From the NCBI RefSeq assembly GCF_019603315.1, contig NZ_CP080649.1, positions 3,544,176 to 3,608,175 on the forward strand: a stretch of DNA of 64,000 nt, read 5' to 3'. The stretch is from Ruficoccus sp. ZRK36 (lineage in GTDB: Bacteria; Verrucomicrobiota; Verrucomicrobiia; Opitutales; Cerasicoccaceae). Both the position numbers and the translations under genes were made by a program. Below, piece by piece: positions 1 to 64,000 of this stretch; the stretch's first letter is position 1, and each line of letters opens with the position of its first letter. The notes under the pieces are model-generated. The model was given only the letters and a program-made list of their open reading frames with translations. It was not told the origin of the DNA and did not search any database.

Positions 1-558
1 CATATCGTGCGTAAAGATCGACTGCCAGATACGCGCCCGCAGGCTATTCGCGACCGGGGACTGACCGATGATATAGCGCTCAATGTGCACATAGGCCCGG
101 CGTATCTGGAAAAAGACCGCAAAGAGCCGCTCAAGCTCCATCCCGGCATAGCGGCCGATGAGCCCGCCCGGAAGCGCAGCCTCGGCCTCACGCTGAAAAC
201 GATCAAAAAAGCCGGCCCGGAGCGCGGCATGCCCACGCTCATGTGCTTCCTCGATGATTTTATCAAAATCCGGGATAAAGCGGTGAAAGAGCCGCACGAA
301 AACCATCTGCTGGTAGTGCTCGCGCTCGGATGCCCGCCCCCTGCCGGCCGCATAGGCCAGATGGGCAGACTCCAGCAGCCGATCCAGCCCGGCCAGCACT
401 GCCTCCAGACGCGGCAAACCCCGCAGCTCTTGCTCCTTATCGGTCAACACCTCCGACTCGATCTCGAAACGCTGCGCCTCAAAGGGATTGAGAAAAGCCA
501 GTTGCGCGTAGGCGCGGGCCTGATCAGTCGTTGCCTTCGGAAACAAATTACCTGCCAT
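1..558 (-). CDS. Partial sigma-54-interacting transcriptional regulator (N-terminal part)
   Basis: The gene runs off the left edge; 186 codons are visible from an ATG at 558. The visible part is helix-rich and poorly conserved in type. Its last residues, GQSPVANSLRARIWQSIF (about 165-182), resemble the segment just before the Walker A motif of AAA+ activators that work with sigma-54 RNA polymerase. No PAS, GAF or receiver domain is recognisable in the visible part, and the ATPase core, GAFTGA loop and helix-turn-helix would lie outside, so the call rests on this short stretch. It is transcribed away from the small membrane protein gene at 709. Targets cannot be inferred, although a sigma-54-like promoter is present upstream of gltB in this window. 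Confidence 0.65.
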   Translation of the reverse strand, partial: MAGNLFPKATTDQARAYAQLAFLNPFEAQRFEIESEVLTDKEQELRGLPRLEAVLAGLDRLLESAHLAYAAGRGRASEREHYQQMVFVRLFHRFIPDFDKIIEEAHERGHAALRAGFFDRFQREAEAALPGGLIGRYAGMELERLFAVFFQIRRAYVHIERYIIGQSPVANSLRARIWQSIFTHDM

Positions 559-708
559 ACATAAATTGTACGTCCGACGACCACTAAACGTCAAACAGAT
601 TCAAACCAAAGCAGCCACAGTGAGACGGTTAAATATTTAAGTAAATATGCATCAAATACTTAAAACACAGACGCCAGAAACTGGCACGGGGCGAGTTATA
701 GGAAGGGC

Positions 709-864
709 ATGAAAACAAAAAACACTTCCACCACGACCAACACCAACCCCAACACCTCCACCGGTTCGATCAGCACCAAGATCCTGCCGCACCTGAGCAT
801 CCCGCTCTGCCTGAGCGTTTTCACGCTGGTGTACTTCCTGATCAACTGGGGCGTGAAGCTGTAA
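709..864 (+). CDS. Small single-pass membrane protein, 51 aa
   Basis: A short frame begins at ATG 709 behind a clear ribosome binding site (ggaaggg, 701-707). The first 22 residues are rich in Thr, Asn and Ser. A hydrophobic stretch then follows (about residues 25-47, ILPHLSIPLCLSVFTLVYFL and onward) and ends in a short Lys-Leu tail, so a single membrane helix is likely. No family is recognised. It sits between the divergent sigma-54-type regulator and mreB, about 125 bases before the latter. Support is the ribosome binding site, the coherent membrane segment and the absence of any competing gene; function is unknown. Confidence 0.5.
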   Translation: MKTKNTSTTTNTNPNTSTGSISTKILPHLSIPLCLSVFTLVYFLINWGVKL

Positions 865-988
865 AAGTCCTCCCATGAGAGATACGCCCGGCAGCGCAGC
901 CCCCACCGACGGGCCGATTTCACACCCCGGAAAGAAATATCCTCTTGCCCACCAATAAAATGCCTTTGACAAGGCGGCCCTTCGCGGT

Positions 989-2008
989 GTGTATATCGAC
1001 GTGCTAGGATTCCTATCCAACGACATTGGTTTCGACCTGGGTACGGCTAACTGCCTGGTCTTCGTGCGTGATAAAGGCATCGTCCTGCGCGAGCCCAGCG
1101 TAGTCGCCGTCTATAACAACACGAAAAAAGTGCGCGCTGTCGGCATTGAGGCCAAGCGCATGCTGGGCCGCACGCCGGGTAATATCACCGCCCTGCGCCC
1201 GATGAAGGACGGCGTCATCGCCGACTTTGAGATCACCGAGGCGATGCTGCGGCACTTTATCCAGAAGGTCGCCCACAACACGAAATTTGTACCGCCGCGC
1301 GTAGTCGTAGCCGTTCCCTCGGGCATCACCGAGGTCGAGCGTCGCGCCGTCAAGGAATCCGCCATCCACGCCGGTGCCCGTGAAGTGCTCCTGCTGGAGG
1401 AGCCGATGGCAGCCGCTATTGGCGTGGGCCTGCCCATCGAGGAGCCTGCCGCGAACATGATCGTGGACATCGGCGGGGGTACCACTGAGGTGGCGATTCT
1501 TTCTCTGGCCGGTGTGGTCTTCACCCGCAGCCTGCGCGTCGGCGGCGACGAAATGGACAACGCCATCATGGCGTACATGAAGCGCGCCTACAACCTCATG
1601 ATCGGTGAGCGCACCGCTGAGGATATCAAGATGCGCATCGGCTCGGCCTACCCGCTGGACGAGGAGCTGACCATGGAGGTCAAGGGCCGCGACTCCGTCG
1701 CCGGTCTGCCCAAGACCCTGCACATCACCTCCCAGGAGATTCGCGAATCTCTGGCCGACGTATTTAACTCCATCATCGAGGTCGTCCGCTCCGCGCTGGA
1801 GCGCTGCCCGCCTGAACTCTCCGCCGACCTGGTGGACCGTGGCATCGTCATGGCTGGAGGTGGCTCCATGATCCGCAATCTGGACAAGCTCCTCAGTGAA
1901 GCCACTGGCCTGCCCGTCATCATCGCCGAGGATCCCTTGAGCGCGGTGGCCAACGGTACAGGCATCGTGCTGCAGGACCTCTCCTGGTGGCTCAAAGACT
2001 CTAACTGA
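989..2008 (+). CDS. mreB: Rod shape-determining protein MreB
   Basis: Bacterial actin homologue that polymerises on the inner membrane and positions the elongation machinery. The N-terminal phosphate-1 loop (DLGTANCLVFV), the run LREPSVVAVY and the phosphate-2 loop (DIGGGTTEVAILSL) are all visible, as is the C-terminal MAGGGSMIRNLDKLL adenosine segment. Length (335-339 aa) is normal. The start is uncertain: GTG 989 gives MYIDVLGFLSND, whereas GTG 1001 gives MLGFLSND, which fits the family better; neither has a Shine-Dalgarno. A TTGACA (966-971) lies just upstream. It heads mreB-mreC-mreD-mrdA, with mreC starting 24 bases after the stop. Confidence 0.97.
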   Translation: MYIDVLGFLSNDIGFDLGTANCLVFVRDKGIVLREPSVVAVYNNTKKVRAVGIEAKRMLGRTPGNITALRPMKDGVIADFEITEAMLRHFIQKVAHNTKFVPPRVVVAVPSGITEVERRAVKESAIHAGAREVLLLEEPMAAAIGVGLPIEEPAANMIVDIGGGTTEVAILSLAGVVFTRSLRVGGDEMDNAIMAYMKRAYNLMIGERTAEDIKMRIGSAYPLDEELTMEVKGRDSVAGLPKTLHITSQEIRESLADVFNSIIEVVRSALERCPPELSADLVDRGIVMAGGGSMIRNLDKLLSEATGLPVIIAEDPLSAVANGTGIVLQDLSWWLKDSN

Positions 2009-2031
2009 GCCTCCCCTGAGGAGCACACACC

Positions 2032-2910
2032 GTGGCCCTTAAACGCCTGAGCCAGTTCAAGCCGCTCGTGGTGCTGCTGGTTTTTCTGGTAGCCTGGTGG
2101 GTCGCGCCGGTCCTCATCAAGCGCTGGATGCAGACCGGGTTTTACGAATTTCAGGCTCCCATGATGATCGCCGAGTCCCACCTGGAGGACTTGCAGAGCT
2201 ACTGGACGATGCGCGGCCAGTCCAAGCGCGAAATGATCGAGGCCGGGCGCGACCTGGCCCGTGAAAACGCCCGCCTCACCGTCCGCCTGCAGGATAACCG
2301 CGCCCTCGGCGCGGAGATCGGGCGACTGGAAACGCTCCTGGACCTGCCTTCCCACCCGGACTTCCGCTACGAGGTGGCCCGTGTCGCCCGGCGGGATATG
2401 ACCGCCTGGTGGCAGCAGATCACGATCCGCAAGGGCCGCAACCACGGCATTCCGGTCGGGGCCGCCGTCATTTATAAAGGGGGCGTAGTCGGACGCGTGC
2501 GCGAAGTTCACGCCAACACCGCCATCGTCGAGCTTATCTCCAGCAGCGGTTTCCGTATGGCCGCGAATGTCGTGGGCGAAGATCGCCCCGTCACCTATCA
2601 GGGTCTGCTTAACCCACCCTTTAGCAACCCGATGGGCGAGGTGCTCAACGTACCCGCCTCCGTCAGCGTCTCACCTTCTCAGCCGCTGCGTCTGGTCTCG
2701 TCGCGACTGGGCGGGATTTTCCCGGAAGGTCTGACCATCGGTGAGGTTGTGGAGCTGACTCCCGGCTCGGACGGTTTTTTCCAGCAGGGACGCGTCCAGC
2801 TCAACCCGGACCTGGGCGCACTGCGCGAAGTCGCGGTTGTCATCCCGATTGAGATGCCCACCGCCGTCGAGCTTCCGTCTGCCAGCCAGGAGGCGAGCGA
2901 TGGAAATTGA
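2032..2910 (+). CDS. mreC: Rod shape-determining protein MreC
   Basis: Bitopic periplasmic scaffold that links MreB filaments to PBP2 and RodA. The GTG start at 2032 follows gaggag at about 2019-2024. Residues about 9-30 form one membrane helix (PLVVLLVFLVAWWVAPVLI), followed by a coiled-coil-prone stretch (about 50-105, REMIEAGRDLARENARLTV) and then the beta-rich MreC domain with the typical RKGRNHGIPVGAAVIYKGGV segment. At 292 aa the length is normal. Its last 11 bases overlap mreD, which suggests translational coupling. Confidence 0.93.
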   Translation: MALKRLSQFKPLVVLLVFLVAWWVAPVLIKRWMQTGFYEFQAPMMIAESHLEDLQSYWTMRGQSKREMIEAGRDLARENARLTVRLQDNRALGAEIGRLETLLDLPSHPDFRYEVARVARRDMTAWWQQITIRKGRNHGIPVGAAVIYKGGVVGRVREVHANTAIVELISSSGFRMAANVVGEDRPVTYQGLLNPPFSNPMGEVLNVPASVSVSPSQPLRLVSSRLGGIFPEGLTIGEVVELTPGSDGFFQQGRVQLNPDLGALREVAVVIPIEMPTAVELPSASQEASDGN

Positions 2911-3424
2911 TCTGCGCGGTTGGTTGCTGCTGGGCAGTAACGTGCTCCTGTACTGGCTGCTCCAGATGCTCAATGACACGCTCGGCACCCACGGGGTGTA
3001 CCTGAGCCTGAGCGCGCTTTACCTGCTGCTGCCGATCACCTGCCTGCGCCTGGGTTGGGCGCTGGCACTGGTCTTCGTCACCGGCATGCTGATCGACGCC
3101 CCGCTGCCGGTTAACTTCGGATTCCATTCACTGCTTTTCGCACTGGTCACGGCTTTTCTCTATAACATGCGCCACAGCATCGGGCGAGCCGGACTGGGGC
3201 AGCTGATCCTCGTCGCCCTCGGCGTGAATGCCTTTCTGATCGTGGCTCAGAGCCTGTTACTGGCTGGCCCGCTGATGGGTAACGGCCTCTACTGGCTGCG
3301 CATCGGCAGCGACCTGCTGTTTTCCTCACTCGCCCTGCCCCTGATCGGCTGGTGGTTCCTGAGCTGGGAGCGCTGGCTGCTCGTCATCTGCGGCTGCGAC
3401 ACGCACGCACCGGAAAATGCGTGA
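2900..3424 (+). CDS. mreD: Rod shape-determining membrane protein MreD
   Basis: Integral membrane partner of MreC in the elongasome, 174 aa. The start is set at ATG 2900 (MEIDLRGWLLLGSN), with an aggagg-like site at 2889-2894 and an 11-base overlap with the end of mreC; a longer reading from 2837 would overlap mreC by 74 bases and adds a non-hydrophobic tail, so it was rejected. Four to six hydrophobic segments span almost the whole protein. Sequence conservation in MreD is low, so the call rests on hydropathy, size and position between mreC and mrdA. Confidence 0.88.
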   Translation: MEIDLRGWLLLGSNVLLYWLLQMLNDTLGTHGVYLSLSALYLLLPITCLRLGWALALVFVTGMLIDAPLPVNFGFHSLLFALVTAFLYNMRHSIGRAGLGQLILVALGVNAFLIVAQSLLLAGPLMGNGLYWLRIGSDLLFSSLALPLIGWWFLSWERWLLVICGCDTHAPENA

Positions 3425-3450
3425 TTTTTCGAACTTTATCCGTGCGAAGG

Positions 3451-3475
3451 TAGTCAGTAGCATTATGACTGACTA
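3451..3475. other. Inverted repeat between mreD and mrdA
   Basis: Perfect 8-base arms TAGTCAGT and ACTGACTA are separated by 9 bases in the 147-base gap before mrdA. There is no T-run after it, so it is not a standard terminator. It could be an attenuating hairpin or an operator. Confidence 0.4.
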
Positions 3476-3571
3476 AGCAGCCTAATATCGCCCCCCACGT
3501 GGCGAGGGTTGAATACACGACCGACGTCGCCCACCCTCTTTTCATTTCCGTCCCCTCCTTCACGCTCCTCC

Positions 3572-5500
3572 ATGCAGTTCGACAAATTCAAGCAGTGGAA
3601 CCCGCGCCTGAACATGTTCTTCGTCGCGCTGGGGGTGATGGTGTTTGTGCTGGCCAGCGGCCTGGCCTGGCGGCAGCTCATCCTGCGCGGCGAGTGGAAG
3701 CAGAAGGAAGAGCGCCAGAACATGCGCCGGGTGATCCAGCCCGGACCACGCGGGGACATCCTCGACCGGCACGGTAACATCCTCGTGGGGAACCGCCCGC
3801 GCTTCTCGGCCGTGGTTTACCTGCGCGAGCTGCGCGAGGAGTTCGACAAGGAGTACTCGAAGCTGCTCAATGAAATGCGCGAGAAACACCGCGCCGATAA
3901 CCCAAACGAGCCCTTTCGGTTCGACTGGCAAGAGCTGCGCTGGGAGTCTCGCCAGCGCGTCCTGCAGCGCTACACCGACCAGATCAACGCCGTACTCGGC
4001 ACCGACAAGACCGTCAGCATCCGCGACCTGCAGCGGCACTACTGGAGTAAGCTGCTCATGCCCTTTCCGCTGGCCAGCGATCTGGAGCCCGAGGAGTACG
4101 CCCGCCTGATCGAGCAGCTCCCCCTAGGCTCTCCCATCGACATCTACACCGACACTGCCCGCGACTATCCCTTTGGGCCGACGGCCTGCCACACCCTCGG
4201 CTATGTCGTCGCCAACCCCACCGGCCTGAAGGAAGATGCCCTGCCCGGTGAGGATTTAAAGACCTTTCACTATAAAAGCGAGGTCGGCAAAAACGGCCTG
4301 GAGCGCGCCTTTGACAAGGAGCTGCAGGGTACCAGCGGCGGCGAAATCTGGGTGGTGGACCGCTTCCAGTTCCAGTACGACAAACCACTGGTCGAGATCC
4401 CCGCCAAGCAGGGCAACGACGTCATCACCAGTCTCGACATCGACATGCAGCTCGCCGCCGAGGAGGCCATGGGCGAGAAGACCGGCGCCGCTGTGGCGAT
4501 CGACATTAAAACGGGCGAGGTGCTCGTCATGGCCAGTAAGCCCGGCTACAACCTGAACGATTTCTCCCCCTTTATCCGGCAGGAGGCCTGGGATAAGGCC
4601 GTCGAGGAAGGCGCCCTCTACAACCGTGCCACACAGGGCCTTTACGCACCCGGCTCGACCTTTAAGATGATCACCGCCATCGCCGCCATGCGTAACAACG
4701 TGCTGGAGCCGGACGAGATCCTCCAGTGCGGCACCCACTACCGCGTCGGCAACCGGCTCTTTCCCGAGCACAGCCATGCCAGCTTCGGTGAGGTGGACCT
4801 GCGCAAGGCCCTCAAAAAGAGCAGCAACGTATTCTTTTACCAGGTCGGGCTGCGCACCGGCATCGACAAAATCGCCGCCGAGGCCAAGCGCCTCGGTCTC
4901 GGTGAGCCCACCGGCATCGAGGTGCCCTTTGAGGCCACCCGCATGATCGTCCCCACCCCCGAGTGGAAAAAGGAACGCGACGGCCGCAACTGGAACCCCG
5001 GCGACACCGCCAACGTCGCCATCGGCCAGGGAGACCTCTTCGTCACACCGCTTCAGATGGCCGCCTATGCCGCCTCCATGGCCCGGCGCGAGACACGCAC
5101 CCGCGTCACCCTGCTCCACGATCCGGCTCAGAAGCCCGTTGACCACGGCGGTGAGCCGCTCGGCCTGAGCGACGAAGAGTACCGTGCCATCGTCGAGGGC
5201 ATGGAGGCTGCTGCCGGACCGGGTGGCACCGCCCGCTTTGCCATGGTCGACGGCGTCCAGATCGCCGGTAAGACCGGTACCGCGCAGGTCAAGCGCCCGA
5301 GCGGCAAGATCACGCTGGCTTGGTTCCTCGGCTTTGCTCCGGCGGAGAATCCGCAGATCGCCGTCGCCGTCGTGATGGAAGGCCTCGTACCCGGCGACCA
5401 CTACGCCGGTGGCAAAACCGCCGCCCCGGTCGCCCGCGCTATCTTCGAGTCCTACTTCGCGGACAAGGACCTCTCCGACCTGCTCGCTCAGGGCGAGTGA
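3572..5500 (+). CDS. mrdA: Penicillin-binding protein 2 (peptidoglycan transpeptidase)
   Basis: Class B PBP that cross-links peptidoglycan during elongation. From ATG 3572 it is 642 aa: a cytoplasmic stub, one membrane helix (about residues 13-35), a dimerisation/pedestal domain starting at QPGPRGDILDRHGN, and a transpeptidase domain with all three active-site motifs: S362-TFK (GSTFKMIT), SSN at 417-419 and KTGT at 567-570. ATG 3509, 21 codons upstream, is possible but adds a Pro/Ser-rich leader unlike the family, so 3572 is preferred. No rodA follows; the next genes face the other way. Confidence 0.95.
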   Translation: MQFDKFKQWNPRLNMFFVALGVMVFVLASGLAWRQLILRGEWKQKEERQNMRRVIQPGPRGDILDRHGNILVGNRPRFSAVVYLRELREEFDKEYSKLLNEMREKHRADNPNEPFRFDWQELRWESRQRVLQRYTDQINAVLGTDKTVSIRDLQRHYWSKLLMPFPLASDLEPEEYARLIEQLPLGSPIDIYTDTARDYPFGPTACHTLGYVVANPTGLKEDALPGEDLKTFHYKSEVGKNGLERAFDKELQGTSGGEIWVVDRFQFQYDKPLVEIPAKQGNDVITSLDIDMQLAAEEAMGEKTGAAVAIDIKTGEVLVMASKPGYNLNDFSPFIRQEAWDKAVEEGALYNRATQGLYAPGSTFKMITAIAAMRNNVLEPDEILQCGTHYRVGNRLFPEHSHASFGEVDLRKALKKSSNVFFYQVGLRTGIDKIAAEAKRLGLGEPTGIEVPFEATRMIVPTPEWKKERDGRNWNPGDTANVAIGQGDLFVTPLQMAAYAASMARRETRTRVTLLHDPAQKPVDHGGEPLGLSDEEYRAIVEGMEAAAGPGGTARFAMVDGVQIAGKTGTAQVKRPSGKITLAWFLGFAPAENPQIAVAVVMEGLVPGDHYAGGKTAAPVARAIFESYFADKDLSDLLAQGE

Positions 5501-5512
5501 TTTTCATTTTCA

Positions 5513-5539
5513 CTCACACGGAGGCACTGGGGCACAGAG
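5513..5539 (+). repeat. Dispersed repeat, CACACGGAGGCAC family
   Basis: Single copy of a motif (core CTCACACGGAGGCACTGGGG) that recurs at 21133, 21234, 27979 and 28021 in this window. It lies between mrdA and the convergent GNAT gene. The same gap holds a second repeat-like stretch, atccgcgtaaatccgtgt (about 5644-5661). Confidence 0.65.
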
Positions 5540-5685
5540 CCTGTATTCAAAATTGGGTACATCGAGCGATCAGCATTAAGTCGCTGCCATCAATTTCCTG
5601 CGCTGCCCACCCCGTGTAACCTCTGGGGTCAATCCTCTTTCATCCGCGTAAATCCGTGTTTCAACTGGGGCTAAAAATAAAGCCC

Positions 5686-6180
5686 TTACAACTCCATCCC
5701 GAAGGTAATATCCACGCGCTTGTAGTGCTGGTCCTCGGGGATGGGGATTTCCTTAAAGCCAAAGGCGCGGTAGAGGTGCAGGGCAGGGCCGAGCCGGGTA
5801 TTGGTTAAAATGAGCAGACGGCGGGCACTTTTTTCGCGGGCACACGCAATGAGCTTCGCCATCACCTTTCGTCCGATGCCGTGCCCTTGCCAGGCCGGAT
5901 CGACGGCCATCTTCGCAATTTCGTAGTAGCCCGGCTCAATCAACTGCAGGGCGCCCACGCCAACGACTTGCCCCTCAGCCTCAGCCACCACGATCTGTCC
6001 ACCGGGCTCGATAATCGCCGCCTGCGGATCACCGAGCATGCGGCGATCCTGCTCCTCGACGGCAAAGTAGCGCTCGATCCAGTCCAGGTTCAGGCGGCGA
6101 AACGGCTCCGCATGATGCGGCTCAAAGAGCTTCACCGTCACCGCATCCGGCTGCCCTTGCTCAGGCATCGGTGCCTCCAT
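5686..6180 (-). CDS. GNAT family N-acetyltransferase
   Basis: Predicted acetyl-CoA-dependent N-acetyltransferase of 164 aa (160 if ATG 6168 is used). The acetyl-CoA binding motif A is clear: KMAVDPAWQGHGIGRKVMAK (about residues 90-110), with the Q-x-x-G-x-G signature, preceded by the beta4 strand YYEIAKMAV and followed by LLILTNTRLGPALHLYRAFGF (motif B). The tail FKEIPIPEDQHYKRVDI is typical of YitI/ElaA-like small-molecule acetyltransferases. Its start overlaps the end of the WaaC-like gene by 8 or 20 bases, so the two are probably co-transcribed. Substrate unknown. Confidence 0.88.
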   Translation of the reverse strand: MEAPMPEQGQPDAVTVKLFEPHHAEPFRRLNLDWIERYFAVEEQDRRMLGDPQAAIIEPGGQIVVAEAEGQVVGVGALQLIEPGYYEIAKMAVDPAWQGHGIGRKVMAKLIACAREKSARRLLILTNTRLGPALHLYRAFGFKEIPIPEDQHYKRVDITFGMEL

Positions 6181-7132
6181 CAGCCGTCGCGCTCCCCTCT
6201 CCCGCTAACGCGGCAGCAACCGGTGCAAATACATCCTCCACGCTCAGCGCGTTCAGGCCCGCCACCGGGGCGCGCACCACGTGGTGTCGGGGATTCGAGA
6301 GCGGCCATGGGCCGAAACGCTCGGGCGGCGTCGGCCCGAAAATCGCGACTAGCTCGGTGCCGACCGCGGCAGCCAGATGCATGGGGCCGCTATCGTTGCA
6401 GACGCACAGCCGGGCCTGGCTGATGAGCGGGATCAGCTCCGGGAGCGTGGTCTTGCCGGTGAGGTTAAAGAACCGTTCGCGCGGCCACTCCAGCGGTGCG
6501 GTCACGGCCTGATCCCCGGCCCAGACAATGCGTGGCGCGGCTTCGCTGACGAGCAACTGCTCCGTCAGCGTGGCAAAGCCCGGCCACTCTTTTTCGGCCC
6601 GGCGGCTACCGGGGAAAAGCACAACGGCACCGGCGGCTTCGGGGGGCAGGTCTTTCGACTCTACCTCACGGAATGCCAGCGGCCCGTCTACCCGAGGCTC
6701 GAGCCCGAGCAGCGGCAGAAACTGCAAAAGAATATCCAGCGCGTGCGACTCTTTCCCACCCGCGGGCAGCTGTGGCATGAGTTGGTAGGCCAGACGCGCG
6801 CCCTCGCGGTTGTCGCGACGCCCGGCTTTTTTTCCGGCACGAGCACGCCATGTCATGAGGCCACTGCGAGCCAGCCCCTGCATATCCCAGACCCAGTCGT
6901 AGCGGCGCTGGCGGATCTCGCGGATGCATTGGCGCAGGCCGCTCATCCCGGCCTTGCGGTGAAAGACGATCACCTCATCCACGCAGGCGCAGGCCTGAGC
7001 CAGAGGTGCGAATATCTCGCGCGCCACCCAGGTGATGCGCACATCCGGGCGCTGCGCCTTGAGGGACTGGGCGGCCTGTAGACCGTGGATAATGTCCCCC
7101 AAAGACGAGGGTTTGATGATGAGCAGTTCCAA
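6161..7132 (-). CDS. Glycosyltransferase family 9, LPS heptosyltransferase I-like
   Basis: GT-B fold transferase of the ADP-heptose:LPS heptosyltransferase type, 323 aa. The N-terminus (LLIIKPSSLGDIIHGLQAAQ) is the GT9 signature and favours WaaC-like (HepI) over WaaF-like enzymes. The C-terminal nucleotide-sugar site is seen in LCVCNDSGPMHLAAAVGTEL (about residues 245-265) and IFGPTPPERFGPW. It would add heptose to Kdo-lipid A at the inner face of the cytoplasmic membrane. The start appears to be TTG at 7132. It is divergent from the fused acyltransferase/GT9 gene at 7219, which makes a small LPS locus. Confidence 0.88.
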   Translation of the reverse strand: MELLIIKPSSLGDIIHGLQAAQSLKAQRPDVRITWVAREIFAPLAQACACVDEVIVFHRKAGMSGLRQCIREIRQRRYDWVWDMQGLARSGLMTWRARAGKKAGRRDNREGARLAYQLMPQLPAGGKESHALDILLQFLPLLGLEPRVDGPLAFREVESKDLPPEAAGAVVLFPGSRRAEKEWPGFATLTEQLLVSEAAPRIVWAGDQAVTAPLEWPRERFFNLTGKTTLPELIPLISQARLCVCNDSGPMHLAAAVGTELVAIFGPTPPERFGPWPLSNPRHHVVRAPVAGLNALSVEDVFAPVAAALAGEGSATADGGTDA

Positions 7133-7218
7133 GCCGTTAGTTTAAACCTTTCAGGCGGGTTGTCGTCCAGCCGCATTTTTGACTTGGGCCGGAGCCCGAA
7201 TCCGGCTCTGCTGGGAAG

Positions 7219-9141
7219 GTGACCGGCTTTTTGCTCGACTGCCTGGGGCGCTTTTTCGCCTTCCTGCCTTTGGGGCTCTCCGAATGCTTCTGCAAGCTCA
7301 TCGGGGACGCGCTGTACTTCGGCCTGCCCGGTCGTCGCCGCGCCCTGCTCTCGAATCTCCACCATGCCTTTCCGGACAGGCCCCGCCAGTGGCACCGCCG
7401 CATCGCTCGCACGAGCTGCCGCCGTATGGCCGAGATGGGGCTGTACGTGCTGGTTTCCCCGGCCTTTTCCCTGGAGCGCCTGAAGCGACACTTTACCATC
7501 GACGACATCCTCCGGGCCGAAATCGAACGCTCGTGGCAGGTGAAGGAATCAGGCGTGGTGCTCATCCCCCACTTTTCGATGATGGAGGCACTGACGGCCC
7601 TGCCGGGTATATCCGGGCAGGAGATGCTTAATGTCGGGGTCATCTTCCGCCCGCTCAACCAGCCCGGTCTGGACCGCTGGGTCAAGCGCACCCGTGAGCG
7701 CTTCGGCGTAAAACTCCTCTCCCGCAAGGAGGGATTTGGAGCGTCCATGCAGCTCATGCAGGACGGCGGGCTCGTGGGCGTACTCTTCGACCAGAACGCC
7801 GGTAACAGCGGCACGTTGACGACGTTCTTTGGCCGTGTCGCCTCCACCACCGACCTGCCCGGCCTGCTGGCCCAGCGCAGCAAGACCCGCTCCGCCATCC
7901 TCTACACGGAGCGCACCGGGTTCTGGAAAGGCACGATCCGCGTCGTCATCCTGCCCTGCCCCCCCAAGTCCATCCCGATCATGCTCCACGCCAACCAATG
8001 GCTGGAAAACATCCTCGGAAGCAGCGATGAGATCTGCGCGGATTGGCTCTGGATGCACGCCCGCTGGCGCACTCAGGACGACCCCCGCAAGCGCTTCCGC
8101 CTGCAGGCCCGCCGCGAGGCCATCGAGGAGACGCTTGAGTTCTACGGGTGGGAAACTTTTCCGCGCAAGACACGCTTTTGGATACGCCTGCCCAACTGGC
8201 TCGGGGATGTGATCATGGCGCTGCCCCTCCTGCGCGCCCTGCGCATTTCCCGCCCCGACGCCGAGCTGACCCTGCTCGCACGCCCGCACTTCCTGCCACT
8301 GCTGGAGCGCTTCGGGCTGGGCGACCGCCTCCTCCCCCTGCCCGCCAAAAACGCCAGCGGCTACTTCAAGCCCTTCCGCCAGTGGCGCGAGGAGTACCCG
8401 GACGTCCACGTGCTTTTCACGAACTCCACCCGCGGCGACCTTGAGGCCCGCTGCATCGGCGCGCCCCAGCGCTTCGGGATCGCCCGCCCCGGCAAGCCCC
8501 GGCGCTCACTCACCCACACCTGGCCCCTGCCCGAGGGACTCGACGAGGCCACCGTCCACCAGACGCGCCTCTGGGAGCAGTTCTTCCGGCACTTCGGGCT
8601 GGAGGGTGAGCTCGATCTCACTCCGTTCGCATGGGAAGCACCCGCAGCCGCGACCTCCGCGCCACGCAAAGGGCCGCGCATCGGCCTAATTCCCGGCACG
8701 GAAAATTCCCCCGAGAAACGCTGGCCGGTCACCCACTGGCGCACACTCATCACCGCACTGCTGGAGGCTCAGCCCGAGGCCGACATCCGCACTTTTGGCA
8801 CCGAGCGCGACACCCCCATCACCCGGGAGGTGACGCGCGACTTCGCTCCGGAGCGGGTCATCGACCGAGCCGGTAAGACCGCGCTGGTCGAGTTCGCCGG
8901 GGAGCTGGCGGAGCTGGACCTGCTCATCTGCAACGACACCGGCGGCATGCACCTGGCGAACGCCCTAGGCGTGCCCGTGCTGGTCATTTTTGGTCCGACC
9001 AACCCCGTGCGCACCGGCCCGATCTTTAACGGCCCGACCCGCCTCCTCCAGCCCGCTGGTTGCCCCGAAACCGGTGGCATGCCCATCGAGCAGGTCTCCC
9101 CCGAGACCGTGCTGGAGCACACGCTGGAACTGATACCCTGA
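7219..9141 (+). CDS. Fused lipid A acyltransferase (LpxL/HtrB type) and GT9 heptosyltransferase (WaaF type)
   Basis: Two-domain protein of 640 aa starting at GTG 7219 behind gggaagg. Residues about 1-305 match the lysophospholipid acyltransferase/LpxL family, with the catalytic HX4E motif as H118-FSMM-E123 and the later SALY-like segment. A second domain begins near residue 318 (RFWIRLPNWLGDVIMALPLL), the start signature of LPS heptosyltransferase II, and includes the GT9 nucleotide-sugar site ICNDTGGMHLANALGVPVLV (about 570-590) and FGPTNPVRTGP. There is no stop or frame change at the join. The usual two separate membrane-associated enzymes, acylation of lipid A and addition of the second heptose, would thus be one polypeptide. 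Confidence 0.9.
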   Translation: MTGFLLDCLGRFFAFLPLGLSECFCKLIGDALYFGLPGRRRALLSNLHHAFPDRPRQWHRRIARTSCRRMAEMGLYVLVSPAFSLERLKRHFTIDDILRAEIERSWQVKESGVVLIPHFSMMEALTALPGISGQEMLNVGVIFRPLNQPGLDRWVKRTRERFGVKLLSRKEGFGASMQLMQDGGLVGVLFDQNAGNSGTLTTFFGRVASTTDLPGLLAQRSKTRSAILYTERTGFWKGTIRVVILPCPPKSIPIMLHANQWLENILGSSDEICADWLWMHARWRTQDDPRKRFRLQARREAIEETLEFYGWETFPRKTRFWIRLPNWLGDVIMALPLLRALRISRPDAELTLLARPHFLPLLERFGLGDRLLPLPAKNASGYFKPFRQWREEYPDVHVLFTNSTRGDLEARCIGAPQRFGIARPGKPRRSLTHTWPLPEGLDEATVHQTRLWEQFFRHFGLEGELDLTPFAWEAPAAATSAPRKGPRIGLIPGTENSPEKRWPVTHWRTLITALLEAQPEADIRTFGTERDTPITREVTRDFAPERVIDRAGKTALVEFAGELAELDLLICNDTGGMHLANALGVPVLVIFGPTNPVRTGPIFNGPTRLLQPAGCPETGGMPIEQVSPETVLEHTLELIP

Positions 9142-9189
9142 GGTGTGAGGCAGGCCGACAACAAACGTGCCGCTGCCCCTACGCAGAAG

Positions 9190-9198
9190 TTATTCACA
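9190..9198 (+). promoter_or_regulatory. DnaA-box-like 9-mer
   Basis: TTATTCACA matches the TTATNCACA DnaA box exactly. A second copy in the same orientation lies 89 bases downstream, in the gap before the HNH gene. There is no dnaA, dnaN or gidA nearby, so this is only a sequence match. Confidence 0.3.
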
Positions 9199-9278
9199 AC
9201 CCCTGCGCAGCGACGGATGCACCCTCGATGCTGAGTTTTTCAGTGACGAAACCGTGACAGCCCAAGTTTTTCTTTGAC

Positions 9279-9287
9279 TTATTCACA
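9279..9287 (+). promoter_or_regulatory. DnaA-box-like 9-mer, second copy
   Basis: A second exact TTATTCACA, just upstream of the HNH gene. It overlaps a TTGACT that could be the -35 of that gene. Confidence 0.3.
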
Positions 9288-9313
9288 GGCGCTGATTATC
9301 GAAGGTGCAACCT

Positions 9314-9901
9314 ATGAATGACACGCTATCCAGAAGGGTCTTGGTCTTAAACCGCCTCTGGCAAGCCGTCAATATTGTCGGGGTCAAACGGGCGCTGAGT
9401 CTCCTGATGCAGGAGCACGCCCAAGTCATTGAAACCAGTGACGGAAATTTCAACATCCTCGACGCCGGGCAGTGGATCGACTACTCACTGGCCAATCCAC
9501 CACAGAGCGACGGTGAGGCCATTCACACCATCCGCCTGCGCCTGCGGCTGCCACACGTCATGCTGCTGCGCCAGTATGACAAGGTCCCGACCAAGGAGGT
9601 AAAATTTAACCGGCAAAACGTCTTCGAGCGCGACGGGTATGTCTGCCAGTACTGCGGGGGGCACTTTCACGAGCGCGACCTCAATCTGGACCACATCATC
9701 CCCCGCGATGTGGGCGGCCGCACCACCTGGGAGAACATCGTCACCTCCTGCATCAAGTGCAACACCCGCAAGGCTAACCGCCTCCCCCACCAGGCCGGGA
9801 TGCACCTGAACCGCAAGCCCAACCGCCCGCGCTGGAAACCTTTCGTCCAGACCGTCCCCGCCGATAACCGCGAAGACGGCTGGGAATACTTCCTCAAGTA
9901 G
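9314..9901 (+). CDS. HNH endonuclease
   Basis: Predicted HNH nuclease of 195 aa. The C-terminal half carries two CxxC zinc-binding pairs (CQYC and CIKC) around the HNH core LDHIIPRDVGGRTTWENIV, the ββα-metal arrangement of McrA-like nucleases. The N-terminal half (VLVLNRLWQAVNIVGVKRAL) is characteristic of a widespread stand-alone HNH family of unknown target. The start is put at ATG 9314, eight bases after gaagg; GTG 9305 is in frame. No methylase or restriction partner is adjacent. Its TAG stop is the first base of a dispersed palindromic repeat. Confidence 0.9.
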   Translation: MNDTLSRRVLVLNRLWQAVNIVGVKRALSLLMQEHAQVIETSDGNFNILDAGQWIDYSLANPPQSDGEAIHTIRLRLRLPHVMLLRQYDKVPTKEVKFNRQNVFERDGYVCQYCGGHFHERDLNLDHIIPRDVGGRTTWENIVTSCIKCNTRKANRLPHQAGMHLNRKPNRPRWKPFVQTVPADNREDGWEYFLK

Positions 9902-9945
9902 CAAACGCTCGGCATTTGATCCGATTGTGAGGCTCCCGCCCCTAC
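9899..9945 (+). repeat. Stop-codon-adjacent palindromic repeat, copy 1
   Basis: Begins with the TAG stop of the HNH gene and continues CAAACGCTCGGCATTTGAT, then a C-rich stretch ending in GCCCCTAC. The same start is found after gltD (27832) and sufT (58896). Confidence 0.7.
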
Positions 9946-9979
9946 GGCAGGATGTGCCTACCCCAGAGGGCAATCGCCC

Positions 9980-10003
9980 GGCACCTGTGATCCTCTGGAT
10001 CAC
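9980..10003 (+). repeat. Hairpin repeat module (CACCTGTGAT type)
   Basis: GGCACCTGTGATCC then TCT then GGATCAC, a hairpin with 7-base arms. The leading CACCTGTGAT recurs at 30075 and 38625, each followed by its own hairpin ending in ATCAC; at 62784 a related start is truncated. Confidence 0.6.
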
Positions 10004-10028
10004 TCTGGCATGTTCAGGGGAAAACGCT

Positions 10029-10481
10029 CTAGGTCAGCTTAAGCTCTGGCTTGACGTCCAATTCCACCGTCGAGCCGTAGCTGATGCCTTCGAGGCGTGG
10101 GGCGAGGACTTCGAGCGTCGAGTCGCTCTGGAAGTGCTCGGGCTTGGTCTCCGGGTGGGGATAGTAGATCAGCGCATCGTGCACCTGACCCTGCCAGTGG
10201 ACGCGACAGCGACTGAACGAAAATGTCTCCGGGCCGATGTGCGGACTCCACTTCACGAGCGGGAAGTGCCAGTCTCGCCCGGTCAACTCGAAGCGACGCG
10301 GCGAGATATCAATGTTGAGCGTTCCGCGAAAAATCCCCTCCAGCGGCAGCCCCAGCTCGGCAAAGATCGGCCACTGCATGGCGAGGGTCCCCTCCGGATA
10401 GCGCGGATCGTGCCCCTGCCCGGAGGCCACCCCGTAGCCGGGAGCGACCGTGCCTGAGATCCGCTGCCATTGGTTTTCCAT
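10029..10481 (-). CDS. Conserved hypothetical protein resembling CTP-dependent riboflavin kinase (DUF120-like)
   Basis: Protein of 150 aa from ATG 10481. No bacterial family came directly to mind, but the order of motifs resembles the cradle-loop barrel of archaeal CTP-dependent riboflavin kinases: an N-terminal ISGTVAPGYGVASGQ, a central FRGTLNIDISPRRF (compare PGTLN in the archaeal enzymes), a Cys-containing strand SRCRVHWQG, and STLEVLAPRLEGISYG then VELDV at the C-terminus. The resemblance is by eye only, and the substrate-binding residues were not checked. A role in flavin metabolism is therefore a hypothesis. It is convergent with the HNH gene across a repeat-filled gap. Confidence 0.55.
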   Translation of the reverse strand: MENQWQRISGTVAPGYGVASGQGHDPRYPEGTLAMQWPIFAELGLPLEGIFRGTLNIDISPRRFELTGRDWHFPLVKWSPHIGPETFSFSRCRVHWQGQVHDALIYYPHPETKPEHFQSDSTLEVLAPRLEGISYGSTVELDVKPELKLT

Positions 10482-10656
10482 CAAGCCACTTTTTCATTTA
10501 CGGCCAGCATGACAAGAAAGGAACATAAGCGGTCTTCCCCAAAACCTGACGTCGACCGCCGCTGCCATATCGCCGCCAAGGCGGCGGCATCACAGGTCAA
10601 GGACTCTGCCCTTGGAACTGCGTCCTGCCTTGACCGGGAGGAGTGGAGGATTCAGA

Positions 10657-11778
10657 ATGGGCAGTTTTATGAGCCAATCGTTCGTACCGCCGCTGGACCT
10701 GCAGTCCCTGCTTTCCCCGCACCGCGAAGCTATCGCCGAAGCCGTTTCCGAGGTCATCGCCTCTTGTGGTTACATCCTCGGGCCGAAAGTCGAAGCCTTC
10801 GAGCAGGCTTTCGCCGCCTACTGCGAAGCCCCGCACTGCATCGGCGTCAACAGCGGCACCTCCGCGCTCCACCTGGCCACACGCCTGCTCGACATCGGCC
10901 CCGGCGACGAGGTCATCACGACGCCCTACACCTTTGCCTCCAGCGCCTGGTGCGTTTCCTATCAGGGCGCGACGCCGGTTTTCGCGGACATCGATCCGGC
11001 GACCTTCTGTCTGGACCCCGCTGCGGTCGAGGCAGCGATCACACCCCGCACCAAGGCCATCGTAGCCGTCCACCTCTACGGACATCCCTGCGAGATGGAT
11101 GCGCTCAAGGCCATCTGCGACAAGCACGGTCTCGCCCTGATCGAGGACGCGGCCCAGGCCCACGGTGCCCGCTACAAGGGCAAGCGCGTCGGCTCGCTCG
11201 GTAACATGACCTGCTTCAGCTTTTACCCGACCAAAAACCTGCCCTGCGCCGGTGAAGGCGGGGCGCTCGTCACCGACAGCGACGAACTCGACAGCCACGG
11301 CCGGGCTCTGCGTAACCATGGCTCCATCGAGCGGTATTTCCACCACGAGGTCGGCTACAACTACCGGATGGAGGCCCTGCAGGGGGCCGTCCTCGGCGTC
11401 CTCCTGCCCCACCTCGAGGGTTGGACACAGGCGCGCCAGCGCATCGCCCACCGTTACCACGAGCTTTTGGACGGACTCCCGCTGGAGCTCCCGCGCGAAG
11501 CCGAGGGCTGCGAAAGCGTTTACCACCTTTACACCGTCCGCGCTCCCGAGCGCGACAAGCTCATCGCCAACCTCAAGGAGCAAGGCGTCGGCACCTCCAA
11601 CCACTACCCGCGTGCCATGCACCTGCAGCCCTGCTACGAAGGTCTCGGCTACAAGGAAGGCTCCATGCCCGTGGCCGAAAAGGCCGCCCAGCAGGCCGTC
11701 AACCTGCCCATGTTCCCGACCATGACCGACGAGCAGCAGGACCGCGTCTGCGCCGCCCTGCGTGCGTATTTCAGATGA
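10657..11778 (+). CDS. DegT/DnrJ/EryC1/StrS family PLP-dependent sugar aminotransferase
   Basis: Predicted aminotransferase acting on nucleotide-linked keto-sugars, 373 aa. It contains the family landmarks GVNSGTSALHLATRLL (cofactor phosphate site), EDAAQAHGARYKGKRVG and the Schiff-base lysine K193 in SFYPTKNLPCAGEGG, then RNHGSIERYFHHEVGYNYRM. ATG 10657 is chosen because it follows a strong gaggagtggagg at the right spacing; the in-frame reading upstream to 10612 lacks one. Such enzymes usually sit in O-antigen or polysaccharide clusters, but here it stands alone, followed at once by a mosaic repeat. Confidence 0.92.
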   Translation: MGSFMSQSFVPPLDLQSLLSPHREAIAEAVSEVIASCGYILGPKVEAFEQAFAAYCEAPHCIGVNSGTSALHLATRLLDIGPGDEVITTPYTFASSAWCVSYQGATPVFADIDPATFCLDPAAVEAAITPRTKAIVAVHLYGHPCEMDALKAICDKHGLALIEDAAQAHGARYKGKRVGSLGNMTCFSFYPTKNLPCAGEGGALVTDSDELDSHGRALRNHGSIERYFHHEVGYNYRMEALQGAVLGVLLPHLEGWTQARQRIAHRYHELLDGLPLELPREAEGCESVYHLYTVRAPERDKLIANLKEQGVGTSNHYPRAMHLQPCYEGLGYKEGSMPVAEKAAQQAVNLPMFPTMTDEQQDRVCAALRAYFR

Positions 11779-11782
11779 GTCA

Positions 11783-12065
11783 TGCGGGGCTACGCGCCCC
11801 GCACCTGCGGCAGGCAAAGCCTGCACTTTCGATGCTGCGCATCGTATCAGCGATTACCGAAACCAGTTTCACTGGTTTCGGTAATCGCTGAGCAAAGCAT
11901 CAAAACTGGACCAGCACCTTTAAACAAACGTACCGAAGTAGAGCGTCGAGATGCCGGTGCTATCAGATGCAGGATTCTATCCTGCCGGGGCAGCGACTGA
12001 AAGGAGCGATGGGGCGTAGCCCCATCAAGATGCGAAGCATCTAGGGTGCAGGGCCATGCCCTGCC
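11783..12065 (+). repeat. Mosaic palindromic intergenic element, copy 1
   Basis: About 280 bases made almost wholly of hairpins: GCGGGGCTACGCGCCCCGC, GCAGGCAAAGCCTGC, CGATGCTGCGCATCG, a perfect 21-bp stem with loop TTC (11847-11891), GATGGGGCGTAGCCCCATC, GATGCGAAGCATC and GCAGGGCCATGCCCTGC. The flanks of the long hairpin, GCGCATCGTATC and AGCATCAAAACTGG, recur in reverse orientation at 18244-18500 and, degenerate, at 36355. It fills the gap between the aminotransferase and the convergent acidic protein gene. No transposase is present. Confidence 0.8.
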
Positions 12066-12066
12066 T

Positions 12067-12423
12067 TCAGTCGTCGGCGAAGACGCGGGTGTCTTCCTCG
12101 GGTTCTTCTTCACCCTCGACGAATCCCGGAAAGAGGAAGCCCGTGAACTCCTCGGCCGTGGTGGGGACGGAGGCGGTGCCCTCCATCTGGGGGCGGGACC
12201 AGGCGAGCTCGCCCTCTGTGGCGCAGACGAGCAGCTCGCCGTCGCTGTCGCTAAAGAAAAGTTCCGGTGCCGGATGCTCGCCGAGGCCATAGGAGGCCTC
12301 ACGGAGATCTTCGAGCAGATCGACCAAATCGTCGCCATCACTGATCTCGCGAGCGAAAGGCTTATCCCCCAGGCGGGGCGTGCGCATGTCTTCTTCCAGG
12401 TGTCGGATACTGACTTTGAGCAT
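12067..12423 (-). CDS. Acidic hypothetical protein, 118 aa
   Basis: A 118-residue soluble protein starting at ATG 12423. No family is recognised. It is rich in Asp and Glu, especially at the C-terminus (FVEGEEEPEEDTRVF), and has no signal peptide or membrane segment. Its N-terminus MLKVSIRHLEEDMRTPRLGD could form a short strand-helix unit. It ends against the mosaic repeat at 12065 and faces away from purQ, whose start is about 240 bases downstream of its own start on the other strand. Codon use matches its neighbours, so it is probably a real gene of unknown role. Confidence 0.65.
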   Translation of the reverse strand: MLKVSIRHLEEDMRTPRLGDKPFAREISDGDDLVDLLEDLREASYGLGEHPAPELFFSDSDGELLVCATEGELAWSRPQMEGTASVPTTAEEFTGFLFPGFVEGEEEPEEDTRVFADD

Positions 12424-12665
12424 GGGTAAAACGGGTTACAAGAGAGGGGTAACGTGGATATCTACGAAAGTGGTAGGGCTGAAAATAAACCTGCCTGCCG
12501 CCTCAACAAGAGCAATTGTCTGACCGGGTGCAGCTTGACATTTTTTTGACTGCAACGGGCGGAAATCCTCCTCCACCGGGCGAGGGAGCTCTCTGGAGAA
12601 ATTCGCAGCGTTTTCGCTCGGGTATAGACTGGACAGCGCGGGCCGGATGGGAATGATGGGGCTTT

Positions 12666-13334
12666 ATGCGGGTGGCAATTTTACAGTTTCCCGGCTCCAA
12701 CTGCGATACGGACGCCCTTCACGCCATGCGTGACGTCCTCGGCGTGGATGCCCAACTCGTCTGGCACAAAGAAGACTCCCTCAGCGGTTACGACGCAGTC
12801 GTGCTGCCGGGCGGCTTCTCCTACGGCGACTATTTACGCTGCGGCGCGATCGCGCGCTTCTCGCCGGTTATGACGGCGCTGAAGGCGTTCGCCGAAGCAG
12901 GCGGGCCGGTCATCGGCATCTGTAACGGCTTCCAGATCCTCTGTGAGGCCGGGCTGCTGCCGGGCGCTCTGGTGCGCAACACCTGCCTGGAGTTCCGCTG
13001 CATCACCTCCGAGCTCATCGTCGAGGACAGCAACGAGCTGTTTAACGCTGGCAAGCTCGGTGAACGCATCCGCATCCCCATCGCTCACGGCGAGGGGAAC
13101 TACCGCATCGACGCCGAAGGGCTGGAAAAGCTCGAAGCCAACAAGCAAGTGCTTTTCCGCTACGCCGAGAACCCGAACGGCTCCCTCAACGACATCGCCG
13201 GTATCCGCTCGGAGCGCGGCAACGTCATCGGGATGATGCCGCACCCGGAGCGCGCGGTCGAGCCCTTCATGCCCAGCACCGACGGCCTGCCTATCCTGCG
13301 GGCCTTCCTCGAACTGGCCGCCGTAGCCACCTGA
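12666..13334 (+). CDS. purQ: Phosphoribosylformylglycinamidine synthase, glutaminase subunit PurQ
   Basis: Class I glutamine amidotransferase that supplies ammonia to PurL in step four of purine synthesis (FGAR to FGAM), 222 aa. The nucleophile is C86 in GICNGFQIL, and the rest of the triad is H193 and E195 in MMPHPERAVEP. The N-terminal VAILQFPGSNCDTDALHAM is typical of the small separate PurQ. It starts a run purQ, membrane protein, purL, purF on one strand. No purS, the third subunit expected with a separate PurQ, is seen here. Confidence 0.97.
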   Translation: MRVAILQFPGSNCDTDALHAMRDVLGVDAQLVWHKEDSLSGYDAVVLPGGFSYGDYLRCGAIARFSPVMTALKAFAEAGGPVIGICNGFQILCEAGLLPGALVRNTCLEFRCITSELIVEDSNELFNAGKLGERIRIPIAHGEGNYRIDAEGLEKLEANKQVLFRYAENPNGSLNDIAGIRSERGNVIGMMPHPERAVEPFMPSTDGLPILRAFLELAAVAT

Positions 13335-13337
13335 GCG

Positions 13338-13817
13338 ATGCGCCGGGGCTTGGGATGCGCCGGTTTGATCTGCGGGGTCTTCGGACTGGCCGCGGGGCTG
13401 TTTGCGCTCTTTTTCGATTATTTCGTCTCCCCGTCGCTCGATTATGAAAGCCCGCTGCACTCCTTGACCGGGGTGCTCTGGACGATCAACACCCTGCTGA
13501 TCGGCCTGGCCCTGTGCCTCGTGGCGGGCGGGCTCATGGCCCGCGAAAGGGACTCAAATCAACCTGACGAAAAGCCCCGGACTCCTCCCCCGCTGCCTCA
13601 GCGCAGCGTTGTCGCCGTCCCGCCTCTACCGACCACGGTCCCGGCCCAGCCGGAAATCCCCGCCGCCGAGGCGGATCACGCAGCCGAAACACCGGCGTCC
13701 CCGCATACCGAGTCTGCATCTGGGGCGGATAACGCCCTCGTAGAAGAAACGCCGACTACAGAAACATCTTCCGAAGAAAAACCACCCGAAAAGCCCAACC
13801 GCGACACCTTGGGTTGA
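13338..13817 (+). CDS. Hypothetical membrane protein with Pro/Glu-rich tail
   Basis: Protein of 159 aa starting three bases after the purQ stop and ending 36 bases before purL, so it is probably co-transcribed with them. Two membrane helices are predicted by eye (about residues 5-27, GLGCAGLICGVFGLAAGLF, and 45-66, VLWTINTLLIGLALCLVAGG). The remaining 90 residues form a low-complexity tail rich in Pro, Ala, Glu and Thr. No family is recognised and it is not PurS, which is a soluble protein of about 80 aa. Its link to purine synthesis is positional only. Confidence 0.75.
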   Translation: MRRGLGCAGLICGVFGLAAGLFALFFDYFVSPSLDYESPLHSLTGVLWTINTLLIGLALCLVAGGLMARERDSNQPDEKPRTPPPLPQRSVVAVPPLPTTVPAQPEIPAAEADHAAETPASPHTESASGADNALVEETPTTETSSEEKPPEKPNRDTLG

Positions 13818-13853
13818 CGGACCGGGCCGCACATTTCATTTTTCCTAAAAATC

Positions 13854-16166
13854 ATGTCCACCGCTTCCGAACAACTGCCACCGAATCCGGATCCTCTCCT
13901 GAACGTGCCGATCACGCCCGAGCTGGTCGAAAAGCACGGCCTCACGCCCAAAGAGTACGAGATGATCAAAGAGATCATCGGCCGTGAGCCGAACCTGACC
14001 GAGCTGGGCGTCTTTTCGGTCATGTGGTCCGAGCACTGTTCGTATAAGAACTCCCGCCCGCTGCTGAAGACCTTCCCCACGCAGAAGGCCGACAGCGACT
14101 CGCCCAATCAGGTGCTGATCAAGGCCGGGGAGGAAAATGCCGGGGTCATCGACATCGGCGACGGCTGGGCCATCTGCTTCAAGATCGAGTCGCACAACCA
14201 CCCCAGCGCGGTTGAGCCCTTCGAGGGGGCTGCTACCGGCGTCGGCGGCATCATCCGTGACATTTTCACCATGGGCGCGCGCCCGGTCCTGCTGACCAAC
14301 TCGCTGCGCTTCGGCGACCTCTCCTCCGCCCAGTCCAAGCGGCTCTTCCGCGGCGTGGTGCACGGCATCTCCCACTACGGCAACTGCATCGGCATCCCCA
14401 ATGTCGGCGGTGACGTGTACTTTGACGAATGCTACGAGGGCAACCCCCTCGTCAACGCCCTGTGCCTGGGCATCCTGCGCCACGACCAGATCAAGCGCGG
14501 TGCAGCCACCGGCGTCGGCAACCCCGTTTACTACGTCGGCCCGCCCACCGGGCGTGACGGCCTCGGCGGTGCCAGCTTCGCCAGCCGCGAGCTTTCGGAG
14601 GAATCTGCCGCTGACCGCCCCGCCGTGCAGAAGGGCGACCCGTTCATGGAAAAGCTGCTCATCGAGGCTTGCCTCGAGATGATGGCCGTCGATGGCCTCG
14701 TGGTCGGCATCCAGGACATGGGCGCAGCCGGGCTGACCTGCTCCACCTGTGAAACCGCCGGTCGCGGCGGTAGCGGGATCGAGATCGAGCTGGACAAGGT
14801 CCCGCAGCGCGAGACCGGCATGAACTCCTACGAGATCATGCTCTCCGAGAGCCAGGAGCGCATGCTCGTCATCGTCAAAAAGGGCCGTGAAAAGGAGCTG
14901 GAAGCCATCTTTGAAAAGTGGGACCTCCACGCCGTCGAGATCGGTACGGTGACTGAGGGCGAGGACATGGTCGTCAACCAGCACGGCAAGCCCGTGGTCA
15001 AGCTCCCCGCCGCCAAGCTGGCCGACGAGGCCCCCGTCTATGAGCGTGAAGCCAAGGAACCAGCCTATATGGCCGAGTGCCGCGCCTGGACCTCTGCCAT
15101 GCTGCCGACTCCGGACAAGGCCATGCTCGAGTCCGCCCTCGGCAAGCTCCTCTCCCACCCGACCATCGCCAGCAAGCGCTGGATCTACCAGCAGTATGAC
15201 CACATGGTCATGACCGGCACCGTCATTGAGCCCGGCTCGGACGCCGCTATCGTGCGCCTGCGCCTCGGCAAGGACACGGAGAAGCGCATTGCCATCGCCA
15301 ATGACTGCAACAACCGCTTCTGCTGGGCCGACCCCTACGTCGGGGCCAAGATCGCCATGGCCGAGTGTGTGCGTAACCTCGCCTGCTCCGGTGCCCGCGC
15401 GCTGGCCATGACCAACAACCTGAATTTCGGTAACCCGAACAAGCCCGAGTCCTTCTACATGCTGAAGGAAGGCGTACGCGGACTCGCCGAGGCCTGCCGC
15501 GCCTTTGACCTGCCCGTCGTCGGCGGGAACGTCAGCCTCTACAACGAGAACGTCAACCAGAAGATCGACCCCACGCCGGTCGTTTCGCTGGCAGGTATCG
15601 TCGATGCGCCCGAGCATGTCACCACGCAGACCGTCAAGGGTGCGGGCGAGATGCTCGTCCTGCTCGGCGGCTGCCCGCATGAGCTCGGAGGCAGCTACTA
15701 CCTGAAGGTCATGCACGGCCTCAAGACCGGGGCCGCTCCCGCTGTGGACCTGGAGGCCGAAAAGCGCCTGGCCGCCTGCATCCTCTCCCAGATCGGGGCC
15801 GGTCGCATCAAGGCTGCCCACGACCTCTCCGAGGGCGGGCTGCTCACCGCTGTGGCCGAAATGCTTTTCGCCCCCGGTAAGACCTTCGGGGCCAAGCTCG
15901 ACCTCGCCAGCATGGCCGACAAGGCCGGGCGTCTGGACGAGCTGCTCTACGGCGAAAGCCAGGGCCGCGTCCTGCTCTCCGTGTCCTCGAACAAGGTCGA
16001 GTCCGTCCTCGACGCCGCCACCGACGCAGGCATCCCCGCCGTCGTCATCGGTGAAGTCCAGGAAGAGCCCACCCTCAGCTGCAAGGCCGAGGACACCCTC
16101 TCTTGGGACGTCGAAGCCCTCCGCACCGCCTGGGAAACCAGCATCGAGCAGGTCATGGCCCACTAG
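13854..16166 (+). CDS. purL: Phosphoribosylformylglycinamidine synthase subunit PurL
   Basis: ATP-dependent FGAM synthase of the small type, 770 aa, working with PurQ. Characteristic segments are [17 protein letters not shown] (about residues 58-75), the ATP/metal site [20 protein letters not shown], and [20 protein letters not shown]. The second PurM-like half includes [12 protein letters not shown] and [12 protein letters not shown]. There is no fused glutaminase domain, in agreement with the separate purQ. A strong terminator follows at 16203. Confidence 0.97.
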
Positions 16167-16202
16167 GCGCCGCCTGGGGACTCATTCATATTTCCCATCA
16201 GC

Positions 16203-16232
16203 AATGCCTCCGCTTTCGCGGGGGCATTTTTA
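16203..16232 (+). terminator. Rho-independent terminator after purL
   Basis: Stem AATGCCTCCGC / GCGGGGGCATT with loop TTTC, followed by TTTTAT. It is well placed between purL and purF, so purF is probably transcribed separately. Confidence 0.8.
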
Positions 16233-16331
16233 TATCTACACAGGTAGAAACTTTCCCGGCCTGCCGAAAAATATGTCAATTTCGTTGCAAGGGGGGCGGC
16301 CAGGGCTAATCTATCGGGGCTTTACCACCCG

Positions 16332-18245
16332 ATGTCCGACCAGATCAAACACGAGTGCGGGATTGCCATTGTGCGGCTTCTGAAGCCGCTTGGTTATTAC
16401 CAGGAAAAGTATGGGAGTGTGCTGTGGGGCTTTAACAAGCTCTTTCTGCTCATGGAGAAGCAGCATAACCGCGGCCAGGACGGGGCCGGCATTGGGGCGG
16501 TCAAGCTCGGCATGCCCCCGGGCGAGGCGTTCATGTTCCGTGAGCGGGACAACAGCCGCAACCCGATCTCCAAGGTCATCCGCAAGCAGCTGAAAATTTA
16601 CAACGACCTGCTCGACCGCGACGTCATCGTACCGGAGTTCCCGTGGACGGTGAAGGAGCACTGGCCCTTTGGGGCTGAGGTCCTGATGGGCCACCTGCGC
16701 TACGGCACCTCCGGCGGCTACGCCAAAACCGTCTGCCAGCCGTACTTCCGCAAGAGCCCCTGGCCCACCCGCAACCTCATGCTGGCGGGTAACTTCAACA
16801 TGACCAATGTTGAGGACCTCAACCAAAAGCTCATCGGACGCGGCGCACATCCGATTTTTGACACCGACACGCAGACTGTGCTGGAGGAGATCGGCTACCA
16901 TCTCGACGAGGAGCACACCCGCCTCTACCACGAGCTGCGCGACCGCAAGGTCCCCAACGACGAGATCGCCGGCACGATCAGCCAAAAGCTCGAACCCGCT
17001 GACATCCTCGCCCAGGCCTCCAAGGACTGGGACGGCGGCTACGCCTTTGGCGGGCTGATCGGTAACGGGGACGCCTTCCTCCTGCGCGATCCCAACGGCA
17101 TCCGCCCCGCTTACTATTTCCAGGACGACGAGGTCGTGGCCATGGCCTCCGAGCGCGTCGCCCTGATGACGATTTTCGAAAAAGACACCGATGAGGTGCG
17201 CGAGGTGCGCCCCGGCCACGCAGTGGTCGTGAAGCACTCCGGCGAAACCTACGAGAAGCAGGTCCTCGTCCCGCAGGAGCGCCGCAGCTGCTCCTTTGAG
17301 CGCATTTATTTCTCCCGTGGCAATGACCCGGAGATCTACGCCGAGCGCAAGGCTCTCGGCGCAGCCCTCGCCGACCAGGTGACAGAGGGCATCGGCGGAG
17401 ACGTCTCCAACAGCGTCTTCAGCTTCGTCCCCAACACCGCCGAGATCGCATACTACGGGCTAGTGGACGAGATGCGCCACCGCTGCCGCTCCCACTACGC
17501 CGATGAAATCCTGGAGGCCCAGGAAAGAGGTAAACTCGACCGCGACACCATCGACCGCATCCTCTCCAAGAAGTGGGTGCGCATGGAGAAAGTCGCCCAC
17601 AAGGACATCAAGCTGCGCACCTTTATCTCGCAGGAGAAGAACCGCGTACAGATGGCCTCCCACGTTTACGACATCACCTACGGCGTCGTAAAGCCGGACG
17701 ACCACCTCGTCGTGGTGGACGACTCGATCGTACGCGGCACCACCCTCAAGCGCTCCATCATCCGCATCCTTTCCAAGACCAACCCGAAAAAGATCATTGT
17801 CGCCTCGACCGCACCGCAGATCCGCTACCCGGACTGCTACGGCATCGACATGTCCGAGCTGGGTAAGTTCATCGCCTTCCAGGCAGCCGTCGAGCTGAAC
17901 AAGGAAACCGGCAACGAAGACGTTTTACAGGAAATCTACGCCGACTGCGTGCGCGAGCTGGAGAAGCCGCCCGAGCAGATGAAGAACTGCGTCAAGCGCC
18001 TCTACGAGCCCTTCACCGACGAGCAGATCTCCGCCAAGATCGCCCAGCTCGTCACCCCGAAGAAAAACGGCTGGAAGGGCAAGGTGCAGATCATTTACCA
18101 GTCCATCGAGAATCTTCACGCGGCATGCCCGCTCAATACCGGCGACTGGTACTTCACCGGCGACTATCCCACCCCCGGCGGGATGCGCGTCGTCAACCGT
18201 GCCTACATCTACTACTACGAGAAAAAAGAAGGCCGCAGCTACTGA
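16332..18245 (+). CDS. purF: Amidophosphoribosyltransferase, long form
   Basis: First committed enzyme of purine synthesis (PRPP plus glutamine to phosphoribosylamine). At 637 aa it is well over 100 residues longer than the E. coli or B. subtilis enzyme and resembles the long Bacteroidetes type. The Ntn glutaminase domain begins at C9 (MSDQIKHECGIAIV), so eight residues must be removed to free the nucleophile. GHLRYGTSGGY and DWDGGYAFGGLIGNGDAF follow. The phosphoribosyltransferase PRPP loop is LVVVDDSIVRGTTLKRSI (about 458-475). Extra sequence lies mainly in the C-terminal 150 residues. Confidence 0.94.
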   Translation: MSDQIKHECGIAIVRLLKPLGYYQEKYGSVLWGFNKLFLLMEKQHNRGQDGAGIGAVKLGMPPGEAFMFRERDNSRNPISKVIRKQLKIYNDLLDRDVIVPEFPWTVKEHWPFGAEVLMGHLRYGTSGGYAKTVCQPYFRKSPWPTRNLMLAGNFNMTNVEDLNQKLIGRGAHPIFDTDTQTVLEEIGYHLDEEHTRLYHELRDRKVPNDEIAGTISQKLEPADILAQASKDWDGGYAFGGLIGNGDAFLLRDPNGIRPAYYFQDDEVVAMASERVALMTIFEKDTDEVREVRPGHAVVVKHSGETYEKQVLVPQERRSCSFERIYFSRGNDPEIYAERKALGAALADQVTEGIGGDVSNSVFSFVPNTAEIAYYGLVDEMRHRCRSHYADEILEAQERGKLDRDTIDRILSKKWVRMEKVAHKDIKLRTFISQEKNRVQMASHVYDITYGVVKPDDHLVVVDDSIVRGTTLKRSIIRILSKTNPKKIIVASTAPQIRYPDCYGIDMSELGKFIAFQAAVELNKETGNEDVLQEIYADCVRELEKPPEQMKNCVKRLYEPFTDEQISAKIAQLVTPKKNGWKGKVQIIYQSIENLHAACPLNTGDWYFTGDYPTPGGMRVVNRAYIYYYEKKEGRSY

Positions 18246-18500
18246 AGGGCAAGCCCTTCACCCTAGATGCTTCGCATCTTGATGGGGCTCCGCCCCATTA
18301 ATTGCTGGTGATCCTGTTACGCATCGACCCAACTGGCCTATAAGCTCCAGCCTCTTGCCATTTAGTGGTGACCCAGTTTTGATGCTCTGCTCCGTGTTTG
18401 CTGAAAGCAGAGTATCTGCTTTCAGCAAACACGGACACGATGCGTAGCATCGAAAGTGCAGCCCTCGGCTGCCGCGGGGGACTGGGGGCGCGTAGCCCCC
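18244..18500 (-). repeat. Mosaic palindromic intergenic element, copy 2 (reverse orientation)
   Basis: Read on the minus strand it repeats the plan of the copy at 11783: a GC-rich hairpin, GGGCTGCACTTTCGATGCT, a perfect 21-bp hairpin with a 3-base loop (18391-18435), GAGCATCAAAACTGG, then ATGGGGCGGAGCCCCATC, AGATGCGAAGCATCT and AAGGGCTTGCCCTT. The 21-bp arm differs from that of copy 1 at 7 positions, and all 7 are compensated in the second arm. It fills the gap between purF and the convergent prfA. Confidence 0.8.
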
Positions 18501-18527
18501 GAGCATCTCTAAAAGGACTCTCTTCCC

Positions 18528-19610
18528 TTACTTGCCAGCGTTCATCGCGTCGAGGCGGGCCTGCAGGTCGGCGCGGCGGAGAGCTTCGACGAGGTCGTCG
18601 AGGGCCCCTTCCATCACGGGGGGCAGGGACAGGCTCAGGCCGATACGGTGATCGGTCAGGCGATTCTGCGGAAAGTTATAGGTACGGATACGCTCGGAGC
18701 GGTCACCCGTGCCGACTTGGCTGCGGCGGTCGGCGGCATACTTTTCCTGCTCCTCACGCTGCTTGGCCTCCAGCAGGCGCGAACGCATCACCGTCAGCGC
18801 CTTGGCGCGGTTCTTATGCTGGGAGCGCTCATCGGCGCAGTAAACGGTGACACCGGTCGGCTTGTGGGTCATCTGCACGGCCGAGTCGGTGGTGTTGACG
18901 TGCTGGCCACCCGCCCCGCTGGCGCGCGTGGTGGTGATCTCCAGATCCTCGGGCTTGATCTCGATGTCCACCTCTTCAGCTTCGGGGAGCACAGCCACGG
19001 TCGCGGTCGAGGTGTGAATGCGTCCGCTGGCCTCGGTGGCCGGGACACGCTGCACGCGGTGGACGCCGGACTCGTACTTGAGCACCTTGTAGACATCCTC
19101 GCCGGTGATGAGAAAAGAGATTTCCTTAAAACCGCCCGCGTCAGACTCGCTCGCGCCCATGGGCTCGACCTTCCAGCCGCTGGCGTCGGCGTAGCGGTGG
19201 TACATGCGGGTGAGGTCCCCGGCAAAGAGCGAGGCCTCGTCCCCACCAGCCCCGGCACGGATTTCGATAATCGTGTTGCGCGAGTCGCTCGGGTCGGGCG
19301 GCAGCATGGCGAGCAGGAGCTCTTCACGCTTGGCGGCCAGCTCTTCTTCCAGCCCGGCGATTTCCTCCTCGGCCAGTTCCTTAAGCTCGGCATCAGCATC
19401 GGGGTCACCGATCAAGGCGCGGTTTCCCGCCAGGTCGTCCTCGAGCTTGGCCGCGGCATCATACATCCCGATGATCTCGCTCAAGCGGGTATGCTCACGC
19501 CCGAGCTCGGCGGCCTTGCGCTGGTCGGAGAAAAAGTCCGGCTCGGCCATCTTGGCGTCGAGTTCTTCCTTGCGGGTGCGAAACGGTGCGATGTCGGGGA
19601 TGCCTTCCAT
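18528..19610 (-). CDS. prfA: Peptide chain release factor 1
   Basis: Recognises UAA and UAG and triggers peptide release on the ribosome. It is 360 aa, the normal RF1 length. The GGQ loop is [18 protein letters not shown] (about residues 230-247), where the glutamine is the usual methylation site. The codon-recognition PxT motif reads PAT in [14 protein letters not shown], which marks RF1 rather than RF2 (SPF). No prmC methyltransferase gene follows; a small membrane protein lies upstream. Confidence 0.96.
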
Positions 19611-19674
19611 AGGTTTTGTAAACTCCCCATCGCCGCAAAGCCCGCCCCCAAAGACAAGGCTAAAGATGGACGAC

Positions 19675-19875
19675 TCAGGCGTTAACCATCTCGTGGTATG
19701 CGCCGGAGAGGGTGAAAAGGATCACGCACACCACAAAGATAATCAAACAGAGCCAGGCAATGGCGGGGCGCTCCTGTGCTTTTCCGCCAAACAGATTGGT
19801 CCCCATGAGGACGTAGCCGACAACGAATGCCAAGACTCCGCCCACGACCGCACCTGCCAACGCTCCAGCAATCAT
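19675..19875 (-). CDS. Small membrane protein, 66 aa
   Basis: From ATG 19875 this encodes two hydrophobic segments: about residues 2-25 (Gly/Ala-rich, [20 protein letters not shown]) and 40-60 ([20 protein letters not shown]), with a short basic loop between. The glycine zipper in the first helix suggests close helix packing. It lies 64 bases upstream of prfA on the same strand and is divergent from the HAD hydrolase. No family is recognised. Confidence 0.6.
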
Positions 19876-20014
19876 GATATATGTTTAATAATCATCCCCG
19901 GCGCTAACAACAAGCTGAATCGCCCGCCCAGCACACAACGCTCCCACTTCAAACATCCCAGAAAAAACTTTGCCTCTTTGGGCCAATACCGCGAATCTGC
20001 TCTCCAATCACGCG

Positions 20015-21049
20015 ATGACGTCTTCAACCAACAAGCTGAACAACCGTAACGTGGTGGCGGTGGTCTGGGACTTCGACAAGACCCTGACCCCCGGCTACAT
20101 GCAGGCGCCGATCTTCGAGCGCTACGGGATCGACGAGGAGCACTTCTGGGCCGAGGTTAACGCCCTGCCCGACATTTACGCCAAGCGCGGCCTCACCGTC
20201 TCCCGCGAGACGGTCTACCTCAACCACCTGCTCAGCTTCATCAAGAACGGCCCCCTCAAGGGACTGCAAAACTGCCACCTGAACGAGTTGGGCGGGCAAA
20301 TCCCGTTTTTCCCCGGGCTGCCGGAGTTTTTCGGGCAGTTAAAGGAGTTCGCCACCTCGAAGCCGGACTATAAAAAGCACGAGATTCGCCTGGAGCACTA
20401 CATCATCAGCACGGGCCTGGCCGAGATGATCCGCGGCAGCAAGATCGCCAGCGCGGTGGACGGCATTTTCGCCTGCGAGCTGATCGAGTGCCCCCTGCCG
20501 CCCTACTTCAGCCGCCAGGATGAGCTGCAGATCCAGACGGACTTCGAGATCAGCCAGATCGGCGTCATCGTGGATAACACGATCAAGACCCGCTACCTGT
20601 TCGAGATCAACAAGGGCTCCAACAAAAACCCGGCCATCAACGTCAACGCCAAGATGGCCCAGGAAGACCGCCGCGTGCCCTTCTCGAACATGATTTACAT
20701 CGCCGACGGCCCCAGCGACGTGCCCTGCTTCGCCGTCGTCCGCAAGGCCGGGGGCAAAACCTTTGCCGTGTACAACCCCGAGAGCGAGGCCGAGTTCGCG
20801 CAAAACGACCGCCTCTGCGAGGACGGGCGCGTCCACAACTACGGCCCCGCCGACTACACCCCCGGCTCCCCCACCGCCCGCTGGCTGCGCCTGCAGGTGG
20901 CCAAGATTTGCGACCGCATCGTCGAAGAGCAGGAGGACCTGCTCGCCCGCCGTGTCAAACAGCCCCCGCGTCACCTGCACCGTGACGACGACGGCGACCC
21001 CGCCCCCGAATCCCCCGCCCCCCAGCCCGAGCTGCACCTGGAGCAGTAG
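20015..21049 (+). CDS. HAD family hydrolase
   Basis: Predicted phosphatase of the haloacid dehalogenase superfamily, 344 aa from ATG 20015 ([12 protein letters not shown]). Motif I is WDFDKTLTP, with the nucleophile D19 and the general acid D21. A later [15 protein letters not shown] supplies the motif IV acidic pair, and [14 protein letters not shown] resembles motif II. The helical cap is inserted between them (about residues 30-120). The last 40 residues form a Pro/Asp-rich tail that is probably disordered. The substrate is unknown and the neighbours (prfA, gltB) give no clue. Confidence 0.85.
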
Positions 21050-21132
21050 AGTGCTGGCGTTAAAATTATTGCGCCCCCTACTGCTGGTACGGCAGCAGGA
21101 GCGCCTCATTACGTATTCTCATTCGAATGAGA

Positions 21133-21253
21133 CTCACACGGAGGCACAGGGGCACGGAGATTTAATCTCGATTGAGATAACCTTGGTGTTGAGCGGTGGC
21201 GACTTCGGCGGGGCGCTGGGCTTATCGGGCTTTCCACTGTGCCTCCGTGTGAG
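21133..21253. repeat. Inverted pair of CACACGGAGGCAC repeats
   Basis: Arm one is CTCACACGGAGGCACAGGGG (21133-21152). Arm two, read on the other strand, is CTCACACGGAGGCACAGTGG (21234-21253). They agree at 19 of 20 positions and enclose about 80 bases, so the unit could fold as a long hairpin or be a small inverted-repeat element. Confidence 0.65.
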
Positions 21254-21419
21254 AAATCTTCCGGCGAGCGTGGCGAGAAAACCGGGAATAGACAGGGCAT
21301 CGCACGCTGGCCCAGTCGGCCATCCTGCGGACTGGGATTTGCCCATGGCCCTTAGCACGGATCGCGCCGAATCCCCGCCTGGGGGTTATTTTTGCCCCTT
21401 GGCAAGGTCTCTAAACCCT

Positions 21420-21435
21420 TGGCATAGCGAGTGCT
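21420..21435 (+). promoter_or_regulatory. Candidate sigma-54 promoter for gltBD
   Basis: TGGCATAGCGAGTGCT has the invariant GG (21421-21422) and GC (21433-21434) at the correct spacing and matches the -24/-12 consensus (TGGCACR-N4-TTGCW) in most conserved positions. Transcription would begin near 21445, about 200 bases before gltB. Control of glutamate synthase by nitrogen through sigma-54 is plausible. Confidence 0.5.
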
Positions 21436-21643
21436 TAACAACCCTATAAATAAAAAATTTGCATTTCCGTCTCCGACGTCCAATTTTACTCCGCTCGCGA
21501 GGGAAAGGTGTCTGGCTTCTCCATTCCATGAATGGCCGGGGTGGCCCGTACTCCCGTTTCCCGCCGCGGAAAACTTTCCACAGCTCGCCCGCCTACGGCG
21601 GAGGGCATCTATGACCTCTTAACCCAGTATTATAAACACGCGT

Positions 21644-24600
21644 ATGGCAAATCGTCCGAACACGGAATTTGGCTGGCCCGACAAGCAGGGCCTGTTCGAC
21701 CCTTCGCGGGAAAAAGACTCCTGTGGTGTCGGCTTCGTCTGCCACCTCAAGGGGCAGCGTTCTCACCAGATCATCGAGGACGCGATCGAGATGAACAACC
21801 ACATGATCCACCGCGGTGCCTGCGGCTGCGAGCCGGACACCGGTGACGGTGCGGGGATCTTTGTGCAGGTACCGGACAAATTCCTGCGACGCGAAATGGC
21901 CGCCAAGGGCGTCAAGCTGCCCGAAGAGGGCCAGTATGGCGTGGGCATTTTCTTCCTCTCTCCCGAGACTCCTGAGCGCAGCGCTGCCAAGGAAGTCTGT
22001 GAGCAGATCATCAACGCCGAAGGCCAGAAGCTGCTGGGCTGGCGCCGCGTGCCGGTGGACAGCTCCATCCTGGGTAAGACCTCCAAGAGCTACGAGCCGG
22101 TCATGGAGCAGATCTTTATCAAGCGCTCGGCCGACATCACCGACGACATCGAGTGGGAGCGTAAGCTCTACATCATCCGTCGCCGCATCCACTACGCGAT
22201 CCGCCACAACGACGTGACCGTCGCCAGCAAGCACCACAATGCCGTGCTTTCGGACAATCAGGTGGCCTTCCCCGGCGCCGAGTTCTTCTTCATCGTCAGC
22301 CTCTCGGCCCGCACGATGATCTATAAGGGTATGCTCACCCCCGAGCAGATCAGCCCCTATTTCCACGACCTGCACGACAAGGATTTCGAGTCCGCGCTGG
22401 CCATTGTGCACTCGCGCTTCTCGACCAACACCTTCCCGAGCTGGCCGCGTGCCCACCCGAACCGCTTCATGTCGCACAACGGCGAGATCAACACGGTCAT
22501 GGGCAACGTCAACTTCATGAAGGCCCGCCAGGCCCAGTGTAAGAGCGACATCTTCGGCAAGGAGCTCAAGAAGGTCTTCCCCGTGATCAACGAGGACGGC
22601 TCCGACTCGGCCCGTTTTGACAACGTGCTGGAGTTCCTCCACATGACCGGCCGCAGCCTGCCGCACGCGGTCATGATGATGATTCCTGAGCCCTGGGAAA
22701 AGCACGAGGCGATGTCCCCGGAAAAGAAGGCGTTCTACGAATACCACGCCTGCATGATGGAGCCCTGGGATGGCCCGGCCTCGATCACCTTCTCCGACGG
22801 CACCGTGGTCGGCGCTTCGCTCGACCGTAACGGCCTGCGCCCCTCGCGCTTCTACGTCACCAATGACGACCGCGTCATCATGGCCTCTGAAGTGGGCACC
22901 GTCCACATCGACCCGAAGATCGTGGTCAAGAAGGGCCGCCTGCAACCGGGCCGCATGTTCCTGGTGGACACCCGCGAAGGCCGCATCATCGGCGACGAGG
23001 AGCTCAAGCAGCAAATCGCCACCGCTCAGCCCTACGGTGAGTGGTTGAAGGAAAACCGCCTTTTCCTCGAAGACCTGCCTGTCCCCGCCGAGGTCCCCGG
23101 CGTCGAGCACGAGACCGTGCTGGAGCGCCAGCGCGCCTTTGGCTACACCTACGAGGACCTGCGCTTCATCCTCGGGCCCATGGCCACCAACGGCGTCCAG
23201 CCCATCGGGTCGATGGGGACGGATATCCCGCTGGCCGTACTCTCGAACAAGTCGAAGTTCCTCTACGACTACTTTAAGCAGATCTTTGCCCAGGTCACCA
23301 ACCCGGCGCTCGACTGTATCCGTGAGGAGCTCATCACCGCGACCGAGACCTTTATCGGCTCCGAGGGCAACCTGCTCGACCCGAAGCCCGAGAGCTGCCG
23401 CATGATCCGCCTGCACAGCCCGCTGATCAACAACAAGCAGCTCGAAACCCTCCGTCAGGTCGACAAGCCCGGCTTCAAGGCCGACACGCTGGAAATGACC
23501 TACAAGGCCAAGTCCGGCGGTAAGGGCCTCGAAAAGGCGCTCGAAAAGCTCTTCACTAAGGCCGACAAGGCCATCAAGCAAGGGGTGAACATCCTCGTGC
23601 TCTCGGACCGCGAAATCGGCCCCGACGCCGCCCCGATCCCGGCCCTGCTGGCCGTCGGCGGCCTGCACCACCACCTCGTGCGCCAGGGTACCCGCACAAA
23701 GGTTTCCATCATCCTCGAATCCGGCGAACCGCGCGAAGTGCACCACTTCGCCGTCCTGCTCGGCTACGGGGTGGACGCCGTTTGCCCGTACATGGCCTTC
23801 GAGACCATCTACGACATGATCGCTCAGGACATGCTCGACATGGACTTCGAGAAGGCGGTCTACAACTACCTGAAGGGTGCCATCAAGGGCGTGGTCAAGA
23901 CCATGGCCAAGATGGGCATCTCCACCGTGGCCAGCTACCGCGGCGCGCAGATCTTCGAAGCCGTCGGCCTGAACAGCTCGGTCATCCAGAAGTACTTCTG
24001 CGGCACTGCCAGCCGTATCGAGGGCATTGGCATCGACGTCATCGCCGAGGAGGTCGCCCAGCGCCATACCAGCGCCTACCCGGACCGCCACATCGAGGAC
24101 GCGGACGCCGCGCTCGACCCCGGCGGCAAGTACCAGTGGCGCCGTAACGGTGAGTACCACCTCTTCAACCCGAAGACGATCCACACCCTCCAGAAGGCCG
24201 TCCGCACGGGCGACTTCAAGACCTTCCAGGAGTACACGAGCCTCGTTAACGACCAGACCGAGAACCTCGCCACCCTGCGCGGGCTGATGAAGTTCAAGCT
24301 GGACGACCGCGAGCCCGTTTCGATCGAAGAGGTCGAGCCGGTCGAGGCCATCATGAAGCGCTTCAAGACCGGGGCCATGTCCTACGGGTCCATTTCCAAG
24401 GAAGCCCACGAGACGCTCGCCATCGCCATGAACCGTGTCGGCGGTAAGTCCAACACCGGTGAAGGTGGCGAAGACCCCGAGCGTTTCAAGCCCCTGCCCA
24501 ACGGTGACAGCAAGCGCTCCGCCATCAAGCAGGTCGCTTCGGGCCGTTTCGGTGTGACCAGCGAGTACCTCGTCAACTCTGACGAAATCCAGATCAAGGT

Positions 24601-26323
24601 CTCCCAGGGTGCCAAGCCCGGCGAGGGCGGCGAGCTGCCCGGCGCCAAGGTCTACCCGTGGGTCGCCAAGGTCCGTCACTCCACTCCGGGTGTGGGGCTC
24701 GTTTCGCCTCCGCCGCACCACGACATTTACTCCATTGAGGACCTCGCGGAGCTCATCCACGACCTGAAGAACGCCAACGTCGGCGCGCGGGTCAACGTGA
24801 AGCTCGTGGCCGAGGTGGGCGTGGGTACGATCGCCGCTGGCGTGGCCAAGGGCCATGCCGACGTCATCCTGATCTCCGGTCATGATGGCGGCACCGGTGC
24901 CTCTCCCCTCTCCTCCATTTACAACGCCGGTGTCCCGTGGGAACTGGGCTTGGCCGAGACCAACCAGATCCTGCTGCTGAACAACCTGCGCAGCCGCGTC
25001 GTACTCGAAACCGACGGCCAGATGAAGACCGGCCGCGACATCGTCGTGGGCGCGCTCCTGGGCGCTGAGGAGTTTGGCTTTGCCACAGCTCCGCTCGTCA
25101 CCATGGGCTGCCTGATGATGCGCGTCTGCCAGAAGAACACCTGCCCGGTCGGCGTCGCCACCCAGAACCCGAAGCTGCGCGAAAAGTTCCAGGGTAAGCC
25201 CGAGCATGTGGTCAACTTCATGACCTTCATTGCCGAGGAAATCCGCCAGATCATGGCGGAGCTTGGCTTCCGCACCTTCAACGAAATGATCGGGCGCGTC
25301 GATCTGCTCGACACCCGTGATGCGGTTGACCACTGGAAGGCCAAGGGCATCGACCTGACCTCTGTCTTCCACCGCCCGGACGTCGGCCCCGAAGTCGGCC
25401 ACTTCTGCCAGATGAAGCAGGACCACGGCCTCGACGTGGCCCTCGACAACACCCACCTGCTCAAGCTCTGCAAGCCTGCGCTGGAGAAGGGCGAAAAGGT
25501 CCGCGTGGACCTGCCTATCGTCAACATCAACCGCGTGGTGGGCACCATCACCGGCAGCGAGCTGACTCGCCGCTGGGGCGCCGAAGGGCTGCCGGAGGAC
25601 ACCATCTGGATGCACTTCAGCGGCAGCGCCGGTCAGAGCCTCGGTGCCTTTGCCCCGAAGGGCATGACCTTCGAGCTGGAGGGCGATACCAACGACTACC
25701 TCGGCAAGGGACTCTCCGGAGCCAAGGTGATTGTTTACCCGCCCAAGGGCTCGGCCTTCAAGGCCCACGAGAACATCATCACCGGTAATGTCGCCTTCTA
25801 CGGCGCCACCCTCGGGCACGCCTACGTCAGCGGTGTGGCCGGCGAGCGCTTCTGCGTCCGCAACTCCGGCGTCAAGGCTGTGATCGAAGGCGTGGGCGAC
25901 CACGGCTGCGAATACATGACCGGCGGCCAGGTGATCGTACTCGGTAAGACCGGCCGCAACTTCGCCGCAGGTATGTCCGGTGGCGTGGCCTACGTCTACG
26001 ACGAGGACGAGCTGTTCTCCGACCGCCTGAACCACGACATGGTCAACCTCTACAAGCTGGTCGAATGTGACGATACCGAGATCGCAGCCGTTAAGGCCGA
26101 GATCGAAAAGCACGTCGCCTACACCGGCTCCGAGCGTGGCAAGCAAATCCTCGACAACTGGGACACCGAGGTGGCCAAGTTTGGCAAGGTCATGCCGCGT
26201 GACTACGAGCGCATGCTCAACTGCTTCAAGAAAGTCGAAGAGCAAGGCCTCTCCGGCGATGAAGCGGCCATGGCTGCCTTCGAAGAAAACCTCAATGACC
26301 TCTCCCGCGTCGGCGGCAACTAA
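21644..26323 (+). CDS. gltB: Glutamate synthase (NADPH) large subunit
   Basis: Makes two glutamates from glutamine and 2-oxoglutarate. At 1559 aa it is the full-length alpha subunit. The class II amidotransferase nucleophile is C27 ([14 protein letters not shown]), implying removal of 26 residues. The synthase domain carries the FMN barrel [19 protein letters not shown] and the Fe-S cysteines in [18 protein letters not shown] (about residues 1155-1175). The C-terminal beta-helix (GAK/GGDAY-like repeats, e.g. [16 protein letters not shown]) follows. gltD starts 20 bases downstream. A candidate sigma-54 promoter lies in its leader. Confidence 0.98.
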
Positions 26324-26343
26324 ACCATCTGATTCTTTGACCC

Positions 26344-27834
26344 ATGGGTAAACCTACCGGATTCCTGGAAATCGAACGGCAAACCATTGCCGAACTACCG
26401 CCGCTGGAGCGGATCAAGAACTGGGACGAGTTCAAGGAACATCCCTCCGACGAGCACCTGAACAAGCAGGGAGCACGCTGCATGGACTGCGGCACCCCCT
26501 TCTGCCACACGGGGCACCTCGTCAGCGGTATGGCCTCGGGCTGTCCCATTAACAACCTGATCCCGGAGTGGAACGACCTGGTCTTCCGCAACCGCTGGCG
26601 CGAGGCGCTCGACCGGCTGCACAAGACCAACAACTTCCCGGAGTTCACCGGGCGCGTCTGCCCCGCCCCGTGCGAAGGCTCCTGCGTGCTCGGCTCCATC
26701 GAGCCTCCCGTCACAATCAAGAACATCGAGAACTCGATCGTAGACAAGGGCTGGGACGAAGGCTGGATCAAGCCCAGTGCCCCGAAGAAGCGCACGGGTA
26801 AGAAGGTCGCCGTCGTCGGCTCCGGCCCTGCCGGTCTGGCCTGCGCCGACCAGCTTAACCAGGCCGGGCACGAGGTCACCGTTTACGAGCGTGCAGACCG
26901 CGTGGGCGGCCTGCTCATGTACGGCATCCCGAACATGAAGCTCGATAAGCGCAACGTCGTGCTGCGCCGCGCCAAGCTGCTCGAAGACGAGGGCGTGACA
27001 TTCGTCACCGGCACCGAGATCGGCAAGGACCTCCCGGCCAAGAAGCTGATGAAGGACTTTGACGCCGTCGTGCTGTGCACCGGCGCTACCAAGCCGCGTG
27101 ACCTGCCCATCCCCGGCCGCGAGCTCAAGGGCGTTCACTTCGCGATGGAGTTCCTCACCGGGAACACCAAGCACCTGCTCGACTCTGACTTCAACGGCAG
27201 CCTGCCCGAGATCAACGCCAAGGGTAAGGACGTCGTGGTCATCGGCGGTGGTGACACCGGCACCGACTGCGTCGGCACCTCTATCCGCCACGGCTGCAAG
27301 AGCGTGATCCAGCTTGAGATCATGCCCAAGCCCCCGATGGAGCGTCAGCCGAACAACCCCTGGCCCGAATGGCCCAAGGTCTACAAGATGGACTACGGCC
27401 AGGAAGAAGCCGCTGCGATTCAGGGTGAAGACCCGCGTCAGTATCTGGTTATGTCCGAGCGTTTCCTCGACGACGGAAACGGCAACCTGACCGGCATCGA
27501 GATCGTGAACATCGAATGGGGTAAGGACGATCAGGGACGCTTCGTGCCGAAGAAGCTCGACGACACCCGCCGCACCATCCCCGCTCAGCTCGCGACTCTC
27601 GCCATGGGCTTCCTCGGGCCGGAGCAGGTGATCGCCGAAGAGCTTGGCCTCGATACCGACCCGCGCTCGAACTTCCTCGCTGAGCACAACAAGCACACCA
27701 CCTCCGTCAAGGGCGTCTTCGCCGCTGGTGACTGTCGTCGCGGCCAAAGCCTCGTCGTCTGGGCCATCAATGAGGGTCGTGCCGCCGCCCGCGAGTGCGA
27801 TAAGTACCTCATGGGTGTCACCCAGCTCCCCTAG
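26344..27834 (+). CDS. gltD: Glutamate synthase small subunit
   Basis: FAD-containing beta subunit, 496 aa, that passes electrons from NAD(P)H to GltB. The N-terminal low-potential 4Fe-4S cysteines are in [26 protein letters not shown] and [12 protein letters not shown] (about residues 40-115). The FAD site is [20 protein letters not shown] and the NAD(P)H site is [20 protein letters not shown]. The C-terminal [19 protein letters not shown] closes the FAD site. Its TAG stop is also the first base of a dispersed palindromic repeat. Confidence 0.97.
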
Positions 27835-27877
27835 CAAGCGCTCGGCGCTTGACCCGGATGAGGGGCTTCGCCCCTAC
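27832..27877 (+). repeat. Stop-codon-adjacent palindromic repeat, copy 2
   Basis: Starts with the gltD TAG stop: TAGCAAGCGCTCGGCGCTTG, then ACCCGGATGAGGGGC and a GGGGCTTCGCCCC hairpin, ending CTAC. The CAAGCGC/GCGCTTG arms differ from copies 1 and 3 by paired changes. Confidence 0.7.
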
Positions 27878-27940
27878 GGAGCCAGACAGGCTCCTACCCC
27901 GGCAACGGTGTAATCGAGACAAAGGTTAAAGCAAAATTTC

Positions 27941-27976
27941 AAAGCCGCAGCGCGTGTATCGCCTGCGGCTTTTTTA
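27941..27976 (+). terminator. Rho-independent terminator after gltD
   Basis: Stem AAGCCGCAG / CTGCGGCTT with a GC-rich loop, followed by TTTTT. It ends the gltBD transcript. Confidence 0.8.
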
Positions 27977-27978
27977 TG

Positions 27979-28048
27979 CTCACACGGAGGCACTGAGGCG
28001 CAGAGTTTGGATTGGCATTTCCTCCGTGCCTCAGTGCCTCCGTGTGAG
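27979..28048. repeat. Inverted pair of CACACGGAGGCAC repeats
   Basis: Two copies in opposite orientation; the first 21 bases of each arm (27979-27999 and 28028-28048) pair perfectly. The rest of the arms is related and the spacer is short. The unit lies between the gltD terminator and the convergent kup gene. Confidence 0.75.
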
Positions 28049-28068
28049 TCATAAAACGCCCCCCTCCC

Positions 28069-30015
28069 CTACAGAAACACCGGGTGGATGGTCTCGACCG
28101 CGCGTCGGGGCGGATATATAAAGTTCTCCTGCGTAGAGCGTGAATTGCGGGCGAGGAAAAGGAAGAGCGCCTTGAGCGGATACCACAGGGTGCGCGAGCG
28201 GGTGATAAAGACGCGCTCGCGGTTGAAGTGGAAGAGGACGTCGTCGATGTCGATCGCGCAGCCCACCTCGTCGTGCGCATAGCGCAGCAGCTCCAGCAGG
28301 TCCGGTTGCTCACGGTAGCCATAGCGGAAGGTGATCCGGAAAAACCCGTGATCGAGCTTTACCATCTCTACGATGCGCCCGTGCTTGACCTTGGGCTTCA
28401 CGTCGGGGATGGCCGTCAGCAGGATATTCTCCTCCCGCAGCACGTGGAAGAAGTTCATCTGGTCCTGCAGGGCAACGGGCACGTAGTTGTTGTCCGAGGT
28501 GAGAAAAATCGCCGTCCCCTTGATCGGCGTATAGGTCTGCTCAGGGAGCTTTTCCAGAAAACTATCCATGGTCTCCTGCCGCTCGAAGAAAGAGGTCGTG
28601 ATCGCCTTGCGGCCCATACGCCAGGTCAGCATGAGGATAAACAGACCACCCGCGATGAGCAGCGGATAGTAGGCACCGGAGAAGAACTTCAGGACATTCG
28701 AAGCGAGGAACGACAGGTCGATGACCCAGAACAGGGCCAGCAGCACCACGCTCCACCCCAGCCCCTTTTGCCAGACTTTGATGCGTACGTAGAAATACGC
28801 CAGTGAGGTAATCCCCATCGCCGCCGTCACCGCCATCCCGTAGGCCGCGGCCAGGCTCTCCGAGGTCTTAAACATGATGACCGTGACCACGCAGGCCACG
28901 CACAGCAGCAGGTTAACAATGGGCACGTAGATCTGGCCCTCGACCTGGCTGGAGGTGTGCACGATGGGCAGATTTGGGCAGTAGCGCAGCTGGATCGCCT
29001 GCCGCGTCAGCGCAAAGACGCCCGAGATAACCGCCTGCGAGGCAATAACCGTCGCCACGGTCGCCAAGCCGACCAGCGTGTACGTCATCCAACCCTGCGG
29101 CACCATGCTGAAAAACAGGTTATCAGGCATCTTCGGGCTCCCCAGTGCGAGCGCCCCCTGCCCGAAGTAATTGAGCAGCAGGCCGGGCATCGCCACAAAG
29201 AGCCATCCGCGCTGGATCGCCTTGCGGCCAAAGTGCCCCATATCCACATAGAGCGCCTCCACCCCGGTCACGCACAGCACGACACCCCCCAGCACCATCA
29301 GGGCCTGTGCCCGCTCGTGCCAGAGGAACTCCAGCGCATAGAGGGGGTTCACAGCCGCCAGAATCGTGTAACCATGGTTGAAGAGCTGCACGATGCCCAG
29401 TCCGCCCAGGACGATGAACCACAGCAACATGATCGGGCCAAAGGCTCTACCGATGCCCCCGGTGCCGAAACGCTGGATCGCGAACAGGGCGACCAGAATC
29501 CCCAGCGAGACCGGCACCACCAGGTGCCCCATATCCGGTCCGGCCACCTCCAGCCCCTCGATGGCACTAAGCACGGAGATGGACGGCGTGATGACACCAT
29601 CGCCCACCAGCAGCGCCGCCCCGAAGGCGATGAGCAAAAAGATGAACGGCGTGCGGCGGCCGACTTTCATTTTTTCCTCCAGCAGGGCATGCATGGAAAA
29701 GTCACCACCCTCCCCCTCATTATCGGCCTTCATGATGAAGAGCAGGTACTTGACGGTGACCACGAGCATCAGCGTCCAGAAAAACAGGGAAACAATGCCG
29801 AGGATGGAGTTGCGCAAGCCATTCGGGTCGGCAAAGGCGACCGTGGCATTCATCGCGTAAAGGGGGCTCGTCCCGATGTCCCCAAAGACCACACCGAGCG
29901 CCGCGAGGGTCAGCCCGGCACGAAAGCCGTTGGCCTCGGTCGGTGCCTGGACCGGCGTTTGTGTTTCAGCCACGCCGTCGGTCGCCGGCTCCGATTGCCC
30001 CCCGTTGTTAGCCAT
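28069..30015 (-). CDS. kup: Potassium uptake protein Kup
   Basis: Proton-coupled K+ symporter in the cytoplasmic membrane, 648 aa. After a 30-residue polar N-terminus the family signature ALGVVFGDIGTSPLYAM opens the first helix. About 12 membrane helices follow up to residue ~470, including GDGVITPSISVLSAIEGLEV and LNYFGQGAL. The last 150 residues are a soluble C-terminal domain (GTAIFLTSDNNYVPVAL and later). All expected segments are intact. No c-di-AMP riboswitch was recognised upstream. Confidence 0.97.
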   Translation of the reverse strand: MANNGGQSEPATDGVAETQTPVQAPTEANGFRAGLTLAALGVVFGDIGTSPLYAMNATVAFADPNGLRNSILGIVSLFFWTLMLVVTVKYLLFIMKADNEGEGGDFSMHALLEEKMKVGRRTPFIFLLIAFGAALLVGDGVITPSISVLSAIEGLEVAGPDMGHLVVPVSLGILVALFAIQRFGTGGIGRAFGPIMLLWFIVLGGLGIVQLFNHGYTILAAVNPLYALEFLWHERAQALMVLGGVVLCVTGVEALYVDMGHFGRKAIQRGWLFVAMPGLLLNYFGQGALALGSPKMPDNLFFSMVPQGWMTYTLVGLATVATVIASQAVISGVFALTRQAIQLRYCPNLPIVHTSSQVEGQIYVPIVNLLLCVACVVTVIMFKTSESLAAAYGMAVTAAMGITSLAYFYVRIKVWQKGLGWSVVLLALFWVIDLSFLASNVLKFFSGAYYPLLIAGGLFILMLTWRMGRKAITTSFFERQETMDSFLEKLPEQTYTPIKGTAIFLTSDNNYVPVALQDQMNFFHVLREENILLTAIPDVKPKVKHGRIVEMVKLDHGFFRITFRYGYREQPDLLELLRYAHDEVGCAIDIDDVLFHFNRERVFITRSRTLWYPLKALFLFLARNSRSTQENFIYPPRRAVETIHPVFL

Positions 30016-30074
30016 CCCCCTCAGACAAGATCACGCAAGCTCACAAGTCGAGCCTTAGGTGCGTGGCAGGACAA

Positions 30075-30103
30075 GTCCTGCACCTGTGATGCGCCCGCAT
30101 CAC
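30075..30103 (+). repeat. Hairpin repeat module (CACCTGTGAT type)
   Basis: GTCCTGCACCTGTGATGCG, then CCCG, then CATCAC. The same order (GTCCTGCACCTGTGATGC, hairpin, GCATCAC) occurs at 38625. Confidence 0.65.
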
Positions 30104-30112
30104 CTCCCAAAG

Positions 30113-30148
30113 CAAAAAGCCGCTCGGCGGACCGAACGGCTTTTTGTG
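30113..30148 (-). terminator. Rho-independent terminator of the glutaredoxin-like gene
   Basis: Near-symmetric GCAAAAAGCCG / CGGCTTTTTG stem, 32 bases past the stop at 30180, with a T-run on the minus strand. It could work in both directions. Confidence 0.75.
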
Positions 30149-30179
30149 TCACCCCGTCTGGGGGACGGTGGCGAAAAGG

Positions 30180-30515
30180 TTAAAAGAAGCGGATGGTCTT
30201 GGAGGCCATGCGCTCGTGCTCCTCGTCGGTGCAGGGGGCGTCGATCGGCACATCGACATTCTTGTCGCTGGGTTGCACGAGCTGGTTGCTGAGCATGTAG
30301 TTCTCGACTTCTTCTCCGCTTACGTCAGCCAGCATCACGCCATCGACCTCGACACAGGGGGAAAGGGTCTGGCCGGACTTCTCGACCATCTCGGCATAGT
30401 TTTCCGGAAAGTTGATGATGTCGATGTCTTCGTAATCGATGCCGTATTTGCTAAAAATTGCGCGTACACCATTGCTCCATCCGCAATGGGGTTTCAGATA
30501 TGCTTTTACTTTCAT
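30180..30515 (-). CDS. Glutaredoxin-like protein with CxxS active site
   Basis: Thioredoxin-fold protein of 111 aa. The usual CPYC site reads CGWS (C11-S14, in KPHCGWSNGVRAIF), so only the N-terminal cysteine is left, as in monothiol glutaredoxins. The helix and strand that follow (YGIDYEDIDIINFPENYAEM) and the cis-Pro region SPCVEVDGVMLADVSGEEVE agree with the fold; Cys instead of Thr-Val before the cis-proline loop is unusual. The C-terminal 30 residues extend beyond the domain. Iron-sulfur handling or thiol transfer are both possible. Confidence 0.85.
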   Translation of the reverse strand: MKVKAYLKPHCGWSNGVRAIFSKYGIDYEDIDIINFPENYAEMVEKSGQTLSPCVEVDGVMLADVSGEEVENYMLSNQLVQPSDKNVDVPIDAPCTDEEHERMASKTIRFF

Positions 30516-30780
30516 TCGAGACCTAGAGTTTGATTCGGGTTAGATTGTTGCTGTTATGCCGGGTAAAATCCCTTAGATATTAATGCTTCAGGAAACGCAA
30601 AAATTCAACCGGTGCAGCAACAAAAAATTAACGCTGGTGTCACACATAAGTCCAGCTTTCATCAAGGCTGAGGGGGAATCGCCCCAGGCAAACCGGCCCA
30701 AGATAAGCCAACCGGGCACCTGAAGGATCATTAAAACAACGCTTGGATCGGCTCCGGCTTTCCCTCATGCTGCCGCGCTA

Positions 30781-31602
30781 ATGGCCCATATTAGGCATAG
30801 AGCGTCCAACACGGTCCCGACCCACCTTTGCTGGTGGCAGTGGCCAAACATCCTGGCTCTCGATGCCGTCTTTATCGCCGTGATCTGGCAGCACTGGCTG
30901 GGCTATCCGGGTGTCGCTGGCTCTCTTGTGCTGGGGCTGTCCGTCTGGCTGACCTATACCGCCGACCGCTGGATGGACGTGCGGGGGCTGCCTGCCGACC
31001 GTATCGTGACCGACCGCCATCGCTTCGCCCGCCGCTGGGAAAAGGAGCTGATCATCGTCTGGGGTGCAGTGCTGGTCGCAGACATCACGCTCTCCCTCAC
31101 CGGCCTGAGCGTTGCGCAGTTCGGAGCCGGGCTGTGCCTGCTGGCCCTCTGCATCGCCTACTCCATCGCCGTCCACCGGCACCTGCGCATCCCCAAGGAG
31201 CTGCTGGTGGCCGCGATCTTCACCGCTGGCACCGGGCTGTATCCGCTCAGCGGTAACCATCTGCCCCTGCGCGCAGCAGGGCTCGCGGCCTTATTTCTGC
31301 TCGCCTTCGCCAACTGCTCCTTGATCGCCTTTCGCGAGCGCCACATCGACGGGCAAATGGGCCGCACCTCGCTGGCCCGTCAACACCCGCGCAGTCGTCC
31401 GTGGGCTTTTCGGGGGCTGCTGGTAGCCGCCGTACTCGGGCTGGTGATGGCCTTCGGGCACTCACCCCAGTATCTGATGGTCAGTGTCTGCGCCGCCGGG
31501 ATGTTTGCGCTGGGCATGGTCGCCGAGCGCCTTTCTCCGGAGTTTTTCCGCGTACTGGCCGACGGTATCCTGCTCCTGCCCGTCCTGTGCCTGCTTTTCT
31601 AA
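30781..31602 (+). CDS. Multi-pass membrane protein, possibly UbiA-like prenyltransferase
   Basis: Integral membrane protein of 273 aa with about eight hydrophobic segments. After the second helix, WLTYTADRWMDVRG carries a DRxxD acidic pair in a place reminiscent of the first Asp-rich motif of UbiA enzymes, followed by a basic RHRFARRW segment. A clear second Asp motif was not found; FRERHIDGQ is the nearest acidic stretch. The gene ends 9 bases before a methyltransferase gene, so the two probably form a pair acting on the same lipid-like substrate. The family assignment is tentative. Confidence 0.6.
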   Translation: MAHIRHRASNTVPTHLCWWQWPNILALDAVFIAVIWQHWLGYPGVAGSLVLGLSVWLTYTADRWMDVRGLPADRIVTDRHRFARRWEKELIIVWGAVLVADITLSLTGLSVAQFGAGLCLLALCIAYSIAVHRHLRIPKELLVAAIFTAGTGLYPLSGNHLPLRAAGLAALFLLAFANCSLIAFRERHIDGQMGRTSLARQHPRSRPWAFRGLLVAAVLGLVMAFGHSPQYLMVSVCAAGMFALGMVAERLSPEFFRVLADGILLLPVLCLLF

Positions 31603-31611
31603 AAACACCCC

Positions 31612-32298
31612 GTGATGCCCCAGCAGCCTCCGACGAAAGGCCTCCGTCCCACTCGCAGCCCCGGCTTTGACCGGGTGGCGCCGCTCTACCCGAGACTGGA
31701 GCACCTGGTACACGGGCAGCGGCTGGAGCGCGGCAGGCAGGCCTTTCTACCAGAGCTGGAAAACTGCCGAAACCTGCTCCTGCTCGGCGAGGGTAACGGG
31801 CGCTTTCTGCGTGCGCTCCTCGCGCAGAATCCGACCTGTGCGGTCACGGTCGTCGAGGTCAGCCCGCGGATGATCGCGCATGCCCGCCAGCGCCTCTCGG
31901 CGGCCGACGCGGGCCGCGTCAGCTGGATCGAGGCCTCGGCCCTGGAGGTCGAGCTGCCCGCCGAGTCTTTTGACGCCGTGGTCACGCACTACCTGTTCGA
32001 CCTGTTTAACCCGGACGGGCAGGCGCAGATGCTGGCCAACGGACTGCGCGCCCTGCGCGCCGGCGGCCTGTGGCAGGATACGGAGTTCCGGGCTGACGGC
32101 CCTACCCGCTTCGCGCGGCTGAAGAACCGGCTCCTGCTCGCCGCCAGCTACCGCTTTCTGGGGGCGCTGTGCGACTTCCCGGCCCGCCAGTTAGCTGACC
32201 ACCGCCCCCTCATGCATGCTGCCGGACTGGAACTGCTGGAGGAGCGCCCGCTCGGGCACCTGCTGACTGCGCGCCTCTGGCAGCGCACTGAGGCGTGA
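31612..32298 (+). CDS. Class I SAM-dependent methyltransferase
   Basis: Protein of 228 aa. Motif I for S-adenosylmethionine is LLLLGEGNGRFLRALL (about residues 55-70), with the acidic end of strand two as VVEVSPRMI, motif II/III as FDAVVTHYLFDLF, and motif IV as LRALRAGGLWQDTEF. The start is GTG 31612 or ATG 31615; neither has a strong ribosome site. The gap of 9 bases from the membrane protein gene upstream suggests co-translation. The order resembles ubiquinone/menaquinone-type prenyl transfer plus methylation, but that is an inference. Confidence 0.88.
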   Translation: MMPQQPPTKGLRPTRSPGFDRVAPLYPRLEHLVHGQRLERGRQAFLPELENCRNLLLLGEGNGRFLRALLAQNPTCAVTVVEVSPRMIAHARQRLSAADAGRVSWIEASALEVELPAESFDAVVTHYLFDLFNPDGQAQMLANGLRALRAGGLWQDTEFRADGPTRFARLKNRLLLAASYRFLGALCDFPARQLADHRPLMHAAGLELLEERPLGHLLTARLWQRTEA

Positions 32299-32394
32299 CC
32301 AGCCGACCAGAATGTGCCGCCCCACCCATCAAAAACGTGCTTACGCCGCTAAAGCCTTGACTGTACGGGGCCGGGTCGGGAGCATCCGCAGCCT

Positions 32395-32994
32395 ATGAAG
32401 TTGGTCTGTCTTGACCTTGAGGGGGTGCTGATCCCGGAAATCTGGATGGCCGTCGCCGAGAAAACCGGCGTCGAGGGGCTACGCCGTACCACCCGCGACG
32501 AGCCGGACTACGACGTGCTCATGAACTACCGGCTGGGCCTGCTGGCCGAGCACGACATCCGCCTGCCTCTGATCCAGGAAGTCATCGGTACGCTTTCGCC
32601 CCTGCCGGGCGCCAAGGAGTTCACCGCGTGGCTCAAGAGCGTCAGCCAGGTCATTATCCTTTCGGACACCTTTGCTCAGTTCGCCGCCCCGCTCATGCGT
32701 CAGCTGGACTACCCGACCCTCTTCTGCCACGAGCTCGTGGTAGATCCGGAGGGACGCATCACCGGCTACGCCCTGCGCCAGAACGACCAGAAGCGCAAGG
32801 CCATCGAGGCCTTCCGCAGCCTGAACTTTGAGACCATCGCCTCCGGCGACTCCTACAACGACCTGAGCATGATCCAGAGTGCCGACCACGGCATTCTTTT
32901 CCGCCCCTCGGACGCCTTCGCGGCCGAGTACCCGGAGTTCCCCGTCACCCGCGAGCACGCCGAGCTGCGTGCCGAGATCGAAAAGCACCTCTAA
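32395..32994 (+). CDS. thrH: Bifunctional phosphoserine phosphatase/homoserine phosphotransferase ThrH
   Basis: HAD-family enzyme of 199 aa, almost colinear with Pseudomonas ThrH. The nucleophile motif is CLDLEGVLIPEIW, with D7 and the family-specific E9. TTRDEPDYDVLMNYRL is the cap, VIILSDTFAQFAAPLMRQL the motif II region, and IASGDSYNDLSMI the metal site. ThrH hydrolyses phosphoserine and can move the phosphate to homoserine. It is followed by purM on the same strand after 80 bases, a gap holding a GCTGATTT/AAATCAGC hairpin. Confidence 0.96.
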   Translation: MKLVCLDLEGVLIPEIWMAVAEKTGVEGLRRTTRDEPDYDVLMNYRLGLLAEHDIRLPLIQEVIGTLSPLPGAKEFTAWLKSVSQVIILSDTFAQFAAPLMRQLDYPTLFCHELVVDPEGRITGYALRQNDQKRKAIEAFRSLNFETIASGDSYNDLSMIQSADHGILFRPSDAFAAEYPEFPVTREHAELRAEIEKHL

Positions 32995-33074
32995 GCCCTC
33001 TGCGGCGAATCCCCACCGCTGATTTCTGAAAAATCAGCCTGACGAGCCGCCCGAACTTCCCTAAAACCTTTTCC

Positions 33075-34277
33075 GTGTCAGATTCCCAACCAGATACCGG
33101 TCGCTACGCAGCGCGTGGCGTTTCAGCTACCAAGGGCGAAGTCCACGCCGCCGTGGATAAACTCGATCAGGGCCTTTTCCCCGGCGCGTTCTGCAAGATC
33201 GTCCCCGACGTGCTCACCGGCGATCCGACCAAGTGCAACCTGATCCACGCCGACGGCTCGGGCACCAAGTCCCTCATCGCGTACCTGCACTTCCGCGAGA
33301 CGGGCGACGCCTCGATCTTCCGGGGCATCGCCCAGGACAGCATCGTCATGAACATCGACGACCTGCTCTGCGTTGGCGCCACCGGCCCAATCCTGATCAA
33401 CAGCACCGTCAACCGCAACGCTCGCGCCTTTCCCGGTAATGCGCTGGCCGAGTTGATCAACGGCACCGAAGACTTTCTGGCCAACCTGCGCGAATACGGC
33501 GTGAACATCGTATCCGGCGGGGGCGAAACCGCCGACGTAGGCGACTGCACGGACACCGTCACGGTGGACAGCTGCGCCGTCGCCGTGATGGACCGCGACA
33601 AGGTCATCACCGGCGAGAAGATCGTCCCCGGCCTCTCCATCATCGGCATCAGCTCAGCCGGACAGGCTAACTACGAATCCTTTGTCAACAGCGGTATCGG
33701 CAGCAACGGCCTGACCAGCGCCCGCCACGAGATGCTCTCCACCTACTACCGCGACACGTATCCGGAGACCTATGACAAGGCCACTCCGGCGGACCTCGTG
33801 TACTGCGGCCCCTACAAGCTCGACGACAAGCTCCCTGACGGTGACGGCATGACCGTGGGCGAGGCTATCCTCAGCCCCACTCGCACCTACGCCCCCATCG
33901 TCACCAAGCTCCTCGCCGACTACCGCGAGAGCGTGCGCGGGCTCGTCCACTGCTCCGGCGGCGGTCAGGGCAAGTGCCTGCGCTTCGGGAACAACGTCCA
34001 CTTTATCAAGAACCAGCTCCTGCCCATCCCGCCGGTCTTCCGGGCCATTCAGGCCGCCAGCATGACCCCGTGGAAGGAGATGTACCAAGTCTTCAACATG
34101 GGCCACCGCCTGGAGGTGTATTGCCCACCCGAGGATGCTGACACGCTGCTGGCCACCATCCGCTCCTTTGGGGTCGAGGCCGATGTCGTCGGCCGCACCG
34201 AGAAGAGCCAGCGCGAAAACGGCGCCAACCACCTCACTCTCTTCCACGGTGAGGAAATGCTCAGCTACGCCCTCTAG
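33075..34277 (+). CDS. purM: Phosphoribosylformylglycinamidine cyclo-ligase
   Basis: Closes the imidazole ring (FGAM to AIR), the step after PurQL. At 400 aa it is longer than E. coli PurM (345) and resembles the form found in Bacteroidetes. The ATP-grasping PurM fold is shown by [50 protein letters not shown] and [18 protein letters not shown] is the start codon. It stands apart from purQ/purL/purF by 15 kb. Confidence 0.93.
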
Positions 34278-34367
34278 CAGGAAGAATACGGGGCTACGCG
34301 TCCCGCCTTCGGAGATTGCGGTACAGCGGCGGTTGTGCTAACGGTTTAGCTCAACCTCACCGCCCTT

Positions 34368-35345
34368 ATGTCTCTCCCACGCACCTTTCTCGCCCTGCTG
34401 TGTCTGGGCACCGTTTCGCTGCACGCTGACGATTACTTCGACGCCGCTCAGGTCTGCACCCTTGAGGGACAGGCCACCTCCCCCACGCGCTACGGACGCG
34501 CGGTCTACTCCGAGTTCGTAGCAGGCAGCCGGCTGGAGCCCTACTCTTACGACACGACGCGCGCCGTCTCCGCCAAGGGCGTAGCATACTTCGACCTCAA
34601 CCAGGACGGCCTGCGTGCCGCGCTGGAAGATCCGCAAGGCGCGCGCCTTTACCTGAGTTTTATCCTGCTAAAAACCGTTGGTGAGCCCGGCCCGCTGCGA
34701 GTCTCGTATCTGGGGATGCAGGACGACATCAACTCCGAGGCCAGCCGCGCCCGGCAGTTTCGCTCCGAGCCGCTCCAGAGCGTCGGTCGTGTGCTGGAGC
34801 CCAGCTCGCAGCCTGGCCTGAAAATCGTCGATGTCACCCCGCTGCTGAAAGCGCCAGTCAATGCCCGTTGGCTCGTCGTACGCTTCGAGCAGGACGGCTA
34901 CCGCCCCACAAACAACGGGAAAAGCGACCTCTACCAGTTTAACGGCAATAACAGCTCTGTCCGCCTCACGCTCAGCACGCGTGATAATGCGCATCAGGCC
35001 GTCGTCGCTGGCTACGAATCCGGGGGACTGGCCGGAGCCATCGACCTCGACAACGATGGGCAGCCCAATCTGAGCAGTGATCCCGTCCCCACCCTCGGGC
35101 AGACCAATGTCAAAGTCCGCACGATCTATCTCGGGGGGAGCCAACAGGGCAACCCAAACGGCCAGCCCGTCACCAGCGGCGGCGTTTCCTCTGGTGTGCA
35201 GGGAACCGTAGCTACCGAGCAGCCCATGCTGCCGGACGTGCATACCCAGCAGGTCGGCACGGGTAACTTTGACCAGAGCGAAGACAATCTGCCCGGCTCA
35301 TCCGGTACCTTCACCGGCGACGAGCAGGGCGAGTTCGGCGAGTAG
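34368..35345 (+). CDS. Secreted hypothetical protein
   Basis: A signal peptide is clear (MSLPRTFLALLCLGTVSLHA, cleavage near residue 20), giving an exported mature protein of about 305 aa. The first two thirds look like beta-sandwich sequence (LYLSFILLKTVGEPGPLRVS, ARWLVVRFEQDGYRP) that recalls carbohydrate-binding or DNRLRE-type modules, without a firm match. A DLDNDGQPNLSSDPVP stretch (about residue 225) resembles a calcium-binding thrombospondin-3-like Asp repeat. The last 90 residues are low-complexity (Gly, Ser, Gln). It could be a surface or envelope protein; the function is unknown. Confidence 0.75.
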   Translation: MSLPRTFLALLCLGTVSLHADDYFDAAQVCTLEGQATSPTRYGRAVYSEFVAGSRLEPYSYDTTRAVSAKGVAYFDLNQDGLRAALEDPQGARLYLSFILLKTVGEPGPLRVSYLGMQDDINSEASRARQFRSEPLQSVGRVLEPSSQPGLKIVDVTPLLKAPVNARWLVVRFEQDGYRPTNNGKSDLYQFNGNNSSVRLTLSTRDNAHQAVVAGYESGGLAGAIDLDNDGQPNLSSDPVPTLGQTNVKVRTIYLGGSQQGNPNGQPVTSGGVSSGVQGTVATEQPMLPDVHTQQVGTGNFDQSEDNLPGSSGTFTGDEQGEFGE

Positions 35346-35360
35346 TACCCCCTTCGGGGA

Positions 35361-36272
35361 TTACAAATCCGTGGCGTAGGGCAGCCACTTCTTGATCACC
35401 TTGTGGAGATCACCCGAGCTGCGGAACTGCGTCAGGAAGGTATTGCACTCTTCGAGCAGCTCGAGGTCGTCCTTGCGGACAGCCCAGGCGAGATACTCCT
35501 CAGTAAGTGAAACGACCATCGGCGCCAGGCCACTGTCCTCATTTTCGGAGGCCAGCCACCAGACGATCGGTGAGTCATCGATCACCATGTCGATCTTACC
35601 GGCGGCCAGATCCTTGGCGGCGTCATTGACATCGCTGTACGGCACGCGCTCGGCGTAGATAAAGTTCTCCTGTACGAAAAGATCCCCGGTCGTGCCCTTT
35701 TCGACACCGACGCGGCCCTTGGTATTGAGCAGGCCCAGCGTGTTGCTGTACTTACCCAGCTCACTGCGGTGCACCAGCGGCATCTGCCCGACCTTCATGT
35801 ACGGTTGGGAAAAGTTCACCCGGATGGCGCGCATCTCGGTGAAGGACATACCCGACATGATGATGTCGATCTTGTTATCGAGCAGGGCCGGGATCAACTG
35901 ATGGAAAGGCAGCTGCACAAACTCCACCTCGCGCCCGATGGACTTGCCGAGGTAGGTGGCCAGATCAGCCTCGATACCGGAGACTTTGTTCCCCTGTAAA
36001 AAGATGACGGGCGGGCCGCTCGGGTTAACCCCTACCCGCAGCTTGGCGGCGGTCTTCGGAGTGACGCCTTTCGCGAAATCCGGGGCGAGCGGGCCGTCCC
36101 CACTTACCTGCTTTTGAGTGGCGGACGTCTTGGCGCCAGCGTAGTCCGGAGCGACCGGGCTATCAGCATCCGCAGACTCGGCGGCAGTGGCCGAGAGCAG
36201 GCCGATAGAGAGAATAGCAAACAGACCGATCCAAAGACGGCCCCACGACAGTCGCGCAGCGGATAAAATCAT
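35361..36272 (-). CDS. Solute-binding protein, family 3 (amino-acid type)
   Basis: Periplasmic binding protein of 303 aa with an N-terminal export signal (about residues 1-30). The binding domain starts at KLRVGVNPSGPPVIFLQGNK and includes the family signature GIEADLATYLGKSIGREVEF and DIIMSGMSFTEMRAIRVNFS. Between signal and domain is a 50-residue linker with a repeated unit: APDYAGAKTSATQK and APDFAKGVTPKTA. No permease or ATPase gene adjoins, so it is an orphan that could feed a distant transporter or act in sensing. Confidence 0.88.
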   Translation of the reverse strand: MILSAARLSWGRLWIGLFAILSIGLLSATAAESADADSPVAPDYAGAKTSATQKQVSGDGPLAPDFAKGVTPKTAAKLRVGVNPSGPPVIFLQGNKVSGIEADLATYLGKSIGREVEFVQLPFHQLIPALLDNKIDIIMSGMSFTEMRAIRVNFSQPYMKVGQMPLVHRSELGKYSNTLGLLNTKGRVGVEKGTTGDLFVQENFIYAERVPYSDVNDAAKDLAAGKIDMVIDDSPIVWWLASENEDSGLAPMVVSLTEEYLAWAVRKDDLELLEECNTFLTQFRSSGDLHKVIKKWLPYATDL

Positions 36273-36354
36273 AGTTTCGATGAGAAAGAGGATTGCTGCG
36301 CAGCATTGAACAGGCCAACCCCAGCGGCAACCCTAAACTCAAGCGCACGGCATG

Positions 36355-36550
36355 AGTGCGCATCGTTTCAGTAAGCCGCTGATAGAAGAACATCAAAACC
36401 GGAGTGCTACCAAACCCCAATCGTATTGGACGGAAAATGGCGGGATCGTGTCAGGTGAAATCTCCATGGCGGTCCAACGTTTGAGCGCAGCTCGGACGCT
36501 GGACCGAAAGTGCAGGCTTTGCCTGCCGCGGGTGCGGGCTGCGCAAGCCC
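36355..36550 (-). repeat. Degenerate mosaic element, partial copy
   Basis: Two pieces of the mosaic repeat. At 36357-36402 GCGCATCGTTTCAG, a shortened hairpin TCAGTAAGCCGCTGA, and ACATCAAAACCGG match the flanks of the long hairpin at 11847. At 36495-36550, read on the minus strand, GGGCTTGCGCAGCCC, GCGGCAGGCAAAGCCTGC and ACTTTCGG match the beginning of the element. The pieces have opposite orientation, so this copy is rearranged. It occupies most of the 297-base gap between the binding protein gene and acs. Confidence 0.6.
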
Positions 36551-36569
36551 GAAAAATCAACCCGTTTAC

Positions 36570-38528
<1,959 letters not shown>

Positions 38529-38624
38529 AACAAAAACAACTAGAGGTGAACAGTTGCCTTAATATCCCCAGTTTTAACTCACGGTCAAATGAAAAGTCCG
38601 GGTGGCACCCGGAGGCAGAACAGA

Positions 38625-38653
38625 GTCCTGCACCTGTGATGCTCACGCATCAC
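38625..38653 (+). repeat. Hairpin repeat module (CACCTGTGAT type)
   Basis: GTCCTGCACCTGTGATGC, TCAC, GCATCAC: 7-base arms, with the same leader as at 30075. It lies in the gap between acs and the pterin enzyme gene. Confidence 0.65.
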
Positions 38654-38695
38654 TCTATTGCTGCCCAGCCGGAGTGTCCATTGCGGTCACGCCCC

Positions 38696-39184
38696 CTAGC
38701 GCTTCCACCGGGCGGTCGCGCACTGGCCGGGGCCGGAGTACACCCGTACCGTGATGGCGTGGATGAGCAGCTCGGGCTGCGAGGCGAGGTCCTCCATGAA
38801 GCGCTTCAGGAACCAAGCCGAAAGCTCCTCGACGGTGACGTTGCGCAGCGGCAGCACGCAGACATCGCGCTTGAGAAAGGGCAGCCGCTCCTCGCCGTAA
38901 ACCGCCGTCAGCCCGCTCTCGGTCTCCTCGATTTTGAGGAAGGGAGATTCGCCGGGGAGCAGAAAGCGCTCGTTAAGCTCATCGCAGTATGCCTCGGCCT
39001 GGCGCTTGGCGATGGCGTAGTCAAAGGCCAGTCCGTTGTCACCGACCTCTGCGGTGATCTCGACCCCGACATTCCAGTTGTGCCCGTGCAGGTTCTCCCG
39101 CACCTCGGCTGAAAAAATCGTAAAGTGTCCGGCGGAGAACTTGAAGTGCTCCTTGGCCAGTTCCAGGGTCGTCAGCGGCGGCAT
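38696..39184 (-). CDS. 6-pyruvoyltetrahydropterin synthase paralogue with ExxHGH motif (PTPS-III-like)
   Basis: T-fold enzyme of 162 aa. Zinc ligands are the histidines of KFSAGHFTIF and LHGHNW. In QueD the segment before HGH carries the catalytic cysteine (CxxxHGH); here it reads VRENLHGHNW, that is ExxHGH, the motif described for PTPS-III proteins that replace dihydroneopterin aldolase (FolB) in folate synthesis. The window has a second paralogue at 46149 that does keep the cysteine and is next to queC. So this copy is more probably a folate enzyme. The rest (FDYAIAKRQAEAYCDELNER) follows the usual fold. Confidence 0.85.
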   Translation of the reverse strand: MPPLTTLELAKEHFKFSAGHFTIFSAEVRENLHGHNWNVGVEITAEVGDNGLAFDYAIAKRQAEAYCDELNERFLLPGESPFLKIEETESGLTAVYGEERLPFLKRDVCVLPLRNVTVEELSAWFLKRFMEDLASQPELLIHAITVRVYSGPGQCATARWKR

Positions 39185-39358
39185 CGGATCAGACTATGCC
39201 AGACATCCGATCCGGGGAAAGGCAAAACACACGCAACCGGCCACGGCCGCGGCTTTTACAGCGACGGGTAAAACGCGCCTTGCCAGCACGGTCCCGTCGA
39301 TGGCACAACGTGTCTCAACCGCCGCAAGACAACGCCCCACCCTTTTCCAAGCACCACC

Positions 39359-40522
39359 GTGATCCTTTTACTCATCCTCAGTTGCCTTTCCCTCGTCATC
39401 TGGCTCGTCTTGACCTTCGGTAAAGGGCAGTTCTGGCGCGTCGAGTTGCCGGTCGATCCCATCGAAACACCCCCAAGCTGGCCCGATGTGGTCGCGGTCG
39501 TCCCGGCCCGGGACGAGGAGGACGGCGTCGGCCAGTGCGTGACCGGCCTGCTCCTGCAGGACTACCCCGGTAAGCTGCGCGTGATCGTCGTCAATGACCA
39601 CAGCCAGGACAAGACCGTGGCCGAGACCCGGCAGGCCGCCAAAGCCCTCAAGGCCAGTGACCGCCTACAGGTGATCGACGCCGAGGACCTCCCGGCGGGT
39701 TGGGCGGGAAAGGTCTGGGCCATGCATCAGGGCATCACCCATGGCATTGCCGCTGACGAGCAACCGGGCTTTGTCTGGCTGACCGACGCGGATATCTTTC
39801 ACGGGCCGCATGTGCTGCGTAAACTCGTTGCCCAGGCCGAGCATGAGCAACTCGCCCTCAACTCGCGCATGGTCATGCTGCGGGCTCTGACCGGTTGGGA
39901 GAAGTTCCTCATCCCGGCCTTTGTGCACTTTTTCCGGCTGCTGTATCCGTTCCCGCGCGTCAACAACCCCACCGACCGCCTCTCCGGCGGAGCTGGAGGA
40001 TGCATGCTGGTGCGGCGCGAGCATTTAGCCAAAATCGGTGGCATGGAGGCTATTCGCGGGGCGATCATCGACGACTGCTCGCTGGCCTCCCGGCTCAAGC
40101 GCACCGGCCCCATCCGCCTGGAGCTGACTCAGGACTCGCACAGCCTGCGCGGCTACGATGGGCTGGACGGTATTTTAAAAATGATCCGTCGCACCGCCTA
40201 CACCCAGCTCAACCACTCGCCCGCCGTGCTCGTCGGCTGCCTGCTGGGCATGGCGCTGGTCTTCCTCGTGCCGGTCCTGGGCACCCTCCTGATCCCGGGC
40301 GTGTGGCGGCTGATCCCGCTGGCTGCCTGGGCCCTGATGAGCGCCACCTACATCCCGATGCTACGCTTTTACCAAGGCAACCTCCTGCAGGCTCCCCTGC
40401 TGCCGCTCGTCTCGGTTTTTTACCTCAAGGCCACGATCGACTCCGCCCGCGCCCACCATGCCGGACGCGGCAGCGAGTGGAAAGGCCGGGTGGGCAGCCC
40501 AGCCGATAGCGCCACAGACTAA
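39359..40522 (+). CDS. hpnB: Hopene-associated glycosyltransferase HpnB
   Basis: GT2 transferase of 387 aa associated with hopanoid loci. It has an N-terminal membrane anchor (LLLILSCLSLVIWLVLTF), the GT-A core with PDVVAVVPARDEEDGVGQCV, VNDHSQDKT and WLTDADIFHGPHVL, and the HpnB-specific LIPAFVHFFRLLYPFPRVNN, GGAGGCMLVRREHLAKIGG and RRTAYTQLNHSPAVL. Two to three C-terminal helices follow (about 295-360). The start codon is GTG 39359. No squalene-hopene cyclase is in the window, but a polyprenyl synthase is convergent with it. Confidence 0.94.
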   Translation: MILLLILSCLSLVIWLVLTFGKGQFWRVELPVDPIETPPSWPDVVAVVPARDEEDGVGQCVTGLLLQDYPGKLRVIVVNDHSQDKTVAETRQAAKALKASDRLQVIDAEDLPAGWAGKVWAMHQGITHGIAADEQPGFVWLTDADIFHGPHVLRKLVAQAEHEQLALNSRMVMLRALTGWEKFLIPAFVHFFRLLYPFPRVNNPTDRLSGGAGGCMLVRREHLAKIGGMEAIRGAIIDDCSLASRLKRTGPIRLELTQDSHSLRGYDGLDGILKMIRRTAYTQLNHSPAVLVGCLLGMALVFLVPVLGTLLIPGVWRLIPLAAWALMSATYIPMLRFYQGNLLQAPLLPLVSVFYLKATIDSARAHHAGRGSEWKGRVGSPADSATD

Positions 40523-40626
40523 AAGTCAGTCAGCGGGCCTGCCTCGACCACAGCAGCAATCCCCCCTCAGGACCTTTAGCCGCGAAGCTTAGTGTGGAGT
40601 CAGCTAAGTCTTTAGTAAAAATATTT

Positions 40627-40652
40627 CACCGCAGAGACACAAAGGCGCAGAG
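40627..40652 (+). repeat. Dispersed repeat, CGCAGAGACACAAAG family
   Basis: CACCGCAGAGACACAAAGGC followed by GCAGAG. A related copy is found on the other strand at 43841. The rest of the 205-base gap (40523-40727) also holds ttgcgccttttcgtggcc, a possible second arm. Confidence 0.6.
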
Positions 40653-40727
40653 CGGTTCAGCCATTGATGGCGCATTATGTGTTTTTTGCGCCTTTTCGTG
40701 GCCTGTTAATTCTTGGCTAACGGGACA

Positions 40728-41747
40728 CTAGGAGCCGACGGCCAGACGCTGGAACTGGCTGAGCACGAACTGGCTGAGCGCGCGCAGACGCGGGACCGGC
40801 TCCAGCTCGGCAAAGGGCTCCAGAACGGCCTCGGCCTTGTTCAGCTCCTGCTCAAAGCTGGAGCTCACCTCGGCGATGACGGCGTAGTCCTTCATCAGCT
40901 CGACCAGCTGCGAAGCTTCCAGCTCCCCACGGCGCACGCGCTGCAGGAAGAGCTTCTGCTCGCCACGGGGCAAACGCTGAAGCAGAACCAGCACCGGCAG
41001 GGTAAATTTACCACTGGCCAAGTCGGTGCCGAGGGTCTTGCCGATCTTTTCCTCGTCTCCGAGGTAGTCGGCCAAATCGTCAAAAATCTGGTAGGCCACA
41101 CCCAGGTGGCGACTGAACTTACCGGCAGCCTCGGCGAACTCCGGCTCGTAGCCGGCCAGCGAAGCGCCCAGGTGCGAGGAGACCGAGAACAGCTCGGCGG
41201 TCTTCAGGTCGATGACCCGGAAGTACTCCTCCAGCGAAAAGTCGGCATTACCGCGCTCAAAGGTCTGGCGAATCTCCCCGGCGCACACGCGGCGAGTGGA
41301 GAGCGAAACCGCCCGGCACACATCGACCGTCGGGAACTCGGCGGCGAGCACCAGCGCCTGAGAAAAGAGTGCATCCCCCAGCAAGACGGCGGCGGTGGAG
41401 CCATAGCGCGCGCTCACGGTGTCCGAGTTGTGGCGCAGCGTGGCATCATCGAGGATATCGTCGTGGATCAGCGTGGCCAGGTGGACCAGCTCGACAACGG
41501 CGGCGGCACGTACCAGCTCAGGGCTGACCACATCCTCACGCCAGCCTCCGAAGAAGACCAGCAGCGGGCGCAGACGCTTCCCCTGGTTCTGGAGGCTGTA
41601 GCGCACCAGATCGCGGATATCCGTCTCGAAACGCTCAACCTGCGTGTCAAGAAATCTGTCCAGTGCCTGCATATGCGGGACCACCGGCTTTACGATGTCG
41701 TCAAAGGCCGGAGGGCGCGGCTGGCTTTTATTTTGTGCGGTCAGCAT
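40728..41747 (-). CDS. Polyprenyl (octaprenyl-type) diphosphate synthase
   Basis: Trans-isoprenyl diphosphate synthase of 339 aa. The first Asp-rich motif is ATLIHDDILDDATLRHN and the second is YQIFDDLADYLGDEEKIGK, each with the DDxxD arrangement. QGKRLRPLLVFFGG is the substrate-binding start. Small residues five places before the first motif (HLATL) fit a long-chain enzyme such as IspB, which makes the side chain of quinones; chain length cannot be fixed by eye. It is convergent with hpnB and divergent from the CPBP protease gene. Confidence 0.93.
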   Translation of the reverse strand: MLTAQNKSQPRPPAFDDIVKPVVPHMQALDRFLDTQVERFETDIRDLVRYSLQNQGKRLRPLLVFFGGWREDVVSPELVRAAAVVELVHLATLIHDDILDDATLRHNSDTVSARYGSTAAVLLGDALFSQALVLAAEFPTVDVCRAVSLSTRRVCAGEIRQTFERGNADFSLEEYFRVIDLKTAELFSVSSHLGASLAGYEPEFAEAAGKFSRHLGVAYQIFDDLADYLGDEEKIGKTLGTDLASGKFTLPVLVLLQRLPRGEQKLFLQRVRRGELEASQLVELMKDYAVIAEVSSSFEQELNKAEAVLEPFAELEPVPRLRALSQFVLSQFQRLAVGS

Positions 41748-41866
41748 ATTTTACCGTTGCGGTTTGGCAGATTGGACGGAAAACCTCAACCCCTGTTTTC
41801 ACAGACTCTTCACCAAGGGTCAGCTTTTGTCAAAGCATCCGCCCATTCTCACAACCTTTATCCGCT

Positions 41867-42670
41867 ATGCAAACGTCCTCCACCGACGCCTCTGCCACGC
41901 CGATTTTTCTCTCGCTGGCCCAGTCAGAAACCCCTGCTACCGCTGCCCCCGATGCGGCCGAGCCCGTCACCACGGCCACCACACAGGCCCCCGAGGAGCT
42001 GCCCGCCGAGGACAACAAGAGCGATATGCAGAGCGATCCGCTCATGATCGTGATCCTTTTCGCGGCCAGTATCTATCTGTTCAAGCTGTGGCTGGACGAC
42101 TTTAAGGCCAACAAGCGCGGCGAGCCCAACCCAAAGGCCTTCCCGGGGGCCACCGCCTGCTCCGCCCTGTGCGTGATCGTGGCTGTCGTCGGGGCGCTCA
42201 TCCTGCTGGCGGTCGAAACCTTCGGGGAAATCGCCCTGGGGGTCTCCGCCGAGCAGAGCGACATCACCTGGCTGGCCCTCCTCTCGATCTGTGCCGCCGC
42301 CTTTTTCGAGGAGCTGATCTTCCGCGGCTACCTCGTGGTCACGAAAAAAGGTACCGCCGCCCTCGTGGGCAGCATTTTTATCTTTTCGTTCCTCTTTGCC
42401 GCGCTGCACCCCTTTGTCTGGGACCTGGAGATGCCCGAGGGCGTCCCCGGCTGGCAGTTCTGGCAGGGCTCGCTGAGCTTCGACTTCGGGGTCAAAGGCT
42501 GGTTCAGCACCGCACTGGTTTTCGCCAACTCCCTGTGGTTCTACACCGTGCGCTTCTACGGCCTGAACAAGACCCGCTCGCTCATCCCCTGCATGGCCGC
42601 CCACCTCGCCAGCAACGTCGGCGTGTTTGTCATAAAGCTTGTCCAGGGCCACGTGGTGGGGTTGTATTAG
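41867..42670 (+). CDS. CPBP family intramembrane metalloprotease
   Basis: Membrane-embedded protease of the CAAX/Abi family, 267 aa from ATG 41867; the longer reading from 41663 would overlap the divergent synthase gene. After a 50-residue Thr/Ala/Glu-rich cytoplasmic or periplasmic tail come about six helices. The three signature motifs are present: EExxxR (FFEELIFRGYL, about residue 149), FxxxH (FAALHPF) and HxxxN (AAHLASNVG, near residue 247). Substrates of bacterial CPBP enzymes are mostly unknown. Confidence 0.9.
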   Translation: MQTSSTDASATPIFLSLAQSETPATAAPDAAEPVTTATTQAPEELPAEDNKSDMQSDPLMIVILFAASIYLFKLWLDDFKANKRGEPNPKAFPGATACSALCVIVAVVGALILLAVETFGEIALGVSAEQSDITWLALLSICAAAFFEELIFRGYLVVTKKGTAALVGSIFIFSFLFAALHPFVWDLEMPEGVPGWQFWQGSLSFDFGVKGWFSTALVFANSLWFYTVRFYGLNKTRSLIPCMAAHLASNVGVFVIKLVQGHVVGLY

Positions 42671-42673
42671 GTC

Positions 42674-43135
42674 GTGACGCCATCCCCCCACTCCCCCACT
42701 TGCGCCTTTGGGCGCAACCATCCCCACCCCAACCAACGCCAGCCCGGCCGGACACTGGCGGTTATCGCAGTTGTTCTTTTGGTCGGGTCGATGATTGGAG
42801 TGTCGATTTCGGTGATCAAACTATTGCAGGTATTCGAGCGTATCGCTGAAGTCGGCACAACCGACCCAGACGCGTTTGCTGGTCCAATAGCAGCTGCCCA
42901 AACCCCAGCGCTCTTTGCTCTCCCAGCATACATTCTGGGGCTTATATTTGTTGCAGTGTCCCTCTTCGGTCAGAAATACCGCGCGAAGTGGTTCTTCTGG
43001 TTCCTGATCGTGTACAGCACCCTCATGCTGACCGCCATCCCTGTCGGCACGCTACTCGGAATCGGCCTCCTGATTTTCCTCATCGTGAAGCGGAAGGAGT
43101 TTTTCGCTCCCACCTCTCCAGTAACGTCGGTCTGA
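42674..43135 (+). CDS. Small multi-pass membrane protein
   Basis: A frame of up to 153 aa starting at GTG 42674, immediately after the protease stop. Three or four hydrophobic segments: about 28-50 (LAVIAVVLLVGSMIGVSISV), 78-100 (LFALPAYILGLIFVAVSLF) and 107-140. The first 25 residues are His/Pro-rich and the true start may be further in. Base composition is somewhat lower in GC than its neighbours. No family is recognised. Its last codons overlap, in another frame, a stretch resembling the end of a CPBP protease. Confidence 0.55.
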   Translation: MTPSPHSPTCAFGRNHPHPNQRQPGRTLAVIAVVLLVGSMIGVSISVIKLLQVFERIAEVGTTDPDAFAGPIAAAQTPALFALPAYILGLIFVAVSLFGQKYRAKWFFWFLIVYSTLMLTAIPVGTLLGIGLLIFLIVKRKEFFAPTSPVTSV

Positions 43136-43221
43136 TTGTGATTATTGAAGACAGCAAGCAAAAGCGCTTTCTGATCAAGGCCGACACCATCCGGATGATC
43201 GAGCAGATCGCGGATAAGTAA
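43095..43221 (+). pseudogene. Probable remnant of a CPBP protease C-terminus
   Basis: In a frame different from the preceding gene, SHLSSNVGLIVIIEDSKQKR runs to the stop at 43219-43221. HLSSNVGLIVI matches HLASNVGVFVI, the third active-site motif at the end of the intact protease at 41867-42670. The DNA is also similar (cagtaacgtcggt against cagcaacgtcggc). The earlier motifs of such a gene are absent here, so it looks like the tail of a lost second copy. The match is short and chance cannot be excluded. Confidence 0.35.
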
Positions 43222-43308
43222 AAGAATGCATCCGCCGTGCCCGTCACGTAAACGGCACAGTGCCAGGATTGTTTTACGCGCTGCGCCGGTCTATGACCTG
43301 ACGGCATC

Positions 43309-43791
43309 ATGAAAGCCGCCCTCCTGTTTCTCGTATTGCTGACGCTGTCGGCCGCCGCTCTCCGCTCCGACGATACGTACCCCGTCACTCCCGACACGAA
43401 AACACTGACTGCCACCCACGACGCCCCCACTCCATCCCCGGAAGTATTCTCCGTCCTCGGGACTTGGCGCTTGGTCAAAGCTGACGGTCAGGGCATCGCG
43501 GTGCCTTTCTACATGCGTCTCGATGCCGACGGCTCGGTCCGGCTCTGGCCTATCGAAAGCGGCTGCAACCACCCCGAGCACCGTATCGCCCCCGGCACTT
43601 ACGCTATCGACGCAAAGACCTTTACCTTTTTCAAGGATGGCGCCCCACCTGTTCCCTCCTCCTACACGCTGGTCGACGGCACGCTTACCCTGTCCACCCC
43701 GCAGGGCCACGAACTCATCTATGAGCGCGTCGACAACCCGCCTGCCCCCGGCCACCTGCCGAAAGAGACTCCCGCCGCTGACATTCCCTGA
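43309..43791 (+). CDS. Secreted lipocalin-like hypothetical protein
   Basis: 160 aa with a signal peptide (MKAALLFLVLLTLSAAALRS). The mature part has a beta-rich block opening with FSVLGTWRLVKADGQGIAVP, followed by YMRLDADGSVRLWPIESGCN and TFTFFKDGAPPVPSSYTLVD, and TLTLSTPQGHELIYERV. The GTWR start and paired strands recall small lipocalin-like or META-type barrels, but no family match is certain. It probably acts in the periplasm or at the surface. It stands alone between repeat-containing gaps. Confidence 0.7.
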   Translation: MKAALLFLVLLTLSAAALRSDDTYPVTPDTKTLTATHDAPTPSPEVFSVLGTWRLVKADGQGIAVPFYMRLDADGSVRLWPIESGCNHPEHRIAPGTYAIDAKTFTFFKDGAPPVPSSYTLVDGTLTLSTPQGHELIYERVDNPPAPGHLPKETPAADIP

Positions 43792-43840
43792 GGACGTGCT
43801 TAGGCTCCGCCTCATCGATGATGTAAAAGATGCTCCCCCC

Positions 43841-43865
43841 CTTTGCGTCTTCGTGTCTTTGCGGT
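43841..43865 (-). repeat. Dispersed repeat, CGCAGAGACACAAAG family, second copy
   Basis: Read on the minus strand: ACCGCAAAGACACGAAGACG, then CAAAG. It matches the copy at 40627 apart from a few changes and lies in the gap upstream of the YyaL-like gene. Confidence 0.55.
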
Positions 43866-43935
43866 TAATCCCCCTCAATAAAACCGCGCTTTGCGTTTGC
43901 CATCCGGGGCGGGTCGGGTTCCCCTCTAGGGCTTT

Positions 43936-45960
43936 ATGGCTCAAAACGACCTTTCCCGCAATCGCCTCGCCGAGGAGGCCAGCCTGTACCTGCGCCAGCA
44001 CGCCGAGAACCCCGTGCACTGGCAGCCCTGGGGCCCGGAAGCCTTTGAGGAGGCCAAGCGCCGCAACGTGCCTGTCATCGTCTCGATCGGGTACAGCTCC
44101 TGCCATTGGTGCCACGTGATGGAGCGGGAGAGCTTCGAGGACCCGTACATCGCGGGCCTGATGAACCAGTTTTTCGTCTGCATCAAGGTGGACCGCGAGG
44201 AGCGCCCGGACGTGGACCAGGTCTACATGGAGGCCGTCCAGATGATCAACCAGCACGGCGGCTGGCCCCTGAACGCCTTTTGCCTGCCGGACGGGCGGCC
44301 CTTCTTCGGGGGCACGTACTTCCCGCCCGAGGACCGCGGCCAGGGCATCGTCCCGTGGCCCCAGCTCATCATGCGCATCGCCGACTATTTTAAGAAGAAC
44401 CGCGCCGAGCTGGAGGAAAACGCCGACAACATCGCCAAGAACCTCGTCGCCGCCAACGTCCCCATGGGCGCGGACGGCTCTCCCCTGCCCAACGAGGCCC
44501 TGATCACCGCCGCCGAGGCCATCTGCGGCCAGCACGACGATGAGTGGGGCGGCTTTGGCGATGCCCCGAAGTTCCCCCCGTCCATGACGCTTGACTTCCT
44601 GCTGGCCATCCGCGCCACCAAGGCTGCCGACTCCAACCCGCAGCTGTCGATGCGCCTCAACGACGTCATCCGTAAGTCCTTAGCCGGGATGGCGCGGGGC
44701 GGCATCTTTGACCAGATCGGGGGCGGGTTCTGCCGCTACAGCACGGACAAGTTCTGGATGATCCCGCACTTTGAGAAAATGCTCTCCGACAACGGCCTGC
44801 TGCTCTCGCTCTTCTCCAAGGGCTGGCAGCGCTACCGGCAGCCGCTCTACGCCGATGTCGTGGCCGAGACCATCGGCTGGCTTGAGCGCGAGATGAGCGC
44901 CCCCGGCGGCACCTTTTACGCCTCGCTCGATGCCGACGCCGACGGCGTCGAGGGCAAGACCTACGTGTGGACTCCCGAGGAGATCGAGTCCATCCTCGGC
45001 CCAGAGGAGGCCAAGGAGTTTAACGACGCCTACCTCATCACCCAGAAGGGTAACTTCGGCAGCTCCGGCGCTTCGAACCCGTGCTTTGCCGGAGGTGGCA
45101 CTGAGCTGCGCGCCCGTCTCGCCCCGGCCCGTGAGAAGCTTCTCGCCGAGCGCCAGAAGCGCCCCGCCCCCACCCGCGACCCCAAAGTCCTCCTCTCCTG
45201 GAACGCCCTCGCCATCCGTGGCATGGCCACCGCCGCCGTCACTTTTGGCAAAAAGGAGTGGTTCGCCCGTGCCCGTCAGGCTGCCGACTTCCTCTGGGAA
45301 AACCTGCGCACCGACGATGGCCGCCTCTACGCGGTTTACTACCCGGAGTCCGGCCCGCGCGTCACCGCCACCCTCGACGACTACGCCTACACTATGGAAG
45401 CGCTGCTCGCCCTCGGCGCGTGGTCAGACTGGCACGAGCCCGGCACCGCACAGGCTTACCTCGACCGCGCCGTCACACTCATGGAGACGGTCTTCACGCA
45501 CTTCCGGGATGCCGCGCAGGTGGGCTTCTACACCATCGCCGACGACGCCGAGGAGCTTGTCGCCCGCAAAAAGATGTGGTTCGACAACGCCACGCCGTCG
45601 GGCAACTCCAGCCTTTTACACAGCCTCAGTGCCCTGCACACGCTCACCGGTGAGGAGAAGTACGCCAAGGAGATGAACGAGCTGCGCCAGGCCTATCCCG
45701 GCCTGACCGAGCGCGCCCCGGCCGCCGTCGCCCACGCCCTCTCCGCCTACACTCAGCAGGCTGCCGGACTGGCCACGATCAAGGTCAAGGGTACGACTGA
45801 TCTGGAGCCGCTGCGCGCCGCTCTGGTCGAGTATCCGTGGCGACAGGTCTACGTCAGCCTGAGCGACGATCCGGCCCAGCCCGACGGCTACCAGCTGTGC
45901 GTCGGCACCACCTGCTCCGCCCCCACCACCGACCCAACCGAAGTCGCTAACTACCTCTAG
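43936..45960 (+). CDS. YyaL/SPATA20-like thioredoxin-domain protein (DUF255)
   Basis: 674 aa. The N-terminal domain is a thioredoxin fold with a CHWC site (C56, C59 in [16 protein letters not shown]), followed by [18 protein letters not shown] and [20 protein letters not shown], the signature of this family. The rest forms an (alpha/alpha)6 barrel like those of glycan epimerases and six-hairpin glycosidases, ending near [10 protein letters not shown] and [15 protein letters not shown]. The family is widely conserved, but its role (redox or carbohydrate related) is not settled. The gene is single and intact. Confidence 0.93.
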
Positions 45961-46066
45961 GCCGGGTTGCATCCGGTGGCGTTGATGACTCCACCTTCGT
46001 GGAGCCATGGACAACGGCGATTGATGCCTGCTCAAAGGAACTCCGCGTACGAAGTGAAAAGAGAAA

Positions 46067-46131
46067 GGGGCAGCGAACGCAAGGAGCGATGGGGCAGAGC
46101 CCCATCAATCGGATCAAACGCCGAGCGTTTG
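46067..46131 (+). repeat. Palindromic repeat, GATGGGGC/CAAACGC type
   Basis: GGGGCAGCGAACGCAAGGAG, then GATGGGGCAGAGCCCCATC, then AATCGGATCAAACGCCGAGC and GTTTG. It is the reverse complement of the copy at 58896. It lies just downstream of queD. Confidence 0.7.
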
Positions 46132-46148
46132 TGCGGGCGTGCCCTGCC

Positions 46149-46577
46149 TCACGCGCTGTAGGTGGCGGAGTTCTTCGAGTCTTCGTCGATGGTGACGGCG
46201 GTGACCCAGGCGCGCCCCTCCGAGTCTTCACGCACGAGCTGGTCAAAGACCCCGTGCAGGTGCTGGGCAAGCCCCTCGCATGAGCAGCTCTCGACCAGGT
46301 AGATCTTGAACGCGTCCGGGTGGCCGGAGACGATACGCTCGCGCAGCGGATCATCGGCGTTAAAGACACAGGCGTGATCGAGGTTTTTATCGATCCAGGC
46401 CCGCAGGTACTTGAGCTTGCCAAAGTCCACGACGAAGCCGTTGGCGTCCGGCTCGCGGCAGCCAAAGGTGACGTGGATGGTCCAGTTGTGCCCGTGCAGC
46501 AGCGCGCAATGCCCGTCGTGGCAGTGTTGGCGGTGGGCAAAGGGAATGTCGCTAAAGGTCTTGCGGCAGGTTAGCAC
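46149..46577 (-). CDS. queD: 6-carboxy-5,6,7,8-tetrahydropterin synthase QueD
   Basis: Second step of preQ0 synthesis. This 142-residue T-fold enzyme keeps the catalytic cysteine in the CxxxHGH motif ([15 protein letters not shown]), with the remaining zinc histidine in [27 protein letters not shown] matches the conserved Asp/His pair region, and a conserved VESCSCEG replaces the usual Glu-containing segment. The GTG start at 46577 overlaps the queC stop by 7 bases, so the pair is translationally coupled. A PTPS paralogue with Glu in place of Cys is at 38696. Confidence 0.92.
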
Positions 46578-47278
46578 GACAGCCTCCAGTCGTTGGCGAT
46601 GAGCTCTTCCAGAGAGGGGGCCGTGTCGGCGTAGGGCGTCGGATCCTCGACCCCGGCCAGATGAAACGCCTCGCGACGCTCAATGCACGTACCGCAGCGT
46701 CCGCAGTGCTTGTCCTCGCCCTGATAGCAGGACCAGGTCTGCGCAAAGGGTACCTCCAGCTCGGCGCCCTTGCACACGATGTCAGCCTTTGAGAGCTGGA
46801 CATAGGGCCGATGCAGGAAAATCTCATGCCAGTCGGCCAGGCGGACGGCCCGGTCGAGCGCATCGGTGAACTCCTCGCGACAGTCCGGGTAGATGGTGTG
46901 GTCCCCGGCATGCGCGGCATAGGCGACGCAGTCAGCCTTTTGGGAGATGGCCCAGGCGGTAGCCAGCGAGAGCAGCAGCATGTTGCGGTTCGGCACGACG
47001 GTCTGCTTCATCGAGTCCTCGGCGTAGTGGCCCTCCGGCACAGCGATGGACGGATCGGTCAGGCTGCTGCCACCGAGCAGGCCGGTCACGGCGGACAGAT
47101 CAGCCACGCGGTGCTCGACCCCGAGCGAAGCGCAGACCTGGGCGGCGCAGTCCAGCTCCTTGCGGTGGCGCTGGCCGTAGTTGACCGAGAGCGCGGCCGC
47201 TTCGTGGCCGCTTTTTAACAGGTCGTACAAGAGGACGGTCGAGTCCAGACCGCCGGAATAAACAACTATCGCTTTCAT
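46571..47278 (-). CDS. queC: 7-cyano-7-deazaguanine synthase QueC
   Basis: ATP-dependent conversion of 7-carboxy-7-deazaguanine to preQ0, 235 aa. The PP-loop is [11 protein letters not shown] (residues 7-17), followed by [15 protein letters not shown] and [13 protein letters not shown]. The zinc cysteines lie in [20 protein letters not shown] (about residues 195-214). ATG 47278 is chosen; a 54-codon upstream extension has no homology and runs into repeats. queE is not in the window; queF follows 3.6 kb away. Confidence 0.96.
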
Positions 47279-47393
47279 GATGAAATTCAGTTTGCGGGCG
47301 GCCTCGTGCCGCCCCACCCCTGGGAATTTCCTAGCAGGGAAGTCGCATGAGCGTGCGCAAAACCCGCTCAGAGTCGATGTTTTATTTTTTGCC

Positions 47394-47457
47394 GGGCTTA
47401 CGCAGCCCTGCACCCGCGGCAAGTCCGGCTGGACCAGCATTTAGCCTGCACTTTCGA
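47394..47457 (+). repeat. Mosaic element, partial copy with internal insert
   Basis: GGGCTTACGCAGCCC, TGCACCCGCGGCAAG and GCCTGCACTTTCGA match the beginning of the mosaic element at 11783, but GGCTGGACCAGCATTTA lies between the last two parts. It is in the 256-base gap between queC and the tautomerase gene. Confidence 0.6.
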
Positions 47458-47472
47458 GTAGTTGGTCATTGA

Positions 47473-47525
47473 GGGGTAGCGAACGCAGTGAGCGATGGGG
47501 CTTAGCCCCATCAATGTCCTGTGCG
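47473..47525 (+). repeat. Palindromic repeat, GATGGGGC type, with CCTGTGCGGTC end
   Basis: GGGGTAGCGAACGCAGTGAG, CGATGGGGCTTAGCCCCATC, AATGTCCTGTGCGGTC. The copy at 62804, read on the minus strand, has the same end. It sits 10 bases from the tautomerase stop. Confidence 0.7.
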
Positions 47526-47534
47526 GTCACGCAC

Positions 47535-47882
47535 TTATCCGAAGGTGTCGCCCTTCCAGCCCCACATGGCTCCCTGAGCGCTGGCGAACTTTACGTAGAT
47601 GCGCTCGCCGGGGATGCCCAGCTCGTCCTCGACCAGCTGGCATAGGCCCTTGCTGAGGATTTTGGTTTTGTCGGCGGCCAGCCCGAGAGCGTGCAGCTCC
47701 AGGTAGGCGACGGGGTCCTCCGTCCCGGCGAAGCTCATGGGCACGTCGGGCTTGAGGGCGACCATCATGTAGGACTCGGGCTTACCGAGGAGCTCAGCGG
47801 TCAGCTTGGAGGAGCGCTTGAGCAGGAGGTGGCGGGCCTCCTCCGACACCGCGAGATTGGTCTGGATATTAAGATACGGCAT
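47535..47882 (-). CDS. MIF/tautomerase superfamily protein
   Basis: 115 aa. The mature N-terminus would be Pro2 (MPYLNIQTNLAVSEEARHLL), the catalytic base of macrophage migration inhibitory factor-type tautomerases. MMVALKPDVPMSFAGTEDPV and YLELHALGLAADKTKILSKG, then GIPGERIYVKFASAQGAMWG, follow the two beta-alpha-beta repeats of the MIF trimer. Length agrees with MIF (114-115 aa). ATG 47882 is chosen because it gives Pro at position 2; the frame stays open far upstream without homology. Phenylpyruvate tautomerase activity is likely; the physiological substrate is unknown. Confidence 0.92.
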   Translation of the reverse strand: MPYLNIQTNLAVSEEARHLLLKRSSKLTAELLGKPESYMMVALKPDVPMSFAGTEDPVAYLELHALGLAADKTKILSKGLCQLVEDELGIPGERIYVKFASAQGAMWGWKGDTFG

Positions 47883-48047
47883 ATGGGAAGGTACCGTTAC
47901 AGCCCCTGTTGTGCAAACTGGCGGAGCCGATATTTCGGGTGTATCGATTCCGTAAAATTGACCATTGCTCCCAATATTTGACAAAAGCGAGAGGGGGCAC
48001 GGCTTTGCTCTAGACACGGCCATGGGCAGTGCTAGGGGTCGATCATT

Positions 48048-49619
48048 ATGCAAATCTCCGTTAACGTTTCCCCTCAGCACATGAACCTCGACGAGTACCG
48101 GGACAAGGTCCTGGGCTGCTGGATGGGCAAGAATATCGGTGGGACGCTCGGCGCGCCCTTCGAGAACACCCAGCAGATGAACGACGTGCATTTCTACACG
48201 CAGGACCTCAAGGGCCAGCCCGAGCCCAACGACGACCTCGACCTGCAGTTGGTATGGCTGCAGGCCATCGAAGAGCACGGCCTCTACAACATCACCCCGC
48301 GCCTGCTCGGCGAGTACTGGATGAACCACATCGTCGGCCCGTGGAACGAGTACGGCGTCTGCAAGGCGAACATCGCCGCCGGGCTTTACCCTCCCCTCTC
48401 CGGCTCCTGCAACAACGACATGTGGAAGTACAGCAACGGCGCCTGGATCCGCTCCGAGGTCTGGGCCTGCATGCTGCCCGGCTCCCCGGACGAGGCCGCC
48501 AAGTTCGCGTATATGGACTCTTGCTGCGACCACACCGGTGAGGGCGTTTACGCCGAGATGTTTACCGCCAGCCTGGAGGCAGCAGCCTTCGTGGTCTCCG
48601 ACGTGCGCGAGCTGATCAGCATCGGTCTGTCCAAGATCCCGCCCGAGAGCCGCCTCGCCGAAAACGTAAAACTGGCCTGCGAACTCTACGACACCAAGGT
48701 CGAGTTTAGCGAGGCGCGTAACCGCATCGTCGAAGCCAACAAGGACCTCGGCTGGTTCCAGGCCCCCGGCAACATCGCTTTTACCATCATCGCCATCCTC
48801 TACGGTGAGGGTGACTTTGGGAAAACCATCTGCCTCGCCACCAACTGCGGCGACGACACGGACTGCACCGCGGCCACCGCCGGAGCCATTCTGGGCATCA
48901 TCCACGGTCGCAAGGCCCTACCGCAAAAATGGATCGAGCCCATCGGTGACAGCATCCAGACCGTGGCCATCAACCGCTTCAACCTCGATGTCCCCGCCAG
49001 CGTGACCGAGCTGACCGATCGTGTCATCAGCCAGGCTCTCGACAACTGCAATTATAACCGTAAGCTAGTCGCCCTCGACGAGCGCCCGACCGAGTTTACG
49101 GCAGATTTCCAGGCATCCCTCAACGACAGCGAATGGGTAAAAACCCGTCTGTGGTCCCTCTCGCCCTACGACCTGGTCTTTGACCTGCCCTATGCTGAGC
49201 TGAGCGTGGACTATCAGGATGGCCCCGAGATCGAGGAGGGCGTGGACAAGAAAATCCGCGTCATCATCCGCAACGCCAACCACCGTGAGCAGCTCATGCA
49301 CCTGAACTGGGAGCTCCCCGAGGGGTGGACGATGCTGCCCGGCCCCTCGGCCTCGCTCAATTCCAAGAAAGGCCTGCAGCCAGGCGTCGACTTTGTCCTG
49401 CGTCCCGGCCCGATCCACTCCGTTTACACCTATGTCCCGCTCAAGGTCACCCTCAGTGGCCGCATGAATCCGGTCGGCGTCCATGTGCCCTTCCAGCTCA
49501 AGGGCGGCGTCCAGCACTGCGCCAATAGCGCCGGAGACTGGCACCTGGCCTACTGGGACGAACGCACAAGGGCACTTGGTCGCCTCGACCGCACAAAGGT
49601 CAAGCTGCAGATATCCTAG
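48048..49619 (+). CDS. ADP-ribosylglycohydrolase-like protein with C-terminal beta domain
   Basis: 523 aa. Residues about 12-340 match the all-helical ADP-ribosylglycohydrolase fold: KVLGCWMGKNIGGTLGAPFE, an acidic metal site PNDDLDLQLVWLQAIEEHG where the family usually has a T-D-D-T pattern, and the C-terminal metal motif NCGDDTDCTAATAGAILGII. About 180 further residues (VFDLPYAELSVDYQDGPEIE onward) are beta-rich and look like an Ig-like or galactose-binding module. No signal peptide is seen. Members with such tails are often secreted or act on sugars, so the substrate may not be ADP-ribose. ATG 48081 is an alternative start. Confidence 0.87.
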   Translation: MQISVNVSPQHMNLDEYRDKVLGCWMGKNIGGTLGAPFENTQQMNDVHFYTQDLKGQPEPNDDLDLQLVWLQAIEEHGLYNITPRLLGEYWMNHIVGPWNEYGVCKANIAAGLYPPLSGSCNNDMWKYSNGAWIRSEVWACMLPGSPDEAAKFAYMDSCCDHTGEGVYAEMFTASLEAAAFVVSDVRELISIGLSKIPPESRLAENVKLACELYDTKVEFSEARNRIVEANKDLGWFQAPGNIAFTIIAILYGEGDFGKTICLATNCGDDTDCTAATAGAILGIIHGRKALPQKWIEPIGDSIQTVAINRFNLDVPASVTELTDRVISQALDNCNYNRKLVALDERPTEFTADFQASLNDSEWVKTRLWSLSPYDLVFDLPYAELSVDYQDGPEIEEGVDKKIRVIIRNANHREQLMHLNWELPEGWTMLPGPSASLNSKKGLQPGVDFVLRPGPIHSVYTYVPLKVTLSGRMNPVGVHVPFQLKGGVQHCANSAGDWHLAYWDERTRALGRLDRTKVKLQIS

Positions 49620-49665
49620 TAACGGTTTAGCTGTTTCTCGCGCAACAGTCCGCGAGTCCGATTTG

Positions 49666-49696
49666 GTTGGCGCGCATCACACCGATGCGCGCCAAC
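49666..49696. other. Perfect 12-bp hairpin after the ADP-ribosylglycohydrolase gene
   Basis: Arms GTTGGCGCGCAT and ATGCGCGCCAAC with loop CACACCG, 46 bases past the stop. No T-run follows. It may protect the mRNA end or be a weak terminator. Confidence 0.5.
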
Positions 49697-49751
49697 TCAT
49701 ACCCGGATTTAGAGTTTGTACTGGAGTAGGCAGCTACGCATGCTCCCGCCC

Positions 49752-49961
49752 ATGCGTACGCTTTTCTTTACCTCTCTCTTCGCCCTTAGCCTGCTGACCG
49801 GTTGCGCCCAGTTTGAGAAAAACGTGGAGGCCGACCAGAACGCCACCAAGCTCAGCAGCGTCAACGCCACCCAGTCCGCAGATGTAGACACGATGGCTGC
49901 CGACGGCCAGATCAACAGCTACGAGCAAGAGCAGATGCAGGAAGCCATCAACGGCAACTAA
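49752..49961 (+). CDS. Small lipoprotein, 69 aa
   Basis: ATG 49752 begins a typical lipoprotein signal (MRTLFFTSLFALSLLTGCAQ, lipobox LLTGC with Cys at residue 18). The mature part of about 50 residues is polar and Ala/Asp/Gln-rich (QFEKNVEADQNATKL, TMAADGQINSYEQEQMQEA) and probably helical. It is presumably anchored in the outer or inner membrane. No family is recognised. An in-frame ATG at 49740 is less likely, because it would put four extra residues before the signal. Confidence 0.75.
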   Translation: MRTLFFTSLFALSLLTGCAQFEKNVEADQNATKLSSVNATQSADVDTMAADGQINSYEQEQMQEAINGN

Positions 49962-50006
49962 GCCCAGGCGGCTTGACGTGCGTAGCGGTATCCGCCGCGC
50001 CTGCCA

Positions 50007-50882
50007 TCAGCCTGCATAGAGCACCTCGACACCCGCGTTCGCAGGTACTGACTCGACCAGCTCAGCGTGGCGCTTGCCCTGTCGCACGTGCCCACCAAGA
50101 AAACGCGTGTCGTGCCCGAGAATGAGAAAGGCATCGTCCTGACGACAGGCTTCCAGGCAGCGGAGTTTGGCCTCCACCGTGGCTAGCGGCTCGATGTCGT
50201 AGGCCATGATCCAACTCAGCCGCAAAAGCTCAGCAATGGGAAACACATCCGCCCCGTAGACCCAACTGCGCCCCCCTGCCCTGAGTTTGCACAACTGCTG
50301 CGCATGGGTATGCCCATCGCATAAAAACACCTCGAAGCCCGGCGCAAGTTCGCCCGGGCCGTCCAGCAGCTCCAGGCAGCCACTAGCCCGCAGCAGGTCC
50401 AGATGCTCCGGCGTGTAGCTGGCACGGTCCTTCGGGCTGGGCTTTTGCGCCCATTCCCACTGTCTGCGCTGGACATGGTAGCGGGCGTTCGGAAAGACCG
50501 GCTCAAGCGCCCCCGGCTGCCCCCTAAAGCACCCCGCCAGGTGGTCAAAGTGCAAATGCGTGAGCACCACGTCGGTGATGGACTCCGGCTTCAGCCCGAG
50601 CTGGGCCAGCGAGCCTTCAAAGGCTGTTCCCTCGGGCTCGATCCCGTAGCGAGCCATAAAGGTATCATCCCAGGCCGTACCGATGCCGGGATCGACCAGC
50701 AGGTGCCGCCCGGCGCCACTGGCCAGGAGCACACGTGTGGTCAGCGCGATCCGGTTGTCCGCGTCAGGCGGGAAGTCACTGGCCCAGAGCACGCGCGGGA
50801 CCACCCCAAAGATGGCTCCACCGTCCAGACGAAAGGGCGGGCTCGGCAGGACCGCGACACGCTCGATGGATGATGCACGCAT
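50007..50882 (-). CDS. MBL-fold metallo-hydrolase
   Basis: 291 aa from ATG 50882. The metallo-beta-lactamase metal site is VVLTHLHFDHLAGCFRGQ (HxHxDH, about residues 108-118). The third histidine is in CDGHTHAQQLCKL, the bridging Asp in SWVYGADVFPI, and the last His in AFLILGHDTRFLG. The layout, with the LLVDPGIGTAWDD strand, resembles AHL-lactonase/alkylsulfatase-type or YcbL-like hydrolases. It starts 26 bases from the stop of queF upstream on the same strand, so the two could share a transcript. Substrate unknown. Confidence 0.9.
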   Translation of the reverse strand: MRASSIERVAVLPSPPFRLDGGAIFGVVPRVLWASDFPPDADNRIALTTRVLLASGAGRHLLVDPGIGTAWDDTFMARYGIEPEGTAFEGSLAQLGLKPESITDVVLTHLHFDHLAGCFRGQPGALEPVFPNARYHVQRRQWEWAQKPSPKDRASYTPEHLDLLRASGCLELLDGPGELAPGFEVFLCDGHTHAQQLCKLRAGGRSWVYGADVFPIAELLRLSWIMAYDIEPLATVEAKLRCLEACRQDDAFLILGHDTRFLGGHVRQGKRHAELVESVPANAGVEVLYAG

Positions 50883-50907
50883 TGCTCTACGGTTTGCGAG
50901 TCGTGTC

Positions 50908-51273
50908 TTAACCGAAATACGGCGGCGTGGGCCCGGTGAAATCATCGGCGGCCTGCTCGATGCGGACCACTGAGCGGATGCCCCCGCGGCCCTTCCAGAT
51001 CGTCTCGATCCGCAGCCAGCGCGGCTTCAGCTCGGCGTAGAGGTCGTCCATGATCTTGTTCGTCACGGCCTCGAAGAAGATGCCCTTGTTACGGTAGTCG
51101 TGCAGGTACAGCTTGTAGTCCTTGAGTTCGACGCAGAGCTGGTCGGGGATATAGGTCAACACCACCGTCCCGAAGTCCGGGTGCCCGGTTTTCGGACAGA
51201 CCGAGGTAAACTCCTCGGCGATGTGCTGGATCTGGTAGTCGCGGCCCGGATTCGGGTTTTCAAAGGTTTCCAT
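50908..51273 (-). CDS. queF: NADPH-dependent preQ0 reductase QueF
   Basis: Reduces the nitrile of preQ0 to preQ1, 121 aa. The catalytic cysteine is C26 in EEFTSVCPKTGHPDFGTVV. The QueF signature that separates it from GTP cyclohydrolase FolE is VELKDYKLYLHDYRN, followed by HDYRNKGIFFEAVTNKIMDD. It is of the short single-domain (YkvM) type, somewhat shorter than the B. subtilis enzyme (165 aa). With queC and queD at 46-47 kb it supplies most of preQ1 synthesis; queE and folE are not seen. Confidence 0.95.
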   Translation of the reverse strand: METFENPNPGRDYQIQHIAEEFTSVCPKTGHPDFGTVVLTYIPDQLCVELKDYKLYLHDYRNKGIFFEAVTNKIMDDLYAELKPRWLRIETIWKGRGGIRSVVRIEQAADDFTGPTPPYFG

Positions 51274-51382
51274 GCCCCACCAATACCGTCTCCGTCCCGG
51301 TGCTCAACCCCGTTTCGCACAAAAGACACCCCAATTGGCAAATTTGTCAGGAACTTGGGCAAAACCCGACTATATTAATACC

Positions 51383-51469
51383 ATGTTTACCATCGCAATG
51401 ATAACCATAGCGGTCTGTGTGGGCGCAAGCCTGCTGTTCTCCTGCTGCGATCGCGAGATCCCGCAGTGA
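51383..51469 (+). CDS. Possible 28-aa hydrophobic peptide
   Basis: A short frame MFTIAMITIAVCVGASLLFS and eight more residues, with two adjacent cysteines near the end, resembles a single membrane helix. A strong terminator follows the stop by about 40 bases, and the divergent queF lies upstream, so a tiny separate transcript is likely. TATATT at 51371 could be a -10 box. No Shine-Dalgarno is visible, so coding is uncertain and the transcript could instead be an RNA. Confidence 0.35.
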   Translation: MFTIAMITIAVCVGASLLFSCCDREIPQ

Positions 51470-51507
51470 TCATGCCGAGGTAAACCCCCTGCTCTCACAC
51501 CACGCAC

Positions 51508-51540
51508 ACAAAAGCCCGGGCATGTTCCCGGGCTTTTTTG
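51508..51540 (+). terminator. Rho-independent terminator
   Basis: AAAAGCCCGGG, loop CATGTT, CCCGGGCTTTTTT: a perfect stem with a T-run, the strongest terminator in the window. It closes the short unit at 51383 and insulates the Fur-SUF locus. Confidence 0.9.
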
Positions 51541-51653
51541 TTATCCTCACAGGGCTGTCTGAGGGGGCGATGGACTCCCCTCGCCCGAAAAAAGTATGAG
51601 ATCGGCCTGAAAAAGTCGCTCCGCCCCATGAACTGGCAATGGGCCTGCTTTAT

Positions 51654-51668
51654 TTAGAACGATTATCA
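51654..51668 (+). promoter_or_regulatory. Fur-type operator, upstream copy
   Basis: TTAGAACGATTATCA agrees with the 7-1-7 Fur/PerR/Zur box (TGATAATNATTATCA) at 11 of 14 positions, with a perfect right half (ATTATCA). It is about 112 bases before the Fur-family gene. Confidence 0.55.
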
Positions 51669-51712
51669 TTATTCCTTTCAGACATGCATTAGACAAGCTT
51701 TCCTAATTTTAA

Positions 51713-51727
51713 TGAAAATAATTCTCA
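51713..51727 (+). promoter_or_regulatory. Fur-type operator, downstream copy
   Basis: TGAAAATAATTCTCA is a 7-1-7 palindrome with one internal mismatch and close to the Fur-box style TGAGAATNATTCTCA. It lies 59 bases (centre to centre) from the first box and 52 bases before the start codon, where a repressor would block transcription. Confidence 0.55.
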
Positions 51728-51779
51728 GTTTCGGTTGATTTCTGGAATCATTCCAATTTAGTTGAGGCCGTTTGCATCC

Positions 51780-52235
51780 ATGAAGCTATCCACCAACTCA
51801 AAACGCGAACTGGAAGAGGCGCTCGTCGAAAACGGGCTGCGCGCCACTCGCCAGCGAGAGCACGTCTATGCCGTGCTCCTGACTCAGCGCGACCACCCGA
51901 CGGCCGACGAGGTCTACGCTCGCGCCAAGCAGGTCATGCCCTCTATTTCGCTCGCCACCGTCTACAACTGCCTGGAAACCCTCGTCGAGTGCGACCTGGT
52001 CAAAAAGCTCAACTACGAGCGCGAGCCCAGCCGGTTCTGTCCTAACGACGGTGAGCATGCACATTTTCTGGACGAAGGCACCGGGCGCGTATTCGATATA
52101 GATCTGCCCGAGAACTTCATGCACGAGATCACCAATGTCCTTCCACAGGGCTTTGAGGCGAAAAAGTTTAAACTGAGCTTTACCGGCTACGCCCCCAAGG
52201 ACCTGCCCGGCGACCACTGCGTCGCTGAGAACTAA
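51780..52235 (+). CDS. Fur-family transcriptional regulator
   Basis: 151 aa from ATG 51780. The winged-helix DNA-binding domain (about residues 1-80) is typical: NGLRATRQREHVYAVLL, HPTADEVYARAKQVMPSISL, ATVYNCLETLVECDLVKKL. In the dimer/metal domain one HxH remains (DGEHAHFLDEGTGRVFDIDL), but the first CxxC zinc site of Fur/PerR/Zur is missing (the segment reads LDEGTG), and only one Cys (GDHCVAEN) is near the C-terminus. It may therefore sense metal differently from ordinary Fur. It sits 57 bases before sufC with two Fur-type boxes upstream, which suggests autoregulation and control of iron-sulfur assembly. Confidence 0.9.
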   Translation: MKLSTNSKRELEEALVENGLRATRQREHVYAVLLTQRDHPTADEVYARAKQVMPSISLATVYNCLETLVECDLVKKLNYEREPSRFCPNDGEHAHFLDEGTGRVFDIDLPENFMHEITNVLPQGFEAKKFKLSFTGYAPKDLPGDHCVAEN

Positions 52236-52292
52236 ACCCAATATCTACTTCACCACACCTAACACCCTTTACTCAGACAACCACTTCACATC

Positions 52293-53051
52293 ATGTCACT
52301 GGATATCCGTAACCTCTCCGTCAGCATCGGCGAAAAGCCGATCCTCAAGGAATTCAACCTCTCCGTGCCCAAGGGCGAGGTCCATGCCATCATGGGCCCC
52401 AACGGGACCGGGAAAAGCACGCTCGCCAAGGCCCTCGCCGGCCATGAGGACTACGACATCATAGGTGGCGAAGCCCTCCTTGACGGGACCAACATCGTCG
52501 GCATGGAGCCCGACGAGATCGCACGCGCCGGTCTTTTCCTGGCCTTCCAGTACCCGGCCGAGATCCCCGGCGTGAGCATCGCCAACTTTATCCGCGCAGC
52601 CGTCCAGGCCCGCCTGCCCGAGGGCGAGAACATCGTCGCCACCAAGTACTACAAGGAGCTGTACGCCAATATGGACCAGCTCAAGATGGACCGCGCCTTT
52701 ACCTCGCGCTCCGTCAACGACGGCTTCTCCGGCGGCGAAAAGAAGCGCTGCGAAATCCTTCAGATGATGATGCTCAAGCCCGAGTACGCCATCATGGACG
52801 AGACCGACTCCGGCCTCGACATCGACGCCCTGCGCATCGTCGCCGAGGGGGTCAACTCCATGCGTGGCCCCGAGCGCGGCTTCCTCGTCATCACCCACTA
52901 CCAGCGCCTGCTCGACTACATCGTGCCGGACGTCGTCCATGTCATGTACGACGGTAAGATCGTCAAGAGCGGCGACAAGAACCTCGCCCTGGAGCTGGAA
53001 GAAAAGGGCTACGACTGGGTCAAGGAAGAGCTTGCCCCGGCCAGCGCCTAA
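52293..53051 (+). CDS. sufC: Fe-S cluster assembly ATPase SufC
   Basis: ABC-type ATPase of the SufBCD scaffold, 252 aa. Walker A is [20 protein letters not shown] (about residues 33-52), the Q-loop [14 protein letters not shown], the ABC signature [15 protein letters not shown] and Walker B/D-loop [19 protein letters not shown], then the H-loop [12 protein letters not shown]. All match SufC exactly in type. It is the first enzyme gene of the SUF run and is followed after 27 bases by an alcohol dehydrogenase gene rather than by sufB. Confidence 0.98.
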
Positions 53052-53078
53052 TCCGTTTACCCGCCCTGCCGCCCACCG

Positions 53079-54089
53079 ATGAGCACCACGATTAAAGGCT
53101 ACGCAGCCAGCGCCCCCAAGGCGGCCTTCGAGCCGTTTGAATATCAGGCCGAAGACCTGCGGGCGGATGATGTACTCGTCTCCGTCGATCACTGCGGCAT
53201 CTGCCACAGTGACCTGTCCATGCTCGATAACGACTGGGGCCGCTCCGTCTATCCGTTTGTTGGCGGCCATGAAGTCGTCGGTAAGATTCTGTGGAAGGGC
53301 GAGCACGTCACCCACCTTCAGCTCGGTCAACGCGTCGGCGTGGGCTGGTTCTCCGGCTCGTGCATGCACTGCCGCGAGTGCATGAGCGGCCACCATAACC
53401 GCTGCTCCCATGCCGAGGAGACGATCGTCGCGCGCCATGGCGGCTTTGCCAGCCATGTCGTTGCCAAGAGCGAGTGGGCGATCCCGCTTCCGGCGGATCT
53501 GGACGCGACCAAGGCTGGCCCGCTTTTCTGCGGCGGCATCACCGCGTTCAATCCCTTTGTCATCAATGGCATCATGCCCACCCAACGGGTCGGCGTGGTC
53601 GGCATTGGTGGCCTCGGGCACCTGGCCCTGCAGTTCGCCAAGGGCTGGGGCTGCGAGGTGACGGCGTTTTCCTCCAGTGAAGACAAGGAGGCCGAAGCCC
53701 GTTCCATGGGTGCGCACCACTTTGTCAACTCGCGTCAGGCAGACGCCTTCAAGCGCCTGCAAGGCACGCTCGACATGGTCCTCGTCACGGTCAATGTCGG
53801 CCTGGACTGGAGCGCCTATCTGGAGCTTCTGCGACCCGGCGGTAAGCTGCACTTCGTCGGTGCGGCCCCTCCAGCCGAGTTCGTCCCCTTCCAGTTGATC
53901 GGCGGGCAGCGCTCGATCGGCGGCTCTCCACTGGGTAGCCCGGCCACGGTGGGCGACATGCTGGAGTTCTGCGCACGTCACGACATCGCACCGGTGACGG
54001 AGCACTACTCGATGGCGCAGATCAACGACGCCTTTGAGCACCTGAGCAGCGGCAAGGCCCGCTACCGGATCGTCCTCGACCGCAACTAA
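53079..54089 (+). CDS. Zinc-dependent alcohol dehydrogenase (cinnamyl/YahK type)
   Basis: 336 aa medium-chain dehydrogenase. Catalytic zinc ligands: Cys in DHCGICHSDLSML, His-Glu in VGGHEVVGKI, and Cys in GPLFCGGITAF. Structural zinc: the four-cysteine loop CMHCRECMSGHHNRC. The NADP-binding glycine run is VGVVGIGGLGHLALQFAKGW, and Ser-Ser at the end of beta-B suggests NADPH. The family reduces aldehydes. It is set between sufC and the lipoprotein/sufB genes in the same direction with short gaps (27 and 18 bases), so it is probably transcribed with SUF. Confidence 0.94.
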   Translation: MSTTIKGYAASAPKAAFEPFEYQAEDLRADDVLVSVDHCGICHSDLSMLDNDWGRSVYPFVGGHEVVGKILWKGEHVTHLQLGQRVGVGWFSGSCMHCRECMSGHHNRCSHAEETIVARHGGFASHVVAKSEWAIPLPADLDATKAGPLFCGGITAFNPFVINGIMPTQRVGVVGIGGLGHLALQFAKGWGCEVTAFSSSEDKEAEARSMGAHHFVNSRQADAFKRLQGTLDMVLVTVNVGLDWSAYLELLRPGGKLHFVGAAPPAEFVPFQLIGGQRSIGGSPLGSPATVGDMLEFCARHDIAPVTEHYSMAQINDAFEHLSSGKARYRIVLDRN

Positions 54090-54107
54090 AACTTACATCC
54101 ACCACAC

Positions 54108-54725
54108 ATGCATCCCGCACCACAGTCCCATACGCAAAACAGACTCGGCCTGACCGCGCTGAGCCTGCTTGCTGCGTTTGTGCTGGCGGGTTGCAGCTCG
54201 GCGCCGCCGCCGCAGTTCAAGCTGGCGGGGGTAACGATGTCACCAGAGCAGCCATCGGTCGTTGTCAGCGAAAAGCTGAGCTACACGGTCAAGTACGAGC
54301 TCTCGGTCATCAAGTCGAACGTCGATGTCATTATCCTGCCCGGCGTGTTTTATCCCGGGTTCACCAATGCCGACGGCGCGTATTACCTGCCTCAGGATAA
54401 TCTGGTGCAGGTCGTCAACGTGTTTGGCCAGCCGCTGGTCAGCCCTAACACCTGCCTGGTCAAGCCCAACGAGTCCGATGCACCGTGGGAGCTGTGGAGC
54501 GATGTGCCGGTCACGGTCGTAGCAACGCCCGGTCCCGGCTGGTACATCAACGACTACACCTACTATGAGCCTCCGGGCAGAGTGACGACACTCGGCGGCA
54601 CCTGGGCAAGAGTCGCCGTCCTGCCGGCATCCTTTGCCCAGGACATGACGATGAAAGTCGTCCCGCAGGGGCTCGCACCAGCACCCTCTCAAGTTCCACC
54701 GCAAGTCAACGTGGAGATCCTCTAA
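54108..54725 (+). CDS. Lipoprotein in the SUF run
   Basis: 205 aa with a lipoprotein signal: basic N-terminus then LTALSLLAAFVLAGCSS, lipobox LAGC with Cys near residue 29. The mature part is beta-rich: MSPEQPSVVVSEKLSYTVKY, VDVIILPGVFYPGFTNADGA, GQPLVSPNTCLVKPNESDAP; no known domain is recognised. It lies 18 bases after the dehydrogenase gene and 42 bases before sufB. Nothing links it to Fe-S chemistry beyond position. Confidence 0.75.
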   Translation: MHPAPQSHTQNRLGLTALSLLAAFVLAGCSSAPPPQFKLAGVTMSPEQPSVVVSEKLSYTVKYELSVIKSNVDVIILPGVFYPGFTNADGAYYLPQDNLVQVVNVFGQPLVSPNTCLVKPNESDAPWELWSDVPVTVVATPGPGWYINDYTYYEPPGRVTTLGGTWARVAVLPASFAQDMTMKVVPQGLAPAPSQVPPQVNVEIL

Positions 54726-54767
54726 CCTCACTTCTCAATCTTTAAAGTTCAACCAACCAAAGTTCTT

Positions 54768-56180
<1,413 letters not shown>

Positions 56181-56220
56181 CCCGGACTCATCAGCCGCAG
56201 TACTCTCTACTACCCATCGC

Positions 56221-56955
56221 ATGAAAACATCCATCACCCTCTTGGCGCTGACCGCATGCCTGCTTTTTGCAGGCTGCGAGACGCGCTCGATCTCAGACTC
56301 AGGTTACCACCATGATCGTGGCTATCGAGGTGAGCTCAATGAGCTCTCTGTACTCGGAGTAAGCACCAGCGGAAATGAGATAACCGAGCAGGAAATCGCT
56401 GATGCCCTCAAAAACGGTTCCCCTGAGGTCGGGCTCAAACACGGTGATACGATCGTGTTGATTCAGTCTGGAGCATTATTCCCGGACGATGGCATGCTGG
56501 ATGGGTTGAAGACTGCCTATGAGGTGATCCCGCTTAGCGGAGTTCCTGATAACGGCAATGGTCCAACATGGATGCGTAGCGACTCCAAACAAGAAGTCCC
56601 GCCGCTAGACAAGTCCCTTCGGCTGGTCGCTGCCAGAGGCGGCGCCTCCTACATGATCGTCTATTGGGGGCAACTCGAAATCTCGCAGGAAGCGTATGCG
56701 ACCAAGGCCGTGTCATGGATCCCCATCGTCGGTGGAGTTCTGCTGGATGAGCAACAGGAGATGCGGATCCAGCTCAAAATTGCCATTATCGATGTACTCA
56801 CAGGTGACTGGAATTTACTCACACCCGTTTCCTACGAGGACAAGACCAACACCGCCAGCTATACGCGCCATTCACAACATGACGATCAGGTCTCACTGCT
56901 GAAGACCCAAGCCTACGAGGAAGCTGTGAAGGACATCACCCAACGCTACAACTAA
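56221..56955 (+). CDS. Lipoprotein between sufB and sufD
   Basis: 244 aa with signal MKTSITLLALTACLLFAGCE (lipobox FAGC, Cys at about 19). Mature segments LKHGDTIVLIQSGALFPDDG, ASYMIVYWGQLEISQEAYAT and MRIQLKIAIIDVLTGDWNLL suggest a mixed alpha/beta domain in which a strand reports on stress or export, as in several envelope lipoproteins, but no family name is certain. Codon use is visibly less GC-rich than sufB and sufD on either side, which hints at a later arrival. Gaps to the neighbours are about 40 bases. Confidence 0.75.
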   Translation: MKTSITLLALTACLLFAGCETRSISDSGYHHDRGYRGELNELSVLGVSTSGNEITEQEIADALKNGSPEVGLKHGDTIVLIQSGALFPDDGMLDGLKTAYEVIPLSGVPDNGNGPTWMRSDSKQEVPPLDKSLRLVAARGGASYMIVYWGQLEISQEAYATKAVSWIPIVGGVLLDEQQEMRIQLKIAIIDVLTGDWNLLTPVSYEDKTNTASYTRHSQHDDQVSLLKTQAYEEAVKDITQRYN

Positions 56956-56993
56956 AGCCCAAAACAATTTTTCAAATTCTCAAAAAGTTAAAG

Positions 56994-58325
56994 ATGCCAA
57001 CCTTAGACAAACCCGCTTTTGACGCCGCCACCTTTGAGGCACACCTGGCCGAATGGGCCGACCTGCCGTGGCTGCAGGAGATCAAACGCAGCAACTGGGA
57101 AGCCTTCGAAAAGCTCCCCATGCCCTCCCGCAAGGATGAACGCTGGCGCTTCTCGGGCCTGCACAGAAACGGCTTCGACCTGGCGCAGTTCCGACCTGCC
57201 AGCGCGCCCGAAACCGAGCAGAAAGAGATCCTGCTGGAGCGCTCCAAGCTCGTCGAAAAGCCCGCCGGTCGCCTCGTCTTCGCAGACAACCACCTGATCG
57301 CCTTTGACCCGGCCTCTCAGGAGTTAATCGACAAGGGCGTCATCTGGATGCCGCTCAGTCAGGCCTTCAAGGAGCACCCGGAGCTGGTCCGCAAGTACTT
57401 CCTCGAAGAAGAGCAGAAGCTCGGCTCGGACAAGCTGCTCGCCCTGCACAACGCCTTTTTCCAGGACGGCGCGTTCCTCTACGTCCCCAAGGGCGTCGAG
57501 GTAAAGGACCCCTTTATCGCGTACTACTGGAGCAGCGACTGCGAGGAGACCGTCCTGCCGCACACCCTGCTCGTCACCGAGGACAACTCCAAGGTGGACT
57601 TCATGGACTACTACGGCTCGGGTAAGGAAGCGGCCTGCTGCCCGTCCCTCTCCATCGCCACCGGCACCATCCACGCCGGCGCAGGCTCCCAGGTCTTCCG
57701 CAAGATCGTACAGAACCTCTCGCCGACCGCGCAGTCCTTCCAGGTCGAGGCTAATGCCGCCGACCGCGACGCGCAGGTGAAGACCATCGCCGTCAACCTC
57801 GGCGCCAAGTACGCCCGTCTGGAGAACCAGACCCGCGTCGCCGGCTCTGGGGCAGACGTCAAGATGTACTCGCTCACCGTCGCCACCGGTGACCAGGAGT
57901 TTGATCAGCGCACGCTGCAGACCCACATCGGTGACCACGCCACCAGCGACCTGCTTTATAAAAACGCTCTCATGGACGACGCCCGCACGATCTTCTCGGG
58001 CATGATCCTCGTGGAGCCGACCGGTCAGCAGACCGACGCCTACCAGACCAACCGCAACCTGCTCCTCTCCCCCACCGCCGAGGCCTGCTCGCTGCCGGGG
58101 CTGGAGATCGAGGCCAACGACGTGAAGTGCTCCCACGGGGCCACCACGGGCGAGATCGACTCCGCACAGCTTTACTACCTGATGGCTCGCGGCATCCCTA
58201 AAAAGACCGCTGAGCAGCTGCTCGTCTTCGGCTTCTTCGAGGAGATCATCGAAAAGATCGACAACGAGGAATTGAAAGATAATCTCAGAAACCTCGTTCA
58301 GTCGAAATTCCAAGACATCTTATAA
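56994..58325 (+). CDS. sufD: Fe-S cluster assembly protein SufD
   Basis: SufB-like scaffold subunit, 443 aa. The N-terminal helical part WLQEIKRSNWEAFEKLPMPS and DERWRFSGLHRNGFDL is typical of SufD. The beta-helix core includes FFQDGAFLYVPKGVEVKDPF, KYARLENQTRVAGSGADVKM and DHATSDLLYKNALMDDARTI. LEIEANDVKCSHGATTGEID holds the conserved Cys-Ser-His-Gly, and YYLMARGIPKKTAEQLLVFG closes the domain. sufT starts six bases later. Confidence 0.97.
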   Translation: MPTLDKPAFDAATFEAHLAEWADLPWLQEIKRSNWEAFEKLPMPSRKDERWRFSGLHRNGFDLAQFRPASAPETEQKEILLERSKLVEKPAGRLVFADNHLIAFDPASQELIDKGVIWMPLSQAFKEHPELVRKYFLEEEQKLGSDKLLALHNAFFQDGAFLYVPKGVEVKDPFIAYYWSSDCEETVLPHTLLVTEDNSKVDFMDYYGSGKEAACCPSLSIATGTIHAGAGSQVFRKIVQNLSPTAQSFQVEANAADRDAQVKTIAVNLGAKYARLENQTRVAGSGADVKMYSLTVATGDQEFDQRTLQTHIGDHATSDLLYKNALMDDARTIFSGMILVEPTGQQTDAYQTNRNLLLSPTAEACSLPGLEIEANDVKCSHGATTGEIDSAQLYYLMARGIPKKTAEQLLVFGFFEEIIEKIDNEELKDNLRNLVQSKFQDIL

Positions 58326-58331
58326 AACGCC

Positions 58332-58898
58332 ATGTCTGCAGATAACCACCGTACCCTGACCCGCGAAGTCGAGGCCACCGTCATTCCCGCCGGTGACAAG
58401 ATCAACCTGCCCGAAGGCATGGAGGTGGACATCACCCACCGCCTTGGCGGCAACTTTACCATCGTCTGCGACTACGGGATGTTCCGCATCCTCGGTAAGG
58501 ACGCCGACGCCCTCGGCGAAGACAGCCCGGACGCTGCTGCTGCTGAGAGCGATGCAGCCGCCGCCAGCACTGAGCCCTCCGGCCCTCCCGAGGAAGGCAC
58601 TCTGTGGGAGGCTCTCAAGACTGTTTACGACCCGGAAATCCCGGTCAACATCGTGGACCTCGGCCTCGTCTACTCGCTCGACATCGCCCCGCGCGAAGAA
58701 GGCGGCTACAAGGTCTCCGTCCAGATGACCCTGACCGCTCCCGGCTGCGGGATGGGCCCGGCCATCGCCGAGGACGCCCGCATCCGCTGCGAGTCCGTGC
58801 CCGGCGTCGGCGAGGCTCAGGTGGACATCGTCTGGGACCCGCCCTGGAATCAGGACATGATCTCCGAAGACGGCAAGATGGAGCTCGGCCTCATCTAG
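58332..58898 (+). CDS. sufT: Fe-S cluster assembly protein SufT (MIP18/DUF59)
   Basis: 188 aa. An N-terminal domain ([40 protein letters not shown]) is joined by an acidic Ala-rich linker (about 60-88) to a MIP18-like domain with [20 protein letters not shown] and the cysteine loop [18 protein letters not shown]. SufT helps cluster transfer or maturation. It is coupled to sufD by a 6-base gap and ends the SUF run. Its TAG stop is the first base of a dispersed palindromic repeat. sufS and sufE/U are not in the window. Confidence 0.95.
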
Positions 58899-58963
58899 CA
58901 AACGCTCGGCGTTTGATCCGATTGATGGGGCTCTGCCCCATCGCTCACTGCAGTCGCTGCCCC
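58896..58963 (+). repeat. Stop-codon-adjacent palindromic repeat, copy 3
   Basis: Begins at the sufT TAG: TAGCAAACGCTCGGCGTTTG, ATCCGATT, GATGGGGCTCTGCCCCATC, GCTCACTGCAGTCGCTGCCC. It contains both the CAAACGC and the GATGGGGC palindromes and is the longest copy of this type. Confidence 0.75.
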
Positions 58964-59109
58964 GCAGGGCGAGGCTTGGGACCATGATCGTTCGGGTCAC
59001 CTTAGTGTTTTCAGGGGAGAATACCGTAGCGCCTGTTCTGTAAAGCAGCGGCATTCACCTCTCCTCCCTGACTTGACGCTTTCCTCTGCCCGGCTTTCCT
59101 TATGTGCAG

Positions 59110-59760
59110 ATGAAAGCTATCGCGTATCTACTGGCGTTGTGCACCGCCCTGCCTTTGTCGGCCGAACTCGAATGGGAGACGATGTCTCTGACGGTTCCGG
59201 CCTCGTTTGGGCAGGAGAGTCTGGAGGCGACCTACCCCTTTAAAAATACCGGCAGCACACCGGTCGAAATCCTGGAGGTAAAAACCTCCTGTGGCTGCAC
59301 CTATGCCGCTGCCAGCCGCACGATGGTTGCGCCCGGTGAATCCGCCGAGATAGCCGCGTTTTTCGAGACCGAGGACCGCGAAGGTCCACAGCACTCGACC
59401 ATCACCGTGCTGACGGACGAGAAAGACCATCCGGCCACCGTGCTGAACTTTCGCTCTGACATCCCGGTCGCTGCAAATCTGCCCACCCGTGTCGTCAAGT
59501 GGCGCGCCAGCGATACGGCCGAGACCAAGTCCCTCGACATCCCGGTCGAGCCCGGCGTGAGCCTTACCCTGCAAACCCCGAAGCGCCCGCTACCCGTATC
59601 GGCGGTACTCGAGAAAAAGCAGGACGGCGATCAGCGTAGCTACCACTTATCCCTGACTCCGCTCGGCGGCGAGACAGGCTCGGGGATTCTCCCCATCGAG
59701 GCCAACTGGGGCAGTGGCCAGTCGCGCGTTTATAATATCTACGTCCGCGTTGCTCAGTAG
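59110..59760 (+). CDS. Secreted DUF1573 domain protein
   Basis: 216 aa from ATG 59110 with a signal peptide (MKAIAYLLALCTALPLSAEL). The DUF1573 Ig-like domain is shown by TYPFKNTGSTPVEILEVKTS followed by CGCTYAAASRTMVAPGESAE and IAAFFETEDREGPQHSTIT. A second part of about 80 residues (WRASDTAETKSLDIPVEPGV onward) is beta-rich and resembles the product of the convergent gene at 59770. DUF1573 proteins are common in Bacteroidetes and Planctomycetes/Verrucomicrobia, are exported, and have no settled role. Confidence 0.88.
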   Translation: MKAIAYLLALCTALPLSAELEWETMSLTVPASFGQESLEATYPFKNTGSTPVEILEVKTSCGCTYAAASRTMVAPGESAEIAAFFETEDREGPQHSTITVLTDEKDHPATVLNFRSDIPVAANLPTRVVKWRASDTAETKSLDIPVEPGVSLTLQTPKRPLPVSAVLEKKQDGDQRSYHLSLTPLGGETGSGILPIEANWGSGQSRVYNIYVRVAQ

Positions 59761-59769
59761 CGACGGCGC

Positions 59770-60150
59770 TCAGTCCACACAGGCCTGAACTTTGTACAGC
59801 TTCTCGCGACCGTTTGGCAACGTGGCGAGCAAACGCACCTCACCCTGCGCGAACTCACGCGTCGAATGCGGCCACACCTTGAGCTGGTAGTAGCCACGGG
59901 CGTCATCGAGCTTGCTGAGCTTCGCGCTGAAGCGGGGGTGGTCACGCTCCTGCAGCAGGTCCAGCTGCACACCGGGCCGGGTACGGACCAGTATCTTACG
60001 GGAGTGGACTTCTTCTCCCTCCTCCCAGCTGGTGAAGCGACTATCCAGTCGTACCCAGGGCTTCAGCCAGCTCAGTAAGCCTTGGGAGGTCGGGCCGGAT
60101 GATTCTTGGGATTCGCTCACGGGAATGGCAGACGGGATCGTTGCTTGCAT
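59770..60150 (-). CDS. Hypothetical protein sharing the C-terminal domain of the DUF1573 neighbour
   Basis: 126 aa from ATG 60150. The first 35 residues are Ser/Pro-rich without a clear signal peptide. From WEEGEEVHSRKILVRTRPGV the sequence can be laid over the last 90 residues of the convergent DUF1573 protein: PGVQLDL against PGVSLTL, HPRFSAKLSKLDDARGYYQL against LPVSAVLEKKQDGDQRSYHL, and REKLYKVQACVD against QSRVYNIYVRVAQ. The cysteine-containing DUF1573 part is absent. The two genes end 9 bases apart, so they may be products of an inverted duplication. Function unknown. Confidence 0.7.
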   Translation of the reverse strand: MQATIPSAIPVSESQESSGPTSQGLLSWLKPWVRLDSRFTSWEEGEEVHSRKILVRTRPGVQLDLLQERDHPRFSAKLSKLDDARGYYQLKVWPHSTREFAQGEVRLLATLPNGREKLYKVQACVD

Positions 60151-60322
60151 AGCCTATTATCGCCATAATCATCGGACCGTAAACCCGTCCGCTTATATAT
60201 TCGTCCGTATTATATTAAACGCAAATGGCATTAGTAATGACTCCTCTGGACCATGCAGCGCGAGCAATCCACATTTTTGATTGGTAAATCCGCGCGTCAT
60301 GCCTACATTTCAGCTCATTGCT

Positions 60323-60943
60323 ATGAACAATCTCTTTAAAGATACGGTTAGCCCGAGCGCCGGGTGCGACGACAAGCCCAAGGAAGAGCCCAAGGGCGGC
60401 TTCCGCATGCTGGTGGAGAAGAAGTTTCTCGAGCAGCGTAAGATTTTTCTCTGGGGCGAGGTAAACGACGAGTCCATGCAGGAAGTCATGGAAAAGCTCC
60501 TCTACCTCGACTGCGATAAGCCCGGCGAACCGATCGACTTCTACATCAACAGCCCCGGTGGCTCGATCACGGCAGGGATGGCTGTCTATGACACCATGAA
60601 GCTCATCAGCTCGCCGATCCGCGCCATCGTCACGGGCATGGCTGCCAGCATGGGCTCTATCCTCCTCTGTGGCGCCGATAAGGGTAACCGCTTCATCTAC
60701 CCGCACGCCCGCGTGCTCATCCACCAGCCGCTCATCATGGGCCGCATCGTCGCCCCGGCTGTGGATATCAACATCCAGGCCGAGGAAATGGAAAAGCTCC
60801 GCATCGAGCTCAACAACATCCTCGCCGCTTCCTCTGGCCAGCCGCTGGAAAAGATCGCCAAGGACACTGACCGCGACTTCTACCTGACCGCTCCCGAGGC
60901 TATCGAGTACGGCCTGGTAGACGAAATCGTCGAAAAGATCTAG
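60323..60943 (+). CDS. clpP: ATP-dependent Clp protease proteolytic subunit
   Basis: Serine peptidase that forms the tetradecameric chamber. The triad is S109 (VTGMAASMGSILL), H134 (RVLIHQPLIMG) and D181 (AKDTDRDFYLT). FYINSPGGSITAGMAVYDTM is the oxyanion/strand region. From ATG 60323 it is 206 aa, a normal size with a slightly long N-terminal part (CDDKPKEEPKGG); ATG 60299 is an alternative start. No clpX or tig gene adjoins. It is preceded by an AT-rich promoter region and followed by a strong terminator. Confidence 0.95.
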   Translation: MNNLFKDTVSPSAGCDDKPKEEPKGGFRMLVEKKFLEQRKIFLWGEVNDESMQEVMEKLLYLDCDKPGEPIDFYINSPGGSITAGMAVYDTMKLISSPIRAIVTGMAASMGSILLCGADKGNRFIYPHARVLIHQPLIMGRIVAPAVDINIQAEEMEKLRIELNNILAASSGQPLEKIAKDTDRDFYLTAPEAIEYGLVDEIVEKI

Positions 60944-60980
60944 GTCCCTGAGCGGACGCACCAGCGTCTTTCCCATTTCG

Positions 60981-61012
60981 CCCGCCGGTTGTCACACTGG
61001 CGGGCTTTTTTG
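60981..61012 (+). terminator. Rho-independent terminator after clpP
   Basis: CCCGCCGG, TTGTCACA, CTGGCGGG, then CTTTTTT, 38 bases past the clpP stop. Confidence 0.88.
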
Positions 61013-61071
61013 TGCCTGCGCTAGCCGTTGGACCTGTTTTCTCCGGTTGTGCAAATGCATGATTCCCGGAC

Positions 61072-61097
61072 AAATGCGAAAAGAGTAACGCATTTTT
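61072..61097 (+). other. Weak hairpin with T-run upstream of the MFS gene
   Basis: AAATGCG, AAAAGAGTAA, CGCATTTTT. It could be a minor terminator or attenuator; the rest of the 289-base gap (60944-61232) holds no gene. Confidence 0.35.
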
Positions 61098-61232
61098 AAT
61101 ATGCACGAAAGATCGCAACATGCTTAGTGTCGGCTAATTACGATTAGAACTCGGAGTGTTAAGATTAGGTGACGCCACGGGATAAGGTTTGCGAAACGGC
61201 GGCAATCGCGCTGCTTATCAACCATCGCCGCT

Positions 61233-62774
61233 ATGTCCGAAAATCCCGAAACACGTTTTCAGCCGGACCCGGGGCAGCCACAGCGGGCCCGCACCGTCCA
61301 AGAGTATATTGACGAATGCCCCCTGTGGGCAGACGGCACGCGTGCCCCCAACACGCCCATGACGCACATGCAGTGGCGCATCTGGTCGCTGGCCTGCGCG
61401 GGTAAGTTCTTCGAGGGGATGGTGGTCTTTATGACGGGGGTGGCCCTGCCGCTGATCTCGCGCGAGTTCGGCCTGAAGCCCTCGTCCGAGGGCTTCGTCA
61501 CCGCTGCGACCCTCGCGGGCATCCTGATCGGGGCTACCGCACTGGGAGGACTGGCCGATGTCTTTGGCCGCAAGCGGATGTTCATCGCCGAGATGATTAT
61601 CTTTACCGTGTTTCTCATCGCCCTGTCTCTGGCCCCGAGCTTTTTGTGGGTCGTGGTCTTTTTGCTGGGGATCGGGATCGCGCTGGGCTGCGACTATCCG
61701 ACAGCCCATATGGTGATATCGGAGAGCATCCCCACCTCCGCGCGCGGCAGGCTGGTGCTGAGCGCTTTCGCCTTTCAGGCCGTGGGCGCACTGACCGGTA
61801 CGGTCATCGGCTACGTCATTCTGGCAGAGAACCCGGTCGAATCCGCCTGGCGGTGGATGTACGCCAGCGCCGTGATCCCCGCCATCCTCGTCATCATCGG
61901 TCGCTTCTTCGTCACTGATAGTGGACACTGGCTGGTCTCGCGTGGGCGTATCAAGGACGCCGAAGAGGCCACCCACCGGCTGTTGCGCCGCCGCCCGCAG
62001 TATCCGCGCAGTATCCGCCTCGCCAACCCGAACAAAGACGGCCCCCGCCCTGCCGGCCACTACGGCGTGCTCTTCAGCAAGCCCTACCGCAAGGCCACCA
62101 TCCTGGCCTCCGTACCGTGGTTTCTCCAGGATCTGGGCACCTACGGGATCGGGATCTTCACCCCGACGATTCTGGCCACGCTGATCGGAAAGAAATCCGT
62201 CACCGACACGCTCAACGAGGTCATCCACAACGACATTCTCGCCGCCAAGGGCTCCGCCCTGATGGACATCCTCTTTGTCATCGGCATCATTTTCGCCGTC
62301 CTGCTGGTGGATCGTCTGGGCCGGATCAAGCTCCAGATCATCGGTTTCGTCGGCTGCGCGGTCGGCCTGCTGCTCGCAGCACTCTCCATGCAGTCCGACG
62401 GCGGTAACAACATGCCGGTGCTCTTCATCGGGTTCATGCTCTTTTTCTTCATGACGAACCTCGGCCCCAACGCCATGACCTACCTCATCGCCGGGGAGGT
62501 CTTCCCGACGCACATCCGGGGTAAAGGCGCGGGCTTCGCCGCCTCCTTTGCCAAGATCGGGGCCGTCCTGACCGCATTCCTCTTCCCTATCCTGCTCAAA
62601 AGCATCGGCGACAAGGCCCTGCTCTTCGGGCTCGTCGGAGCCTTTGTGCTGGGGGCCATCATCACGACCATCTTCGCCATCGAGACCAAGGGCGTCAGCC
62701 TCGACAAGATCGGCCACCGCCCCACCGATGAGGAACTCGACGAAGACGATAAAGCCGACGCCGACCTCGCCTAA
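61233..62774 (+). CDS. MFS transporter, sugar-porter-like
   Basis: 513 aa with about 12 membrane helices and a 50-residue cytoplasmic N-terminal extension. Loop 2-3 motif: GLADVFGRKRMFIAEMII; the second copy in the C-half is LLVDRLGRIKLQIIGFVG. LGIGIALGCDYPTAHMVISE and ESIPTSARGRLVLSAFAFQA in the N-half, and GEVFPTHIRGKGAGFAASFA in the C-half, match the sugar-porter/SV2-like group. A central loop (about 230-280) links the halves and the C-terminus is acidic (DEELDEDDKADADLA). Substrate cannot be read from the sequence. It has no close operon partner. Confidence 0.92.
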   Translation: MSENPETRFQPDPGQPQRARTVQEYIDECPLWADGTRAPNTPMTHMQWRIWSLACAGKFFEGMVVFMTGVALPLISREFGLKPSSEGFVTAATLAGILIGATALGGLADVFGRKRMFIAEMIIFTVFLIALSLAPSFLWVVVFLLGIGIALGCDYPTAHMVISESIPTSARGRLVLSAFAFQAVGALTGTVIGYVILAENPVESAWRWMYASAVIPAILVIIGRFFVTDSGHWLVSRGRIKDAEEATHRLLRRRPQYPRSIRLANPNKDGPRPAGHYGVLFSKPYRKATILASVPWFLQDLGTYGIGIFTPTILATLIGKKSVTDTLNEVIHNDILAAKGSALMDILFVIGIIFAVLLVDRLGRIKLQIIGFVGCAVGLLLAALSMQSDGGNNMPVLFIGFMLFFFMTNLGPNAMTYLIAGEVFPTHIRGKGAGFAASFAKIGAVLTAFLFPILLKSIGDKALLFGLVGAFVLGAIITTIFAIETKGVSLDKIGHRPTDEELDEDDKADADLA

Positions 62775-62783
62775 CCAGGACCA

Positions 62784-62860
62784 GTCCTGGACCTGTGATG
62801 CTTGACCGCACAGGACATTGTTGGGGCTTTGCCCCATCGCTCACTGCGTTCGCTGCCCCT
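62784..62860. repeat. Composite repeat: CACCTGTGAT-like start fused to GATGGGGC type
   Basis: GTCCTGGACCTGTGATGC (62784-62801) matches the start of the modules at 30075 and 38625. It runs into GACCGCACAGGACATTGTTG, GGGCTTTGCCCC and ATCGCTCACTGCGTTCGCTG, which is the reverse complement of the repeat at 47473. The GATGGGGC arm has changed to GTTGGGGC on one side. It lies between the MFS gene and rplI. Confidence 0.7.
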
Positions 62861-63006
62861 CTAAGATTGGTAAAGCCCAGCGAGCCTTTCGATACGGGGA
62901 AGAGTATCGGCATCAGGGCACCTTCACTTTCAAGACAACTCACTGTCGGGGTATTGGCATGCCGCGCCGTCATGGCTGCCCCCTCATTGTCTCCGGTGAT
63001 CACCCA

Positions 63007-63045
63007 CAAAAAAACCTCCGCCCGATACCGGACGGAGGTTTTTGG
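63007..63045 (-). terminator. Rho-independent terminator after rplI
   Basis: On the minus strand: AAAAACCTCCG, TCCGGTATCGGG, CGGAGGTTTTTTT, 22 bases past the rplI stop. Confidence 0.88.
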
Positions 63046-63066
63046 AAATTAATTCTGTCTCTCGAA

Positions 63067-63576
63067 CTACTCAGCCTTGGGGGCTTCCTCTTCGGCAGCA
63101 GCTTCTTCGGTTTCCTCGATCGGATTTTCCGAAACGACTTCCCACTCGAACTCGACGGTCACCTCGGGGTGCAGCTTCACCTTGGTGGTGTGCTTGCCGA
63201 GGGCCTTGACCGGGGAGTACAGGTTGAGCTGCTTGCGGTCCAGCTCGACGCCGTCTTCCTTGAAGCGGTCGATCAGGTCCTGAGCGGTAACGGAGCCGAA
63301 CATCTTGCCACCTTCGCCGGTCTTGACCGCGATAGCGATGCTGACCTTTTCGATCTTGGCGGCCAGTTCCTGGGCGTTACCGAGCTCCTGAGCTTCGCGC
63401 TCAGCGCGGCGCTTCTGGAGGGCGTCGATGTACTTCTGGTTGGCGCGGTTCACCGGCAGGGCCAGCTTACGCGGGAGGAGGAAGTTGCGGGCGTAACCAG
63501 CCTTGACGTTAACCTGGTCGCCTTCGCCGCCGAGTCCGGCTACGGGCTCAAGAAGGAGGATGTCTGTCGTTGCCAT
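63067..63576 (-). CDS. rplI: 50S ribosomal protein L9
   Basis: 169 aa. The N-terminal domain has VAGLGGEGDQVNVKAGYARN and FLLPRKLALPVNRANQKYID, the L9 rRNA-binding signature, joined by the long helix (LQKRRAEREAQELGNAQELA) to the C-terminal domain (GSVTAQDLIDRFKEDGVELD). An acidic tail of about 20 residues (EETEEAAAEEEAPKAE) extends beyond the usual 149-residue length. It follows rplS by 32 bases and shares its strand. The usual neighbours rpsF, ssb and rpsR are not here. Confidence 0.97.
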   Translation of the reverse strand: MATTDILLLEPVAGLGGEGDQVNVKAGYARNFLLPRKLALPVNRANQKYIDALQKRRAEREAQELGNAQELAAKIEKVSIAIAVKTGEGGKMFGSVTAQDLIDRFKEDGVELDRKQLNLYSPVKALGKHTTKVKLHPEVTVEFEWEVVSENPIEETEEAAAEEEAPKAE

Positions 63577-63608
63577 TGGGAAAGTCTGGGTTGTGGTGAA
63601 TACGCGGT

Positions 63609-63974
63609 TTAGCGGCCGGCCTCGACGAGGCGCTTTTCCTTAACCTTGTTGGCCTGCTTACCGATACGGCCGCGCAGGTAGTACATGCGGGCACGCATGG
63701 TGATAGACTCGCGGTCCACTTCGATCTTTTCGATGTTGGGCGAGTTGACGGGGAAGACGCGCTCGACGCCTTCGCCGTAGGAGATACGGCGGACCGTGAA
63801 GGTCTCGGCGATGCCCCGGCCCTTGCGGCAGATAACGATGCCGGCAAAAATCTGGATGCGTTCCTTGTCGCCTTCGCGCACCTTCGTGTGAACGCGCACG
63901 CCGTCGCCAACCTTGAACTTAACGAGGTCGGTCTTGATTTGGTCTTTGGTGATGTTTTCGAGAATCGCTTGCAT
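63609..63974 (-). CDS. rplS: 50S ribosomal protein L19
   Basis: 121 aa. [40 protein letters not shown] and the L19 signature [20 protein letters not shown] are intact, and the C-terminus [20 protein letters not shown] is basic. Start ATG 63974 gives [16 protein letters not shown]. The normal rpsP-rimM-trmD genes would lie to the right, outside the window. It is upstream of rplI, and the pair ends at the terminator at 63007. Confidence 0.97.
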
Positions 63975-64000
63975 GGCGAAAGGTCTGTTAACGTGTATCC

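Follow-up and report, generated by a model that had tools for sequence, protein, structure and literature searches.

The window analysed here is a 64,000-nt stretch of the Ruficoccus sp. ZRK36 genome in which two intergenic gaps are occupied by long arrays of palindromes. The first array starts with a GC-rich hairpin (M1) directly 3′ of the stop codon of an aminotransferase gene (10612-11778), and the second fills the gap between two convergent genes, 16332-18245(+) and prfA (18528-19610, -). The hairpin modules far exceed what chance would produce, and the two arrays are inverted relatives: positions 11804-11917 match 18365-18478 over 114 nt (77%), and positions 12009-12054 match 18253-18298 over 46 nt (96%). 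Each contains a perfect 21-bp stem (M4), located at 18391-18435 in the second copy. An earlier note on this DNA had described the gaps at 11783-12065 and 18244-18500 as the same modules in opposite orientation. This was borne out by the inverted matches and by both stems, but the GGGGCAGCG... module (11986-12008) is missing from the 18244 copy. The partial copies that the note had placed near 36355 and 47394 proved real, the former as an M3-M5 remnant with an inverted M2-M1 end and the latter as a degenerate head with SQ-GW-VC cassettes (Table 1).

The element contains no gene, as had been noted, and a search of the window against Rfam returned no match above the gathering score. Its predicted folding was strong on either strand (z about -9). 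In the predicted fold, the AG-CB tail, which reads as an inverted and diverged M3-M2, pairs with the head. A separate repeat family, CTCACACGGAGGCACTGAGGCGCAGAG, is found at 5513-5547, 21133-21167 and 27967-28060 of the window, once as a 39-nt inverted pair.

Table 1. Palindromic features of the window, in window coordinates.
Feature	Position	Strand	Remarks
M1, GC-rich hairpin TGCGGGGCTACGCGCCCCGCA	11783..11803	+	outer pairs vary among copies
M2, hairpin GCAGGCAAAGCCTGC	11810..11824	+	column pair 53-59 is G-C in 22/43 and C-G in 16/43 copies
TGCACTTTC and M3, hairpin CGATGCTGCGCATCG	11822..11844	+	best-conserved part; holds the 14-mer with 53 exact genome matches
M4, perfect palindromic stem of 21 bp, 3-nt loop	11847..11891	+	sequence new in nearly each copy
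M5, GCAAAGCATCAAAACTGG..., conserved single-stranded stretch 3′ of the M4 stem	11892..11920	+	
M6, weakly conserved middle	11921..11985	+	no similarity detected to the MITE-form right end
SQ-GW cassette (GGGGCAGCGACTGAAAGGAGCG and GATGGGGCGTAGCCCCATC)	11986..12026	+	elsewhere in the window also without a head
AG-CB cassette (AGATGCGAAGCATCT and AGGGTGCAGGGCCATGCCCTGC)	12028..12064	+	abuts the stop codon of gene 12067-12423(-)
Second head-bearing copy, M1-M5 with GW-AG-CB tail	18244..18500	-	SQ absent
Degenerate copy: remnant of M3-M5, followed by hairpin GGTCCAACGTT..GGACC and inverted M2-M1 end	36350..36553	+	no long stem
Degenerate head with M1, an altered M2 and the first part of M3; SQ-GW-VC cassettes follow	47394..47534	+	
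Head-less cassette	9902..9942	+	abuts a TAG stop codon
Head-less SQ-GW-CQ cassette	46066..46131	+	between convergent genes
Head-less CQ-GW-SQ cassette	58899..58966	-	abuts the TAG stop of gene 58332-58898
Unit with IS630-type TIRs (TAGTGT...), different interior	40589..40730	.	141 bp; between convergent genes

Layout and range of the head

The generic head consists of M1, M2 (CAGGC/GCCTG), GCACTTTC, M3 (CGATGC/GCATCG), M4 and M5 (CATCAAAACTGGGTCGCCACC). The M1-M5 order was constant across 43 aligned copies, with M1 hairpins in tandem at some ends, and the module sequences varied while this layout was kept, which agrees with the earlier description. A genome-wide search, as the earlier note had proposed, was carried out in the 3.76-Mb genome from which the window comes (G000). 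BLAST with positions 11780-12070 detected ~39 more copies of the left half (100-130 nt, E<=1e-20), with the 18244 copy at E 1e-22, and the right part gave separate short matches. The 14-mer TGCACTTTCGATGC had 53 exact sites in G000; when up to two mismatches were allowed, it gave 98 matches, against 23 for its reversed control.

A covariance model of the head, with E<1e-20 taken as strong, gave about 49 strong matches for G000; G001, one of the three other genus members compared (G001, G002 and G003), has about 50. Because G001 contigs (C1, C11, C103, C135 and C145) terminate within or beside heads, copy counts for that genome are lower bounds; the hairpins probably break its assembly. The copies used from G002 and G003 are a sample of the best model matches. 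When 372 genomes from the order were searched, strong matches were confined to the genus and were numerous in all four members. A few moderate matches were present in G005, which belongs to another genus, and the three other matches were weak (E 6e-5 to 7e-4). We consider it probable, jointly with the full account given below, that the feature belongs to a genus-restricted, non-coding family of composite palindromic repeats that resembles MITEs and BIMEs. It is best read as a new variant of the known small mobile or mosaic bacterial repeats, and not as an ordinary REP, a terminator or a known RNA family.

TIR-bounded units in sister species and the search for a transposase

In G002 and G003, the head forms the interior of compact units of 192-211 bp (~208 bp) bounded by imperfect terminal inverted repeats (TIRs; TAGTGTnCnGTTAGCnAAGTT...), which are mostly preceded by C, giving the site CTAG. 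G002 also encodes IS630-type insertion sequences (ISs) of 1146-1161 bp with 359-365-aa DDE_3 proteins, and these ISs and the head-bearing units have TAGTGT...GTTAGC ends in common. Where two TIR units adjoin, one TA is common to both. Elements of the IS630 family target TA and duplicate it on insertion (PMC2170065), and the reference list of the same paper includes a report of IS630 preference for CTAG. Given the IS-matching TIRs, the CTAG site and the TA duplication, the G002 and G003 units are well explained as IS630-type MITEs. At loci L264 and L280 of G002, an IS630-type IS, 208-bp head-bearing MITEs and a 152-bp MITE lie in chains, with the TA common to neighbours. The same genome carries TIR-less mosaic copies as well.

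Matches to the DDE_3 profile (PF13358) were obtained in G001, G002 and G005, and the same search gave none in G000 or G003. No resident IS630-type IS was found in G003 despite its TIR units. The head-bearing copies in the window lack IS630-type TIRs, and thus they are not classed as IS630-type MITEs; as G000 has no DDE_3 match, they are probably not now moved by IS630. The 141-bp TIR unit at 40589-40730 also sits in this genome without a DDE_3 match. We considered whether M6 might be an eroded right end of the MITE form, and this was rejected, as its HMM scores were no better than those of shuffles. In a tree of the cores, whose rooting is arbitrary, the MITE-form cores formed a single, moderately supported clade (0.79), nested next to mosaic cores. 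Judged from these sequences, a shared ancestry of the head core across the MITE and mosaic forms appears clear. The link through one core between a mosaic that lacks a transposase, a MITE and a resident IS630 transposon may show how bacterial mosaic repeats originate.

The palindrome mosaic, its occurrence in both orientations and its extragenic position at 3′ ends recall REPs (PMC3733652, PMC2817692), which would make RAYT (Y1) transposases the agent of spread of a REP/BIME system. However, the Y1_Tnp profile (PF01797) had no match in G000, where the controls worked, or in G002 and G003, and only weak ones in G001, and good matches occurred in family members without the element. The stems are 21 bp long and no GTAG/CGTC tag was seen at their foot; by eye, the M4 stem is flanked by GTGTC...GAGCA in the 43 copies. 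A RAYT-driven origin is therefore highly improbable, and the earlier note was right to separate the element from simple REPs, given that no tag was seen and no RAYT was found in G000.

Interchangeable tails and insertion sites

The region 3′ of the head begins with a variable stretch, which is followed by SQ-GW and then SC, VC or AG-CB, by FL-GT-CB, or by an inverted end. The fixed order of seven modules proposed in the earlier note did not hold beyond the head: the exact SQ-GW-AG-CB tail of the first copy was present in only 2 of 45 annotated copies. The internal order of the tail cassettes is near-constant (SQ-GW 14:0, FL-GT 8:0, GT-CB 9:0, GW-SC 7:0 and GW-VC 6:0, cassette order against its reverse), and whole cassettes are interchangeable, two of them standing in series on two copies. 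The inverted M2-M1 end was seen in several G000 copies and in most G001 copies examined, and with it at the far end the whole unit is roughly symmetrical. Since the tails swap and also occur without a head, the seven-module element is one combination among several, and cassette exchange rules out a single fixed element.

Related gene ends in the four genomes bear on how the cassettes move. The rplI gene (63067-63576, bL9, named from its own sequence) ends in AAG GCx GAG TAR in G000, G002 and G003, which represents the empty site. In G001, ~63 nt with three hairpins lie between AAG and GAG TAA (L226, about 1310-1390), and a hairpin loop provides the new stop codon. This insert shows that a cassette can arrive at the end of a gene in one piece. 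No target duplication was clearly visible there, and none was seen for the mosaic form. Gene 58332-58898 is followed, immediately 3′ of its stop codon, by different cassettes in G000 and G002. G001 lacks a cassette at this spot, and in G003 a 173-bp TIR unit sits at the CTAG of the stop codon. The site of a G001 head on C118 was also examined as an empty site in G000 and was discarded because G000 holds a partial copy there.

The insertion into rplI suits a model of hairpins that move independently as palindromes, in which what looks like one element arises by repeated insertion at the same tolerant spots. Cassettes without a head and the tandem M1 hairpins at some ends fit this model too. Against it, M1-M5 have a single order in the 43 aligned copies and the cassettes are almost never reversed, so multi-hairpin units exist; we regard fully independent hairpins as unlikely. 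The one-element reading of the earlier note, to which it had opposed independent insertion at empty sites, survives in part. A multi-module unit is repeated, but the head forms a unit of its own, the tails are distinct cassettes found alone as well, and the G001 rplI cassette, inserted by itself where three other species have an empty site, goes partway towards that objection.

Two rearrangements were observed near copies. The reading frame 59104-59760 is inverted relative to its neighbours in G001, G002 and G003 and has palindromic cassettes on one side, and an inversion at repeats is possible. On L274 of G001, synteny with G000 breaks twice at the positions of heads (7123-7458 and 10927-11123), which suggests recombination between copies.

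Gene ends, stem pairing and related repeats

With gene ends taken from a simple codon-based gene caller, 28 of 44 heads lay between convergent genes, compared with 11 of the 54 window gaps (Fisher p=2.4e-5), and just 1 of the 44 classifiable heads lay between divergent genes. The median distance from the upstream stop codon to the start of the head was 8.5 nt, and 40 of 44 tails faced a 3′ end. Heads between codirectional genes had the tail toward the end of the upstream gene in 12 cases ('--') and the head toward it in 3 ('++'). Targeting of stop codons (CTAG) by the window form was unconvincing, as TAG made up 33 of 72 stops beside heads and 17 of 54 among window genes.

This location, the near absence between divergent genes, the strong folding of both strands and the excess of codirectional copies with the tail toward the upstream gene would be expected of a functional RNA structure. 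In such a role, the transcribed hairpins would guard the ends of mRNAs or keep read-through out of convergent genes, and the compensatory changes would result from selection for pairing in the RNA. However, no intrinsic terminator (a GC hairpin with a T run in the gene sense) was found at M1 or at the tail of the window copies. The sole terminator call inside either window element falls in the second copy, inside its M4 stem. Intrinsic terminators of the ordinary kind are present close by, and orthologous gene ends are often without the element.

The pairing of the M4 stem bears on the same alternative. In 44 G000 copies, 42 distinct arms formed 916 Watson-Crick pairs, no G-T pair and 3 mismatches. 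As this search restricted mismatches, it was rerun with laxer limits in all species, giving 1831 Watson-Crick pairs, no G-T pair and 26 others, including 9 A-C. In the 43-sequence alignment, two-sided changes filled 160 cells against 35 expected from shuffles, and one-sided changes were almost absent. M2 showed the same kind of paired change (G-C 22, C-G 16). Several stems in G003, where the MITE-form copies are more alike, contain mismatches; the perfection of pairing is therefore not instantaneous. At orthologous gene ends, including the prfA site, stems differed by 0.36, a figure inflated by one misregistered pair, compared with 0.33 for random pairs. The arms thus change together and quickly, and part of this could come from exchange among copies or from repeated insertion.

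Selection on RNA usually passes through G-U intermediates. Because intermediates of this type are nearly absent, copying from arm to arm at the DNA level is favoured, and the data suggest homogenisation of the arms, for example by template switching. All 9 transition-type mismatches are A-C, an excess over G-T of 9:0, and A-C corresponds to G-U in RNA read from tail to head, so that there could be some selection at the RNA level. Nevertheless, wobble-type intermediates number at most 9 of about 1857 pairs and two-sided changes are common, and we consider a functional RNA somewhat unlikely as the main explanation. Template switching is a documented source of multi-base compensatory change (PMC8794818). 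We tentatively propose that arm-to-arm copying of DNA, and not RNA selection, keeps these long palindromes near-perfect while each copy has its own stem within a fixed 21+3+21 frame with conserved positions. If true, each genome would offer tens of natural replicates of DNA-level concerted evolution of palindrome arms. An old question is how perfect stems alter their sequence while avoiding broken intermediates, and with ~50 copies per genome, several species and mostly two-sided changes, template switching and RNA selection can be set against each other in a direct test.

The account that we find probable as a whole is a shared-core repeat family at gene ends, with an IS630-moved MITE form, a reshuffled mosaic form and DNA-level copying of arms. 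Both forms would descend from a common ancestor, and the MITE form would be moved in trans by the IS630 transposase. The window copies may persist and be reshuffled through cassette insertion, deletion and recombination. Insertions between gene ends would survive because they do little harm there. The palindromes could drift and yet stay perfect if template switching at hairpins copies one arm onto the other. Selection for a transcribed 3′-end hairpin may add to this, and alone it would not give so few intermediates.

Several known systems resemble this family. RUP of Streptococcus pneumoniae and Correia/NEMIS of Neisseria are small non-coding TIR units with TA ends; the ends of RUP match a resident IS630 element, like the G002 and G003 units, and RUP is over-represented between convergent genes, like the heads (PMC2229807, PMC3049150). 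In contrast to RUP and Correia, the window copies have neither TIRs nor a transposase, and the interior consists of hairpins with near-perfect, sequence-variable stems joined to interchangeable cassettes. BOX of S. pneumoniae is similar by description in its modularity, variable content, strong RNA fold and excess between convergent genes, but it reuses three modules (A, B and C), whereas here a fixed head joins several palindromic cassettes (PMC3049150). REP/BIME systems with RAYT likewise form extragenic palindrome mosaics at 3′ ends, and complementary changes have been reported in REP palindromes too (PMC3733652, PMC2817692); the present family differs in having no RAYT, no visible GTAG/CGTC tag, a much longer stem and a multi-hairpin head. 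Quasipalindrome correction, or template-switch mutation (PMC8794818, PMC7202029), predicts perfect arms, two-sided multi-base changes and few intermediates. Template switching has been described as a mutational process, whereas here we propose that it may maintain a repeat family.
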